DNA of 53,695 nt from Thermaurantimonas aggregans (GTDB lineage Bacteria > Bacteroidota > Bacteroidia > Flavobacteriales > Schleiferiaceae). The stretch spans positions 1 to 53,695 of the forward strand of contig NZ_BHZE01000020.1 of assembly GCF_003851885.1 (NCBI RefSeq), read 5' to 3'. Made by a program: the position numbers and the translations under genes. Below, in pieces: positions 1-53,695 of the stretch; positions within the stretch are counted from its first letter, which is position 1; every line of letters begins with the position of its first letter. The notes beneath the pieces are model-generated. The model was not told where the DNA came from. It did not search any database and was given only the letters and a program-made list of their open reading frames with translations.

Positions 1-50
1 TTGGTTAGGTTTATCGTTTTGGACTATGTGAATGCGCTGCCGCGCGGGCG

Positions 51-78
51 TTCCTTTTTGTCTTGACACAAAAAGGAA
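51..78. repeat. Perfect 11-bp inverted repeat, interspersed-repeat type
   Basis: TTCCTTTTTGT (51-61) and ACAAAAAGGAA (68-78) are exact reverse complements around a 6-base loop. The sequence just after it (79-92) partly repeats the motif as an aaccaaaaaggtcaag string. From memory, very similar strings are scattered through intergenic regions of many Bacteroidota genomes, so this is probably one copy of a dispersed repeat and not a terminator of a local gene. No gene is visible between 1 and 740. Confidence 0.6.
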
Positions 79-278
79 CCAAAAAGGTCAAGCCTGAAAA
101 CCTTTTCGCCACGACAGCTACGGCCGGTATTCTTTGCAGCGAAGCCGGAATGTCGGCCGGCAGACATGTGTGTACCTGATAGCTAATGTTTATGGCGGCC
201 TCGCCGGCTTCTTCCCTTACCCCACAGCGGGGAATGCCTGCCTTGTGTCGTAGGGCGAAAATGTTTTAAGGGCTTTTT

Positions 279-425
279 TTGCTCACTACCCCTCCCTGCC
301 CTTCCGACGAAAGCTCAGGGGAGATTTGTCGGGATATGGGGCTCTCTGTTGCCTTTGGCAACAAAGAGGGGGAGAATTCCCTCTTAAATCCGCTTGCCGG
401 ATTTAAGAGGGATTTAGGGTGAGTA
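279..425. repeat. MITE-like element with a perfect 14-bp palindrome
   Basis: CCCTCTTAAATCCG (379-392) and CGGATTTAAGAGGG (398-411) are exact inverted copies around a CTTGC loop. The wider block begins with CTCACTACCCCTCCC and ends with GGGATTTAGGGTGAG, so both ends carry a CTCAC-type terminus in inverted orientation. It has no coding capacity that looks real. The layout suits a small non-autonomous mobile element or dispersed palindromic repeat. The exact ends are inferred. Confidence 0.5.
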
Positions 426-540
426 TAATGCATCCGCATGTATCCCCAACTGAATCCGCGAAAATCCATGGCTACAGCCCATGTGCATGTGTTTTCCAAA
501 GAAATGTCCTTCGTTTTTGTTAAAGTTAAGGTTATTAAAA

Positions 541-690
541 GCGGCCGAAGGCTGCTGCCGCGTGAGGTGCCTGGAGGGTGACGGCGAAGCCGGCAGTGCG
601 CAGCGCAGCGAAGCACCGAGCGAACAGCGAGCCCGGAAGGGACCGACCCCCGGCGAAGGTGCTGAAAGCACCGTGCCGGGGGGCACGCCC
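541..690. repeat. GC-rich non-coding block, probable dispersed repeat
   Basis: This stretch of about 150 bases is strongly GC-rich (gcggccgaaggctgctgccg at its start, ggcacgccc at its end) in an otherwise AT-leaning genome. It contains short internal complementary pieces such as gaaggtgctgaaagcacc. Open frames cross it on both strands, but they are overlapping, low-complexity and R/P/G-rich, so I do not call a gene. Blocks of this kind ending in a GGCACGCCC string recur between genes in other Bacteroidota, as far as I recall. Its function is unknown. Confidence 0.45.
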
Positions 691-710
691 AAAAATCAAC
701 AACTTCTCAT

Positions 711-733
711 AAAAAAGCCCCTTAACGGGGCTT
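711..733 (-). terminator. Rho-independent terminator of the outer-membrane barrel gene
   Basis: AAGCCCC (715-721) pairs with GGGGCTT (727-733) around a 5-base loop. On the minus strand the hairpin is followed by a run of six T (711-716). It lies 8 bases past the stop of the minus-strand gene at 741-1343. Confidence 0.8.
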
Positions 734-740
734 GGATGTG

Positions 741-1343
741 TTAGAAAAATTTGTAACCGACGGAAAAGGTCCACAGTGACACACGTGAATCGGTTGGAAT
801 GTTTTGACCGCTCACATTTACCTGATTGGCAAATCTGGATAACCCCATTTCGTATCGGACTTCGGCCATCATCTTCCAGAAGTCCACTCCGAGACCTACC
901 TGGCCGCCAACGGTTCCATTACGAAGACCATTTTCGAGTACGTCGTTTGTGGAAGATACATTGTAGCTGAGCACGGGGCCAAGATTGGCTCTGACAGGAC
1001 CGAATTTTAGACCGAAGAGTACGGGAAAATCAAATCTGTTAACCGTAACCCTTGAGTTAGTGGTTTGGTTGTTTGACTGTCGCGCGCGGTATTCAACATT
1101 TACGGAAGAATAATAGGCCTCGATGCGGACCTGATAGGTGAGGAAGTTGATGGCACTGAAGAGACCTCCTTGAAATCCGTATCGCATATCGCCAGCCTGA
1201 AGAGATTCGATTACGTTGTTTGGGTTGTTTACATCATCCATATTGAGTCTGGTGGAGTTGAGGCCAAGCTTTACGCCGAAGTCAAACTGGGCTGTAGATA
1301 CATAGCCTAGAGTTATGAACAGGATAGTAGCTATTTTTTTCAT
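741..1343 (-). CDS. Outer-membrane beta-barrel protein (PorT-like)
   Basis: This 200-residue protein starts with a signal peptide (MKKIATILFITLGYVSTAQ, cleavage expected after A18). The rest is alternating hydrophobic and polar strands typical of the small 8-stranded barrels annotated as PorT or porin-family in Bacteroidota, and it ends in an aromatic residue (VGYKFF), as outer-membrane barrels do. Visible strands include FDFGVKLGLNSTRLN near the start and VRANLGPVLSYNVSS in the middle. It should sit in the outer membrane. A cargo or partner cannot be deduced. It is transcribed alone and followed by a clear terminator at 711-733. The gap to purC is 124 bases and shows no exact -7 box. Confidence 0.8.
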   Translation of the reverse strand: MKKIATILFITLGYVSTAQFDFGVKLGLNSTRLNMDDVNNPNNVIESLQAGDMRYGFQGGLFSAINFLTYQVRIEAYYSSVNVEYRARQSNNQTTNSRVTVNRFDFPVLFGLKFGPVRANLGPVLSYNVSSTNDVLENGLRNGTVGGQVGLGVDFWKMMAEVRYEMGLSRFANQVNVSGQNIPTDSRVSLWTFSVGYKFF

Positions 1344-1467
1344 ATGAAGAAAGGTTTAATAGTTGACGAAATAGACGAATTGTTTTATTAGGAGTTAGAG
1401 ATTGTTTACAAAAGCACTTTATCGAAGGCTGAATGTTGTATTTTTCTTATTGAGCTCTTTCAATTTC

Positions 1468-2394
1468 TCAAACGTTTTTGTTCAGGATCTCAACGAGTTC
1501 TTCTCGCGTTGGATAATGGAACCGGTTAAAGGATTGGCCAGTGATGATTTCAAAAAGCTGTATGTAACGTTGACTAATTTCTTCAACTTTTTGATCGGTC
1601 ATCTCTGGGATTACATCCTCCGGCCGGCCCTGAAAGCCATTTTCTATGAGCCATTGGCGGACGAATTCTTTTGAGAGCTGTTGCTGTGGCTCGCCTCGGT
1701 GCTGTCGCTCTTTATATCCGTCAGCATAAAAGTATCGCGATGAGTCGGGGGTGTGTACTTCATCGATCAGGATGATGCGGCCTGAGCTGTCTTTGCCAAA
1801 TTCGTATTTGGTATCGACTAAGATGAGTCCGCGCTCGGCGGCCATTCGGGTGCCGATGTTGAAGAGAGTCAGAGCATAATGTTTGAGAATCTCCCACTCC
1901 TCAGCGGTGGCCAAGCCGCGCGCCAGGATATCGTCGGCTGAGATATCTTGGTCGTGGGTACCGACGGCTTCCTTGGTAGTAGGGGTGATAATAGGCTGTG
2001 GTAGTGGGTCATTTTCGCGAAGGCCATCGGGCAACGGTACCCCGCAGAGGGAGCGTTTTCCACTCTTATAGGTACGCCAGGCATGGCCGGCGAGGTAACC
2101 GCGGACGACCATTTCGATTTTAAAAGGTTTAGCAGCTTTTCCAATGCTTACAAAGGGCAGTGGGCTGTGCTCGTACCAATTGGGTACCTGAGCAGATGTG
2201 GCTTTGAGAAAGTGTGCAGCAATGCCGTTTAGAACAGCACCTTTGTAGGGAATTGGGCGCGGAAGAATTACATCAAAGGCTGAGATCCGGTCGCTGGCGA
2301 CCATGAGGATTTTGTCGTTTTCGAGAAAGTACACGTCGCGGACTTTGCCACGATAGAAGGATTTGAGGCCTTTGATAGGCAGAGGGTCTGTCAT
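1468..2394 (-). CDS. purC: Phosphoribosylaminoimidazole-succinocarboxamide synthase
   Basis: SAICAR synthase joins CAIR and aspartate with ATP in de novo purine synthesis (cytoplasm). The 308-residue protein shows the family landmarks: GKVRDVYFLENDKILMVASD near residue 16, the DRISAFD motif, EMVVRGYLAGHAW with the conserved arginine, GLILVDTKYEFG and the DEVHTPDSSRY motif near residue 215. The length fits the longer PurC form of Bacteroidota and yeast rather than the 240-residue E. coli form. The start is an ATG 12 bases after the phoH stop, so the two genes are probably co-transcribed, phoH first. Confidence 0.95.
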   Translation of the reverse strand: MTDPLPIKGLKSFYRGKVRDVYFLENDKILMVASDRISAFDVILPRPIPYKGAVLNGIAAHFLKATSAQVPNWYEHSPLPFVSIGKAAKPFKIEMVVRGYLAGHAWRTYKSGKRSLCGVPLPDGLRENDPLPQPIITPTTKEAVGTHDQDISADDILARGLATAEEWEILKHYALTLFNIGTRMAAERGLILVDTKYEFGKDSSGRIILIDEVHTPDSSRYFYADGYKERQHRGEPQQQLSKEFVRQWLIENGFQGRPEDVIPEMTDQKVEEISQRYIQLFEIITGQSFNRFHYPTREELVEILNKNV

Positions 2395-2406
2395 GGGGTA
2401 AGGGGT

Positions 2407-3402
2407 TCAGATTTGGCTGAGGTCTTCGCGGTGATCGGGATGGAGTTTTTCGGATTCAATCTGTCGGTACTCCTGGATGATTCTTTTGACCAGCTTATGG
2501 CGAATTACGTCTTTATCGTCGAGTTTTACGATGGCAATGTCTTCGATGTTTTTGAGTATTTTCAAGGCTTGAACAAGTCCTGAGCGTTGATTTTTAGGCA
2601 GATCGATCTGGGTAAAATCTCCGGTGATTACAAACTTAGCCGAGCGGCCCATGCGGGTGAGAAACATTTTCATCTGAGCTTCGGTGGTATTTTGAGCCTC
2701 GTCGAGTATGACGAAGGCATTGTCAAGCGTACGGCCGCGCATGAAAGCCAAAGGAGCAATCTGTATGACACCCGACTCAATGTACATGGCGAGTTTTTCA
2801 TGGGGAATCATATCAAGCAGGGCGTCATAGAGAGGTTGAAGGTAGGGATCGAGTTTTTCTTTGAGATCGCCCGGTAAGAAGCCCAGATTTTCGCCGGCTT
2901 CTACTGCCGGCCTGGTGAGAATGATGCGCTTGACCTGTTTGTTTTTTAATGCCCGAACAGCAAGCGCTACAGCAGTATAGGTTTTACCGGTACCCGCCGG
3001 ACCCACAGCGAAGACCATATCGCTTTTTTCCACTGCTTCGACAATGCGCTGTTGATTGGGCGTCTGGGCCTTAATGAGATGTCCATTGACGCCATACACA
3101 AGCACTTTCTCGCCGGCTGAATCGCTCATCATGCGGTTGCGCTCCTCAGCTGATGAGGTTAGTATGCGCTCCAACTGATTTTCAGAGAGCGATTGATATT
3201 TTTCGAAGTGCATAAGAAGATATTCGATTTTGGCTTCGAAATCCATCAGCACATCCTCGGGCCCAGTAGCTTTAAGCTCATTGCCGCGAGCAGTGATTTT
3301 GAGCGTTGGGTAATAGGATTGGATGATTTGCAGGTAACGATTATTGTTGCCATACACGCGACTTGGCAACGATTTCTGAAGCTCAAGGAGTTTCTCAGTC
3401 AA
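2407..3402 (-). CDS. PhoH family P-loop ATPase
   Basis: A cytoplasmic PhoH-like ATPase of 331 residues. The PhoH/RecD-like NTPase domain covers about residues 120-320: Walker A GPAGTGKTYTA near residue 137, then RPAVEAGENLGFLPGDL, and Walker B ILDEAQNT near residue 233. The N-terminal 110 residues carry a KH-like RNA-binding segment (ITARGNELKATGPED). The family is linked to RNA metabolism and phosphate starvation, but its precise activity is unsettled. The start is read as TTG at 3402. No ATG nearby preserves the N-terminal segment that family members share. It heads a phoH-purC transcript. A 105-base gap separates it from the divergent SAM-hydrolase gene. Confidence 0.92.
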   Translation of the reverse strand: MTEKLLELQKSLPSRVYGNNNRYLQIIQSYYPTLKITARGNELKATGPEDVLMDFEAKIEYLLMHFEKYQSLSENQLERILTSSAEERNRMMSDSAGEKVLVYGVNGHLIKAQTPNQQRIVEAVEKSDMVFAVGPAGTGKTYTAVALAVRALKNKQVKRIILTRPAVEAGENLGFLPGDLKEKLDPYLQPLYDALLDMIPHEKLAMYIESGVIQIAPLAFMRGRTLDNAFVILDEAQNTTEAQMKMFLTRMGRSAKFVITGDFTQIDLPKNQRSGLVQALKILKNIEDIAIVKLDDKDVIRHKLVKRIIQEYRQIESEKLHPDHREDLSQI

Positions 3403-3449
3403 TGAAAAAGGTATTAAAAATCAGGTTCTATTTCGTAATGGGTTACGCG

Positions 3450-3457
3450 TAACTTTG
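3450..3457 (+). promoter_or_regulatory. -7 box (TAACTTTG) of the six-gene plus-strand operon
   Basis: TAACTTTG matches the Bacteroidota sigma-ABfr -7 consensus TAnnTTTG exactly. It lies 50 bases before the ATG at 3508. I cannot see a convincing -33 TTTG at the right spacing. Confidence 0.5.
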
Positions 3458-3507
3458 TTTGCAAAATAACAATCTTTCTCTGAATTAAAAAAAGCCCTTA
3501 ACTTCAG

Positions 3508-4341
3508 ATGCCTTTAATCACCCTCACATCCGACTATGGATTGCGCGACCATTATGTAGGTGCTCTTAAGGCATTAATTTATCAATATCACGAATCGGCT
3601 AAAATCATCGATATTTCGCATCAGATATCTACCTTCAAGGTATCGGAAGCTGCAGCCGTACTGCTCTTCGCTAGGCAATACTTTCCAGAGAACAGTGTGC
3701 ACATCGTCTGCATAGACGAAAATCCGGTAAGCGAAGCCGCCTCAAGCCGAATTTTAGCGGGCTACATTGAGGGCCAGTATTACATCACCGCTGATAATGG
3801 CTTTTTAGGGTATATAAACTTCCATAAGACAGCAGCTAAAGTGGTAGAAATTCCCATAGATGCTAACGACCGCATCAGTTGGCGTGCCCATACGATGGCA
3901 AAAGCAGCTGCAGCCATTGCAAAAGAGATAGACTTGGAACAAATCGGCTATGACTCCGGCGAGTACCTGTCAAATGGCTTTCCACATCCGTATTTTCGAA
4001 ATAACGAAACTCAACTTTTGGCTCAAGTGATTTACATCGACGAGTATGGCAATATTTTAACCAATGTGCACAAGCGCTATTTTGAGAAAAACTTTCAACG
4101 TTCGTCGTTTGAGATTAAAATTCGCAACAACGCTATTCGCAAACTGGTAACAGGCTACCAAGAGCTGAAGACCAGAAATACAGGTGAGGCATTTGCACTG
4201 TTTAATGCAGCCGGATTTCTTGAAATTGGCCTAATTAACAGTGCTAATGTACATCAGCCCAAGGGCTATGCACGAAGCCTTGGCGCTGATAAATTGTTGG
4301 GAGTAAAAACCGGAGATACTATAACAATAGACTTTCAATGA
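3508..4341 (+). CDS. SAM hydroxide adenosyltransferase (DUF62) family protein
   Basis: A 277-residue member of the SAM hydrolase/halogenase (DUF62) family. Characterised members outside specialised halogenases split S-adenosylmethionine into adenosine and methionine with water. Visible features are the N-terminal TLTSDYG and HYVGALK motifs, IIDISHQI at 33-40, and DNGFLGY at 96-102. The family's Asp-Arg-His triad is plausibly D70, R81 and H128 here, but the surrounding VDPGVG and FHGRD motifs are altered (CIDENP and WRAHTM), so activity is inferred. The C-terminal half looks like the usual beta-barrel domain. The ATG start opens a six-gene run, and the stop overlaps the next start by 4 bases. 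Confidence 0.82.
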   Translation: MPLITLTSDYGLRDHYVGALKALIYQYHESAKIIDISHQISTFKVSEAAAVLLFARQYFPENSVHIVCIDENPVSEAASSRILAGYIEGQYYITADNGFLGYINFHKTAAKVVEIPIDANDRISWRAHTMAKAAAAIAKEIDLEQIGYDSGEYLSNGFPHPYFRNNETQLLAQVIYIDEYGNILTNVHKRYFEKNFQRSSFEIKIRNNAIRKLVTGYQELKTRNTGEAFALFNAAGFLEIGLINSANVHQPKGYARSLGADKLLGVKTGDTITIDFQ

Positions 4342-4628
4342 TTCGAATTGTAAAAATGACTTTTAGGCCCGAGACTGTTACTGAATTTTTAACCATTTTC
4401 GAACAATCCAAAGAAAAAATTCGCCAACAGCCGGGCTGTCATTCACTGAAGCTTGTAAACGACAAAGAGAACTCCAACGTGTTTTTTACAATTTCAGAAT
4501 GGGAGCATCAGGACTTTCTGGAACAATATCGCCGAAGTGAACTTTTTAATACTGTTTGGGCGGCCACAAAAGCCCTCTTTGCCGACAAGCCAGAAGCCTG
4601 GTCAGTAGATGTGTTATATGATTTGTAA
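4338..4628 (+). CDS. Antibiotic biosynthesis monooxygenase (ABM) fold protein
   Basis: A 96-residue single ABM/dimeric alpha-beta barrel domain. Recognisable are the opening IVKMTFRPETVTEFLTIFEQ, the central PGCHSLKLVND, and ISEWEHQDFLEQYRRSELF, which matches the typical W-x3-A/D-x2-H/Y segment. This fold includes quinol monooxygenases (YgiN), IsdG-type haem oxygenases and many proteins of unknown function. No substrate can be assigned. Its ATG overlaps the stop of the SAM-hydrolase gene (ATGA), which implies translational coupling. A ChaN-like haem-binding protein follows 10 bases later, so a haem link is possible but is only an inference. Confidence 0.8.
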   Translation: MIRIVKMTFRPETVTEFLTIFEQSKEKIRQQPGCHSLKLVNDKENSNVFFTISEWEHQDFLEQYRRSELFNTVWAATKALFADKPEAWSVDVLYDL

Positions 4629-4638
4629 AGATTCTTGA

Positions 4639-5508
4639 ATGAAGCGAAAAACCATTCTTCCCCTTTTTATTGCCATAACCATGAGTGTGTTCACATGGGG
4701 TCAACAAAATCCTTTGCTTTATAAAATTTTCGATAAAAACGGAAAATCCATCCGTTGGGAAAAAGTGCTGAAAAAAGCAGATGAGGCAGAAGTTGTATTT
4801 TTTGGCGAATACCACGACGATCCTGTTATTCACTATCTTCAGTTGCAACTTCTCCATCACTTGGTCGAGTCTGAAGAAAAGCTCGCTCTGGGACTGGAGA
4901 TGTTTGAGTGGCAAGATGCGGAACTGCTGAATGCCTACATGAACGGCAAAATCGATCAAAAAACCTTTACCAGCGAGGCAAAATCCCTTTGGCCAAATTA
5001 CAGGACAGACTACAGCCCTATGGTAGAACTTGCAAAGCGCAAAGGAGTAGCTGTATTTGCCTCTAATGTTCCACGTGCATGGGCCTCGGCTGTATTCAAG
5101 GGGGGTTTTGAGGCTTTGGATTCGATTTATTCGGAACTGAAACAATACCTACCACCTCTACCCATTCCGTACGAAAGCCAACTTCCTGGCTACCGCAATA
5201 TGCTGAAAATGGCACATGGTCACGGAGGTGAAAATTTGCCAAAGGCTCAGGCATTGAAAGACGCTTCAATGGCCTGGAGTGTAGTACAGCATCTTGAAAA
5301 AGGCTTTAAAATCCTTCATCTAAACGGTACGTATCACACCAACAATTTTGAAGGCATTATCTGGTATTTGGAAAAATATCGGCCTAAGACGCGATACTTC
5401 ACTATTGCAATGGTACGACAGGCCGATGTACGGTCATTGAAAAGGGATTTTCGAGGCCTGGCTGATGTAATCATTGCAGTGCCCGACGATATGATTCGCA
5501 CCCATTGA
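4639..5508 (+). CDS. ChaN-family (TIKI superfamily) haem-binding exported protein
   Basis: This 289-residue protein has a signal peptide (MKRKTILPLFIAITMSVFTWGQ) with no lipobox cysteine, so it is probably periplasmic. It carries the ChaN/TIKI signature: VVFFGEYHDD near residue 53 (the G-E-x-H motif), LGLEMFEWQD near residue 78, and HLNGTYHTNNF near residue 230. Campylobacter ChaN binds haem between two monomers and is tied to iron uptake. TIKI relatives are metalloproteases, so the role here is open. It sits third in the SAM-hydrolase operon. The next gene's ATG lies 11 bases past its stop. Confidence 0.85.
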   Translation: MKRKTILPLFIAITMSVFTWGQQNPLLYKIFDKNGKSIRWEKVLKKADEAEVVFFGEYHDDPVIHYLQLQLLHHLVESEEKLALGLEMFEWQDAELLNAYMNGKIDQKTFTSEAKSLWPNYRTDYSPMVELAKRKGVAVFASNVPRAWASAVFKGGFEALDSIYSELKQYLPPLPIPYESQLPGYRNMLKMAHGHGGENLPKAQALKDASMAWSVVQHLEKGFKILHLNGTYHTNNFEGIIWYLEKYRPKTRYFTIAMVRQADVRSLKRDFRGLADVIIAVPDDMIRTH

Positions 5509-5519
5509 TTGTGCCTCTA

Positions 5520-6338
5520 ATGAAAACTCTGCTGGTATTCGCGCATTGGGAGGAAGCCAAGAGTGTCGTTCAAAACTTCGACGCCAAATTGTCATCTTCT
5601 CCGTCATTTTTTCGCAAGTACTCAAATGACCAAATAGATATTCTTGTAACGGGTATGGGTATCCTAAATATGCAAGCCGCAGTGGTTCACTATTTTTCAA
5701 CGGAATCTACAGCTGATTGTGCCCTTAATGTTGGTTTGGCTGGCAGCGCTTTGAAGACATTGCACAGCTGGTTTGCGGCATCGAGTATACACTGTGACCC
5801 ATTTAAAACACATTACCCAGATCCTATCTTTTCAAAATTGCCCTATGCCACTCTCCATACTGTTCATCAGCCGGCCACCGAATCTGAAATGAAAAATCAG
5901 CCCGATAGCCTTTTTGATATGGAAGGTTACGGCTTTGTTTCAGGTGCAAAGCGGTTTCTTCAAAATCACCAATTCCATCTATTAAAATTCGTCAGCGATC
6001 ACGACGGAAAATCAGAGTCCATTAAAAAATCCCTTAATGCCTACAACGATTCGGTGATTAAGGCTATTGAAACGGCTTTGGCAGAGATACATCACGCCAT
6101 TTCTCTCACAGGCGACCGGCGATTGTATCACGACCTGGAAACCGCAATCAAAAACTTTTCAAACAAGCAAAAACTGAGCTTCACACAGACCCAACAGCTC
6201 TTGGAGCATTGTGTGTATCTGGTAAACGTGGAACAAAAACTAAGGGTAGATTCGGTATTGGCGGACAGCTATTTGAACATTCCGGACAGAGATAGAAGAT
6301 TTAAAGAAATCTGCAAAAGACTATACGCCGATGAATAA
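5520..6338 (+). CDS. Nucleoside phosphorylase-like protein with C-terminal extension
   Basis: A 272-residue protein. The first 170 residues follow the PNP/MTAN pattern: LLVFAHWEEA at the N-terminus (as in the E-containing opening of MTAN), TGMGILNMQAA at 44-54, NVGLAGS at 70-76, DMEGYGF at 133-139 and KFVSDHDGK near 156-164. E135 and D160 fall where nucleosidases keep their ribose-binding Glu and catalytic Asp. The rest, about 100 residues, is predicted helical and charged and is longer than in MTAN (about 230 residues in total). The enzyme may cleave an adenosine-type nucleoside. Substrate identity is inferred only from the fold and from the neighbouring SAM-related genes. I chose ATG 5520 over a TTG that overlaps the chaN stop. 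It overlaps the next gene by 8 bases. Confidence 0.75.
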   Translation: MKTLLVFAHWEEAKSVVQNFDAKLSSSPSFFRKYSNDQIDILVTGMGILNMQAAVVHYFSTESTADCALNVGLAGSALKTLHSWFAASSIHCDPFKTHYPDPIFSKLPYATLHTVHQPATESEMKNQPDSLFDMEGYGFVSGAKRFLQNHQFHLLKFVSDHDGKSESIKKSLNAYNDSVIKAIETALAEIHHAISLTGDRRLYHDLETAIKNFSNKQKLSFTQTQQLLEHCVYLVNVEQKLRVDSVLADSYLNIPDRDRRFKEICKRLYADE

Positions 6339-7320
6339 GCGGATAGTATACATCGAAAGACAACTGCTGAATCACAGCGGTGTGCGCAGAATTTTAGATA
6401 AAATAAAACCAAGCGCAGTGGAGTGGATAGAGCACTACAAAGAGGTACTCAACCAGCGCGGGGGCAATTGGCGATTACAGAAGCAATATCAATCTCTCAT
6501 TTTGGCTCATAGGAAAGATGCCTTCTACTACGAAGCCAGCCCATTGACCCACTCGATTGAATTCAAGCATTTTTATTACAACACTTTAGCCATTAACTGC
6601 CTCTATGATTGTGAGTATTGCTACCTGCAAGGCATGTTTAATACCCCTCATCTGGTATTATTTCTTAACAACAACGATTTTATTAAGGCAGCTGATACTC
6701 TTTCGCAGCGATTACAAAAGCCTTTTTACATGGCATTATCGTACGATACCGACTTGCCGGCTGTGGAACATTTGTATCCGTATTGCGATGAATGGATACG
6801 CTATGCCGAAACAAATCCATTGATCACCATTGAAATCCGAACCAAAAGCAGCATAACATCCTTCTTTGCCAATAAAAATCCTGTAAACAACGTCGTGCTC
6901 TCCTGGAGTGTGAATCCTGAAGATATTGCCAGGCGTTTTGAACCCCTGACCCCCTCCCCTGCCGTGCGAATAAAAGCTGCCTCTCAAGCTCATGAAATGG
7001 GTTGGCCAGTGATGCTTTGTATTGATCCCATCGTTTACACGAGGGATTTTAATGCAGTATACAGCACATTTATTTCCAACTTGAGAAAATACTTTGATCC
7101 AATCCGGCTCTATGGCATCAGTATCGGCACTATGCGCATGAACACAGATTATCTAACCAACATTCGGAATCAGCGCCCTGATAGCCAATTATTATGGTAC
7201 CCATTTGAGCGCAAAAATGGGCACGCATTTTATCCGAAAGAGGTGCGGCAAGAACTCGTGGAAACTGTAACTAATGCGCTGAAAAAAGAAGGTTTTAATC
7301 GAATTTTCGTGTATGACTGA
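6331..7320 (+). CDS. Spore photoproduct lyase-like radical SAM protein
   Basis: This 329-residue protein resembles SplB along its whole length. The radical-SAM cluster ligands are C90, C94 and C97 in NCLYDCEYCYLQG, the SPL-type CxxxCxxC spacing, with Y96 and Y98 kept. TIEIRTKSS and VVLSWSVNPEDIARRFE further on are also SPL-like. The segment that carries the hydrogen-donor Cys (C140/C141) in real lyases reads LSYDTDLPAVEH here, with Y138 in that place and no Cys until C152. The organism shows no sign of sporulation. A repair role or another radical reaction on nucleic acid or a nucleotide are both possible. It overlaps the genes on both sides (8 bases each), which implies coupled translation. 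Confidence 0.85.
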   Translation: MNKRIVYIERQLLNHSGVRRILDKIKPSAVEWIEHYKEVLNQRGGNWRLQKQYQSLILAHRKDAFYYEASPLTHSIEFKHFYYNTLAINCLYDCEYCYLQGMFNTPHLVLFLNNNDFIKAADTLSQRLQKPFYMALSYDTDLPAVEHLYPYCDEWIRYAETNPLITIEIRTKSSITSFFANKNPVNNVVLSWSVNPEDIARRFEPLTPSPAVRIKAASQAHEMGWPVMLCIDPIVYTRDFNAVYSTFISNLRKYFDPIRLYGISIGTMRMNTDYLTNIRNQRPDSQLLWYPFERKNGHAFYPKEVRQELVETVTNALKKEGFNRIFVYD

Positions 7321-7996
7321 GCGAATTATTCTAACCGGCCACACCAAAGGCATTGGGGCCGAAGTATGCAAACTTTTGGCGGCATCAAAAAAGTACGACG
7401 TTGTCGGAATAGCGCGTTCACAGTCGCCCATTGCGGGAATTCGTCAATTTGCTTGCGATCTCTCCAACAGCCTCGAAACCCAAAAACTTTGTGAACAGCT
7501 CAAAAGTGAAAATCCTAAATATTTGATTGTCAATGCTGGTGCAAATTCTATTAAACCTGCAGAAAGCTATTCAATACAAGAAATTGAACACATCTATCAG
7601 CTTAATCTGGTATCGCCTGCCATGCTTATCCGGGCATGTCTTCCGGCTTTGTTGCGTAACGAAGGTCATATCATCGTGTTAGGCAGCTTTTCAGCCCTCG
7701 AAGTGCGCCGTTGGAACAACTATTACGGTTCCGCTAAAGCCGGATTACACCACTTGACCAAAAATCTTTTTGAGCAATACCGAAAGCAAAATCTTCGCGT
7801 AACGCTCATTGTACCCGATATAGTGTCAAGTGACTTTTATGCGCAGCAAGAATTTCAGCCAGATCCATCTCCTCAGTATTCGATTTCACCAGCAGAAGTT
7901 GCTCAGTTAGTTTTTGATCTGGTCGAAAAAAAGACGGATTACGTTCCCACAGAGATCGTAATCCGCCCACAAATGTTTAAACTCGACCGAAAGTAA
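7313..7996 (+). CDS. Short-chain dehydrogenase/reductase (SDR)
   Basis: A classical SDR of 227 residues: cofactor motif TGHTKGIG at 8-15, NAGAN at 74-78, and probable catalytic residues N98, S125, Y138 and K142 (the YxxxK in YYGSAKAG). R35 follows the second strand (VVGIARS), which favours NADP(H). PDIVSSDFY near residue 183 is the usual post-catalytic segment. The substrate is unknown. It is the last gene of the 3508-7996 operon and overlaps the radical SAM gene by 8 bases, so the two products may act in sequence. It ends 2 bases from the convergent pgk stop, with no hairpin visible between them. Confidence 0.88.
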   Translation: MTERIILTGHTKGIGAEVCKLLAASKKYDVVGIARSQSPIAGIRQFACDLSNSLETQKLCEQLKSENPKYLIVNAGANSIKPAESYSIQEIEHIYQLNLVSPAMLIRACLPALLRNEGHIIVLGSFSALEVRRWNNYYGSAKAGLHHLTKNLFEQYRKQNLRVTLIVPDIVSSDFYAQQEFQPDPSPQYSISPAEVAQLVFDLVEKKTDYVPTEIVIRPQMFKLDRK

Positions 7997-7998
7997 TT

Positions 7999-9189
7999 CT
8001 ATTCTAAAACGGCCGCAATGCCTGGGAGCACCATGCCTTCAAGATATTCGAGCATAGCTCCTCCGCCCGTTGATACGTAACTTACTTTATCCTCAAGGCC
8101 ATACTTTTTCACTGCAGCTACTGAATCACCACCACCCACCAGGCTAAAGGCGCCTTTGGCTGTAGCTTCCGCCACCATATTTCCAAGCTCTACAGTGCCG
8201 TTTTCAAACGTTTTCATCTCAAACACACCAACTGGCCCATTCCACAAGATGACCTTTGAGCTGAGGAGCACTTGACGGAAAATTTCAAGACTTTTTGGCC
8301 CAACATCCAGACCCATCATATCCTCAGGTATAGCATCTACCGCAGTAAGGCTTGTAGTGCCATTTTCTGAAAATTCCGTCGAATTCACTGAATCTACGGG
8401 TAGATACACCTTTACGCCAGCCTTTTCGGCCTGTCTTAAAATATCATTAGCCGTATTGAGCAGGTCGTTTTCTACTAGTGACTTACCCACGTTTCCACCT
8501 TGAGCTTTTACGAAGGTGTATGCCATACCACCGCCAATGATGATGTTGTCCACCCGCTTCAGCAGATTGCTGATGATGCCCAGCTTAGAGCTCACCTTAG
8601 CGCCTCCGATAATGGCTGTGACGGGTTTTTCAGTAGATTCTAGCACACGTGAAACATTTTTAATCTCATTAGCCATTACATAGCCAAAGGCCTTTTTGCT
8701 TGGAAAAAATTTGGCAATTACAGCCGTAGAAGCATGAGCTCTATGTGCGGTACCAAAGGCATCGTTTACATAAAAATCAGCATGACGGGCCAATTTTTCC
8801 GCAAATCTTTCGTCTCCAGCCTCTTCTTCAGGATAAAAACGCAGGTTCTCAAGCAAAAGAACCTGACCAGGTTTTAAATTCTTTGACAGCTCATAAGCTT
8901 CATTGCCAATGCAGTCATCCGCAAAGAGTACAGGTTGCCCGAGATGTTTTTCAATAGCCGGAATTGTATGCTTGAGAGAGAACTCCGGAGCTGGTCCCTT
9001 TTTTGGCCGACCTAAATGCGACATTAAAATAGCAGCTCCTCCGTCTTTAAGAATTTTCTGAATGGTTGGAATTGTTGCTACAATTCGAGTATCGTCTGTT
9101 ACGTTGAAATCTTTGTCCAAGGGTACGTTGAAATCAACACGCACAATCACACGTGTACCGCTAAAGTTGAAGTCATCGATTGTTTTCAT
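7999..9189 (-). CDS. pgk: Phosphoglycerate kinase
   Basis: A glycolytic enzyme that transfers phosphate from 1,3-bisphosphoglycerate to ADP in the cytoplasm. Its 396 residues match the bacterial family size. Motifs in order: VIVRVDFNVPLD near residue 16, the substrate-binding LMSHLGRPK near residue 56, LLLENLRFYPEEE near residue 111, VNDAFGTAHRAHAS, IIGGAKVSSK near residue 193 and the C-terminal GGGDSVAAVKKYG near residue 350. It starts at ATG 9189. It is divergent from holB across an 83-base gap, a neighbourhood that is common in Bacteroidota. The gap contains TTACTTTG on the minus strand, one base off the -7 consensus. Confidence 0.97.
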   Translation of the reverse strand: MKTIDDFNFSGTRVIVRVDFNVPLDKDFNVTDDTRIVATIPTIQKILKDGGAAILMSHLGRPKKGPAPEFSLKHTIPAIEKHLGQPVLFADDCIGNEAYELSKNLKPGQVLLLENLRFYPEEEAGDERFAEKLARHADFYVNDAFGTAHRAHASTAVIAKFFPSKKAFGYVMANEIKNVSRVLESTEKPVTAIIGGAKVSSKLGIISNLLKRVDNIIIGGGMAYTFVKAQGGNVGKSLVENDLLNTANDILRQAEKAGVKVYLPVDSVNSTEFSENGTTSLTAVDAIPEDMMGLDVGPKSLEIFRQVLLSSKVILWNGPVGVFEMKTFENGTVELGNMVAEATAKGAFSLVGGGDSVAAVKKYGLEDKVSYVSTGGGAMLEYLEGMVLPGIAAVLE

Positions 9190-9272
9190 TTCGTATTACT
9201 TTTACGGCTACAAAGTAATATTTTCAAACTCTCTCCAATTCATATACTTTATCAGTTAATTCAAAATTTTGT

Positions 9273-10394
9273 ATGTGGAATTTTTCTAAACTGTTCTCAA
9301 ATCGCGAAACGGTCGAAAACTTAAAAGCAAATGTTCGCGAAGGTCGTGTAAGTCATGCTCAAATTTTCTTTGGCAAAGAAGGTTCGGAAGCTTTACCTGC
9401 CGCCTTTGCCTACATTAAATATATTTTTTGTGAAAATCGTACGGAATATGATTCTTGTGGAACTTGCACGTATTGCAAGCAAGTTGATTCATTGAATCAT
9501 CCGGATTTAAAAATCATTTTTCCTTTTCCTTACACTAAAGGCAAAGTTGAAAGCTCAACAGATTTATTAGAAAATTTTTTAAAACAGTTTAAAAAAAATC
9601 CTTATCTCGATTTATTTAAATTCAGTCAAAAAATTAGTGCTGAGAAAAAATCTTTTTCCATACCTACTAGTGAATGTGAATCATTGAATAAATTTTTAGG
9701 TCTTAAATCGTTTTATGGGGGTAAAAAAGTTGCACTTATCTGGTATCCTGAATTGATAAATACAGCGGGGGCTAATAAAATACTTAAGACCATCGAAGAG
9801 CCTTCGGGCGATACTCTTATTCTTCTTGTGAGTTACAATCTTCACGATGTTCTGCCAACAGTTTTAAGCCGTTGTCAGGTTACACACCTCAAAGCGCCCA
9901 CTGTCGAAGAGATAAGTGTGTTTTTAAAAGAAAATTTTGAAAACATTTCTCATGATAATCCAGAAATTCTCTTGCAAATAAGCGATGGAAATATTGGAAG
10001 TATTGTAGAAATTTTAAGCAACAATAACCCCTTTGAAGAGTTTGAGCCAATTTACAGTGTATTTATAGAATTTATTGCAGGAAATTCTCCAAATAAACAT
10101 ATGCTTTATGTACTAGAGAAAATAGAATTTTTAAATACAAAAGGAAGAGAATTTACAAAACACTTCCTCAACTTTTTTATGAACAAAATACACGATGATT
10201 TTCTGATAAAAAATAGGGGAAATTTTTCAATGGATATATTGATAGAACTACAAAATTTAGTGGATCATTATACCATGTTGGTAGAGCGAAATATTTCTAT
10301 AAAAATGGCAATAATTTCCCTATTAATCGGAGCAAAAAACGCCTTTGGATCGCGCAATAAATCTTTATTAATTCAAGAAAATATTTTGGTATGA
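9273..10394 (+). CDS. holB: DNA polymerase III delta-prime subunit
   Basis: The clamp-loader delta-prime subunit, 373 residues. The zinc-binding cysteines are C53, C62, C65 and C68 (DSCGTCTYCKQ). The place of the P-loop reads FFGKEGSEA, with no GKT, as expected for a delta-prime subunit that does not hydrolyse ATP. The sensor-like segment LKTIEEPSGDTLILLVSYN and the SRC motif (LPTVLSRCQV) follow near residues 170-205. Codon use is more AT-rich than in the upstream genes, marking the start of the AT-rich part of the window. Its TGA overlaps the glycogen synthase ATG (ATGA), so the two genes are coupled although functionally unrelated. Confidence 0.92.
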   Translation: MWNFSKLFSNRETVENLKANVREGRVSHAQIFFGKEGSEALPAAFAYIKYIFCENRTEYDSCGTCTYCKQVDSLNHPDLKIIFPFPYTKGKVESSTDLLENFLKQFKKNPYLDLFKFSQKISAEKKSFSIPTSECESLNKFLGLKSFYGGKKVALIWYPELINTAGANKILKTIEEPSGDTLILLVSYNLHDVLPTVLSRCQVTHLKAPTVEEISVFLKENFENISHDNPEILLQISDGNIGSIVEILSNNNPFEEFEPIYSVFIEFIAGNSPNKHMLYVLEKIEFLNTKGREFTKHFLNFFMNKIHDDFLIKNRGNFSMDILIELQNLVDHYTMLVERNISIKMAIISLLIGAKNAFGSRNKSLLIQENILV

Positions 10395-12190
10395 GCACTT
10401 TAGCAAAAAATTCGTATCTGTTTGAAGCTTCTTGGGAAGTCGGGAATCAGCTCGGCGGCATTTACACCGTAATTCGAAGCAAACTGCCATCTATCACAAA
10501 AATTTTTGGAGACAGATATTGTTTATTAGGCCCCCTAGTAAACGACAGCATCAATGCGGAATTTGAAGAAATTGATGATACATCAGACTTTTTTGGTAAA
10601 GTAGTAAAAGGTTGCCGAGATCTCGGTTTTGAAGTAAAATACGGAATCTGGTTAGTTACCGGGAGGCCGAGAATTCTTTTAATCAATCCTGTAGCTGTGT
10701 ACAACAGACTAGATGTGTACAAAAAAAATCTTCATCAAAATTACGGTCTCGAATGGCGTGAAAACGATGAGCTCTATGACCAAGTTTTGATGTGGTCAGA
10801 TACGCTTCGTTCGCTTTTTAGGATTGTTAATCAGTTAAAAGGTAAAAACTCCGTAATTGCGCACTTTCACGAGTGGATGGCCTCTGTACCCATCCTCGAC
10901 ATTCGAAAGGAAAATTTAGACATTAAAACTGTATTTACAACCCATGCTACGATGCTGGGCAGATATCTGGCAATGAATGATCCGGAATTTTATCAAAAAT
11001 TGCCATATTATAATCCGGAAGAGCACGCCAGAAGATTTGGAATAACCTCAATGTTTCAAATAGAAAAGCTTTGTGCACAACATGCCCACGCTTTCACTAC
11101 CGTAAGTGAACTCACCGCTAATGAATGTCAGTATTTACTATCAAAAAAGCCGGATGTAATTACGCCAAATGGTCTGAATTTAGCCAGATTTTCAGCCAAT
11201 CACGAGATTCAAGTACGCCACGAAAATTATAAGAAAAAAATTCAAACGTTCGTGATGGCGCATTTCTTTCCGAGCTACACTTTCGACCTATCAAAAACTC
11301 TTTTCTTCTTTACTTCTGGTCGTTACGAATACAAAAACAAAGGTTTTGACGTAACGATTGAAGCACTTAAGGTGCTCAATCGCATGATGATCGAAGCCAA
11401 TGTCGATCTTACCATTGTCACCTTTTTTATTACAAAAACACAGGCTTGGAATATACTGCCAGACGTACTTGAACAAAAGGCAAAGCTCGACGAAATTCGA
11501 AACACCTGTAGTGCCATCGAACAGCAAATAGCAGAAAAACTCTTCTTTAAAGCTGCCTCATCGCACGATCACAATCTACCTGACCTCAATGAGCTCGTGG
11601 ATGAATATTGGAGATTGAGATATCGAAGAACCATTTTGAACTGGAAATCCAATAAATGGCCCGTTATTGTAACTCACAATCTAGTAAACGACGTAGATGA
11701 TCATATTCTAAATGGTTTAAGGCATAGTCAACTCTTTAACAGCCCCTTTGACAAAGTAAAAGTTGTCTATCATCCCGACTTCATTGTTTCCACCAATCCG
11801 CTATTTAGCATGGACTATGGACAATTCGTTAGAGGCTGTCATTTAGGAATTTTTCCTAGTTATTATGAACCTTGGGGTTATACGCCTCTCGAGTGTATAG
11901 CTCGTGGTGTACCAGCAGTTACTTCAGATTTGTCAGGATTCGGGCGCTATGTGATGAATATGGAAGAAGACTTTTACAACAGTGGTGTTTATGCCATTAA
12001 GCGACTTGGAAAAAACAATCAGCAAATCGTGTCTGATCTGTCAAAATTTCTGTTTCAATTCGTTAAGATGTCGCAAAGACAACGAATGATAATGCGCAAC
12101 AAATTAGAGGACTTCAGCGAACATTTTGATTGGAGTAATCTGGTCAAATTTTATATCGAAGCATACGAATTTGCTATTCAATCTCAGTAA
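10391..12190 (+). CDS. GT3-family glycogen synthase (eukaryote-like)
   Basis: A 599-residue glycosyltransferase of CAZy family GT3, the family of animal and yeast glycogen synthase, which uses UDP-glucose to extend alpha-1,4-glucan. The opening LFEASWEVGNQLGGIYTVI matches the GT3 N-terminus. AHFHEWMAS near residue 158 and TTHATMLGRYLA near residue 178 are the acceptor and donor cleft motifs. The C-terminal E-x7-E motif is E493/E501 in PSYYEPWGYTPLEC. It lacks the long phosphorylated tails of eukaryotic enzymes. Known Bacteroidota homologues have this size. It is co-transcribed with holB and overlaps the convergent methyltransferase gene by 17 bases at the 3' ends. Confidence 0.9.
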   Translation: MSTLAKNSYLFEASWEVGNQLGGIYTVIRSKLPSITKIFGDRYCLLGPLVNDSINAEFEEIDDTSDFFGKVVKGCRDLGFEVKYGIWLVTGRPRILLINPVAVYNRLDVYKKNLHQNYGLEWRENDELYDQVLMWSDTLRSLFRIVNQLKGKNSVIAHFHEWMASVPILDIRKENLDIKTVFTTHATMLGRYLAMNDPEFYQKLPYYNPEEHARRFGITSMFQIEKLCAQHAHAFTTVSELTANECQYLLSKKPDVITPNGLNLARFSANHEIQVRHENYKKKIQTFVMAHFFPSYTFDLSKTLFFFTSGRYEYKNKGFDVTIEALKVLNRMMIEANVDLTIVTFFITKTQAWNILPDVLEQKAKLDEIRNTCSAIEQQIAEKLFFKAASSHDHNLPDLNELVDEYWRLRYRRTILNWKSNKWPVIVTHNLVNDVDDHILNGLRHSQLFNSPFDKVKVVYHPDFIVSTNPLFSMDYGQFVRGCHLGIFPSYYEPWGYTPLECIARGVPAVTSDLSGFGRYVMNMEEDFYNSGVYAIKRLGKNNQQIVSDLSKFLFQFVKMSQRQRMIMRNKLEDFSEHFDWSNLVKFYIEAYEFAIQSQ

Positions 12191-13085
12191 TTTTTTCAAA
12201 AATGTACATTTTCGAAGAATATTGACCAGTAAAAAGCGCTAGAATATTGCTAAGAAGACCAAACAGAGCACCCCGTATAATGCCAAGTTTGGTCTTCTTA
12301 TTTTTCTCACTTAAAATCGACACATAAAAGGCGTCAAAAAGCATAGGTTTCTTTTGCCTGAACTTAAACCCATACTTTTCCACAAGTCGAATGAGGGTTT
12401 GTTCTTTAAAATGATACACGTGGATGGGAACATCCCATGCAGCCCAATCGCTGCTATAATATTTTGCATCGTAGGACTCTGGATTTGGAACTGCTATAAG
12501 TAAAATTCCGTTTTTCTTCAAATGTTTGTTGAAGTGTTTTAAATATCTCTCCGGCTCATATAGATGTTCAAATACATGAAAAAGCGTAATTACCTCATAG
12601 CAGTCGATTGTCGAATAAAATTCGCTTTCAGAGAGCACTTCTATACCTTTAGCATTGCAATACGCAATCATTTCAGGTGCAAACTCAACGCCTCGTACCC
12701 TTTGAAATTTTTCTGAAACAAACTGAAGAAAAGCACCATTACCACATCCATAGTCTAAAATGGATACTTTATCAGAGCTTCTATCAAAGCTTTGTTTAAG
12801 AGCAGATTTAATGGCATTCCATTTACTTCGATGATTCACTTTTTGAATCAACTTGTACACATAATCAAAGAGCGACTTAGCACCAGAATTTTTATGAGAA
12901 TCATACTGGGCAAGGTTGTAATAAAGACCAATTTGTTCTTTAGAAACAAGAGGGTGCGTTTTGATAAGTCCGCAAGTAGCACATTGATGAAGCGAAAAAA
13001 TTTCGTTTGTTGTTCTCCAAGCCTTAGGATGTTCTTTTCGCTCGATCCATTTATCCGAATTACATACTATGCAGGATACACTCAT
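12174..13085 (-). CDS. Class I SAM-dependent methyltransferase with N-terminal zinc ribbon
   Basis: A 303-residue protein. The N-terminus has two CxxC pairs (C5/C8 and C35/C38) that could hold zinc. The SAM-binding motif I is ILDYGCGNGAFLQF near residue 107, followed by GVEFAPEMIAYC and the motif IV-like VFEHLYEPERYLKHF, so it belongs to the methyltransf_23/UbiG-like group. The C-terminal 40 residues are hydrophobic (FGLLSNILALF) and may touch the membrane. The substrate is unknown. Related zinc-ribbon methyltransferases act in sugar or surface-polymer modification. Its ATG overlaps the mnmG stop (TAATG), so expression is coupled to mnmG. Confidence 0.85.
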   Translation of the reverse strand: MSVSCIVCNSDKWIERKEHPKAWRTTNEIFSLHQCATCGLIKTHPLVSKEQIGLYYNLAQYDSHKNSGAKSLFDYVYKLIQKVNHRSKWNAIKSALKQSFDRSSDKVSILDYGCGNGAFLQFVSEKFQRVRGVEFAPEMIAYCNAKGIEVLSESEFYSTIDCYEVITLFHVFEHLYEPERYLKHFNKHLKKNGILLIAVPNPESYDAKYYSSDWAAWDVPIHVYHFKEQTLIRLVEKYGFKFRQKKPMLFDAFYVSILSEKNKKTKLGIIRGALFGLLSNILALFTGQYSSKMYIFEKITEIE

Positions 13086-14956
13086 TATCTTCCCATGTAG
13101 ATTAGAAGAATATTAATATCTGAAGGATTTATGCCACTTATCCTAGAGGCCTGTCCTATAGTCTTTGGTTTTATAGCCGTAAGTTTTTCTTTAGCTTCAG
13201 CACTTAAAGAATGAACAGAATTGTAGTCAAACGTCTGCGGAATTTCCAGATGTTCTAATTTCAGCATTTTCTCCGCTATTTCCTTCTCTTTGGCGATATA
13301 ACCTTCATACTTTATTTGAATTTCAGCAGAATCGCAAATCTCTTCATTTAATTCATTTATATGAATAAATTCTTTTATTTCATGTACATCGTAAAAATCC
13401 TTAAGTGAAATTTCTGGTCGTGTTAATATGGATTTCAACTTTACCTTTTGTTTGGCAGGTACTGAATTTTTTGATTCTAATACAGAATTTAGAACGTAAA
13501 GATCTAAACTAAGATTAGAGATAAACTCGATAAAGGAATCTCTTTTTTGATATTTCTCTTTAAAAGATTGGTAGCGCTGTTCAGGAATTAGACCTATTTG
13601 ATAGCCTACAGGCGTCAAACGCTCATCAGCATTGTCTTGGCGAAGGTGCATTCTAAATTCCGAACGCGACGTAAACATGCGGTAGGGTTCTTCTGTACCC
13701 TTCGTAATAAGGTCATCGATTAAAACACCTATGTACGCTTGATCGCGTCTGATGACAATTTTTTCTAAATTATGAGCATGTTGGTGAGCATTGATTCCAG
13801 CAACTATCCCTTGTCCTGCTGCCTCTTCATAGCCAGTCGTACCATTAATTTGACCAGCGAAGAAAAGCCCACTAATCAGTTTCGTTTCCAGTGTGTGATA
13901 GAGCTGGGTTGGTGGAAAATAGTCGTACTCGATGGCATATCCAGGTCTAAAAAATCTTGCATTTTCAAAACCAGGAATTTTCGTTAGTGCATTGTACTGA
14001 ATTTCTGCCGGCAGAGAGGTAGAAAATCCATTGATGTACATTTCCACTGTATTTCTGCCTTCTGGTTCTATAAATAACTGATGTCGCTCGCGATGGGCAA
14101 ACCGATTTATTTTATCTTCAATCGAAGGACAATATCTAGGGCCTACGCCTGTAATATGCCCTGTGAACATCGGACTTTGGTCAAAGCCCAACTTTAATGT
14201 ATCATGTACTTCGGGCGAAGTATAAGCAATGTAACAAGGCATTTGATTTTTTACAGGCTCCGTATCCGTAAAACTGAATTTTCCAGGATTTTCATCGCCG
14301 TCTTGCCTCTCAAATTTTGAAAAATCCAGCGATCGACCATCTATGCGCGGAGGAGTGCCCGTTTTCATTCTTCCGTGCTCAAATCCTAATTTTTTCAACG
14401 CTTCAGTTATTCCACGCGCTGCGCTTTCACCCATCCTCCCTCCGCCGTATTTGTTGAGTCCTACGTGAATTACACCGTTTAGAAAAGTACCGCTGGTAAG
14501 GACTACGGATTTCGCATAGAATGTTTGGTTTAAATTGGTCTTTACCCCCACTACCCTATCATCCTTAACAAGCACATCGACTACCATGTCTTGAAAAAAA
14601 TACAGGTTTGGAATTTGTTCGAGTTGATATCTCCATTCTGCGGCAAAGGCCATACGATCGTTCTGTGCCCTTGGCGACCACATTGCAGGACCTTTAGATC
14701 GGTTTAACATGCGAAACTGAATCGTGGTTTTATCTGTAACAATACCACTCAATCCTCCAAGCGCATCTATTTCACGAATGATTTGACCCTTTGCAATACC
14801 ACCCATTGCCGGATTACAACTCATTTGTCCGATCACCTGCATGTTCATTGTGATGAGTAGTGTTTTTGAACCCATTTTTGCAGCCGCTGCTGCAGCTTCA
14901 TTACCTGCATGTCCGGCACCTACAACAATTACATCGAAGTGATTATCTCTTACCAT
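13085..14956 (-). CDS. mnmG: tRNA U34 carboxymethylaminomethyl synthesis enzyme MnmG
   Basis: The FAD-dependent subunit that, with MnmE, modifies U34 in the wobble position of several tRNAs. Its 623 residues match GidA/MnmG. FAD is bound by VIVVGAGHAGNEAAAAAAK near residue 10. Further signatures are SCNPAMGGIAKGQIIREIDALGG near residues 46-68 (the family PROSITE region), the RMLNRSKGPAMWSPRAQ motif, TGTPPRIDGRSLD, and GLFFAGQINGTTGYEEAA near residue 370. The C-terminal helical domain ends with GINPSDINILLIYMGR. It follows ybeY with a 3-base gap and is followed by the zinc-ribbon methyltransferase. Confidence 0.97.
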   Translation of the reverse strand: MVRDNHFDVIVVGAGHAGNEAAAAAAKMGSKTLLITMNMQVIGQMSCNPAMGGIAKGQIIREIDALGGLSGIVTDKTTIQFRMLNRSKGPAMWSPRAQNDRMAFAAEWRYQLEQIPNLYFFQDMVVDVLVKDDRVVGVKTNLNQTFYAKSVVLTSGTFLNGVIHVGLNKYGGGRMGESAARGITEALKKLGFEHGRMKTGTPPRIDGRSLDFSKFERQDGDENPGKFSFTDTEPVKNQMPCYIAYTSPEVHDTLKLGFDQSPMFTGHITGVGPRYCPSIEDKINRFAHRERHQLFIEPEGRNTVEMYINGFSTSLPAEIQYNALTKIPGFENARFFRPGYAIEYDYFPPTQLYHTLETKLISGLFFAGQINGTTGYEEAAGQGIVAGINAHQHAHNLEKIVIRRDQAYIGVLIDDLITKGTEEPYRMFTSRSEFRMHLRQDNADERLTPVGYQIGLIPEQRYQSFKEKYQKRDSFIEFISNLSLDLYVLNSVLESKNSVPAKQKVKLKSILTRPEISLKDFYDVHEIKEFIHINELNEEICDSAEIQIKYEGYIAKEKEIAEKMLKLEHLEIPQTFDYNSVHSLSAEAKEKLTAIKPKTIGQASRISGINPSDINILLIYMGR

Positions 14957-14959
14957 AGA

Positions 14960-15382
14960 TCAATGTTTCACGTGGAACGTATAAAATAGATTGGTTAATT
15001 CTTTTTCTTTAACTGTCATAATATTTTTCTCTTCTAGAGTAGAATCATTATATCCTACACAATGTAGCAATGCATGATAAAAAGTTCTAATATATTCCCA
15101 CTCTCTATCATTTTCAGAAACTTGACAAAATCTATCTACATATTCTAAACAGATAAATATTTCAACGTCTATAAAATTTTTCTTTGAGGAACAAAAAGTA
15201 ATTACATCAGTGTAATACTTGTGATTGAGAACATTAGTATTAAAATCAAGCATTTCATTAAGAGAAAGATTTGTAAGGTATATGTTTCTAAAATTGACTT
15301 GGTAAAGCTTGTTAAAAATTATGATCAGTTCCCTAATTAAATTTTTTGTGAAAAAATTATGAGGGTCATTAATAACGTACAT
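14960..15382 (-). CDS. ybeY: Endoribonuclease YbeY (rRNA maturation)
   Basis: A single-domain UPF0054 metalloenzyme of 140 residues involved in 16S rRNA 3'-end maturation and ribosome quality control. Recognisable parts are YYTDVITFCSS near residue 56 (the TDVLSFP-like motif), VEIFICLEYV near residue 73, and the zinc site FYHALLHCVGYND. Two metal ligands are H103 and H107. The third His of the usual HGxLHLxGYDH motif is D113 here, which I recall as normal for Bacteroidota YbeY. The protein is divergent and AT-rich. Its start overlaps the DUF4175-like gene by 14 bases, and mnmG follows 3 bases later. Confidence 0.88.
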   Translation of the reverse strand: MYVINDPHNFFTKNLIRELIIIFNKLYQVNFRNIYLTNLSLNEMLDFNTNVLNHKYYTDVITFCSSKKNFIDVEIFICLEYVDRFCQVSENDREWEYIRTFYHALLHCVGYNDSTLEEKNIMTVKEKELTNLFYTFHVKH

Positions 15383-17783
15383 TAGTTTTAACAGTTAATT
15401 CTTTCCTATTGATGTACAAGATATTTTGAGTATCCTTCTTTATTAAATTAATTTGTTCAACATCTCTATCATTTATAAAATTTCCTTTTCTTTTATTATC
15501 CATTGTTTCATTAAATCTCTTTGAATCTTCTGAATCCAACCATTTGATTTTTCTTTTCAATTCATCTAATATTGAGGAATATGAAGATTTTCTATCTTTT
15601 AACTGTTTTTCCAATTCCTCTAATGATTCCTTATCTCCGTTAGGGCCAGATTTGCCGTCTTTTTCTTTATTCGATTTATTTTGCTTACCATTTTCAGAAG
15701 AATTTTCACTCTCATTAGTATTTGAATCATTGTTTGAATTTTTTTTAGGATCTCCATTTGAAGTAGAACCATTATCTTCTTTTCCATCATTAGATTCTTC
15801 ACCAATAAGTTCACTCAATCCGGGTTTTTTTGAATTCCCTGTATTGGAGGGATTTGTGCAATTTGAATTATTCTGCGAATTGTTTTGGTTATTGGAATTA
15901 ATATTGTTCTGTTCAACATTCTTAATTATCTGATACAACTTAACGGAAAGATTATTAATAGCAAAAACAAAGGTTTTTAAATCTGAATTATTTTGAATAG
16001 TATTTTTTAATCTTTCATACTCTTCAGATAATATCGGACGAAGTGTTTTGTTTTTAATAAGAAGCATATTTAAAGAATCTGCCAAAGTTAGCAAATTAGA
16101 ATTATTTAATAAGTCTTTATTGTTTTTGTACTTATTCTTTTCAATGTCAAGAGAAAGATTGTTAAAAGACAACAATAACCCTTCAAGGATTATATGTTCA
16201 GAAGCATTTATTTCACTGGCTTCAGATATATTTTCATTGCTTGTCCTAATTTTATGATTTTCCTTTTTGTATCTATTTAATGTATTTTGAAGTTTTTGTT
16301 TTAATAACTCGTTGGCTAAGTCTTGAGAATTTTTCGAAATATTTTGAAACTCTTCCAAAAGTTTATTTACATCTTTTAAAAGTGTTTTTATTTGATTAAT
16401 ACGCATTTGATCATAGAAATCTGAAGAAATATCATTTAATTGATTTTGAAAATTTTGTAACAATTGCTTTATTTCGTTAATAGGAGAGGTTTTTATCTGC
16501 TCATTTAAAGTGTTAATAACAGATAGTATATCACTTTCAAGACTTTCGAGGTATTGATTTAATATTTCACTGTTGTTGAAAGCATTAGCAGTCGTATTTA
16601 ATATTGAGTATTTATTCCCAATGGTAATTCTAGTAGTCTTATTTAAAATGTTTGATGCAATGATGGTGTACTGTAAATTAGTATCTAATTCAATAAGTAG
16701 AGAAGTTTTTGGTTGTTTAAAAAAATCTGTATTACCATTGATCTGAACATTTTTTATTCCATGGTCATCACTAATAGAAATCAAATAAAAATTTCCTACT
16801 TTAGAATAATTTATTACAGGGGAAGAAATATTTCTTTTCGTTAAAAAAACTTGAAAGGTATCGCATACGTAAGTATTACAAAGAACAAAATCTATAACTG
16901 TGTCATTTTTGAACAAAAAATTTCCTGTTATAAGTTTATTTGCTGAATTATCAGCCATTAACTTGTATTCGACTATTGAGTTACTTAATATATTTAAATG
17001 AGTAATGTTAGTAAAGCGTTCTTTTATTGAATTATCATAGATTGAATGTACTGTAAATTCACGAACTTTTGGACGAGGAACGATTTGTAATAGAACTTTT
17101 TTATGATAAGAATTCAATTTAAAGTATAATTTGTTTTCATTAGGTGATGCTAAACCGATAAAATTTTTTCCTTTAACAAGATCAGTATTGTAACTGGCAT
17201 ATTGTAACTGAATTTGACCATTGCAATCAAAATCTGTAAATAGAAAAATACTGTCACCTTCAACAAAAAAATTTTTATTAAAAGTGTATGAAATTTTTTC
17301 CACATACTTATCAAAAACATCTTGATTAAAATTAATTTGAAAGAACTTAAAACTAAAAGAAATAGTAAGTATGAGTATTATAAACAAGTATAAGATTATT
17401 TTTTTTGGCTTTGGAAAAAAGAAATATTTTAAACGTTTTGATAACTCAACAGAAGAAAAAACATCAACTCTTTTTACCAATTCACCCTGAATAGAAAAAT
17501 CTAAAAAATCTTTATTGGTAAAAAGTAAATTAAATATTTTGCTTTTAAAAGTAGTTGAAAAATAAAATAAAACTACTATAATTAAAAGAACTACAAAAAG
17601 AAAGAATACTATTAGGCTAATGTTTGATAATAGATTGAAAACTGAAAAATTTTTGACTACATAAAGACCAAAATTTACTAAAGCGTTAAAATTAACGTAA
17701 ATTAAACTAAAAAAAGCCAAAATACTTAGTCCAACCACAAAGACCTTTAAGTACCACAAAAATTTTACACGAGTCAAGTTCAT
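15369..17783 (-). CDS. DUF4175-like membrane protein, shortened and low-complexity
   Basis: A 804-residue protein with three hydrophobic segments near residues 14-33, 50-73 and 127-146, then an extracytoplasmic beta-rich part (ITHLNILSNSIVEYKLMADN region), a long helical coiled-coil-like part (about 400-560) and an N/S/K/D/G-rich low-complexity stretch at about 618-720. I assign DUF4175 mainly from the layout and its place directly upstream of ybeY and mnmG, where Bacteroidota keep a DUF4175 gene. That family is usually longer, near 1,100 residues. Function is unknown. DNA is extremely AT-rich (13 G+C in 60 bases at 16081-16140). I chose ATG 17783 over a TTG at 17795, because the TTG would lie inside the shared promoter palindrome. 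Confidence 0.65.
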   Translation of the reverse strand: MNLTRVKFLWYLKVFVVGLSILAFFSLIYVNFNALVNFGLYVVKNFSVFNLLSNISLIVFFLFVVLLIIVVLFYFSTTFKSKIFNLLFTNKDFLDFSIQGELVKRVDVFSSVELSKRLKYFFFPKPKKIILYLFIILILTISFSFKFFQINFNQDVFDKYVEKISYTFNKNFFVEGDSIFLFTDFDCNGQIQLQYASYNTDLVKGKNFIGLASPNENKLYFKLNSYHKKVLLQIVPRPKVREFTVHSIYDNSIKERFTNITHLNILSNSIVEYKLMADNSANKLITGNFLFKNDTVIDFVLCNTYVCDTFQVFLTKRNISSPVINYSKVGNFYLISISDDHGIKNVQINGNTDFFKQPKTSLLIELDTNLQYTIIASNILNKTTRITIGNKYSILNTTANAFNNSEILNQYLESLESDILSVINTLNEQIKTSPINEIKQLLQNFQNQLNDISSDFYDQMRINQIKTLLKDVNKLLEEFQNISKNSQDLANELLKQKLQNTLNRYKKENHKIRTSNENISEASEINASEHIILEGLLLSFNNLSLDIEKNKYKNNKDLLNNSNLLTLADSLNMLLIKNKTLRPILSEEYERLKNTIQNNSDLKTFVFAINNLSVKLYQIIKNVEQNNINSNNQNNSQNNSNCTNPSNTGNSKKPGLSELIGEESNDGKEDNGSTSNGDPKKNSNNDSNTNESENSSENGKQNKSNKEKDGKSGPNGDKESLEELEKQLKDRKSSYSSILDELKRKIKWLDSEDSKRFNETMDNKRKGNFINDRDVEQINLIKKDTQNILYINRKELTVKTNVRY

Positions 17784-17800
17784 AATTTTGCACAAAATTA
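17783..17800. promoter_or_regulatory. Palindrome holding two divergent -7 boxes
   Basis: TAATTTTG (17783-17790), CA, CAAAATTA (17793-17800) form an 18-bp inverted repeat, and each arm matches TAnnTTTG exactly. The plus arm points to gltX (ATG at 17804, 13 bases on). The minus arm points to the DUF4175-like gene (ATG at 17783, 9 bases on). Only 20 bases separate the two start codons, so the box for one gene overlaps the start region of the other. Confidence 0.55.
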
Positions 17801-17803
17801 CAA

Positions 17804-19300
17804 ATGAGAAGAGTACGATTTGCGCCTAGTCCTACAGGACCCTTGCATATGGGAGGTGTGAGAACAGCACTTTACAACTATTTGTTTGCAAAACAAGATG
17901 ATGGAAAGTTCTTAATAAGAATAGAAGACACCGATCAAACGCGTACTGTATCATATGCAGAAAACTACATCTTCGAAACACTTGAATGGCTTGGATTAAT
18001 ACCGGATGAAGGATACATTGCAGAAGAACGCAAAGAATATAAACAATCCAATAGAAAAGAATTATATAAACAGTTTGTCAATAAACTTTTAGACTCAGGC
18101 GCAGCATACATTGCTTTTGACACACCTGAAGAATTGGAAAACATTAGAGAACTATCAAACAAAAGTGGTAAACAGTGGCAGTATGACAGCATTACACGCC
18201 AGTATATGCGAAATAGTCTTACACTGCCAACAGACGAAGTTGAAAAGCTTCTTTCATCAGGTACACCACACGTAGTTAGACTTAAGCTTGACAGAAATGA
18301 AGAAGTTCGATTTGATGACATGATTCGAGGAACCGTTGTTTTTAACACCAATAATCTTGATGATAAAATTTTGTTTAAATCAGATGGAATGCCTACATAT
18401 CATCTGGCAAATGTGGTAGATGACCACCTAATGAATATTACACACGTAATAAGGGGTGAAGAATGGTTACCATCAACACCCATTCACGTATTGTTGTATA
18501 AAAAATTAGGGCTCGAAGAACAAATGCCTAAATTTGCGCATCTACCATTATTGTTAAGACCAGATGGAAATGGAAAATTAAGCAAAAGAGACGGCGAAAA
18601 ATATGGATTTCCAGTATTTCCACTACAGTTTACTTCTGAAAATAATGTGGTTGTAAAAGGATATAAAGAAATAGGATTTTTACCGGAAGCATTTATAAAC
18701 ATGTTAGCGCTCTTGGGATGGAATCCTGGTACAGAACAAGAAATTTTCAGTCGTGAAGAATTAATTCAACAATTTTCTATAAATAGAATTTCAAAATCAG
18801 GTGCCAAGTTTAGTTATGATAAAGCTCTCTGGATAAATCACAATCATATTAAAAATTCCTCTTCTGAATATCTCTTCGATTACATTACTAAATATTTTCC
18901 AATAGAAAATCTTGAAAAGGAATTGTTTTTCAGATTAATAGAGGTTGACAAAGTACGAGTAAATCTTTTGACTGAAATATTAGAAGATTACAGATCATGT
19001 ATTGATTATGAGACGAATTTGGACAAAGAATTTTATAATTTACAAATTCAAAAAATCAATAAACCAATTATTGAAAATCTTATAAAAAAATTAAAGAAGC
19101 TTGAAGAAACTTCATTAAATGGAATTGATCATTTTTTCAAAAATTTTTTGAATGAAAACAACATTAAAATAGGAGCTATAGGATTATCCTTAAGAGCACT
19201 TTTAATGGGTAAAAAATCAGGTCCAGCTATATCAGAAATAATATATGTTTTAGGCAAAGAACTTACGATTAAAAGATTAGAAAAAATTTATGAGATTTAA
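17804..19300 (+). CDS. gltX: Glutamate--tRNA ligase
   Basis: A class I aminoacyl-tRNA synthetase of 498 residues that charges tRNA-Glu. The HIGH-equivalent is APSPTGPLHMGGVRTALYN near residue 6, followed by RIEDTDQTR. VIRGEEWLPSTPIH near residue 212 binds glutamate and ATP. The KMSKS-equivalent is GKLSKRDG near residue 262. The C-terminal helical anticodon-binding region (from about residue 350) is AT-rich and divergent but complete. It has no zinc-binding cysteine cluster of the E. coli type. It overlaps folB by 11 bases and leads a gltX-folB-tRNA-Cys unit. Confidence 0.96.
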   Translation: MRRVRFAPSPTGPLHMGGVRTALYNYLFAKQDDGKFLIRIEDTDQTRTVSYAENYIFETLEWLGLIPDEGYIAEERKEYKQSNRKELYKQFVNKLLDSGAAYIAFDTPEELENIRELSNKSGKQWQYDSITRQYMRNSLTLPTDEVEKLLSSGTPHVVRLKLDRNEEVRFDDMIRGTVVFNTNNLDDKILFKSDGMPTYHLANVVDDHLMNITHVIRGEEWLPSTPIHVLLYKKLGLEEQMPKFAHLPLLLRPDGNGKLSKRDGEKYGFPVFPLQFTSENNVVVKGYKEIGFLPEAFINMLALLGWNPGTEQEIFSREELIQQFSINRISKSGAKFSYDKALWINHNHIKNSSSEYLFDYITKYFPIENLEKELFFRLIEVDKVRVNLLTEILEDYRSCIDYETNLDKEFYNLQIQKINKPIIENLIKKLKKLEETSLNGIDHFFKNFLNENNIKIGAIGLSLRALLMGKKSGPAISEIIYVLGKELTIKRLEKIYEI

Positions 19301-19637
19301 AATTAAACTAGAAAATATTCGCATTTATGGTTTCAATGGATGTATAGAAGAAGAATCAAAAATTGGTACAGAATACATAGTTAATATTGAAATTACAACG
19401 GTAAATACATCATATAAAATAGACGAGCTTACTGAAACGGTAGATTATTGTCAAGTTTATGCAATAATAGAAGAGGAGAGTCGAAATCGCTATAATCTCA
19501 TAGAAACATTGGCACACAAGATTTTTCATAGAATAAAAAGCATACCGAACATTGAAGGCTGTATCGTTGAAATAAAAAAATTAAATCCTCCGATTAATGG
19601 AGATGTTGAATCAGTCACTGTTATATTTGCAACCTGA
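19290..19637 (+). CDS. folB: Dihydroneopterin aldolase
   Basis: The folate pathway enzyme that splits 7,8-dihydroneopterin into 6-hydroxymethyl-dihydropterin and glycolaldehyde. Its 115 residues fit the family. The opening KIKLENIRIYGFNGCIEEE contains the Y-G/F-x-G-x-x-x-E signature with the catalytic-region glutamate. ETVDYCQVYAIIEE near residue 45 and NLIETLAHKIFHRI near residue 68 are the conserved helices. VEIKKLNPPI near residue 92 carries the catalytic lysine. The ATG overlaps the gltX 3' end by 11 bases. FolK, the next enzyme in the pathway, is encoded at 48723-49217 in the same window. Confidence 0.93.
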   Translation: MRFKIKLENIRIYGFNGCIEEESKIGTEYIVNIEITTVNTSYKIDELTETVDYCQVYAIIEEESRNRYNLIETLAHKIFHRIKSIPNIEGCIVEIKKLNPPINGDVESVTVIFAT

Positions 19638-19640
19638 TTT

Positions 19641-19711
19641 GGTTCTGTGGCCGAGGGGCTAGGCAGAGGTCTGCAAAACCTCCTACACCGGTTCGAATCC
19701 GGTCGGAACCT
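19641..19711 (+). tRNA. tRNA-Cys (GCA)
   Basis: A 71-base cloverleaf. The acceptor stem GGTTCTG (19641-19647) pairs with CGGAACC (19704-19710). The anticodon arm is GAGGT-CTGCAAA-ACCTC, giving anticodon GCA, and the T arm ACCGG-TTCGAAT-CCGGT is perfect. CCA is not encoded. It begins 3 bases after the folB stop, so it may be transcribed with gltX-folB. The ALDH7 gene begins 25 bases later. Confidence 0.96.
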
Positions 19712-19736
19712 CTACTTAAAATCTCCCCTACTCTTT

Positions 19737-21257
19737 ATGGAAACTCTTATTGCAAACGACTCAAAAGTGATTCCAGGCACTTGGGTCGGTAAAGATTCTT
19801 TTTTATCAACCAATTTAATTGAATCTTATTCACCCATTGACAACTCACTGCTCGGAGCAGTTAGTACAACAACACGCGAACAATACGATACAGTCATAAC
19901 AGAGGCTTACAAGGCTTTTAAAGAATGGAGAAAAATACCAGCACCAAAAAGAGGTGCTTTTGTGAGGGCTTTTGCCGACAGAGTAAGAGAAAAGAAAGAA
20001 GAGTTGGCAAAGCTTATAACACTTGAAATGGGAAAATCCATTCAAGAAGCATTGGGAGAAGTTCAAGAAATCATCGACATATGTGACTTTGCTGTAGGTC
20101 TATCGAGACAACTTTATGGATTAACTATTCAATCAGAACGGCCAAACCACAAGATGCTTGAAACTTGGCATCCTTTAGGAATTGTTGGAATTATATCGGC
20201 ATTTAACTTTCCAATGGCTGTGTGGTCGTGGAATTCGACTATTGCATGGGTATGTGGTAATGTAACTGTATGGAAACCAAGTGAAAAAGTTCCATTATGC
20301 GCCATAGAACTACAGAAAATTGTTTCCCAAGTTTTAGATGAGTTCAATTATCCACAAGCTATTTCAAGCGTAATTAACGGCGATTACCGAGTTGGTGAAT
20401 TTCTATCACACGACCATAGAGTAGCGTTGGTTTCGGCTACTGGCAGTACCCGAATGGGAAAAGAAGTAGCTAAAGCTGTATCAGAGAGATTGGGAAGATA
20501 TTTATTAGAACTCGGTGGAAACAATGCAATCATAGTAACACCATCAGCAGATTTAAAACTGTTAATTCCAGCCGTAGTTTTCGGTGCCGTGGGTACAGCC
20601 GGACAGAGATGCACAAGTACCCGTAGATTGATTATTCACAACAACGTTTACGAAAAAGTTTTACATGCAATTAAAAACGCTTATAATCAATTAAAAATTG
20701 GTAATCCATTAGATGAAAAAAATCATTTAGGACCACTTATCGATAAAACAGCCGTTGATAACTATCTAAAAGCCATTGAAAAAGCTGTTTCCAATGGAGG
20801 TAGAATAATTCATCACGGAGGTGTATTAGAAGGCGAAGAATATGCATCCGGGTTATACGTTAAACCATGCATTATAGAGGTAACACCGGAGAATCCAATG
20901 GTGCAAGTAGAAACATTTGCGCCCATTCTATATGTAATGAGATATGAAAGAATTGAAGAAGCAATTGAAATTCATAACAATGTTCCACAAGGATTGTCAT
21001 CATCTATTATGACACTCAACATGCGCGAAGCTGAGTATTTCCTCTCAAGTGAGGGAAGTGATTGCGGTATTGCCAACGTAAATATTGGAACTTCGGGTGC
21101 TGAGATTGGAGGAGCCTTTGGAGGTGAAAAAGAAACAGGAGGTGGACGCGAAAGTGGTAGTGACGCATGGAAAAATTACATGAGACGCCAGACCACCACT
21201 ATAAATTACGGTACTGACCTACCACTTGCACAAGGCATAAAGTTTACAATTGAGTAA
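19737..21257 (+). CDS. ALDH7-type aldehyde dehydrogenase (alpha-aminoadipic semialdehyde)
   Basis: An NAD-dependent aldehyde dehydrogenase of 506 residues, close to the antiquitin (ALDH7A1) group that oxidises alpha-aminoadipic semialdehyde in lysine breakdown. The landmarks are WHPLGIVGIISAFNFPMAVW near residue 143, WKPSEKVPLCAIELQKI, the Glu of LLELGGNN (E258) and the nucleophile C292 in AGQRCTSTRR, 34 residues apart as expected. NVNIGTSGAEIGGAFGGEKE near residue 460 is the ALDH7 C-terminal signature. The ATG at 19737 is the right start, because an in-frame extension upstream would run through tRNA-Cys. Its 3' end overlaps the convergent Nudix gene by 14 bases. No other lysine degradation gene is visible. 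Confidence 0.92.
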   Translation: METLIANDSKVIPGTWVGKDSFLSTNLIESYSPIDNSLLGAVSTTTREQYDTVITEAYKAFKEWRKIPAPKRGAFVRAFADRVREKKEELAKLITLEMGKSIQEALGEVQEIIDICDFAVGLSRQLYGLTIQSERPNHKMLETWHPLGIVGIISAFNFPMAVWSWNSTIAWVCGNVTVWKPSEKVPLCAIELQKIVSQVLDEFNYPQAISSVINGDYRVGEFLSHDHRVALVSATGSTRMGKEVAKAVSERLGRYLLELGGNNAIIVTPSADLKLLIPAVVFGAVGTAGQRCTSTRRLIIHNNVYEKVLHAIKNAYNQLKIGNPLDEKNHLGPLIDKTAVDNYLKAIEKAVSNGGRIIHHGGVLEGEEYASGLYVKPCIIEVTPENPMVQVETFAPILYVMRYERIEEAIEIHNNVPQGLSSSIMTLNMREAEYFLSSEGSDCGIANVNIGTSGAEIGGAFGGEKETGGGRESGSDAWKNYMRRQTTTINYGTDLPLAQGIKFTIE

Positions 21258-21849
21258 TATCAATCAATAATAGCTGAGGAAAGTTCTCTGAAATCAGAGG
21301 ACTTTTCGCAGCTATTAATTGAAATAACTTAAGTCCGGCAGCCACTGAGATACTGTCTCTAATTTCACCTTTTATCACCATTTTAATCAATTCTTCTACT
21401 TTTATTTTTTTAATTTCTAATAGTTCAGTTTCTTCGTGTTCGGTACTATAAAAAGTTAAATCTCCCGCTAAAAAAATATAAGATATTTCGTCAGTAGCGC
21501 TATTGCTCAAATCGAGTTCTTGAATTAAAAACCATTTCTTTGCAACAGCGCCAATTTCTTCTTTAAGTTCTCTCTTTGCACTCTTTAAGATATCTTCATT
21601 TTCCGGTCCACCACCTTCAGGAATTTCCCAAGAATATCTATTCAGAGGATACCTATATTGACCAACAATGTAGGTATAACCATTTTCATCAATCGGTACA
21701 ATACCAATTGCAAAATTCTTAAAATGAACTAAACCATAAATACCCTTTCCACCATTAGGATTTATTATATCTCGATGATGTATCCTTATCCATTTATTTT
21801 CATAAACTACAGTATCCTTTAGAGTGATCCAGGAATTATCGCTATTCAT
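21244..21849 (-). CDS. Nudix hydrolase
   Basis: A 201-residue Nudix protein. The Nudix box fits G-x5-E-x7-R-E-U-x-E-E-x-G-U exactly (GGGPENE ... RELKEEIGA, near residues 78-100). The strand YTYIVGQYRYPLNRYSWEIPEG before it resembles ADP-sugar pyrophosphatases of the NUDT5/YffH group, which cleave ADP-ribose or GDP-mannose. The exact substrate cannot be read from the box. The ATG overlaps the stop of the upstream MORN-like gene (ATGA), so the two are co-translated. The 3' end runs 14 bases into the convergent ALDH7 gene. Confidence 0.9.
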   Translation of the reverse strand: MNSDNSWITLKDTVVYENKWIRIHHRDIINPNGGKGIYGLVHFKNFAIGIVPIDENGYTYIVGQYRYPLNRYSWEIPEGGGPENEDILKSAKRELKEEIGAVAKKWFLIQELDLSNSATDEISYIFLAGDLTFYSTEHEETELLEIKKIKVEELIKMVIKGEIRDSISVAAGLKLFQLIAAKSPLISENFPQLLLIDITQL

Positions 21850-23402
21850 AAAGTTATTTTTACACCGTTATATTTTTTTTCTACATCGTTTTTGTATTCT
21901 ATTGTAAGATATTTATTGCCATTTTGATCGTAAAAAGACCAAATACCATCCCGTTTACCGAATAGATAGTTACCTGTAATCATTTTTTTTCCATCAGGAT
22001 AATAAATTGTATAACTACCATTTAACAAACCATTTTCATAATAAACTTCAGATTTTAATGTAACATCGTCATAAAAAGTCAACCATTTACCGCTTTTTAG
22101 ATCATTGAGATACTGACCTTTCTCTGTAAAATTATTAAGAGATAAAAACCAAGGACCGTTTAATAACCCATCTTCATAGTTTGCTTCTTTTATTAAATTA
22201 CCATCACAATCATATTCTCTAAGAAGCCCTTCTTCCTTTCCGTTAATATATGAAATTTCTTTTAAGATATTTCCATTGGTGCAATAACTCAACCATTTAC
22301 CATTTAGCAAGTCACGTTTGTATTCTCCTTTTTCCTGAATTGAACCATCTGGATAATAGTATTCCCAAATACCTTCTTTTAAATCATTATAGAATTCACC
22401 TCTTGAATACAGCTTACCATCTGTATAATAAAATTTCCATAATCCAAACTTTCGACCATTAGAATCGAGCATACCTTCTGATAAAAGGATACCTTTTTCT
22501 GAAAATATTTTGGTACCTATATAATTTCCTTTTTCATCATAAAAAGAATGTTTACCAATCGGAATAGAATCTTCAAAAAACAATCCTTCCTGTTTAATTA
22601 AAAAAGTACCTTCATGATATCGCCTCAATAAATTTACTTTAGCATTGTTTGAATTATCATATAACGAGTCATTAATCCATATTTCGATTTTTATGATTTC
22701 TCCGTTAGGACTAAAAAATTTGAATTGACCATTTTTTTTACCATTTTTATAAAATCCTTCAATCTTTTTTTTATAATCAGGGTAAAAGTCCATATATATA
22801 CCTTCTAGTAATCCAAGGTTATTTTTTCTATTAACAGGTAATTTTTTTAGTAAAATTCCATCTTTATAGGAAAAAACGGAAATTATAGTACCTAGAGTAT
22901 CTAATTCATAAGCATCATCATTTTCTAACCCATTAACATATTGATAGATAAATGTCTTATAACCGTTTTTGAATAAAACCCTCATACCACTCAATAAATT
23001 ATTCATATAAAACGAAGAATCGATTACTTGATCGTTTTCAAACACTAATGAGGGTCCATGTTTGATTCCATTAGAATAATTTATTGTCGAACGAAGATTA
23101 CCGAGTGAATCATAAAAATACCACGTTCCATCTAATAGGTAGTTTATACGATTTCCCTCACTTTTCTTAATTCCATTTTCGTAATAATTGATCCAAAATC
23201 CATCTGGCATATTGTTTCTAAGAAAACCTTTGCTTGCTATTGCTCCACTTTGATAATACAAAATAACTGGAACAAGAGTGTCATTGTTTTGTCCATTTAA
23301 CAACTTACAATTAACTAGTATTAATAAGGAAAAAAGGAAATTCTTTTTTTTGGTGGTTATTATTATTAGATTGTTAATTCTGTGTAAAAAAAATATTGCC
23401 AA
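21846..23402 (-). CDS. Exported MORN-like (YwqK-type) repeat protein
   Basis: A 518-residue protein built almost entirely of about a dozen or more 20-25 residue repeats of the G-x-W-x-x-Y-Y-x-x-G type, for example DGFWINYYENG, EGIWEYYYPDG, NGKWLSYCTNG and DGIWSFYDQNG. Such repeats are named toxin-antitoxin YwqK family or MORN in automatic annotation, but no toxin gene is nearby. They are common in exported Bacteroidota proteins of unknown role. The N-terminus holds a signal-like stretch (FLFSLLILVNCKLLNGQ) after about 22 residues. The start is uncertain: the only usual codon upstream is TTG at 23402, and no ATG precedes the signal segment. It is coupled by a 4-base overlap to the Nudix gene. 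Confidence 0.78.
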   Translation of the reverse strand: MAIFFLHRINNLIIITTKKKNFLFSLLILVNCKLLNGQNNDTLVPVILYYQSGAIASKGFLRNNMPDGFWINYYENGIKKSEGNRINYLLDGTWYFYDSLGNLRSTINYSNGIKHGPSLVFENDQVIDSSFYMNNLLSGMRVLFKNGYKTFIYQYVNGLENDDAYELDTLGTIISVFSYKDGILLKKLPVNRKNNLGLLEGIYMDFYPDYKKKIEGFYKNGKKNGQFKFFSPNGEIIKIEIWINDSLYDNSNNAKVNLLRRYHEGTFLIKQEGLFFEDSIPIGKHSFYDEKGNYIGTKIFSEKGILLSEGMLDSNGRKFGLWKFYYTDGKLYSRGEFYNDLKEGIWEYYYPDGSIQEKGEYKRDLLNGKWLSYCTNGNILKEISYINGKEEGLLREYDCDGNLIKEANYEDGLLNGPWFLSLNNFTEKGQYLNDLKSGKWLTFYDDVTLKSEVYYENGLLNGSYTIYYPDGKKMITGNYLFGKRDGIWSFYDQNGNKYLTIEYKNDVEKKYNGVKITL

Positions 23403-23725
23403 AGCTTTGAAATTTCGGTTATCAAATATAAATAAAAGAAAATTAACAGTTGTGATATTGAAAATATTGTGATTATCAAGGCTATATTAAAGATATTAAC
23501 ATTGGTTAGTCTTTCAGTTAACCGCATGCTATGAATATTTTTTTTAAATATCTTGTTGAATATCTCAATCTAGAAGTAACAGCTTATTTTAATAATTCAT
23601 AAAAACAACAGTTTGCTCTATTGCTTAATTTGTTTTATTACTTAAAACACGCATTCAAACAAATTTTTTTTCTAAAAGTTACTCAGAGTTATCAACATGC
23701 TATCTTTGTATAAACTAACAAGCTC
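23403..23725. other. AT-rich intergenic region with rpiB promoter
   Basis: These 323 bases separate the divergent MORN-like and rpiB genes and hold no credible gene or RNA. They are AT-rich with several T runs. The only element I can support is TATCTTTG at 23701-23708, an exact -7 box on the plus strand, 17 bases before the rpiB start. A -33 box is not clear. Confidence 0.5.
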
Positions 23726-24151
23726 GTGAAACTCGCCATAGCCTCTGATCACGCTGGCTTCGAATTGAAAGAATTTCTAAAGAATACTTTAGATCAATAT
23801 GAGATAATTGACGTTGGCTGTTTTAGTTCTGAAAGCGTTGATTATCCTGATTACGGTCATCGGCTTGCTGAGCTTATAGAAAAGGGTGAAGTTTCATACG
23901 GTATTGCCATTTGTGGAAGTGGCAATGGTATCAATATGACAGTAAATAAACATCCGGGTATAAGAGGTGCCCTGTGCTGGGATGTAGAAATTGCTCGACT
24001 GGCCAGGGCTCATAACAATGCCAACATTATTTCATTACCCGCGCGATTTATATCCAAAGAAAACGCTCTCAACTTTGTTCGTATTTTTTTAGAAACTCCT
24101 TTTGAAGGGGGAAGGCACTCAAACAGAATTAAGAAAATACCTTGTTTCTAA
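23726..24151 (+). CDS. rpiB: Ribose-5-phosphate isomerase B
   Basis: RpiB interconverts ribose 5-phosphate and ribulose 5-phosphate. The 141-residue protein has the family opening KLAIASDHAGFELKEFL, then VDYPDYGHRLAELI near residue 39, the catalytic-Cys loop ICGSGNGINMTVNKHPGIRGALCWD near residues 63-90, and ARAHNNANIISLPARFI near residue 94. The start is GTG at 23726, since no in-frame ATG precedes the conserved opening. A -7 box lies 17 bases upstream. The stop directly abuts that of the convergent lipoprotein gene at 24152, with no terminator visible. Confidence 0.94.
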   Translation: MKLAIASDHAGFELKEFLKNTLDQYEIIDVGCFSSESVDYPDYGHRLAELIEKGEVSYGIAICGSGNGINMTVNKHPGIRGALCWDVEIARLARAHNNANIISLPARFISKENALNFVRIFLETPFEGGRHSNRIKKIPCF

Positions 24152-24982
24152 TTAGGTCTTTTGAGCCTTCTGAAGGATATTTAAAATGAGTTCAGACTTA
24201 ATGAAAGGTTTAATCGCTTGTAAATCTACTTCAAAATCAACAATTCCTTCTGAATAAGGTGAGATCTCATATGGGTTGTAGAAAAATTTAATTTTTGTAT
24301 CAGTTATTGTAAAATTGTTAGGGATAAAAAATTCATTATCTGCTATAAAATAAATAGTGTTTTCATACGATAGATTATCACCTATTCCCTTAGCTTTTCT
24401 GAAGTATTTTTCACAGATTTTCACCAAATTTTCGTTTACGACTAAAATACTGTCAAGCGTCAAGCGATTTCCATTAAACAGGTTATAGTTCAAAATTTTA
24501 GAAAGTTCTAAGCCATGTGCCCCACCTCTGAAAGTATATGAATACATATCAATACTGAGCAATCCATTTTTGTTGTAAAGAACATTAAGTGTATAGGTCG
24601 TTTCCCAAGGTAAATCATAGTCTGGGAATTCTTTTAATAAATTTCTGTATTCTTCTGTTAAAATATCAATTAATTCGTCCAAATTTTTCGCAGTTGATGT
24701 TTCGTCTCCTTCGAGATAAAGAATTTCTTTTTCAATGTCTAATTCAATGTTTACAGCTACCTTATCGCTTACCCCCGATTTAATGTCTAGAGTTTGTATT
24801 TTCACCGACATGCAAGGACCTAAATCTGAAGAACAATCACCAATTTGCTTATGTCGATTTTTAATGGAATATTGGATGGAATCAATATTTTGATTAGAAA
24901 ATCCAGACGAACCGTCTTCGTATTGACATGAAACAATGTTAATGATCGTTGCAATAAAAAGAAATGGAATGAGTAATCTCAT
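24152..24982 (-). CDS. DUF3298/DUF4163-like lipoprotein
   Basis: A 276-residue lipoprotein: signal MRLLIPFLFIATIINIVSC with the lipobox cysteine C19. The C-terminal two thirds resemble the DUF4163-DUF3298 (RsiV C-terminal-like) pair: ETTYTLNVLYNKNGLLSIDMYSYTFRGG near residue 125, then YNLFNGNRLTLDSILVVNENLVKI near residue 165 and a final ISPYSEG segment. Proteins with this pair are exported, often periplasmic, and their function is unknown apart from RsiV, which binds lysozyme. It is monocistronic, 61 bases downstream of the RND adaptor gene on the same strand. Confidence 0.72.
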   Translation of the reverse strand: MRLLIPFLFIATIINIVSCQYEDGSSGFSNQNIDSIQYSIKNRHKQIGDCSSDLGPCMSVKIQTLDIKSGVSDKVAVNIELDIEKEILYLEGDETSTAKNLDELIDILTEEYRNLLKEFPDYDLPWETTYTLNVLYNKNGLLSIDMYSYTFRGGAHGLELSKILNYNLFNGNRLTLDSILVVNENLVKICEKYFRKAKGIGDNLSYENTIYFIADNEFFIPNNFTITDTKIKFFYNPYEISPYSEGIVDFEVDLQAIKPFIKSELILNILQKAQKT

Positions 24983-25043
24983 TTGTTTCGCTATTTAATT
25001 GCTAAAGTACACAAATAGTGAATATATGTATAATTTTTCCGTA

Positions 25044-26165
25044 TTATTCTTCAGCTAAAATAGCTTCTTTAAGAATTTCAGCTCCAATTGTGACAATTGG
25101 ATAGCCCGATATCTGATCAGAATCGATGATAAAGTTTGAAGAATTTCTCTTAATTACTTGTACAGGTATAAGTTTAAAAGTGGAATTGCTCGTTTGAATG
25201 AAAATGTACTCTTTATCATCAAATATAAACAAACTATTTCGAGGAATCAAATAGCCTGATAAAGAGTCAGAAAATGCAAAAGCTGAGACCGATTCACCGA
25301 CGATTAAATTTTGCGATTTTTCCTTTGGATGACAATGTATAACTATCGATTTTGTTTCGTTTTCAACAAACGAAGAAATGTTGATCACTTCCGCTTCTCT
25401 CAAGGTGTTGTCAGATATGGTTTTAAAATAAATAGTATGAATGTTTTTTAAAGATGAATAGGTAGATGGACTTACAAAAACTTCAATATGCAAGTGTTCG
25501 CTATTTTGAATTGTAAATAAAAGAGTATTTGATTCAATGTAAGAACCTTGATTGATTAAAACACTTGACACCACTCCATTGCTCGGTGAAAGAAGTACAA
25601 CATCTGAATAGAGAGAGCCGTTTAGAATGTTTTTAGCATTAAAACCAAGAGAGGTTATCAATTTTTCTTGTGATTTAAATACTGCTAATGATTGAAAATA
25701 TGCATTTTTAGCCATCTCAAGAGTTCTAATAGATGTGGCAGAGTCTCTGAGTAAAAGTTTTTGTCTTTCGTATTCTAAAGAATCTGTTCTTAATTGTATG
25801 TAATCACTTAAAAACTTCTGTTGAATAGTTAAGATTTCTGGGTGTTTTATTCTACATAGAATATCTCCTTTTTTTACTCTTGATCCTTGATAAACGCGTA
25901 CATCATCGATATAACCTCTTGTTAAAGAGTAAACAGAAAAAATACTTTGGGGAGGTGCTAATACTATGCCATTTAATAGAATGGTATCGGAGTAAAAATT
26001 CCTATTTATTTTACTCGATGTTATAAACTTTAGTTTCGTATCGTCTTCAGAAAATTCAACGATTTCTGGCAGAATATTATTTGTTTCTTTTTGAATTACT
26101 TCTTCATTTGAGCAAGAAAGAAGAAGAATAGAGAAAAGTGAAACAAAAATCACACTAGAATTCAT
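25044..26165 (-). CDS. RND efflux periplasmic adaptor lipoprotein
   Basis: The membrane-fusion protein of the metal-efflux system, 373 residues. The lipobox cysteine is C18 (FSILLLSC). The lipoyl half-motifs are FSVYSLTRGYIDDVRVYQGSRVKKGDILCRI near residue 78 and LLSPSNGVVSSVLINQGSYI near residue 191, with a short helical hairpin between them (QQKFLSDYIQLRTDSLEYERQK). The beta-barrel and membrane-proximal domains follow to the end. It resembles CusB/CzcB of Bacteroidota, although the N-terminal Met cluster of CusB is missing. The ATG overlaps the RND gene's 3' end by 11 bases, so synthesis is coupled. Confidence 0.88.
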   Translation of the reverse strand: MNSSVIFVSLFSILLLSCSNEEVIQKETNNILPEIVEFSEDDTKLKFITSSKINRNFYSDTILLNGIVLAPPQSIFSVYSLTRGYIDDVRVYQGSRVKKGDILCRIKHPEILTIQQKFLSDYIQLRTDSLEYERQKLLLRDSATSIRTLEMAKNAYFQSLAVFKSQEKLITSLGFNAKNILNGSLYSDVVLLSPSNGVVSSVLINQGSYIESNTLLFTIQNSEHLHIEVFVSPSTYSSLKNIHTIYFKTISDNTLREAEVINISSFVENETKSIVIHCHPKEKSQNLIVGESVSAFAFSDSLSGYLIPRNSLFIFDDKEYIFIQTSNSTFKLIPVQVIKRNSSNFIIDSDQISGYPIVTIGAEILKEAILAEE

Positions 26166-29100
26166 CTGATAAAAAATTTAGTTCGTTAAGGAGTAATTGA
26201 TATTGTAATAAGGTATTTAAGTAATTAATTTCTGTGGCAGTTGAAAGTGAAATACTTTGCAAAAATTCAAAGACAGAAATACTTCCATTTTTAAATTCTG
26301 AAAAGGCAGTTGTTCGAATTTTTCGGCTGTATTGTTGCTGGAATTCGGTATATTGCTGCAGTTGATTTTGGATTTCGATCAGAGATATTACCAAGCCTTT
26401 GATTTTATTTTTTAGCTCGTTTAGTGAATATTCTGATTGTTTAATGGATTTTACCCATTCAATTTGAGCTTGTTTTATGCGCGCAATAGTTGCGTGGGGA
26501 ATTAAGGGAATTTGAATGCCAACCATAATTCCTTGAAAACTGCGGATACCATCTAAACTTTGATTAAAATACCCCAATTGTATATCTGGGAAAAATGAAC
26601 TCTTTTGAATGGATAGATTTGCTCTGGCAATGGCTTGTGATAGTTCTAAATCTCTAATAAAAAAGTCGGAAAGTTTTTGGCCATCAGTAATGTAGCGAAT
26701 TGAAATAGAAGAATCGGCCACTTCGATTTGAGTTTGTGGATCGAGACCAATAAGCGATTTAAGATCAGCTTCGTTTCGGGAAAGTTGAGCCAAATAGGTT
26801 TTATAACGTAAAGAGGTTTCTCTAAACCTGCTTTCGAGTAACATGATGTCGAGAGGTTTTGCTGCACCACTGGTTTTTAGGGCTTCAAGAGAATTTTTAA
26901 GTTGTTCATATTGATTGTTTTCAAATTCAAAGAGTTGAAGGGTCCATTTGCTGATGAGCCATTGATACCAGGCGGCTGTGATATCGCGAATAAGAATTTT
27001 ATTGGCAATCTCAAATCTGTTTATCAATTGTTTTTGGCTTAGAGCTGCTCTTTTGTATAATGCAAGCTGGCGTCCGATTGATTGCAGGTTTTGAAATATT
27101 TCTAAATTGTAGTCATTGAATTCGTAATTGATTTGACCATAGGTAAGCATGGCTGATGTTGCCCCTGGATCAAGAGCGATAATTTTTTCGAGTCGAGCTA
27201 TTTGTATATCAGATTTGGCGTTGAAAATCAAAGGATTGTTTTTTAAGCCCAATTGAATGGCTTCTTCGAGCGTTAGTTTTTTTATTGGATTTTGACTGTA
27301 AGCTGAAAAACCAAATAGGAGTAACACAATGGTTATTGGAGTTTTTCCAAGAAAGCTGCCTTTGTCGCCTCTGTTCAGGACATAGTAGGCCGACGGCAGC
27401 ACAAAAAGCGTAAGGAGCGTCGCTGTAATTAAACCTCCGATTACCACTGTAGCCAGTGGTCGTTGCACTTCTGCTCCGGCAGATGTACTAATGGCCATTG
27501 GAAGAAAGCCTAAAGCAGCAACACTACCGGTCATCAGAACGGGCCTCAGACGCGTAGAGCAGGCATCGACGAGAATATTCTTTAAAGGATGGTCTGGATT
27601 TTTTCGGTGACGGTCAATGATAACGGACATCAATACCACTCCATTGAGCACCGCTACACCAAAAAGAGCAATAAAACCGATCGCAGCAGAAATGCTGAAG
27701 GGCATGCCTCGGAGCAGCAATGCGAATACACCGCCAATAGATGCCATCGGAACTACTGAAAATATCAAAAGTGAGGATTTCAGGCTGTTAAAAGCCATAA
27801 ACAAGAGCAATAAAATGATCATTAAAACAAGGGGTAACACCAACGTGAGTCTTAGCGTAGCGCGCTGCAGGTTTTCAAATTGCCCGCCGTAATCGAGCAA
27901 TACACCTGGAGGAAAAACTACAGATTGTTTAACGTGCTTCTCAATGTCGGATACAACTGATTTTATGTCTCTTCCGCGCACATTTATGCCGATTTCTACC
28001 TTCCGAAGACCGCGTTCGCGGGAGATTTGTCGGGTGCCGCTGATTTCTTTTTCTATTATTAAGTTGCTGAGCGATAGACTATTTTTATCTGTTTTTACCG
28101 GAATGAGGTGTAAAGGCAGATTTGGGGTGGCGCTGTTCATACGCACTACCACATCAAATTTCCGTTCGTTTTCGTAGAGTTCGCTTGCCTTAACCCCAGC
28201 TACAAGGCTTTGCACAGCTGTATTTATTTGGTCGATTTGAATGCCCGCAGTGGATGCCATCATGCGGTTGATTTCAAACACACGAATGGGTAAGCCGGTA
28301 TTTTTCTCCAGTTTTACATCGGCAGCACCCTCAGTAGCTGAGGCAATTTTGTAAATCTCGGCGGCTACCCGATTGAGTACAGCTCGGTCTTCACCCAGCA
28401 CCTTGATGGTGATATCGGACTTGCTTCCAGAGAGCAGTTCATTGAAACGCAGTTGAATAGGTTGCGAAAATTCTAATTGAATGCCCGGCAAAGTGTTTTC
28501 GAGCTTTGACTTCATGGCTTCTACGAGTTCATCTTTTGTTTTAGCGGATACCCAAGTTTTCTTCGGTTTCATGATGATCATGATATCCGCTTCTTCAATA
28601 GCCATGGGATCAGTAGGTACTTCCGGAGCACCAATTTTTGACACGACGTGTTTGACTTCGGGAAAATTTTCCAAAAGAGTTTTTTCGACTGCAGTAGTTG
28701 TCTGAATCATTTTTTCCAGCGATGAGCCAGGTTCGATGAGTACCTGCAGAGCAAGGTCGCCTTCTTCGAGGCTGGGGATGAATTCGGCACCTCTGTTTAG
28801 CAAAATGACTACTGATGTGGCAAAGAGCAGTATAGCAGTTGCTACAGTAGCTTTTGCATGGTGGAGAATTGTGTGTAAATATTTGGTGTAAAAATGCTCT
28901 AATCGCTTGTGCAGCCATTCAGAAAGGGGCAAATGCTTGTCATCAGGCTTTAACCACAGGGCACATAGCATGGGCACATATGTGATGGAGAGAACGAAAG
29001 ACCCTATCAGGGCAAATGATATGGTCAGCACCATGGGTTTAAACATTTTGCCCTCGACACCTTCGAAGGCCAGAACGGGCAATAACACCAGCAAAATGAT

Positions 29101-30459
29101 GGCAATCCCGAAGAAGGCCTTGCTGTAAATGCCTGCAGTGTGGTCAGACAACTCTTTTCTGAATGGAATCTTTGAAGCCAGCAAATGGGGTTTGCGCAAT
29201 TCGAAGAAGTGTATGACCCCTTCGGTTACGATCACAGCTCCGTCCACGATGATGCCGAAATCAATTGCGCCAAGTGACATAAGATTGGCCGATACTCCTG
29301 CCAGCCGCATCATACTGAAAGCAAAGAGCATCGAAAGTGGAATGATGCTGGCTGTAATCAGAGCGGCTTTGATACTTCCCAAAAAAATTACCAACACTAC
29401 GACTACAATGATGGCGCCTTCGGTCAGATTTTTAATGACGGTGTCGATGGTTCTACCGATCAGCTCAGAGCGGTCGAGAAACGGTTCGATGGATACACCC
29501 GGTGGCAGAAGAGTCTGCACCTTTGCCATGCGCTCATGTACGTTATTAAGTACCTTCGACGAACTTTGGTCTTTGAGCATCATAGTAATGCCACCCACTA
29601 CTTCACCTTTCCCATCCATTGTAGTGGCTCCATAGCGCATGGCATGTCCAGGTCGCACATCGGCCACCTGTGAGACAAGCACCACGGAGTTGCCTCTCAA
29701 ACCAAGCGGAATGTTCTGAATATCTCGCTCACTGCGTGCGCGGCCATCACTTTTCAGGTACACGGCGTTAGGTCCGGCAGCGACATAACCGCTTCCGGCA
29801 CTTGCATTGTTGGTGCCGATGGCCTGCACCAGTTCATCAACAGAAAAGTTGTACTGCATCATCATCTCAGGCTTGTAGGCTACTTCGTATTGCTTTACAT
29901 ATCCGCCTAAAGAGGAGATGTCAATCACACCTTCGATGCCAGCTAAGTATTTTTTCACAATCCAATCTTGAATGGTGCGCAGATCGTAGAGGGAGTACTG
30001 ATGCGTGTAAGCAGGGTCAACTCGCAGCACATATTGGTAAATCTCTCCAAGCCCGGTTGTGATCGGAAGCATTTCGGGTTTACCATATTCAATGGGTATT
30101 TCGTCGCTCAGAATGCTGAGCTGCTCACCGATGAGCTGCCGGCAACGCATGATGTCGCGATGCTCTTCGAAGACTACGGTGATCACGCTTAAGCCATACC
30201 GCGTGATGCTGCGCAACTCCACTACCCCGGGCAGGTTGGCCATTTTGCGCTCCACTGGGGCGGTGATGAAGTATTCCACCTCTTCAGCCGACAAGGCTGG
30301 CGAAAAGGTGACAATCTGCACCTGATTGTTGGTGATGTCAGGTACGGCGTCGAGCGGTAGCTGGAGCATCGACCACACGCCCCACACGGCCAGCAACACT
30401 ACTCCGGCACTGATCAATATAGGATTGAATATGCTGAAATGAATGATTTTGCGAATCAT
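26155..30459 (-). CDS. Heavy-metal RND pump fused to a TolC-like outer-membrane factor
   Basis: A 1,434-residue fusion. Residues 1 to about 1035 are an HME-RND transporter (VPDITNNQVQIVTFSPALSAEE and PGSSLEKMI motifs, 12 expected membrane helices). TM4 carries D400, D406 and E413 in DFGIIVDGAVIVTEG, matching CzcA D402/D408/E415 and pointing to divalent cations (Zn/Co/Cd) rather than Cu/Ag. Residues about 1042-1060 (TIVLLLFGFSAYSQNP) look like a signal peptide. From there to the end is a TolC-type OMF (LTLEEAIQLGLKNNPLIFNAK, then coiled helices). Such fusions are known in Bacteroidota. ATG 30459 is preferred to TTG 30474. G+C drops sharply at the junction. Confidence 0.92.
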   Translation of the reverse strand: MIRKIIHFSIFNPILISAGVVLLAVWGVWSMLQLPLDAVPDITNNQVQIVTFSPALSAEEVEYFITAPVERKMANLPGVVELRSITRYGLSVITVVFEEHRDIMRCRQLIGEQLSILSDEIPIEYGKPEMLPITTGLGEIYQYVLRVDPAYTHQYSLYDLRTIQDWIVKKYLAGIEGVIDISSLGGYVKQYEVAYKPEMMMQYNFSVDELVQAIGTNNASAGSGYVAAGPNAVYLKSDGRARSERDIQNIPLGLRGNSVVLVSQVADVRPGHAMRYGATTMDGKGEVVGGITMMLKDQSSSKVLNNVHERMAKVQTLLPPGVSIEPFLDRSELIGRTIDTVIKNLTEGAIIVVVVLVIFLGSIKAALITASIIPLSMLFAFSMMRLAGVSANLMSLGAIDFGIIVDGAVIVTEGVIHFFELRKPHLLASKIPFRKELSDHTAGIYSKAFFGIAIILLVLLPVLAFEGVEGKMFKPMVLTISFALIGSFVLSITYVPMLCALWLKPDDKHLPLSEWLHKRLEHFYTKYLHTILHHAKATVATAILLFATSVVILLNRGAEFIPSLEEGDLALQVLIEPGSSLEKMIQTTTAVEKTLLENFPEVKHVVSKIGAPEVPTDPMAIEEADIMIIMKPKKTWVSAKTKDELVEAMKSKLENTLPGIQLEFSQPIQLRFNELLSGSKSDITIKVLGEDRAVLNRVAAEIYKIASATEGAADVKLEKNTGLPIRVFEINRMMASTAGIQIDQINTAVQSLVAGVKASELYENERKFDVVVRMNSATPNLPLHLIPVKTDKNSLSLSNLIIEKEISGTRQISRERGLRKVEIGINVRGRDIKSVVSDIEKHVKQSVVFPPGVLLDYGGQFENLQRATLRLTLVLPLVLMIILLLLFMAFNSLKSSLLIFSVVPMASIGGVFALLLRGMPFSISAAIGFIALFGVAVLNGVVLMSVIIDRHRKNPDHPLKNILVDACSTRLRPVLMTGSVAALGFLPMAISTSAGAEVQRPLATVVIGGLITATLLTLFVLPSAYYVLNRGDKGSFLGKTPITIVLLLFGFSAYSQNPIKKLTLEEAIQLGLKNNPLIFNAKSDIQIARLEKIIALDPGATSAMLTYGQINYEFNDYNLEIFQNLQSIGRQLALYKRAALSQKQLINRFEIANKILIRDITAAWYQWLISKWTLQLFEFENNQYEQLKNSLEALKTSGAAKPLDIMLLESRFRETSLRYKTYLAQLSRNEADLKSLIGLDPQTQIEVADSSISIRYITDGQKLSDFFIRDLELSQAIARANLSIQKSSFFPDIQLGYFNQSLDGIRSFQGIMVGIQIPLIPHATIARIKQAQIEWVKSIKQSEYSLNELKNKIKGLVISLIEIQNQLQQYTEFQQQYSRKIRTTAFSEFKNGSISVFEFLQSISLSTATEINYLNTLLQYQLLLNELNFLSDEF

Positions 30460-30520
30460 AATCAGGAAAACCAAAAAATTTTTTGAAAATGGAAAGAGAA
30501 TCGAAAACCCCGAAGAAAAT

Positions 30521-30913
30521 TTATCCCAATACGGGCGGGCCTCTGAAACAGTGAGCGTCGATTAATGCGTACTGGTGAAGACGCTCGTGTTTGGGTATTG
30601 TAATTTTAGAGGAGGAATACAGAACAGAATTTTCTAAAGAAAGCGCTACTGGAGCTGTAATGGGTGCAGCGGCAAATTGAAAAGATTTGTAAGAAGAGTT
30701 GTTTTTAAAATTATCTAAATGATTTTCACCAATGTCGAACGAAAATATTTTTTTGAGAAAATCAACTATACCCTCCGGCGTTTCAGATGTAGGTGTTTCA
30801 AAGAAGTGATTTTCAGTAGAAAGGGGATGAACGCAGTGCTCGTGGGGCAGCATAGCGTGCAAATGCATCACCAGCATAGCCGCCCAAAGGAGTATATTTC
30901 GCACCCATTTCAT
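30521..30913 (-). CDS. Small His-containing exported protein upstream of metal pump
   Basis: A 130-residue protein without a recognised domain. It begins MKWVRNILLWAAMLVMHLHA, a signal peptide or membrane anchor. H18 and H24-x-H26-C-x-H29 follow in LHAMLPHEHCVHP. It ends with DAHCFRGPPVLG. Small His-rich proteins with a C-terminal RGPP-like end sit in front of Bacteroidota HME-RND genes in my memory, so a periplasmic metal-binding or sensing role is an inference. It lies 61 bases upstream of the pump on the same strand. I chose ATG 30913 over a GTG three bases earlier. Confidence 0.65.
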   Translation of the reverse strand: MKWVRNILLWAAMLVMHLHAMLPHEHCVHPLSTENHFFETPTSETPEGIVDFLKKIFSFDIGENHLDNFKNNSSYKSFQFAAAPITAPVALSLENSVLYSSSKITIPKHERLHQYALIDAHCFRGPPVLG

Positions 30914-30918
30914 CACTA

Positions 30919-30926
30919 CAAAGGTA
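30919..30926 (-). promoter_or_regulatory. -7 box (TACCTTTG) of the metal-efflux operon
   Basis: On the minus strand TACCTTTG matches TAnnTTTG exactly. It ends only 5 bases before the ATG at 30913, so a transcript from it would start at or next to the start codon. The divergent tadA ATG is at 30947. Confidence 0.45.
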
Positions 30927-30946
30927 AAGCGAAGAGATTAACGTTC

Positions 30947-31378
30947 ATGATCGGACACGAATATTTTATGCGCTTGGCGCTAAAGGAAGCCGAAGCAGCT
31001 TTCAAAAAAGGCGAGATACCCGTAGGAGCCGTAATTGTAAGTGAAGAAGTCATTATTGCAAAAGGGCACAATCAGACCGAAGCGCTGGACGACGTTACGG
31101 CTCATGCCGAAATGATTGCCATCACTTCGGCAGCTAACGCCATTGGCAGCAAATACCTTCGCAACTGTACGCTCTATGTGACCCTGGAGCCGTGTGTGAT
31201 GTGTGCCGGAGCGCTTTATTGGGCACAAATTGGCCGTGTGGTGTACGGTGCTACTGACGAAAAAAGGGGATTCACGCGGGTGGGAAATTTATTGCACCCT
31301 AAGACAGAGCTAATTGGTGGTATCCTTCAGGAGGAGGCAGAATCCTTATTACGAGAATTTTTTCGCAAATTAAGATAA
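30947..31378 (+). CDS. tadA: tRNA-specific adenosine deaminase
   Basis: The 143-residue protein makes inosine at tRNA-Arg position 34. It has the cytidine-deaminase fold: zinc ligands and catalytic Glu in TAHAEMIAI near residue 50, then LEPCVMCAGAL near residue 80, with the family motif IGRVVYGATDEKRGF behind it. The ATG at 30947 is chosen because the reading frame upstream runs through the divergent gene and has no family sequence. M8 is a possible later start. It faces the metal-efflux operon across 33 bases. Confidence 0.94.
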   Translation: MIGHEYFMRLALKEAEAAFKKGEIPVGAVIVSEEVIIAKGHNQTEALDDVTAHAEMIAITSAANAIGSKYLRNCTLYVTLEPCVMCAGALYWAQIGRVVYGATDEKRGFTRVGNLLHPKTELIGGILQEEAESLLREFFRKLR

Positions 31379-31543
31379 AGTCACATAATTGATATGTTTC
31401 TCAATTTTGGAACAAAGTCTTTTTTAGGGAATTATTTAGGCGTATTGTGTTTGCTTAAAATGCAGTAAAACAGATAATTAAAAACATCAGAGATATTGGC
31501 ACTCGTCTTGGCAATTCCAAAATAAACCCCAAAACCCACCAAG

Positions 31544-32014
31544 ATGAAAACCACCACACCTAACTACGTAAAATGGCTTCGAATAGCTTTTCTGGTACTT
31601 ACAGCCCTTTCACTGCTCGAACTGGCCGGAGCTACTTTTACCGAATTTAGATTTTTGTGGGGATACAGTTTTTTGATTGTTTCAACCTTAATCGTACTGA
31701 CCTATGCCCTACTCGGCAGGCCGTATTTCCGTATGGATACCACCAGTGATGTGATGGAATTTGAAAATGGCTTTTCCATGTTTGATTTTTTAGACAAGTA
31801 CCTGATTGTAAAACGCGACAAAGTGCTTCATATGGCTATCGAAGATCGCTTGCTCAAAAGAGTACTCGTCGTGCAATATGAAGAATTGGGCGAGGTACAG
31901 GAAATGGAGTTTGAAATCAGCTTTTTGTCTGAAAAACAGGTTATAGAGATTAAAAAGGACATAGAGCGCATCAAGGGAAACAAGGTACTGAGCGACTACA
32001 ATGCCGTAGTATAA
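31544..32014 (+). CDS. Uncharacterised membrane protein, two helices plus PH-like domain
   Basis: A 156-residue protein I do not recognise. Two membrane helices (about residues 9-30 and 38-57: LRIAFLVLTALSLLELAGA and LWGYSFLIVSTLIVLTYAL) are followed by a soluble part of about 95 residues whose strand pattern (FRMDTTSDVMEFENG, LIVKRDKVLHMAI, ISFLSEKQVIEIKKDIERI) suits a PH-like fold ending in a helix. Small helix-hairpin plus PH-like proteins are common and mostly unassigned. It stands alone, 165 bases after tadA. Those 165 bases show no clear signal. Confidence 0.65.
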   Translation: MKTTTPNYVKWLRIAFLVLTALSLLELAGATFTEFRFLWGYSFLIVSTLIVLTYALLGRPYFRMDTTSDVMEFENGFSMFDFLDKYLIVKRDKVLHMAIEDRLLKRVLVVQYEELGEVQEMEFEISFLSEKQVIEIKKDIERIKGNKVLSDYNAVV

Positions 32015-32060
32015 GTCACCGGAAGATTCTGTCCCAAAAGTCATATATTTGTCGAAATTT

Positions 32061-32480
32061 ATGATCATGTATCCCGAAGAACTCATCGCTCCCATGCGTG
32101 CCGATCTGGTTAATGCCGGATTTACCGAAACTCGAACAGCCGAAGAAGTTGAAAAATACATAAAGCAAACACCGGGCACTGTACTGGTGATGGTAAACTC
32201 GGTGTGTGGCTGCGCAGCTGCCAATGCTCGTCCGGCCGTGAAGTTGGCTGTAAAACATTCGAAAAGGCCTGACCATCTGATCACTGTATTTGCCGGCAAC
32301 GATGTGGAGGCCGTAAAAAAAGCCCGTGAATACATGCTGCCCTTCCCCCCATCGTCCCCTTCTATTGCTTTGTTTAAGGATGGTATGCTTGTACACATGA
32401 TTGAGCGACACCACATCGAGGGCAGGCCTGCCGAGTTGATAGCGCAAAATTTAATTTCGGCTTTCGAGGAATATTGTTAA
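32061..32480 (+). CDS. Bacilliredoxin of the BrxA/BrxB (YphP/YqiW) family
   Basis: A 139-residue thioredoxin-fold protein with the family's active site CGC in VNSVCGCAAANARPAV near residue 48, preceded by the opening MYPEELIAPMRADL. Bacillus members remove bacillithiol from proteins. Bacteroidota homologues are widespread, and some of these species do make bacillithiol, but the thiol used here is unknown. The end HHIEGRPAELIAQNLISAFEEYC matches the family. ATG 32061 is chosen; 32067 is possible. A -7 box TATATTTG (32044-32051) ends 9 bases before it, and a terminator follows the stop. Confidence 0.9.
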   Translation: MIMYPEELIAPMRADLVNAGFTETRTAEEVEKYIKQTPGTVLVMVNSVCGCAAANARPAVKLAVKHSKRPDHLITVFAGNDVEAVKKAREYMLPFPPSSPSIALFKDGMLVHMIERHHIEGRPAELIAQNLISAFEEYC

Positions 32481-32485
32481 AAATG

Positions 32486-32514
32486 AAAAATCCCGCTAAG
32501 CTGCGGGATTTTTT
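32486..32514 (+). terminator. Rho-independent terminator of the bacilliredoxin gene
   Basis: AAATCCCGC (32488-32496) pairs with GCGGGATTT (32503-32511) around a 6-base loop, followed by T residues on the plus strand and flanked by A residues on the other. It also lies just past the 3' end of tRNA-Arg on the minus strand, so it may work in both directions. Confidence 0.85.
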
Positions 32515-32522
32515 ACTTTCAG

Positions 32523-32594
32523 TGGCCCCACCAGGAATCGAACCTGGATTTAAAGTTTAGGAAACTTCCGTTCTATCCATTGAACTATGGGGCC
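32523..32594 (-). tRNA. tRNA-Arg (CCU)
   Basis: A 72-base cloverleaf on the minus strand. The acceptor stem GGCCCCA pairs with TGGGGCC, followed by discriminator A (no encoded CCA). The D arm is GTTC/GAAC. The anticodon arm GAAGT-TTCCTAA-ACTTT gives anticodon CCT (codon AGG), and the T arm CCAGG-TTCGATT-CCTGG is perfect. Confidence 0.96.
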
Positions 32595-32617
32595 TTGATT
32601 TGGCTCTGCAAAGGTAT

Positions 32618-33040
32618 TTAATAGGTATCAGTTTTGTCGATACTGTATTGGTTTGAACTCAAATTGCTTGGGTCTGGAATCACAATTCTATTGTCTTTAA
32701 GAATGTATTGACTTGTAATAAAAGAGTCTTCAAAATCAAAAGACGACTTTATTAAATCGTAGTAAATCACGACAAATCCTTCGTATAGGGGATTGTTTTT
32801 AGAGAAATTGCCAGGCAGTAAGATGACATAATTAGCGGAATTATCATCTTTAGCCTGCTCGATAAGCTGAATATTTCTCAGTTTACAGGTAAAACACTGT
32901 TTAGGAGAGATTACAAGAAGGTTTTTATTGGAAGGGATAGAGGACTTCACTTCCAGGTGAAGACCATCGGGCAGAGAGGAATGACAAGCTTGATTAAGAG
33001 CGAATAGTATGAGCGTAAAAGCGGATAGTATTTTTTTCAT
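32618..33040 (-). CDS. Small lipoprotein with CxxC (thioredoxin-like)
   Basis: A 140-residue lipoprotein. The signal MKKILSAFTLILFALNQAC ends at lipobox C19. LLVISPKQCFTCKLRNI near residue 40 has a strand followed by CxxC, the layout of a thioredoxin-type site, but the rest is too short and divergent for a firm assignment. ATG 33040 is chosen, since the longer reading from 33070 would put 10 residues before a good signal peptide. Its first 47 bases overlap the upstream lipoprotein gene on the same strand, an unusually long overlap. AT-rich. Confidence 0.6.
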   Translation of the reverse strand: MKKILSAFTLILFALNQACHSSLPDGLHLEVKSSIPSNKNLLVISPKQCFTCKLRNIQLIEQAKDDNSANYVILLPGNFSKNNPLYEGFVVIYYDLIKSSFDFEDSFITSQYILKDNRIVIPDPSNLSSNQYSIDKTDTY

Positions 33041-33977
33041 TGTCAATGGTGTAATAATAAATTTTACCATCTTTAGCCTGAAAGAGGAATTGCTCGAACT
33101 TTTTGGGTACGGGAATGTAGTAATAAGATTTTTTATCGAGGTTATAAACGAGAAGGACTTTTTTCATGTAGTGTTCCGATTTTTTATCCCAGATGGTATA
33201 GTTACGGAGAATGCTATTGGTTTTAGCGTCGTAGGCAAGCCAATTAGCATTATAACCCGGAAAAGACTTATAAAAAATTGGCTCTATTTTTTTAGATGTC
33301 ATACAATAAATTGTATCTTTTCCATCTATTGCAAAATATACTTTATCATCATTTAAGTCTAAAGATATTGAAAGGTATTCAGTATTTTGCTTTACACGAC
33401 TATCTATTACAAAAGAATTAAGTAAACTACCTTGATGATCTCTTAAATCTAATATTGAAACTTTCTTTACTTTTAAAGTATCTATTTCTTGAGGTAGTCT
33501 TTCAAAAACTATAATATGGTTATTAAAATTTCTGAATCCCCTGGGAAAATAGACTGCATCTAAATGACCGGTGTAATCAATTCTGAACTCAATAGGATTA
33601 CAATCTTTTACAAATTTTATGTAAATAAATTCTCTAAATGTAAGAGAGTCTTCGATATAGACGATGTAGTTACACGTATCAACATAGGAAATTTCACCAA
33701 ATTTTCTGTAATCTGTCAATTTTTTTAAATCAACACAGTTTTTAATACTATCTTTTGTATGTAAACAAATGTTTTTCGTTTTTCTATTTAAAATTAAAAC
33801 TCCGTCATTTGTAATTCCTTGAATTCGTAGATCTTCAAAGAGAAAATTCCCCAGAGTTACTTCAAAATCAAACTCAAAATTTGGTTGTTTTTTTTGAGTT
33901 TTGCAAGAAAAAAGAAGTAAAAATGCCAGGATGCTGATGCATCCCGGCAGAGAAATTTTATGAAATAAATTGATCAT
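32994..33977 (-). CDS. Uncharacterised lipoprotein, possible beta-propeller
   Basis: A 327-residue protein. The signal peptide ends at C25 (LAFLLLFSC), so it is a lipoprotein. The remainder consists of repeating beta-strand-like segments (GVLILNRKTKNICLHTKD, DKVYFAIDGKDTIYCMTSKK, KKVLLVYNLDKKSYYYIPVP, GKIYYYTIDNEKNTIRFYAH) of about 45-50 residues, which suits the 6-bladed beta-propeller lipoproteins found in Bacteroidota, but I see no decisive motif. The downstream gene encodes a small CxxC lipoprotein and overlaps it. Propeller/thioredoxin-like pairs occur in this phylum. The DNA is AT-rich against its neighbours, which may mark a recent acquisition. Confidence 0.6.
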   Translation of the reverse strand: MINLFHKISLPGCISILAFLLLFSCKTQKKQPNFEFDFEVTLGNFLFEDLRIQGITNDGVLILNRKTKNICLHTKDSIKNCVDLKKLTDYRKFGEISYVDTCNYIVYIEDSLTFREFIYIKFVKDCNPIEFRIDYTGHLDAVYFPRGFRNFNNHIIVFERLPQEIDTLKVKKVSILDLRDHQGSLLNSFVIDSRVKQNTEYLSISLDLNDDKVYFAIDGKDTIYCMTSKKIEPIFYKSFPGYNANWLAYDAKTNSILRNYTIWDKKSEHYMKKVLLVYNLDKKSYYYIPVPKKFEQFLFQAKDGKIYYYTIDNEKNTIRFYAHTIRS

Positions 33978-33992
33978 TATGGAGCTATGCGT

Positions 33993-34457
33993 TTACTCGT
34001 TCAGTAATTGAAGGACGAAGAGCTCTGCACCCGAAGGCGCGAAGAAGCGATAGTATTCTTTGTTGCCATGCTGTTCGGAGGTAACCAGAGCACCTTCAGC
34101 GCTAATATAGGAATAAATTTCGGAAAACTCAGGCAGGTCAAATCCGGGGATTTCAGCCAGCAAGCCCGATGCAAACACATTGGCTACTTCGTCGATTGAC
34201 ATTGATGGCAGTTCACCTAACGTAGAGCGCACAGAATTAGAAAGGGCTGTAACTTCCACTTCATCGAAACAATCACCTTTCTCTTTTCTGCACTCACCTG
34301 GATCTGGATACCATTTATTCGGCAGAAAGTCAGCCTTAATGGGTTCGGTGATTTGGGCTGTGATATCAGGTTGGCTAAGAGTAGTTTTCAGATTGTCTTT
34401 GTTACAGGCCAGCAGACCGAGTGCTGCTACTATGGATGTAAGCAAGATATTTCTCAT
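33993..34457 (-). CDS. Uncharacterised small lipoprotein
   Basis: A 154-residue lipoprotein starting MRNILLTSIVAALGLLAC, with the lipobox cysteine at C18. No domain is recognised. A C-x6-C pair (GECRKEKGDC) lies about residue 54, followed by a helical and acidic stretch. A similar C-x(n)-C near the start occurs in the DUF3298-like lipoprotein at 24152-24982, which may be coincidence. ATG 34457 is chosen over ATG 34484 because the signal peptide then begins with the usual short basic end. It is 15 bases upstream of the propeller-like lipoprotein gene, so an operon of three lipoproteins is likely. Confidence 0.65.
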   Translation of the reverse strand: MRNILLTSIVAALGLLACNKDNLKTTLSQPDITAQITEPIKADFLPNKWYPDPGECRKEKGDCFDEVEVTALSNSVRSTLGELPSMSIDEVANVFASGLLAEIPGFDLPEFSEIYSYISAEGALVTSEQHGNKEYYRFFAPSGAELFVLQLLNE

Positions 34458-34500
34458 TTTTATTAATTTTAAAATGTTAGACATTGATTTGCGGTCTTAA

Positions 34501-34545
34501 CTAAGGCCTTAGGATTCAGACTGCTAGGCAAAAAAAAAAAAAAAA
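34501..34545. repeat. 12-bp palindrome and A16 homopolymer
   Basis: CTAAGGCCTTAG (34501-34512) is a perfect palindrome. A run of 16 A (34530-34545) follows, bracketed by AGGC and GCCT, so it could form a loop on a 4-bp stem. It lies between the lipoprotein operon and the rluD 3' end. The run may vary in length or be miscounted in assembly. Confidence 0.6.
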
Positions 34546-34602
34546 GCCTGACAATAAAACAAAATTTTAAAACATAAATAAATGTTAAAAATCAAAAACA
34601 CA

Positions 34603-35655
34603 TCAGAAATCTCTGCCATCAATATACCGTTCCCACTTTTGGATCAGAGCAGCCATGTCGTGCGGCAGGTCAGAGTCGAAGGTCATACGCTGGCCGGTGA
34701 TGGGGTGGTCGAAGGAGAGGGTTTTGGCATGTAAGGCATGGCGTGGGCATACTTCCATGCAGTTGTGGATAAATTGGGTGTACTTCTGGTGCTGAGTACC
34801 TTTTAGGACGCGATCACCTCCGTATTCCCAGTCGTTGAAGAGCGGATGGCCGATGTGCTTCATGTGCACCCGTATCTGATGGGTACGGCCGGTTTCGAGG
34901 CGACACTCTACCAAAGTGACGTAACCAAACCGGCGTAGCACGCGGTAGTGTGTCACAGCGTGCTTACCGATACCGCTCTCGGGCGGAAAGACGTCCATCA
35001 CCTTGCGGTCTTTTAAGTTGCGACCCACATTGCCGACGATGGTGCCTTCATCCTGATCGAAGTCGCCCCACACGACGGCCTGATAGGTGCGGCCGGTCGT
35101 GCGCTCGTAGAATTGGCGCGCCAGATGCATCATGGAAAATTCTGTTAGGGCCACCACCATGATTCCCGAGGTATTCTTGTCGAGGCGGTGTACCAATCCA
35201 GGTCTCATGGGGTCGGTAGTGCCCTTGGGCAGATTTTTATTCACATGATAGAGCAGTCCATTGACCAGAGTGCCGGAGCGATTGCCTACACCGGGATGCA
35301 CGACCAGCCCGGGCTGCTTGTCGATCACTACCAGATGAGGGTCTTCGTAGAGGATGTTTAGAGGGATGTCTTCAGGTATAAGCTCGGTGTCGCGGGGCGG
35401 ATGCGGCAGAACAACTGTGACGACATCGCCGGCTTTTACCTTGTAGTTAGATTTTACAGGCTTTCCGTTGACTAAAATGTTGCCTGCATCGGCAGCCTGC
35501 TGAATTTTTGTACGCGATGAGCCTTCGATGAAGTTGTGGAGAAATTTGTCCACCCGGTAGGGCTTTTGGCCCGGTGTGGCTACAAAGCGGTGGTGTTCGT
35601 AGAGTTCTTCGGTCGATTCGTCACCGGCGGGTAGGAGTTCTTCGTCCGAAAGCAT
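34603..35655 (-). CDS. rluD: RluA-family 23S rRNA pseudouridine synthase (RluD-like)
   Basis: A 350-residue pseudouridine synthase. An S4 RNA-binding domain (YRVDKFLHNFIEGSSRTKIQ, then GNILVNGKPVKSNYKVKAGD) covers about residues 32-90. The catalytic motif GLVHRLDKNTSG has D159. LVECRLETGRTHQIRVHMKHIGHPLFND near residue 245 is the usual C-terminal signature. RluD makes pseudouridines in helix 69 of 23S rRNA. RluC or RluB-like specificity cannot be fully excluded. It is the last gene of a minus-strand run (glycosyltransferase, PASTA protein, T9SS cargo, rluD) and begins 8 bases after the T9SS gene. Confidence 0.92.
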   Translation of the reverse strand: MLSDEELLPAGDESTEELYEHHRFVATPGQKPYRVDKFLHNFIEGSSRTKIQQAADAGNILVNGKPVKSNYKVKAGDVVTVVLPHPPRDTELIPEDIPLNILYEDPHLVVIDKQPGLVVHPGVGNRSGTLVNGLLYHVNKNLPKGTTDPMRPGLVHRLDKNTSGIMVVALTEFSMMHLARQFYERTTGRTYQAVVWGDFDQDEGTIVGNVGRNLKDRKVMDVFPPESGIGKHAVTHYRVLRRFGYVTLVECRLETGRTHQIRVHMKHIGHPLFNDWEYGGDRVLKGTQHQKYTQFIHNCMEVCPRHALHAKTLSFDHPITGQRMTFDSDLPHDMAALIQKWERYIDGRDF

Positions 35656-35662
35656 TTCTTTT

Positions 35663-37489
35663 TTAGTGCGCTTTAATGAATTTTTTGATAAGTAGAGTGT
35701 TGTCCTGCGTGTCAGTGAAACGAAGAAGGTATAGACCTGCCGGAAGGTCAGATACCGGAATTTCCGTAATGTTTTCGCTTAAAAGAGTGGATTTAACGAC
35801 CAAACCGGTGGCATTGCATATGTCCACACGTTGGTAAATGGGCTCATTTTGTGCAATAAATAATCGGTCGCTTGCCGGATTGGGGTAAATGGACAGTTCT
35901 GTTGCCTTGGGTTTGTTTTCGGAGACAGAGAGGTTAAGCGGTTGGTAACGAAAATACGGTCTAAGCATAAGGCTACCCTGAAAAATGCTTTGATACCAGT
36001 TGGCCCCATCGCCAAAAATCAAGAGATGCCTTTGGGGAGAGTGCACATCAAATCCAAGGTTGAGTGGATGAATGGTGCGCTGTTTTACACCGATGAAGAC
36101 AGGCGTGTTGATGAATAGTGGATTGCTGAGAGAGTAGGGGACAAAGGTTTGGTAAAGCGGTGGATAAACAGGTTTTAACCAATCCGGCGATTCATAGAGC
36201 TTAGCACCAGGCACACCTTGATTGTTCTGGTATACTACGATTTTAAAATCGTTTTCTGTAGCATCTATCCCGGCATATACAAAGTTGAGATAAATGCCGG
36301 CAAGTGTATCAGGTGCTAAAGGGGTCAGATTGATCAGGGTGATGGCACCGGCCTGATCCACTATGCCAAAGGCTCGCTCCGCTGAGCCGTCGTCATAGGC
36401 GTAGTAATTTCGAAACTCCTGAAGATGTCGCACGGTATCATTGCGAAGGATACCGGCATTTGCTCCGGCAAAAAAGCTCTCCACAAGTATCGAAAACTCT
36501 CCGGCAGGAGTTCCGGGCAAAGTGATGGGATTTACAAATGGTTGAAGAAATTCGATTTCCGTGTTGTACGGATGCGTATCGTCTAGAGTAGGATTGCCAT
36601 TGCCGGCTGCGATAAGAATATTGTTGTAAAAAGCTCGGTACTGGGCCAAAACAAGGTTTTGAGTACCTGGAGGCCCATTCTTTCGGTAGTTGTGTGTTAC
36701 ATCGCTGCGCAATTGGTTGTTGTTAAACACCCACCAGGGTATGGCCGAAAAGTTTCCACTCAAAATGGATGGATGAGCTCTGGTAAAGGAAGGATCTGCA
36801 ATGAGTGTGTCGTTGATGTTTCGATTGGCATCAAGACGCACGTAGTCGAGATGCCACTCGTCGAAAGCTCCGGAGGGTGCTCCGTAACTAATGAAGCGAA
36901 AGCGAAAGCCTTTTTGCAGAAACTTAGGGTTATCGATAGGCAGAATGACTTGACGAAACGGTTGAAGCACATTTCCAGAACCCGTAACGCTCCATGCCCA
37001 GTACCAGCTGCTATCGGATGGGCTCCAGAAGTAGAGACTCAGGCTGTCGTTGGTTTCGGGTGCTTCTCCTAGGCCACCGGGCTGATAATAAAAAGACAGG
37101 AATACATCAGAGCGGTTCTGAAGATTAATGTACCTCGATGTAAGTATATCGCAGGTATCAGTAGTGATACGGGTAGGGTGGTAGGGCTTGCCCTTTTCGT
37201 CCAGACCGTCGAAGGTCGCCACCCCAATGGTGATCATTCCTATGCCTTTGGCATTGTTTACCAATACATACTGATCAGCCCAAAAAGTGGGCTCAGGGAA
37301 GATGGATGCGTATGAAAAATCGTCGATAATGGGCAATTCGATGGTATCGAGCTGTGTAGTTTTAAAGGCCGGTTTTTCGAGGAGCATGCGCTGAGGCACA
37401 TTGAGCACTTCTTTAATTTGGGCATATATAGGACCTATTTGGACCATTAAAAAAATCCCACTTGTCAGTAATGCTCTAAAATCCTTCAT
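35663..37489 (-). CDS. Secreted protein with T9SS type A sorting domain
   Basis: A 608-residue exported protein. The signal peptide is FRALLTSGIFLMVQIGPIYAQ, with cleavage likely after A23. The body holds jelly-roll-like segments (DVFLSFYYQPGGLGE, SLYFWSPSDSSWYW, FRFISYGAPSGAFDEWHLDYVRL near residues 130-225) and a second region with FVYAGIDATENDFKIVVYQN near residue 395. The last 80 residues are a T9SS type A domain: ELSIYPNPASDRLFI, then LPAGLYLLRFTD and a final basic end. It should be carried to the cell surface by the type IX system. The substrate is unknown. It overlaps the PASTA gene by 14 bases. Confidence 0.88.
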   Translation of the reverse strand: MKDFRALLTSGIFLMVQIGPIYAQIKEVLNVPQRMLLEKPAFKTTQLDTIELPIIDDFSYASIFPEPTFWADQYVLVNNAKGIGMITIGVATFDGLDEKGKPYHPTRITTDTCDILTSRYINLQNRSDVFLSFYYQPGGLGEAPETNDSLSLYFWSPSDSSWYWAWSVTGSGNVLQPFRQVILPIDNPKFLQKGFRFRFISYGAPSGAFDEWHLDYVRLDANRNINDTLIADPSFTRAHPSILSGNFSAIPWWVFNNNQLRSDVTHNYRKNGPPGTQNLVLAQYRAFYNNILIAAGNGNPTLDDTHPYNTEIEFLQPFVNPITLPGTPAGEFSILVESFFAGANAGILRNDTVRHLQEFRNYYAYDDGSAERAFGIVDQAGAITLINLTPLAPDTLAGIYLNFVYAGIDATENDFKIVVYQNNQGVPGAKLYESPDWLKPVYPPLYQTFVPYSLSNPLFINTPVFIGVKQRTIHPLNLGFDVHSPQRHLLIFGDGANWYQSIFQGSLMLRPYFRYQPLNLSVSENKPKATELSIYPNPASDRLFIAQNEPIYQRVDICNATGLVVKSTLLSENITEIPVSDLPAGLYLLRFTDTQDNTLLIKKFIKAH

Positions 37490-38303
37490 CTTCCGATACC
37501 AAACTGTTAAAATAAGTTAACGAATCAACGGGCATTTTGGTATTATCTGTTGTAAGCCAGATGCTGACCTCGCTGCCGCGCATGATGGTTTTATCGAGTG
37601 TGGGCATGGGCTCTTGTCGGTATACAAAGGCTTTGGCTGTATCGGTGCCGTAGTCAAAGGCAATAAAGCCAAGGTTTAGGCCGCGGCTGAGTAAAATGTT
37701 TTTGACAGTAGTAAAATTTTTACCCAATAAATACGGCACTTCCATTAACTCGTTATCAAGCCCCAGTCCGACTACCAAGTCGATGATAGAGCCTTTGGGT
37801 AGATAGTCGTTAGGGCTAAGCTCACGACCGTTGTGCTGGGCAGCTACGACCATGTCCTTACCGATGTAGGGCACATAGGAAATGCGGCCCAGGCGGAAAC
37901 CCTTTGACTCCAGGTCGTAAATGGCTCGCCGACGCGAACGCTCTACCAGGTTGGGAACTTTTACCAAGCGCGGCCCTGAGGGGTTGATGGTCAGTTTGAT
38001 TTCCTTACCGGGTTTCACCTTAGCCCCAGGAGCAGGATATTGACTGATGACGCTTAGGATGGGTTTGTCAGAATAAAATTCCGAAGAGTCGAGCACCACT
38101 GATTTTAGACCGATGCGCTCTAACTCACTTTCAGCTTCTGACAGTGAGTATCCTTTTAGCTCGGGCACATCGATTTCGTGCCCATGCATGGTATAGTAGT
38201 CTGCCCATTTCAGAAAACCATACACAGCTACTACCACCACCAGCAATAGGATGAGTATTTGATAGAGAAATGTTTTAGAGCCGATAAACCGCAGAAAACT
38301 CAT
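37476..38303 (-). CDS. Membrane-anchored PASTA-domain protein
   Basis: A 275-residue protein with a short cytoplasmic end, one membrane helix at about residues 12-29 (LYQILILLLVVVVAVYGFL) and three PASTA repeats outside: VPELKGYSLSEAESELERIG from about 41, VPNLVERSRRRAIYDLESKG from about 115 and VPYLLGKNFTTVKNILLSRG from about 190. PASTA domains bind peptidoglycan fragments or serve as spacers. No kinase or transpeptidase domain is attached. In Bacteroidota a lone PASTA protein is commonly encoded beside rluD, as here. It probably monitors or holds the cell wall, but this is inference. Confidence 0.9.
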   Translation of the reverse strand: MSFLRFIGSKTFLYQILILLLVVVVAVYGFLKWADYYTMHGHEIDVPELKGYSLSEAESELERIGLKSVVLDSSEFYSDKPILSVISQYPAPGAKVKPGKEIKLTINPSGPRLVKVPNLVERSRRRAIYDLESKGFRLGRISYVPYIGKDMVVAAQHNGRELSPNDYLPKGSIIDLVVGLGLDNELMEVPYLLGKNFTTVKNILLSRGLNLGFIAFDYGTDTAKAFVYRQEPMPTLDKTIMRGSEVSIWLTTDNTKMPVDSLTYFNSLVSEDEGF

Positions 38304-38363
38304 TAAAAATTTTTTTGTGTGACAAAGGTATGAAGGTCAATGGCCTTAGATGCCAATGCAACG

Positions 38364-39113
38364 TCATTCGAACCCACGTGTATCAAATAAATTGTAATAT
38401 AATATACAGTAAATAGCCCTGAAGCCATCACGCCAGTTGATTTTTTTTCCTTCTGCGAAGGTGCGGCCGTAGTATGAAATGCCCACCTCATAGATGCGAA
38501 TACCGGGTACCCTTGAAATTTTTGCTGTCACTTCAGGTTCGAAGCCAAAGCGGTCTTCCTTCAGGTGGATTCGCTGAATGATGGAGGTTCGAAAGAGCTT
38601 ATAGCACGTCTCCATATCGGTGAGGTTCAGATTGGTGAACATATTGCTCAAAAAAGTCAAAAACTTATTGCCGATCGAGTGCCAAAAGAAAAGAATCCTG
38701 TGCGGATTGCCGCCCATAAAGCGCGAGCCATACACTACGTCGGCAAATCCATCGACAGCTGGTTTGAGCAAAATGTTGTATTCGGCAGGATCATACTCCA
38801 GATCTGCATCCTGAATAATGAGAAACTCGCCTTTGGCCTGTGCAATGCCCGTGCGCAAGGCAGCCCCCTTGCCCCGGTTCACCGGATGTTGAAAGTAGCG
38901 AATATTCATCTCCGGATGCTGTGCGATGTAGGCGCGTATTTGTTCATCTGTGTCGTCGGTCGAGCAGTCGTTTACGATAATCACTTCTTTTTGAATGCCA
39001 TCGATCAGTTCGGCTTTGCGAATTCGGTTGAGTATTTTGTGAATGGTTTTACCTTCATTGTACACGGGCATTACAATCGACAGTAGTCTGAATTCGTCCT
39101 TAATTTCAAACAT
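38364..39113 (-). CDS. GT2 glycosyltransferase, DPM1-like
   Basis: A 249-residue GT-A glycosyltransferase of the dolichol-phosphate mannose synthase type. [17 protein letters not shown] near residue 12 is the nucleotide-binding start. [16 protein letters not shown] follows, the DxD motif is DAD in [11 protein letters not shown] near residue 98, and GYGRTF-like sequence reads [15 protein letters not shown] near residue 220. It lacks the C-terminal membrane helices of some members. It probably loads a sugar on undecaprenyl phosphate. The sugar and acceptor are unknown. ATG 39113 has a -7 box 20 bases upstream. Confidence 0.9.
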
Positions 39114-39133
39114 TGAATTTTGATATAAGCCCG

Positions 39134-39141
39134 CAAAAATA
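39134..39141 (-). promoter_or_regulatory. -7 box (TATTTTTG) of the DPM1-like gene
   Basis: On the minus strand TATTTTTG matches TAnnTTTG exactly and is followed by CGG, as at 43101-43108. It ends 20 bases before the ATG at 39113, in the 65-base gap to the divergent GT2 gene. Confidence 0.5.
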
Positions 39142-39178
39142 CTTGCTTTGTAAAATAAAGATTTTTAACGCTTTCTGA

Positions 39179-40192
39179 ATGGATGTAGCCATAGCTATAC
39201 TCAACTACAACGGCCTTCGACATTTGCAGCAATTTTTACCTGATATGATTCTGCACAGTTCAGGGCACCGAATTGTGGTGATTGACAATGCATCGACGGA
39301 TGAATCAGTTCAATGGTTGAAAGCCTATTATCCTGAGGTAGAAATCGTGCCATTGGACTCGAATTACGGCTTCGCAGGTGGCTACAATCGAGGGTTATCG
39401 CAGGTAAATGCAGATGTATACCTATTGATCAACAGCGATGTAAAAGTGACCCCAGGCTGGACAAAGCCTTTGATAGAACTTCTCCAAAGCAACTTGCAGA
39501 TTGCCGCAGTGCAACCAAAGATCAAAGCGCTGTTGCAACCGGACTACTTCGAATATGCAGGTGCAGCCGGAGGATATGTTGATTGGCTGGGTTACCCTTT
39601 TTGCAGAGGGCGAATTTTTGAAACATTGGAAAAAGACTGCGGACAGTACGACGATACCCGACAGGTATTTTGGACATCGGGAGCTTGTATGGCCATACGG
39701 GCAGAGGCCTTTTGGCAAGCAGGTGGATTTGATGAAGCCTTTTTTGCCCATCAGGAGGAAATAGATCTCTGTTGGCGACTGCAGCGGCTTGGATATGTGC
39801 TTTATGTAGAGCCTAAGTCAGTGGTATATCATTTGGGCGGAGGCACACTCGACTATCAATCGCCCCGAAAAACTTTTCTCAACTTTCGAAATAATCTGAT
39901 GATGCTTGCCAAAAATATGTCGATGGCTCAAGTGCTGGTGGTTATTCCCCTACGCTTACTTCTCGACGGGGTGGCCGGAATTCGGTTTTTAGTAAGTGGA
40001 AAATCAGCGCTAACCTGGCAAATCGTGCGAGCGCATTTTTCGTTTTATGGCCATTTCTCTCGTTTAGCGAAAGAAAGAAAAAACTTTCGCGTGAAAAATC
40101 CAAAAACCCATTCAGTTAAACTTTTCAGGAAGACAATTCTTGTTGAATATTTTTTAAAGGGGAGGAGGTTTTTTAAAGATTATGGATTATAG
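39179..40192 (+). CDS. GT2 glycosyltransferase, rhamnosyltransferase-like
   Basis: A 337-residue GT2 enzyme. VAIAILNYNGLRHLQQFLPD opens the GT-A domain, with VIDNASTDES near residue 36, and the DxD-like motif is NSD in LLINSDVKVTPGW near residue 84. FWTSGACMAIRAEAFWQAGGFDEAFFAHQEEIDLCWRLQ near residues 165-200 carries the ED-type base region typical of WbbL/RfbF-like rhamnosyltransferases. The hydrophobic stretch VLVVIPLRLLLDGVAGIRFL after residue 255 may anchor it to the membrane. It probably builds surface polysaccharide. It is divergent from the DPM1-like gene, so the two may share control. Confidence 0.9.
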   Translation: MDVAIAILNYNGLRHLQQFLPDMILHSSGHRIVVIDNASTDESVQWLKAYYPEVEIVPLDSNYGFAGGYNRGLSQVNADVYLLINSDVKVTPGWTKPLIELLQSNLQIAAVQPKIKALLQPDYFEYAGAAGGYVDWLGYPFCRGRIFETLEKDCGQYDDTRQVFWTSGACMAIRAEAFWQAGGFDEAFFAHQEEIDLCWRLQRLGYVLYVEPKSVVYHLGGGTLDYQSPRKTFLNFRNNLMMLAKNMSMAQVLVVIPLRLLLDGVAGIRFLVSGKSALTWQIVRAHFSFYGHFSRLAKERKNFRVKNPKTHSVKLFRKTILVEYFLKGRRFFKDYGL

Positions 40193-40289
40193 TTATAACC
40201 AGTACTGCAAATAAAATGGAATTTGACCCATATCATAATAAACAGCCTTTGACTTTTCGGAATTTTGCTTTTCAAATATTTCTTTTTAC

Positions 40290-41648
40290 GTGAGTTTATC
40301 CATAGAAACCATAATCAAATACGAAAGGCCCTTACCTCGTTACACTTCCTATCCCACTGTGCCTTTTTGGGATGCAGAGCATTTCGATGCCGAGAAGGCA
40401 TTAGGTGTGCTACGACAAAGCATGCTTACTAAACCTGATGTAAGCATCTACATACACCTGCCCTATTGCGAAAGTCTATGTACCTTCTGTGGGTGCAACC
40501 GTAGAATTACGAAAAATCACACCGTCGAACAGCCATACATCGATGCTATACTCGAAGAATGGCGCCTCTATCAACTGCAAATGCCTCAACCACCCGTGAT
40601 CACGCATATTCACCTCGGCGGTGGTACGCCCACTTTTTTTTCACCCTCTGAATTGAAAAGACTGATTGATGGAATTGTGGGAAGGCACAAATTATCACCC
40701 ATTTATGAGTTTAGCATTGAGGTTCATCCAAACACGTGTACCTATGAGCATATCGATGTATTGGCCGATATAGGTTTTCGAAGGATTTCCGTGGGTATTC
40801 AGGATTTTGACCCCCGGGTACAATATATCATCAATCGAAATCAAACATTTGAAAAAACCCGTGATATTATCGAGTATGCTCGTTTTAAGGGTTTTGCAGG
40901 CGTGAATGTGGATCTCGTTTACGGATTGCCCCTGCAGACGGTAGAAAGTATCAAACATACTACAGAAAAAATAGCTGAGCTTATGCCTGATCGCATTGCA
41001 TACTATGCTTATGCACACGTTCCGTGGAAGAGCAAGGCTCAGCGAAGATATACGGAAGCTGATCTACCCTCAGCCCGGGAAAAGATCCAAATGTTTCTTT
41101 CGGCACGCGAAAGGCTTAAAAAACTTGGATACGAGCAAATTGCCATGGATCACTTTGCTCTGCCAAATGATTCGATGACGAAAGCTTGGCACAGCAAAAG
41201 TCTGCACAGAAACTTTATGGGCTATACGACAGACTCTACACCGTTGTTAATTGGTCTAGGAGCCTCCTCAATCAGCGATTTTAATGGAAACTTTGCCCAA
41301 AACTACAAGGAAGTTGAGAAGTATCTTGGTGAAGTAAAAGCAGGAAAATTACCGATCGAGCGAGGGCATCTTTCCTCTGAAATGGATAAACTCATCGCAG
41401 ATTACATTATGCAAGTGATGTGTACTGGTATGGTAAAAATCCCCACTGATGCGTTATCCAAGGAACATTTGGAATTTATCGCAAACCAACTACAGAATTT
41501 TATTGAAGATGGAATTCTCACTTGGGAAGGCGAATCTCTACAAGTAACAGAGCTTGGTCAACTATTGCTGAGAAATATAGCTGCAGTTTTTGATACGTAT
41601 TTGTTTTACAAAGGGTTAAAGGAAAATATGTTCAGCAAAAGTGTGTAA
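40290..41648 (+). CDS. hemN: Oxygen-independent coproporphyrinogen III oxidase
   Basis: A radical SAM enzyme of 452 residues that converts coproporphyrinogen III to protoporphyrinogen IX in haem synthesis without oxygen. The cluster ligands are C60, C64 and C67, with C69 next, in LPYCESLCTFCGCN, the true HemN motif rather than the HemW one. LGGGTPTFFSP near residue 110 and SVGIQDFDPRVQYIINR near residue 171 follow. The C-terminal HemN domain (MDHFALP, then GLGASSISDF) is complete. The start is GTG at 40290, the first codon before the conserved YERPLPRYTSYPT opening. A 97-base gap separates it from the upstream glycosyltransferase. Confidence 0.95.
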   Translation: MSLSIETIIKYERPLPRYTSYPTVPFWDAEHFDAEKALGVLRQSMLTKPDVSIYIHLPYCESLCTFCGCNRRITKNHTVEQPYIDAILEEWRLYQLQMPQPPVITHIHLGGGTPTFFSPSELKRLIDGIVGRHKLSPIYEFSIEVHPNTCTYEHIDVLADIGFRRISVGIQDFDPRVQYIINRNQTFEKTRDIIEYARFKGFAGVNVDLVYGLPLQTVESIKHTTEKIAELMPDRIAYYAYAHVPWKSKAQRRYTEADLPSAREKIQMFLSARERLKKLGYEQIAMDHFALPNDSMTKAWHSKSLHRNFMGYTTDSTPLLIGLGASSISDFNGNFAQNYKEVEKYLGEVKAGKLPIERGHLSSEMDKLIADYIMQVMCTGMVKIPTDALSKEHLEFIANQLQNFIEDGILTWEGESLQVTELGQLLLRNIAAVFDTYLFYKGLKENMFSKSV

Positions 41649-41656
41649 AACAGCGT

Positions 41657-42736
41657 TTACCACTTTTTGTATATAACTCCTGAGCTGTGGTCGCTCATGG
41701 CTCCGGTCACAGAGCTCAGCACATTTACCCGATCATGCCAGCGCAAATATCCCATCAATGCAAAAATGATAGCCTCTTTAAATTCGACTGTCGCTTGATC
41801 GGGAACAATAATTTCAGCATTTGTGTTTTGCTTCAGTTTTTCAATGAGTGTAGGATGATATGCACCACCGCCTGTTACGAGCACTTTACCCGACTTAGGC
41901 ATGTCGCTTGAAATGCGCTGCACAATGTGTTCTAGAGCTGTATGCATTAAGTCGCGAGGGTCAAATGCGGGCTCATATATTTGATCGAGAAATACGGATT
42001 CTATCCATTCGCGACCAAGTGATTTAGGAGGAGGTTTTTTGTAATAATCGATATTCTCCCACTGTCGAAATAGGTCAGAAATAAATTTACCCTTTGATGA
42101 GTACTTTCCATCGCGGTCCATGCAATCGCCAAGCCGCTCTGCCCATCTATTCAGAACAAAGTTTACAGGGCAAATGTCCCAAGCTCTTCGTTTTCCATTA
42201 ATTTTCAAACTAATGTTTGCAAATCCTCCCAGATTCAAACACGCATCGAACTCGCCAAAGAGCAATTCATCGCCAATAGGTACTAAAGGAGCCCCTTGCC
42301 CACCCAGAGCCACATCTTGACTTCTGAAGTCGCAAACCACATGAAAGCCAGTCAGTGCCATGATAGTAGCTCCATGTCCTAACTGAAGGGTAAGCCCCGT
42401 ATCAGGCTCATGAAAAATGGTGTGACCATGCGAGCTTATTAAAATATTGTTTATGGTCTCACTTGGATATCCATAAACTGCTTTTTTAAAAGTTTCGCTC
42501 TCTATAAAGCGAAGGATCTGGAAGGCGATGTATCGGCCGTAGTGCACATTCATACTACAGAGATATAAGCCACCTTTGGTATGTAGTTGGCTAAGTTCTT
42601 CTTTCCACTCTCTGTCGTATTCCAAAGTAGTGGCCGCCAAAAGCTTGTATCTAACCGGGTTAAATCCGTCAAATTCACAGAGTGCCAGATCAATTCCATC
42701 CAAGGAAGTACCTGACATTACACCGATTACAAGCAT
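41657..42736 (-). CDS. anmK: Anhydro-N-acetylmuramic acid kinase
   Basis: AnmK phosphorylates and opens 1,6-anhydro-MurNAc from recycled peptidoglycan, giving MurNAc-6-P. The 359-residue protein has the ASKHA-fold opening IGVMSGTSLDGIDLAL with D13, then ISSHGHTIFHEPD near residue 106, VVCDFRSQDVALGGQGAPLVPIGD near residue 133 with the catalytic-region Asp, LNLGGFANIS near residue 167 and the C-terminal LVTGGGAYHPTLIE near residue 285. No other recycling gene is adjacent. Its stop is 9 bases from the convergent hemN stop, without a hairpin between them. Confidence 0.95.
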   Translation of the reverse strand: MLVIGVMSGTSLDGIDLALCEFDGFNPVRYKLLAATTLEYDREWKEELSQLHTKGGLYLCSMNVHYGRYIAFQILRFIESETFKKAVYGYPSETINNILISSHGHTIFHEPDTGLTLQLGHGATIMALTGFHVVCDFRSQDVALGGQGAPLVPIGDELLFGEFDACLNLGGFANISLKINGKRRAWDICPVNFVLNRWAERLGDCMDRDGKYSSKGKFISDLFRQWENIDYYKKPPPKSLGREWIESVFLDQIYEPAFDPRDLMHTALEHIVQRISSDMPKSGKVLVTGGGAYHPTLIEKLKQNTNAEIIVPDQATVEFKEAIIFALMGYLRWHDRVNVLSSVTGAMSDHSSGVIYKKW

Positions 42737-42806
42737 GTAAGATTAAAATGAGCCGTAAAAGTACCTATTCGAGCTGAATGAGTAATGAAAATAAAGCAAA
42801 AAGAAA

Positions 42807-42827
42807 TGTCTCAACGATTTTGAGACA
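42807..42827 (-). terminator. Probable terminator of the small membrane protein gene
   Basis: TGTCTCAA (42807-42814) and TTGAGACA (42820-42827) form a perfect 8-bp stem with a 5-base loop. On the minus strand it is followed by TTTCTTTTTG, a weak T tract. It lies between the 55-residue gene (42917-43084) and anmK. Confidence 0.55.
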
Positions 42828-42838
42828 GTTAAAAAGAA

Positions 42839-42907
42839 AGCTGTACATCACTAGCTCTGGTGAAAGATGCACAGCTGATCGCTAATATCAAAAAAAAAAA
42901 AAAAAAA
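42839..42907. repeat. Imperfect hairpin and A18 homopolymer
   Basis: AGCTGT (42839-42844) and ACAGCT (42871-42876) enclose a second partial stem (CATCAC against GTG and GATG). A run of 18 A (42890-42907) follows just before the small gene's stop region. The 180-base gap 42737-42916 contains no other signal. The hairpin could be an RNA structure at the end of the small gene's transcript. That is inferred. Confidence 0.45.
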
Positions 42908-42916
42908 ACTTCAAAA

Positions 42917-43084
42917 TTATCGCTCTCCAGCCTTTTCGTGCTTACGCATTTCGGTAAGCCAATATATGAATGCTGCAAAACCAATAAAAAGAAGCAAATA
43001 GTTTGGGATGTTTCCTAAAACGGGAAGGATTTGAAACGTCCATTCAAAAAAATCGGCCAATGCGTAAGCTATCTTTGATACCAT
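42917..43084 (-). CDS. Small membrane protein (DUF6341-like)
   Basis: A 55-residue protein with an amphipathic start (MVSKIAYALADFFEWTFQIL) and one membrane helix in NYLLLFIGFAAFIYWLTEM, followed by a charged end KHEKAGER. From memory it resembles the DUF6341 family of Flavobacteriales: short, one helix, the IGFxAFxYWL segment. The function is unknown. ATG 43084 is chosen over a longer reading that would begin inside the promoter. It is divergent from a DUF6427-like gene with 32 bases between them. Confidence 0.65.
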   Translation of the reverse strand: MVSKIAYALADFFEWTFQILPVLGNIPNYLLLFIGFAAFIYWLTEMRKHEKAGER

Positions 43085-43100
43085 ACCCTTTATTTTGCCG

Positions 43101-43108
43101 CAAAAATA
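43101..43108 (-). promoter_or_regulatory. -7 box (TATTTTTG) of the small membrane protein gene
   Basis: On the minus strand TATTTTTG matches TAnnTTTG exactly, 16 bases before the ATG at 43084. The same TATTTTTGCGG string occurs at 39134. It lies in the 32-base gap to the divergent membrane-protein gene. Confidence 0.5.
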
Positions 43109-43116
43109 AGTACCCA

Positions 43117-44037
43117 TTGGTAGGTATCAGTAAATATTTTGAAAAAAAGACAGCCAACAAAGCAATTGTATTGATTGTTTTTGAGCTGCTTTTTTCATTT
43201 ACAGTGTTTGTTGTTCACAAATATTTGAGAAACAATCTTTCGCCATCAGTGGCTGATCTGATCGTTTTCTTCTTAATAAATTCACTCTTAATTTTTATTG
43301 TTAATTTTGTATTTGAGAGGACAGAATTAAACAGAAGTAATTTTTATTATCTTCCTATCCTTTTTGCGTTAAATACATATGTTTTTTTTAAAAGTTATAC
43401 CATCCATTTTCTTTTATTTGAACTATTCTTTATACTCGTTATGTTTTTTATTGTTAAATCGCAAAATATAGAAAATATACGCATGGATATTTTTCATTTT
43501 TCATTGGTTTTGGCAATTTTGATTTTTATATTTCCATCGAGCATTTTTTTAATTCTACCTATGATATTTCTATTGTTGTTTTTTTCAGTTTTACAAGTAT
43601 TAAATATTGTAACATTTTTGCTCTCCATTCTCTTGTCCTTTTTTTTTCTTTACAGCAATTTTTATTTCATCAAAATATTGTGGAAAGTAGATTTTTTATC
43701 CAACTTGTTCACCTATTTTGAAAAAGATCTTTTTTACTTTCAAATCAGTCAAAGTACAATTGTATTACTTGCATTTTTTTTGATTGGATTATACGAAGTT
43801 CCCCAGGCTTTGCGAAAGACTAATCTCTTCCGAAAAAACTTTTTGTACTTCTCATTGAATCTAATTCTATTTGATGTAGTTTTTGCTATTTTATTAAAAA
43901 ACTATGTCCCGAGCTTTTCATTGATTTTACTGTCATACTTATTTGGAAATTTTATTCGATTTAGGGCAAAATATTATGTTCGAGAAATCTTTTTCACTGG
44001 AGTAATACTTTCGTTAATTGTTCTTTTACTAATTTAA
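43117..44037 (+). CDS. Polytopic membrane protein (DUF6427-like)
   Basis: A 306-residue protein dominated by membrane helices, about eight to ten (for example AIVLIVFELLFSFTVFVV, LIVFFLINSLLIFIVNFVF, FHFSLVLAILIFIF and LILPMIFLLLFFSVLQVL), with F and L far above average and AT-rich DNA to match. Flavobacteriales carry a similar DUF6427 protein near a small DUF6341 protein, hence the name; I am not certain. The start is unclear. TTG at 43117 leads into VGISKYFEKK, a usual short basic lead-in. An in-frame ATG at 43003 would add 38 residues that run antisense to the small gene. The function is unknown. Confidence 0.62.
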   Translation: MVGISKYFEKKTANKAIVLIVFELLFSFTVFVVHKYLRNNLSPSVADLIVFFLINSLLIFIVNFVFERTELNRSNFYYLPILFALNTYVFFKSYTIHFLLFELFFILVMFFIVKSQNIENIRMDIFHFSLVLAILIFIFPSSIFLILPMIFLLLFFSVLQVLNIVTFLLSILLSFFFLYSNFYFIKILWKVDFLSNLFTYFEKDLFYFQISQSTIVLLAFFLIGLYEVPQALRKTNLFRKNFLYFSLNLILFDVVFAILLKNYVPSFSLILLSYLFGNFIRFRAKYYVREIFFTGVILSLIVLLLI

Positions 44038-44048
44038 AAACATAAAGT

Positions 44049-44636
44049 ATGGCGATTTACAAATTTGGAGAATTTATTCCTGTAATTCATCCCTCTGCGT
44101 ATATACATCCACAAGCTACGGTCATTGGGGATGTAATCATCGGAAAGGATGTATATGTAGGTCCCGGTGCCCGAATTCGAGGTGATTGGGGTCGAATTGT
44201 TTTAAAAGATGGTTGCAACGTGCAAGAAAACTGCGTAATACATATGTTTCCGGGTGTCACGGTCATACTCGAAGAGATGGCACACATAGGCCATGGAGCG
44301 ATGATTCACGGGGCTCACATTGGCAGAAATGTGTTGGTGGGCATGAATGCTGTTGTAATGGATGAGGTGTACATCGGAGATGAGAGCATCATCGGCGCAA
44401 TGTCGTTTGTGCCTCAAGGAATGAAAATACCCGAAAGAAGTTTGGCAGTAGGCAATCCAGCTCAAGTCATCAAAAAGATTACAGACGACATGATTGCCTG
44501 GAAGACGAAAGGAACAGAGCTCTATATGAAATTACCCGCCCAAATGCATGCCTCTTGTGTAGAGATACAACCACTTACAGAAATAGAGCCTGATAGGCCG
44601 GAACATCCTACTGACTATTTTCCACTTCGCAAGTAA
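44049..44636 (+). CDS. Gamma-carbonic-anhydrase-like hexapeptide protein (PaaY-like)
   Basis: A 195-residue left-handed beta-helix protein. The hexapeptide repeats run from IHPSAYIHPQATVIGDVIIG (residue 13) to SIIGAMSFVPQGM (about 125). Potential metal ligands are H65 (NCVIHM), H82 (AHIGHG region) and H87 (MIHGAHIG), the pattern of gamma-class carbonic anhydrases. The tail after about 150 (DDMIAWKTKGTELYMKLP) matches the PaaY/CaiE group. Some PaaY proteins are thioesterases and others of this fold are acyltransferases, so the exact activity is open. It follows the membrane-protein gene by 11 bases. Confidence 0.85.
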   Translation: MAIYKFGEFIPVIHPSAYIHPQATVIGDVIIGKDVYVGPGARIRGDWGRIVLKDGCNVQENCVIHMFPGVTVILEEMAHIGHGAMIHGAHIGRNVLVGMNAVVMDEVYIGDESIIGAMSFVPQGMKIPERSLAVGNPAQVIKKITDDMIAWKTKGTELYMKLPAQMHASCVEIQPLTEIEPDRPEHPTDYFPLRK

Positions 44637-44740
44637 GGAGAGCATTTAATTTGCCAATTTGGCGTAAATCATTTGCTTAACTTTACGATAAGAGTCAGAG
44701 GCTCGATATTTGTTGCAGAACCGAAGTTATTTTATTAAAA

Positions 44741-47700
44741 ATGATACAGAAACTCCTGGTCAAACTGTTTGGAAGCAAAAACGAAAGAGACCTGAAGGAA
44801 ATAGAACCTTATGTTAAGAAAATCAACGAGATATATCTTGGTTTAAAGTCCATATCAAATGACGAGCTCAGGGCTAAGACACTTGAATTCAAATCTAAAA
44901 TAGCTGCAGCTACACAGAGCATTACTTCTCAAATAGCTGAAAAAAGAGGTGCTGCTGATGCTACAGATGATGTAGATGAAAAGGAGAAGTTGTTTTCAGA
45001 AATCGAAAAGCTCGAAAAACAAGAGCTTGAAGTCATCGAGAAAGTCCTTCTCGAACTGCTGCCCGAAGCATTTGCCGTAGTGCGCGAAACTGCTCGTCGC
45101 TTTGATGAAAATGAATACATAGAAGTAACTGCTACTGATTTTGATCGTGCTTTGGCTGCCCGCAAGTCGAATGTACAAATTATGGAGCCCAATGCTCGAT
45201 GGTTGAGCACATGGCTGGTAGCAGGTCATCCGGTGCGATGGGATATGGTGCATTACGATGTTCAGCTCATAGGTGGCGTTGTATTACACAAAGGAAAAAT
45301 TGCTGAAATGGCAACAGGAGAAGGTAAAACGCTCGTGGCAACGCTCCCTGTCTATCTGAATGCTTTGGCCGGTAAAGGCGTACATGTAGTGACTGTAAAC
45401 GATTACCTGGCAAAGCGCGATGCCGATTGGATGGGCCCCATCTACGAGTTTCATGGCCTATCAGTAGGCTGTATCGACAAAACCCAGCCAAACTCACCCG
45501 AGCGGAAAGCAGCCTATCAGAGCGATATCACCTTCGGAACTAATTCAGAATTTGGCTTCGACTACTTGCGTGACAATATGGCACGCAGTGTAGATGAAAT
45601 TGTACAGCGCAAGCATCACTACGCCATAGTTGACGAGGTTGACTCTGTGCTCATCGACGATGCGCGTACTCCACTTATCATTTCTGGACCTACTGGAAAA
45701 AACAACCTCAAAGACTTCGAAGAGCTAAAACCCTATGTAGCAAAGTTAGTTGAGGAACAACGAAAAATTGTAACTGCTGAGCTCAACGAAGCAAAGAAAC
45801 TCATCGCAGCCGGTGACACCAAAAATGGTGGATTTCACCTGTTAAGAGCTCACAGGGGCTTGCCAAAATTCAAGCCATTAATCAAATATCTCAGTGAAGA
45901 AGGCATTAAGACCATCTTACAAAAAACAGAAAACTTTTACCTTCAAGAGCAGGGCAAGGAAATGCCCAAAGTAGATGCCGAGTTGCTCTTTACCATTGAA
46001 GAAAAAAACAACCAAATCGACCTTACTGAAAAAGGAATTGAATTCCTTTCGAAAGATACCTCTCCCGACTTCTTCGTACTGCCCGATATAGGCGCAGCCG
46101 TAGCTGAAATTGAAAAGGCTAATCTCACCCCTGAGGAAAAAATTGCCCGTAAAGATCAGTTGATGCGCGATTTTGCCATTCGCAGTGAGCGCATTCACAT
46201 CATGAACCAGCTCGTTCGTGCCTACACCATGTTTGAAAAAGACGTTGAGTACGTGGTGATGGACAACAAGGTGAAAATCGTAGATGAGCAGACTGGTCGT
46301 ATTATGGAGGGCAGGCGATATTCCGATGGCTTACACCAAGCCCTCGAAGCCAAAGAAGGCGTAAAAATTGAAGCTTCCACCCAAACCTACGCTACCATTA
46401 CCCTCCAAAACTACTTCCGCATGTACCACAAGCTGGCAGGTATGACCGGCACAGCTGAAACCGAGGCAGCCGAGTTTTGGGAAATTTACAAACTCGATGT
46501 GGTGGTTATTCCAACCAATAAACCCGTACAGCGCATCGATAAAGACGACTTGGTGTACAAGACTAAACGCGAAAAGTTTAATGCTGTTATTGAAGAAATT
46601 GTAAACCTTGTAAATCAAAACAGACCCGTACTGGTAGGTACTACCAATGTAGAAACCTCGGAGCTGCTCAGCCGAATGCTCTCGATTCGAAAAATTAAAC
46701 ACAATGTGCTCAATGCCAAACTACACCAAAAAGAAGCGGAAATCGTAGCCGAAGCAGGACGTCCCGGCACCGTTACCATAGCTACCAATATGGCTGGTAG
46801 GGGTACCGATATAAAACTAACTCCCGAAAGCCGTGCAGCCGGAGGCTTAGCTATATTGGGTACCGAACGGCATGACTCTCGCCGTGTCGATCGCCAGCTT
46901 AGAGGTCGTGCAGGACGCCAGGGCGATCCGGGTTCTTCCCAATTCTTCCTTTCGCTCGAAGACAACTTGATGCGCCTCTTTGGATCCGAGCGTCTGGCAT
47001 CAATCATGGATAAGCTCGGCCATAAAGAGGGCGACATCATTCAGCATCCGATGGTGACTAAATCCATTGAGCGCGCTCAGAAGAAGGTTGAAGAAAACAA
47101 CTTTGGTATTCGTAAGCGACTGCTGGAGTACGACGATGTAATGAACAAGCAGCGCGAAGTGATCTATCGCTGGCGTCGGAACGCGCTCTACGGTGAAAAG
47201 TTGGCCATCGACCTTGCCGATGCCATCTATCAAACTTGTGCCAGCACTGTTGAGTCGTACAAAGACGCAAAAGACTACGAAGCTTTTCGCGTCGAATTGG
47301 CTAGATATTTTGGCACTGATGCACCCTTCTCAAAAGATGACTTCGAGAAAAAAGACGCCGAAACACTCATCGCCATGCTTTATACTTCGGTTATGGACCA
47401 CTACCACAAAAAGTCAGAAGCCATAGCCGAGCGAGCATGGCCTGCCATCAAAAACGTGTATGAAACCCACGGTGCGCAGTTTCAGAACATTCTGATTCCA
47501 TTTACTGACGGTCATAAAGGCATTCAGATCGCTGCTGATTTAAAAAAGGCATACGAAACCAAGTGTAGGTCAGTGATTCGAGATTTTGAAAAATCTGTTA
47601 CACTAACCCTTATCGATGAAGCATGGAAAGATCACTTGCGCGATATGGACGACCTACGTCAGGCAGTGCAAGGCGCTGTGTATGAGCAAAAAGATCCCCT

Positions 47701-48061
47701 GTTGATTTACAAATTTGAATCGTTTGAGCTCTTCAAGCGCATGAAGGAAAATCTCAACAGAGACTTGGTTTCCTTCTTGATGCATGCCTACATACCCATG
47801 GAAAATCAGCAACCTGTAAGTGCTCCCGCACCAGCTCGCCAAGTTCGCACCCGCCAAGAAGCGCTTGTCACTTCAGGACCCGGTTCATCTTCATCTGATG
47901 AATCTGTGAGGAGCGCCCCAAGGCCTATTGTGAGTGACAAAAAATACGGCCGAAACGACCACGTCGTGATCCAAAACCTTACAACAGGCGAGAAGAAGAA
48001 ACTCAAATACAAGCAGGCAATCCCCCTACTGCAATCAGGGGCTTGGGTAATTGTTGACTAA
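44741..48061 (+). CDS. secA: Preprotein translocase ATPase SecA
   Basis: The motor of the Sec export system, 1,106 residues. Walker A is TGEGKTLVA at about 192-200, Walker [16 protein letters not shown] at 298-312, and the second nucleotide domain carries [11 protein letters not shown] and [21 protein letters not shown] near residues 685-745. It is larger than E. coli SecA (901) through an insert at about 330-460 that is common in Bacteroidota. The C-terminus reads [20 protein letters not shown] and ends WVIVD. The GRND start of the usual zinc motif is kept, but the CxCxSGxxxxxCH ligands are gone. The gene is transcribed alone after a 104-base gap. Confidence 0.96.
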
Positions 48062-48066
48062 TCAAC

Positions 48067-48726
48067 TTATCCGAGAAAAGCTCTTAATTCATCAGGGTCT
48101 GTTGCTGTCATCAGGCCCTGAATTTTTTTTTGTTCAACAATGTTTACTAAAAGGTTTAAATGTTCGGGATTCTTTAAAAAATCAAAAGACTCTCTTTTCA
48201 GAATCAATGTAGCTGTAGAATGAGTTTTTAAAAAATTTTTGTACGCTTCAGATAGCTTCTCGAGATATTCAGGTTCGATTTTTTTTTCGAACCATCGACC
48301 TCTTTGTTGAATGTTTTTTAAAAGTGTATTTGTTTCAGCGCTTAAGAAAATCAACAAGTCCGGCTTGCGAATTTTTTTAAACAACATATCAAAAAAGTGT
48401 TCATACAAAAAATACTCTTTTTCCGATAGATTAACCGAAGCAAAAAGTTTTGATTTGAAAGGATGATAATCTGAAACAAAAACAGGCTGAAATAAATCAA
48501 TTTCGATCAGCAAATCGTGCAACTGCTGATAGCGCTCTGCCATAAAAGCCATTTCAACCGTAAAAGCCCAACGCTCGGGATTAGAGTAAAATTCGTTTAA
48601 AAACGGATTGTCAGCAAATTGTTCTAAAATCACTCGAGCATCAAGGGCCCTGGCTAAGAGCGTGGCTAACGTAGTTTTTCCAGCACCAATATTTCCTTCA
48701 ATTGCGATGTAATAGGGTTCTTTCAT
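48067..48726 (-). CDS. Deoxynucleoside kinase
   Basis: A 219-residue dNK-family kinase. The P-loop is EGNIGAGKTTLA at 9-20, then ILEQFADNPFLNEFYSNPERWAFTVEMAFMAERYQQ (about 34-70), with the E and R residues that bind the deoxynucleoside. DLLIFLSAETNTLLKNIQQRGRWFEKKIEPEYLEKL (near residues 135-170) holds the ERS-equivalent and lid region. It phosphorylates deoxynucleosides for salvage. Base preference (dG/dA or dC/dT) cannot be deduced. The ATG overlaps the folK stop (ATGA), and the folK-dNK pair is a regular Bacteroidota arrangement. Its end lies 5 bases from the convergent secA stop. Confidence 0.92.
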   Translation of the reverse strand: MKEPYYIAIEGNIGAGKTTLATLLARALDARVILEQFADNPFLNEFYSNPERWAFTVEMAFMAERYQQLHDLLIEIDLFQPVFVSDYHPFKSKLFASVNLSEKEYFLYEHFFDMLFKKIRKPDLLIFLSAETNTLLKNIQQRGRWFEKKIEPEYLEKLSEAYKNFLKTHSTATLILKRESFDFLKNPEHLNLLVNIVEQKKIQGLMTATDPDELRAFLG

Positions 48727-49217
48727 GCAACTTTGATTACCATAGAGGTATCGCTACATTCTTCCAACAGTTGTAAGCAAGATTTTTTTAATAAAGGATG
48801 CAGCCAATCAGGTGTAAGCTCACTTACAGGTATAAGCGTAAATTTCCGCAAATGCATACGAGGATGAGGTATTTGTACTAATTCCGAATGTTCAACCTCT
48901 TCAAAAGCGTGCACAATATCTAAATCCAATGTTCGAGAAGTGTATTGTCCCTTCAGTGAGCGAAGTCGTCCGCACTGAGATTCAACAGAAAGTAAGATAG
49001 ACATCAACATGCCTGCATTATGTCTTGTTTTAATTTCGATGGCTTGGTTCAAAAATTCAGCTCCCATCATTTGCCAAGGTTCTGTGGCGTAGAGCGATGA
49101 TTCTTTAAGAATTTCAATACCGTGTTGTATCAAAAGCGCTTTTGCCTCCCTGAAAGTTTCTTTCACATCGCCTACATTTCCACCAAGCAGTAGTATGTAT
49201 TTTTTACCTTCGTTCAT
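48723..49217 (-). CDS. folK: 2-amino-4-hydroxy-6-hydroxymethyldihydropteridine pyrophosphokinase
   Basis: The folate pathway kinase HPPK, 164 residues. YILLLGGNVGDVKETF at the start is the family opening, SLYATEPWQMMGAEFLNQAIEIKT near residue 40 binds the pterin, GRLRSLKGQYTSRTLDLDIVHA near residue 87 contains the ATP/Mg motif R-x-LDLDI, and IPHPRMHLRKFTLIPVSEL near residue 116 closes the site. It uses the product of FolB, which is encoded at 19290-19637. It is the first gene of a folK-deoxynucleoside kinase unit, divergent from sppA across 65 bases. Confidence 0.95.
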   Translation of the reverse strand: MNEGKKYILLLGGNVGDVKETFREAKALLIQHGIEILKESSLYATEPWQMMGAEFLNQAIEIKTRHNAGMLMSILLSVESQCGRLRSLKGQYTSRTLDLDIVHAFEEVEHSELVQIPHPRMHLRKFTLIPVSELTPDWLHPLLKKSCLQLLEECSDTSMVIKVA

Positions 49218-49282
49218 TCTAATAGGTGTACAGTTCAGTCACAAGTGATTGTATCATTGCAAACTAAACACACAATCTGTCT

Positions 49283-51046
49283 ATGAAAACATTTTTTAAA
49301 ATGCTAATTGCCAGCATTCTTGGTGGCGCAATATTGATTTTCCTAATCGTTTTTACCCTCATTGGCATTGGAATGGCCGGTCAGAAAGAGTTTGAACTGA
49401 AAGAAAATGCTGTACTTTTTCTTGATTTAAATTACCCCATCAATGAGCGGGAATCAAAAAATCCTTTTGAAAACTTTGATCCTATCAGAGGCCAGTCACA
49501 AAAAACGGTAGGTCTTTATGAAATTGTAAAAGCAATAAAGGAAGCCGAAGAAAACGAAAAGATTGCCGGTATCTATATCAATGCCGGAAGTGTGGTGGCA
49601 GGTATGGGCACATTAAAAGAAATAAGAGATGCACTGGTAAAATTTAAGAAATCCGGTAAGTTTATCATTGCCTTTGACGAAAACTTGTCGCAGCGCGGTT
49701 ACTACTTAAGTAGTGTGGCCGACAGTATATATGTACCCGAAGAAGGAATTGTTGAATTCGGAGGTCTTTCCACTGCTGTGCCCTTTTACCGAAAGTTTTT
49801 AGAGAATGTGGGTATTAAAGCAGAGGTAGTTCGCGGCAGTAACAACAAGTTTAAATCGGCCGTTGAGCCCTTTCTTGAATATCAAATTAGCGAGGCAAAC
49901 CGAGAACAAATCTCTACATTTCAAAATTCTATCTGGTCAGTACTTCGTGCTGATATAGCTACCTCTCGAAACATTTCTCCAGAGAAGCTCGACGAAATAG
50001 CCAACACTCGTGAAGCCACCATGCCACAAAGAGCTGCTGAGCTTGGCTTGATCACGCGCACAGCTTATTTAGATGAAGTAAGGGATGTATTAGTTTCCTT
50101 AACAAATAAGGAAAAATTCGAAGATGTACAATTGGCATCAGCTTCCCAAGTAGCATCTTTAAAAAAATCTTCGAAAGACAAAACAAAATCGAGCAGAGAC
50201 CGCATAGCTATCGTTTTTGCTCAAGGCGAGATAGGCAGTGGAGAGGGCAGCGATACAGAAATAGGAAGCGATCGCATAGCTGAGGCCATTCGCAAGGCGC
50301 ATGAAGATGAAAAAGTAAAAGCCATCGTCATGCGCGTGAATAGTCCTGGGGGGGCTGTTTTGGCCAGCGACATTATTTTAAGAGAAGTCATTCGAGCTAA
50401 AGAGAAGAAACCCTTCATTGTCTCATTTGGTGATTTGGCTGCTTCGGGTGGATACTACATTTCTTGTATGGCTGATACCATTGTAGCCCAACCCACTACT
50501 ATTACTGGATCTATTGGAGTATTCGGTTTGTTCTTCAGCGCTCAAGATCTGTTAAATAACAAACTCGGAATACGCTTCGATGTGGTAAAAACACACGAAT
50601 ATGCTGATTTTGGAGCTATTGACCGTCCTTTGCGCGAGAGCGAGCGGCAATACTTACAGCGATATATCGATAAGTTTTACGGAGGATTCTTGAAGAAGGT
50701 AGCTACCGGTCGTAGCCTCGATTCTCTTTACGTTGATAGCATAGGGCAGGGGAGAGTCTGGACCGGCGAGTGGGGTCTGAAGCTCGGGCTTGTTGATGTA
50801 TTGGGTGGATTGCAGGATGCTATCGACATCGCTGCGAAAAAAGCTGGACTTGAAACATATAAAATTGTAACTTACCCCGAGCCAGAAGATCCAATTACAG
50901 CAATTTTGAAGCAATTAGGCCTCGATCCTCAGTCGAAGATCAAAAAACAACTTGGAATGTTTTATCCTTATTATGAAAAAATAAAAAATCTCTACAAACA
51001 ACAGGGACTTTTAATGCGTATGGAGTACGACCTCCTTATTCAGTAG
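49283..51046 (+). CDS. sppA: Signal peptide peptidase SppA, 67-kDa type
   Basis: A membrane-bound serine protease of 587 residues with tandem S49 domains that clears signal peptides after export. One membrane helix is at about 6-30 (KMLIASILGGAILIFLIVF). The general-base lysine is K191 in NKFKSAVEPF and the nucleophile is S388 in FGDLAASGGYYIS, the two-domain layout of E. coli SppA (K209/S409). A charged linker (LKKSSKDKTKSSRDR) near residue 293 joins the domains. VNSPGGAVLASD near residue 352 is the oxyanion-hole region. The ATG lies 65 bases from divergent folK. The next gene starts within about 30 bases. Confidence 0.94.
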   Translation: MKTFFKMLIASILGGAILIFLIVFTLIGIGMAGQKEFELKENAVLFLDLNYPINERESKNPFENFDPIRGQSQKTVGLYEIVKAIKEAEENEKIAGIYINAGSVVAGMGTLKEIRDALVKFKKSGKFIIAFDENLSQRGYYLSSVADSIYVPEEGIVEFGGLSTAVPFYRKFLENVGIKAEVVRGSNNKFKSAVEPFLEYQISEANREQISTFQNSIWSVLRADIATSRNISPEKLDEIANTREATMPQRAAELGLITRTAYLDEVRDVLVSLTNKEKFEDVQLASASQVASLKKSSKDKTKSSRDRIAIVFAQGEIGSGEGSDTEIGSDRIAEAIRKAHEDEKVKAIVMRVNSPGGAVLASDIILREVIRAKEKKPFIVSFGDLAASGGYYISCMADTIVAQPTTITGSIGVFGLFFSAQDLLNNKLGIRFDVVKTHEYADFGAIDRPLRESERQYLQRYIDKFYGGFLKKVATGRSLDSLYVDSIGQGRVWTGEWGLKLGLVDVLGGLQDAIDIAAKKAGLETYKIVTYPEPEDPITAILKQLGLDPQSKIKKQLGMFYPYYEKIKNLYKQQGLLMRMEYDLLIQ

Positions 51047-51077
51047 TAAGTTGAACTCAGCATCCGAAATATCAAAC

Positions 51078-51740
51078 ATGGCGCGGAGAGATTTTATGTT
51101 GCTCTCCGCCCTTTTTATTAGCGCTCTTATCACTTGTAATCTTATTGCCAATAAGTTTATTACGATTGATTTGGGCTTTAAACAGTTTGTAATTTCTGCT
51201 GGTGTATTGCCATATCCCATTACTTTTTTGATCACAGATATTCTTTCAGAAATATATGGAAAGAAGAAAACGCAGGAAGTAGTGGTGGTAGGTTTTGCTG
51301 CGGCCATTTTTACATTACTTATCCTAGCTTTGGGAGCATGGTTCGATGCCATACCCAATTCTGTAGTCTCCGATGAGGTTTACAATCAGGTTTTTAAAAA
51401 TTCCTGGAGACTCATAGGTGCATCGATGGCTGCCTACATAGTAGCACAGCTGGTAGATGTAAAACTCTTTCATTTTTGGAAGAGACTCACTCAAGGTCGA
51501 ATGCTCTGGGTGAGAAATAACTTTTCAACCATTTTTTCACAGTTGGTAGATACCATTATGGTTGTTTCCATCATTTTCATCGGCAGAGAAGATTTTTCAA
51601 CTATTACACAATACATAATCGACGGATGGTTATTTAAGGTAATCATTGCTGCATTAGATACGCCATTTTTCTATGCAGCTGTATTTTGGTATCGAAATAA
51701 ATACGCTATTTCCGATTCCAATCAGGAAGTAGATTTTTAG
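51078..51740 (+). CDS. Queuosine precursor transporter (YhhQ/VUT family)
   Basis: A 220-residue integral membrane protein with six predicted helices. The family start is LLSALFISALITCNLIANKFITIDLG. VLPYPITFLITDILSEIYGKKKTQEVV near residue 50 and LVDVKLFHFWKRLTQGRMLWVRNNFSTIFSQLVDT near residues 120-155 are the strongest VUT signatures. Members import queuine or a precursor, which suits tRNA modification next to mnmG-type genes elsewhere in the window. ATG 51078 is chosen; a TTG at 51051 would add 9 residues and lies 4 bases after sppA. The stop is 6 bases before the next gene, so the three genes form one run. Confidence 0.88.
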   Translation: MARRDFMLLSALFISALITCNLIANKFITIDLGFKQFVISAGVLPYPITFLITDILSEIYGKKKTQEVVVVGFAAAIFTLLILALGAWFDAIPNSVVSDEVYNQVFKNSWRLIGASMAAYIVAQLVDVKLFHFWKRLTQGRMLWVRNNFSTIFSQLVDTIMVVSIIFIGREDFSTITQYIIDGWLFKVIIAALDTPFFYAAVFWYRNKYAISDSNQEVDF

Positions 51741-51746
51741 TTATAG

Positions 51747-53141
51747 ATGAGTGAATTAAGGAATTCCATCTTACTATTTATCTTTCAAATAAGTTTAATT
51801 CTTCTCAAAATTCCCTACCTATTAATAGGATTTGGACCTGAGGAAGATGCCTGGGGGCACGTGTACAACATTATTGAGATGTATGAGCAAGGCCATTATA
51901 TCATATCGCGTTTGCCAGGTCATCCGGCATATGAAGCTCTTATGTTTTTGCTCTTTCCGTTGATAAAAAAACCTTTTGTCATTAATCTATTTAGTGCTTT
52001 TGCTGCTGCCTTTGCCATTAATGAGTTTTATAAGTTGCTAAAGCTTGTTGGTGCTAAAGACGAATTGTTCTGGACATTGGCTTTTGGCTTAATGCCAGCT
52101 TTTTTTCTCGGTAGTACCTATGCTATTGACTACGCCTTTTCTATCTGGTGGATGTTGCGTTCCACCAGATTACTTTTTCAGGGCAGATTTGTGGAATCAG
52201 GTTTTTCACTTGGCGTAGCTACGGCTTTTCGAATTACTTCCTTCGCCTTAGTGTTGCCAGCCATCTTGTATTTTTTGAAAAATAAATCTGCCGCGAAAAA
52301 TTATTTTTCTTTTTTATTCACAGCTTCATTTGTAGCCACTCTGTTTTATGCACTGATCATCTACTCGTACGGTATTGACTTTTTTGATTATCACAAACCT
52401 CCTAGTTCCGGATTTTTAAAAGCGTTTTACAAGCTTCTTCCCGGTGCACTTGGTTTATTGGGCACTCTTGGTTTTATGGCGATTTTATCAATTGTCTTTT
52501 TTCGAAGTCGCAACGAGTTCGTTCAAAATATCGACCAACCTGTAAACCTGTTCTTTCTTGTTACTTCTCTTTTATTTTTCATCTCCTACGTTCGCCTACC
52601 TGAAAAAACGGCTTTTGCTGTTCCGATGTTTGCCTATTTATATCTTTTTCTCGCCCAGATGGATATATACAAAGGCCGTATTTTACTTATAATACTTGTG
52701 GTTAGTATTTTCATTTTAGGTTTTCAGTTTATCCATCCATACAGAGGCGGCAATCCTTCATCAATTGCCTTAAGAGGCAATTTAGAGGGACAATCAATTG
52801 AGTTAGCCCCTTTTAAAGGTCTGTATTTTAGTGAATTAGAAAAAAGAAAAAACAAAGTAAAATTTGCGGAATGCGCATTTAATACACTTAGGAATTTTCA
52901 TAATTCAAAGGCCGTTGTAGTATGTGGGTGGTGGTATGCTCAGCTAAAGACGATGGAATGGATCAGTGAACAGGATTTATCGCCCCATCTCGTATACTAT
53001 CTTTCGCAAGAGGAGTTGGATCGCTTTTTATCAAAGGGATATGAGGTTTATCATTTAGAAGAACTTTCAGCAATAAACGATCGACTAAAAGGCACTTCGT
53101 TACAAACTTTTTCAAAACCAATTCAAATCGATTGTCCATGA
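51747..53141 (+). CDS. Polytopic membrane protein, GT-C glycosyltransferase-like
   Basis: A 464-residue protein with about ten membrane helices in the first 350 residues and a soluble C-terminal part of about 100 residues. The first outer loop contains FGPEEDAWGHV near residue 29, an acidic pair right after the first helix, as in GT-C enzymes of the PMT/ArnT type, and ISRLPGHPAYE near residue 53 resembles the R-x-P-x-x-P segment of that group. The acceptor is unknown. It would use a lipid-linked sugar. The assignment is by layout and this motif. The RidA start overlaps its stop by 4 bases. Confidence 0.7.
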   Translation: MSELRNSILLFIFQISLILLKIPYLLIGFGPEEDAWGHVYNIIEMYEQGHYIISRLPGHPAYEALMFLLFPLIKKPFVINLFSAFAAAFAINEFYKLLKLVGAKDELFWTLAFGLMPAFFLGSTYAIDYAFSIWWMLRSTRLLFQGRFVESGFSLGVATAFRITSFALVLPAILYFLKNKSAAKNYFSFLFTASFVATLFYALIIYSYGIDFFDYHKPPSSGFLKAFYKLLPGALGLLGTLGFMAILSIVFFRSRNEFVQNIDQPVNLFFLVTSLLFFISYVRLPEKTAFAVPMFAYLYLFLAQMDIYKGRILLIILVVSIFILGFQFIHPYRGGNPSSIALRGNLEGQSIELAPFKGLYFSELEKRKNKVKFAECAFNTLRNFHNSKAVVVCGWWYAQLKTMEWISEQDLSPHLVYYLSQEELDRFLSKGYEVYHLEELSAINDRLKGTSLQTFSKPIQIDCP

Positions 53142-53566
53142 GTACAGATAAGATTTGTTCAGAAAATGCCCCAAAACCTGTAGGCTTATATCCACATGCT
53201 CGGCGGGTAGGAAACTTACTTTTTTTATCAGGTGTTGGTCCGCGAATAGCAGGCTCTAATGCAAATGACTCAGGTATTCCTGGTTTAGTACTCGACCACA
53301 ATGGAAATTTTAAAGAATTTGACTTCGAGGCTCAGGTGCACAGTGTTTTCCAGAATGTGCGGTCAATACTCGAAGCCAGTGGAAGCCGCTGGGAAAATTT
53401 GATTGACGTTACAGTGTTTTTGGTTAACATGAAGCGCGATTTCCACACGTTTAACAGAATTTATGCAGAGTATTTTAAAGAAAATCAACCATGCCGAACT
53501 ACTGTAGAGGTCAACGCACTACCTACGCCAATTGCTATTGAATTAAAGTGCATAGCCACCATATAA
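53138..53566 (+). CDS. RidA-family protein (2-aminomuconate deaminase-like)
   Basis: A 142-residue YjgF/YER057c/UK114 fold protein. LGLYPHARRVGNLLFLSGVGPR near residue 16 is the usual opening. VFQNVRSILEASGSRWENLIDVTVFLVNMKRDF near residues 70-100 is the core helix and strand. The substrate-binding Arg lies in NQPCRTTVEVNALPTPIAIEL near residue 117. The extended N-terminus and ALPTP segment resemble 2-aminomuconate deaminases of the kynurenine route rather than canonical RidA, which fits, but no neighbouring kynurenine gene is in view. ATG 53138 overlaps the preceding TGA. A terminator follows. Confidence 0.85.
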   Translation: MSTDKICSENAPKPVGLYPHARRVGNLLFLSGVGPRIAGSNANDSGIPGLVLDHNGNFKEFDFEAQVHSVFQNVRSILEASGSRWENLIDVTVFLVNMKRDFHTFNRIYAEYFKENQPCRTTVEVNALPTPIAIELKCIATI

Positions 53567-53568
53567 AC

Positions 53569-53608
53569 AAAAGAAGGTGTCCAAAAAGTAAAGGACGCCT
53601 TCTTTTTT
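53569..53608 (+). terminator. Rho-independent terminator after the RidA gene
   Basis: AAGAAGGTGTCC (53571-53582) pairs with GGACGCCTTCTT (53593-53604, one G-T pair) around a 10-base loop, then TTTT. It follows the RidA stop within 5 bases. The remaining 87 bases of the window hold no visible gene. Confidence 0.9.
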
Positions 53609-53695
53609 ATTTTGATAAAACCCTTAATTGAAGTAAATTAGAGCCATCATAGACATTTTAAGTGAGGCGAGTAGTCTTTAAACAGCAACCCGGCA

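Follow-up and report, generated by a model that had tools for sequence, protein, structure and literature searches.

Six closely packed genes in the window

The window, a 53,695-nucleotide stretch of Thermaurantimonas aggregans DNA, carries a run of six ORFs on the + strand, all of which were confirmed by an ORF check and matched to protein families as follows:

3508..4341, +, DUF62-type SAM hydrolase (SAM_HAT; SAM_HAT_N/C 1.1e-31/7.3e-16), in the run but outside the module described below
4338..4628, +, ABM-fold protein (ABM 2.1e-14), the usual neighbour of DUF62, outside the module
4639..5508, +, ChaN-like protein (Cofac_haem_bdg 2.1e-53), with a signal-like N-terminus by eye
5520..6338, +, N, nucleosidase-like protein, 272 aa (NCBIfam nucleosidase 4.8e-8; PNP_UDP_1 only 0.075)
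6331..7320, +, R, SPL-like radical SAM protein, 329 aa (SPL 3.8e-16)
7313..7996, +, S, SDR-family reductase, 227 aa (adh_short 2.3e-27)

In gene order, the ORFs are separated by an overlap of 4 bases, a gap of 10 and overlaps of 4, 8 and 8. The third value refers to the N ORF as listed (5505-6338), which opens with a TTG at 5505; the ATG at 5520 seems the likelier start, and its use leaves a gap of 11 between the ChaN-like gene and N. Thus, the ORFs, spacings and family matches confirm the original prediction of six closely packed, same-strand genes of the families named.

DUF62 and ABM form a pair of their own. DUF62 is present in 55 of 56 genomes of the window's family. At 29 of 30 loci it is followed by ABM, and the other four genes are not visible in any of these stretches, which extend only ~850 bases beyond ABM; the thirtieth locus (L100) is a short stretch in which DUF62 alone is visible. 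R is missing genome-wide from the genomes of these DUF62-ABM loci, one of which (G214) gives a weak match of 8.6e-4. DUF62-ABM is an old pair, distinct from the N-R-S trio. Among the loci seen, the first three genes are linked to the last three only in the window genome and in Schleiferia, a member of the same family and the sole other genome with all six in order, where the flanking ORFs are the same by eye. The ChaN-like gene at this position is likewise common only to these two, and clustering of the neighbours of R loci showed no recurrence of DUF62, ABM or ChaN near the trio elsewhere. These three genes look like unrelated neighbours of the trio.

It had been proposed that all six genes serve a single SAM and redox pathway. 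The compactness of the run and the preserved order in Schleiferia speak for this view; however, 29 of 30 loci have DUF62-ABM but not the other genes, their genomes are devoid of R, and the first three genes do not recur beside the trio. We regard a six-gene pathway as extremely improbable and rejected it on these grounds. The inclusion of DUF62, ABM and ChaN in the same system was not borne out, and the run is two separate things side by side.

N, R and S form a module across phyla

When the window protein was the only query, an initial scan of the genomes gave no matches. The genome scan used here recovered 328 relatives of R, mostly from Clostridia, and the best 80 of the 328 were retained as loci. 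N is adjacent to R in 72 of these best 80 (including L037, where N is in broken pieces) and fused to R in 4, whereas L034 and L078 carry diverged N copies and L075 has no recognised N. S lies directly downstream of R in 57 of the best 80, and no S is visible in 16. A further N-R fusion was found in Fusobacterium vincentii; in the R tree the fusions are spread over about five positions, and their linkers differ.

Linkage was also assessed by profile search of 120 Lachnospiraceae genomes, using N, R and S profiles built from the R loci and chosen thresholds of 1e-20, 1e-10 and 1e-60, respectively. The weakest accepted matches were 2.6e-45 (N), 3.5e-107 (R) and 1.8e-75 (S), and R-profile matches of 9.9e-28 and weaker were classed as SPL-type. 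Three broken or cut loci (L037, L044 and L073) were excluded from the reference lists and the R tree; alignments A4-A9 are hand-picked subsets of the remaining rows. R was present in 22 of the 120 genomes, and all 17 N-bearing and all 18 S-bearing genomes fell within these 22, two of the S genes being located on contigs other than that of R (hypergeometric P = 1.4e-16 for N with R and 6.7e-18 for S with R, with genomes taken as independent, which they are not). Whole or partial N adjoins R in 22/22 R genomes and S does so in 16/22, whereas neither gene was found beside any of 8 SPL-type loci (fetched from 11 SPL-type places). In 5 of the 22 R genomes N is not recovered at 1e-20, with only parts or diverged copies beside R, and 4 of the 22 have no S at 1e-60.

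The trio is thus a real, separate module. That the last three genes are the core of the run was upheld by their retention across several phyla and by the N-R fusions, and the expectation that the SPL-like, nucleosidase-like and SDR genes would be neighbours in related genomes proved correct far beyond chance. From the proposed survey ground, Bacteroidota, the trio is nearly missing (1 of 198 genomes in the phylum; within the window's family, the window genome and Schleiferia).

R resembles spore photoproduct lyase but lacks its hydrogen-donor cysteine

R has the fold of spore photoproduct lyase (SplB; TIGR04070, Pfam SPL) and shares its CX3CX2C motif (C90/C94/C97, 82/82 sequences) and the tyrosine pair of its radical chain (Gt Y96/Y98, both positions kept in 82/82). 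The R profile matches SPL at 1.2e-20, and the modelled R part of a fused relative (L012) aligns with 4rh0 over 320 residues (VIA Z 33.4, rmsd 2.6) and also matches 4fhc at Z 33.4. In the L012 model (pLDDT 89.6) the linker 310-328 is disordered and the pTM is 0.60, and we therefore make no claim on domain packing. The positions matching SPL D143, K174 and R304, which we take to have functional roles in SPL, are invariant in 82/82 R sequences, the conserved Lys and Arg being common to both proteins; this match of positions rests on alignments.

By contrast, the position of the SPL hydrogen-donor Cys (Gt 140 / Bs 141) is aligned with Tyr in 75, Phe in 7 and Cys in none of the 82 R sequences, and with Tyr138 in the window R. 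Scores against the TIGR04070 equivalog are far below its curated cut-off of 400 bits, the window R reaching 67.9 and L026 106.7. The SPL of C. acetobutylicum is said, in an excerpt of PMC5368176, to use C74 as the donor instead, so that the Gt 140 / Bs 141 Cys is not universal among SPLs. Two SPL-type rows (L143 and L146) have a Cys near the C74 place and lack N and S, and the assignment of R to this type was set aside. In R, position 73 is Cys in 77/82, including most Clostridial relatives, and Thr in the window protein; this Cys could itself be a donor, a point against the dedicated system considered below. R and SPL-type genes are found together in 3 genomes, where 2.0 would be expected by chance, and the idea of R as an SPL substitute was rejected on this count.

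N is a nucleosidase-type protein with an additional C-terminal part

In the model of the window N (mean pLDDT 93.9), residues 1-197 align with the MTA nucleosidase 2h8g_B (VIA Z 23.4, rmsd 2.4, 194 aligned), and the assignment of N as nucleosidase-type, judged from this predicted structure, is firm. N combines an MTAN-type fold (1-197) with a further C-terminal part that is helical (about 200-272). The first part shares its fold and catalytic-type residues with the MTA/SAH/aminofutalosine nucleosidases (MTAN, MqnB; CT263), and its structural matches include the aminodeoxyfutalosine/MTA nucleosidases of H. pylori, Chlamydia CT263 and other MTANs at nearly equal Z. All three catalytic-type residues, E12, E135 and D160, are present in the window N and are conserved in 71/73, 73/73 and 73/73 recognised unfused N, a set that leaves out the most degenerate copies. 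Their counterparts in E. coli MTAN are E12, E174 and D197; E12 and D197 are named in the titles of PDB entries matched by N, and E174 is, we assume, catalytic as well.

N differs from MTAN in its extra C-terminal part and in a 26-residue gap before the DME motif, seen when the N profile is compared with S. aureus MTAN 3bl6. Because this segment, presumably part of the base pocket, is missing from the N profile, the base specificity of N may differ from that of MTAN. Against the TIGR01704 cut-off, no match was obtained in the window genome (G000) or in G235, and L064 scored 28.1 versus 73.8. An ordinary MTAN above the cut-off is encoded in 17 of the 18 R-carrying genomes examined outside the window's family, and a second nucleosidase for free 5'-deoxyadenosine is thus not obviously needed. 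The window genome and Schleiferia each have two phosphorylase-superfamily genes, as do several relatives without R, so that N is not plainly the replacement for a lost gene. Catalytic motifs are missing from the N copies L124, L128, L132, L137 and L034, and L135 retains the C-terminal part only; catalysis by N is therefore dispensable in those lineages. Most degenerate copies retain the YPD motif and the C-terminal part.

S has the features of a classical SDR, with the glycine motif (G9/G13/G15) and the Ser-Tyr-Lys residues (S125/Y138/K142) each in 66/66 sequences.

Comparison with known systems

The reaction of MqnE, which we take to belong to a radical SAM family other than that of R, is an addition of the 5'-deoxyadenosyl radical to an unsaturated compound. 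The futalosine menaquinone pathway (MqnE and MqnB) likewise pairs a radical SAM enzyme with an MTAN-fold nucleosidase, according to an excerpt of PMC3937554. Salvage of 5'-deoxyadenosine and 5-deoxyribose also acts on the nucleoside that radical SAM enzymes leave behind, through a kinase, an isomerase and an aldolase (DrdK, DrdI and DrdA; excerpt of PMC6079011). No family beyond N and S recurs near R (neighbours were clustered, not named), a difference from both the futalosine pathway and a salvage cluster.

Several other candidates were rejected. A PADLOC search with 7 proteins at E 0.001 gave 0 matches to anti-phage defence systems, and the only Rfam match across 8 loci searched for a riboswitch was a tRNA. 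A phage origin was dismissed, with no relatives in viral contigs; two phage-labelled records contain R, N and S genes and have flanking ORFs that are bacterial-looking by eye. Among CC-licensed PMC papers, none describing the trio was found by title or abstract start.

Possible functions of the trio

SPL returns the radical through its cysteine and tyrosine and thereby rebuilds SAM. The missing hydrogen-donor Cys suggests that R instead consumes SAM, and, judged from the alignments, the chemistry originally proposed, a radical SAM step followed by adenosyl removal and SDR reduction, would fit this absence. For the SPL variants C141A and Y99F, an excerpt of PMC3742179 states that SAM regeneration is not expected, the amount of 5'-dA being about that of the SP repaired. 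We give about even chances to the reading that N, R and S are one dedicated enzyme system, in which R spends SAM, N clears the adenosyl product and S reduces. R would generate the 5'-deoxyadenosyl radical, as its fold and motif suggest, and would probably spend one SAM per turnover, leaving an adenosyl product, most simply 5'-deoxyadenosine. N, presumably held next to R by its extra C-terminal part and sometimes fused to it, would hydrolyse the glycosidic bond of this product and relieve inhibition of R, and S, probably NADPH-dependent, would reduce the product of R or the released sugar. In favour of this system stand the observed families, the gene linkage and co-occurrence by genome, the fusions and the conserved residues, whereas the reactions are predicted. 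Radical SAM enzymes are inhibited by 5'-deoxyadenosine, which a nucleosidase or phosphorylase clears (excerpt of PMC6079011). Against the dedicated system stand the MTAN already present in nearly all R genomes examined outside the window's family, the lineages in which N is degenerate or S is missing, and the MTAN segment absent from the N profile.

Alternatively, the trio might be biosynthetic, with R attaching the 5'-deoxyadenosyl radical to an unsaturated acceptor in an MqnE-like step, N stripping adenine from the adduct in the manner of aminofutalosine nucleosidases and S reducing the exposed sugar end. Retention of N alongside an ordinary MTAN, the missing 26-residue segment, the matches to aminodeoxyfutalosine nucleosidases and CT263, and the presence of S with R even when unlinked all point this way; however, R is SPL-type by sequence and fold, all MTAN folds are alike, which makes the closeness to aminofutalosine nucleosidases weak, and N has lost its catalytic motifs in some lineages. 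We consider this reading unlikely. Similarly unlikely is a broader version, a biosynthetic or catabolic route, so far undescribed, in gut Clostridia, in Fusobacterium and in a scatter of other bacteria, in which the SPL-type R couples 5'-deoxyadenosyl to a substrate, a bound N with an altered pocket strips adenine and S reduces the sugar-derived end. N may instead be mainly a structural or regulatory subunit that binds R through its C-terminal part and YPD loop, nucleosidase activity being secondary. The repeated fusions and the features kept by degenerate N copies directly upstream of R are consistent with this role, which we nonetheless judge quite unlikely given the catalytic-type residues kept in nearly all 73 recognised N, although the most degenerate copies lie outside that set. 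Finally, R could be a remote SPL that acts as a lyase on nucleic-acid photoproducts or damage, with N and S processing the released fragments, as the invariant SPL positions and the structural match of L012 would allow. The carriers of R include gut bacteria and non-spore-formers such as Fusobacterium and Schleiferia; this distribution, the near-chance co-occurrence with SPL-type genes and the missing donor Cys render such a lyase very unlikely.

Implications

To our knowledge, a single reaction is known for the SPL fold, the repair of the spore photodimer. R is an SPL relative that has no hydrogen-donor Cys and comes with a nucleosidase and a reductase of its own; gut bacteria carry it, as do non-spore-formers. 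With so compact a gene set, its function can be tested directly. If the trio were a pathway that couples 5'-deoxyadenosyl to a substrate, a superfamily known for DNA repair would build carbon skeletons with SAM as ribose donor. If N, R and S are a dedicated system, a radical SAM enzyme would be physically coupled to the nucleosidase that clears its product, and the module would offer a route to other uses of the SPL fold.

Composition of the six-gene run

The six forward-strand ORFs of the run lie at the positions, and with the spacing, of the original prediction:

3508-7996, + strand: DUF62 SAM hydrolase, ABM, ChaN, nucleosidase-like protein (N), SPL-like radical SAM protein (R) and SDR-family reductase (S)
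3508-4628, + strand: SAM hydrolase with ABM directly 3'

Pfam and NCBIfam matches support the assignments of the SAM hydrolase, ABM, ChaN, the radical SAM protein resembling spore photoproduct lyase (SPL) and the SDR; the nucleosidase-like assignment, a weak match by sequence, was supported by the modelled fold. A single six-gene system had been proposed, with the last three genes as its core. The core stands, being linked elsewhere, whereas membership of DUF62, ABM and ChaN is not supported, the DUF62-ABM pair also occurring apart from the trio. Thus, in the window genus and Schleiferia the run is two units side by side, an older DUF62-ABM pair and a three-gene module (N, R and S).

Among well-assembled Schleiferiaceae genomes, 55 of 56 carry the SAM hydrolase, and ABM follows it directly in 29 of the 30 family loci fetched (L087-L116), the 30th being a short stretch; the two genes form a conserved pair. 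None of these 30 loci contained ChaN, N, R or S, within stretches extending only ~850 bases beyond ABM. At E ≤1e-10, R was present in 1 of 198 Bacteroidota genomes, the window's own. A search of 88 genomes of the family recovered it there and in one other (57% identity), plus one weak match (8.6e-4). The second genome, by its contig Schleiferia thermophila, shares the complete six-gene order, flanked by ORFs that look alike by eye, and the two R sequences are united in the R tree (100/97). Arrival of the module beside the pair would most simply have been one transfer.

N and S accompany R in distant bacteria

Relatives of R were sought with a three-row alignment, one genome per species, and the best 80 of 328 were fetched; they are mostly Clostridia but include one Bdellovibrionales and one Campylobacterales bin. 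In these 80 loci, N is adjacent upstream of R in 72 (in broken pieces in L037), fused to it in 4 and undetected in 4. One of the last (L033) begins near a contig end, two (L034, L078) carry a diverged N-like ORF, and in L075 the three-row profile recognised no N. S lies directly downstream in 57 of the 80 and at another place within the fetched sequence in 7. A search at 1e-30 missed it in 16; among these, L016 and L021 stop at a contig edge and L037 holds broken S pieces. The distance from R to a downstream S is 639 to 1595 bases in six loci (L041, L057, L061, L066, L074, L081). On the same strand within 2500 bases of R in these best 80 loci, no other family recurs comparably, the next commonest neighbours occurring in 17 loci with 2 members and in 13 loci with 5 members. 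Two Clostridiales loci have an extra ORF between R and S (L061:9001-9609, L041:5242-5754) that begins with a CPKCG...CQFCG ribbon.

Fused N-R proteins occupy about five places in the R tree, mostly next to unfused neighbours:

L012, beside L024
L068, beside L011
L059
L080, with L075
L005

The deep branches of this tree are long and drew a treekit warning of long-branch joins. The linkers differ in sequence, and, together with the scattered positions, speak for repeated fusion rather than a sequencing slip. In the Fusobacterium vincentii record (L005, NZ_CP084075.1), N and R form a single 623-residue ORF followed by the SDR. This 2.1 Mb record has a plasmid label and one annotated feature; it looks like a chromosome misfiled under that label. 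In two human-faecal records labelled bacteriophage in GenBank (L147, MT835514.1; L148, MT835770.1), genes for R, N and S stand among ORFs of bacterial appearance on visual inspection; both are probably mislabelled bacterial contigs. The R tree places L083, a locus under the title Thermoflexaceae (assigned to Chloroflexota), inside Lachnospiraceae; the label may denote a similarly named other taxon.

So that the sample was not confined to the closest loci, we drew 120 genomes evenly from Lachnospiraceae, the family to which G285 (the Catenibacillus genome with locus L013) belongs. R was present in 22 (E up to 3.5e-107). In 8 others, all matches were of the weaker SPL type (7e-20 to 1e-27); both kinds occurred together in 3 of the 22. 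N directly adjoins R in all 22 loci (in 5 only as a part) and S in 16 (15 downstream, 1 upstream), against 0 of 8 for either gene at the SPL-type loci fetched (Fisher, 1.7e-7 for N and 5.1e-4 for S). Genomes matching the N profile (17 of 120) and the S profile (18 of 120) all fall inside the 22, with hypergeometric p of 1.4e-16 and 6.7e-18, respectively, values that assume independent genomes, which these are not. Among the 22, N was absent at 1e-20 in 5 and S at 1e-60 in 4; in two genomes S lies on another contig than R.

R resembles spore photoproduct lyase but lacks its donor cysteine

Against solved structures, the R profile matched only SPL (1.2e-20), bar one chance-level match (0.068), and the R part of the modelled fused protein L012 superimposes on SPL with Z 33.4 (rmsd 2.6, 320 aligned). 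By alignment, CX3CX2C and the positions equivalent to SPL Y96, Y98, D143, K174 and R304 do not vary across 82 sequences, whereas the position of the SPL hydrogen-donor Cys holds Tyr in 75, Phe in 7 and Cys in none. A second Cys, at position 73, occurs in 77 of the 82 and is missing from the R of the window, Schleiferia, L011, L068 and L069; the Cys that C. acetobutylicum SPL reportedly employs is at position 74 (PMC5368176). Because R has neither the usual donor residue nor a score reaching the curated SPL threshold, the name spore photoproduct lyase is not warranted on present evidence.

N has a nucleosidase fold and is degenerate beside several R genes

The AlphaFold2 model of the window N, built with 48 relatives (mean pLDDT 93.9), matches MTA/SAH nucleosidases (MTAN) over residues 1-197 (best Z 23.4, rmsd 2.4, 194 aligned) and CT263 with Z 22.6 (rmsd 2.2, 179 aligned, 23% identity). 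The C-terminal ~75 residues form an extra helical part of the model outside the matched range, and the N profile lacks a 26-residue stretch that MTAN has just ahead of the DME motif. Residues of catalytic type are retained in the 73 recognised unfused copies (E12 in 71, E135 and D160 in all). Beside R in L124, L128, L137, L132 and L034, degenerate N copies keep the YPD motif and mostly the C-terminal part without the catalytic motifs, and therefore catalysis seems, from these sequences, not to be the only link between N and R. In L135, only the C-terminal part of N is visible near R.

Possible roles of the module

R would probably use SAM to generate a radical on its substrate and, without the SPL cysteine, would not rebuild SAM by the known route. 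In SPL, C141A or Y99F is expected to interrupt the radical chain, with SAM consumed and 5'-dA roughly equalling product (PMC3742179). 5'-dAdo inhibits radical SAM enzymes (PMC6079011), and the leftover nucleoside would inhibit R; N, kept close to R, would hydrolyse it, and S would reduce the remainder. Alternatively, N could act on a product that bears the adenosyl group, in the manner of the futalosine pathway. This better accounts for the retention of N alongside an ordinary MTAN, which scored above cut-off in 17 of the 18 R genomes examined outside the window's family. TIGR01704 had no match in the window and Schleiferia genomes, each of which has two other phosphorylase-superfamily members; such members number one to three in 13 of the 14 relatives without R. 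Hydrolysis of the by-product and of an adenosylated product both predict nucleosidase activity of N; they differ in what R releases.

Among the papers that our searches of CC-licensed PMC listed, none describes the trio in its title or abstract opening. The component families are already known; we take the trio to be a radical SAM enzyme of the SPL superfamily together with partners dedicated to it, and the pseudo-nucleosidases upstream of R offer a natural test of the service of N to R.
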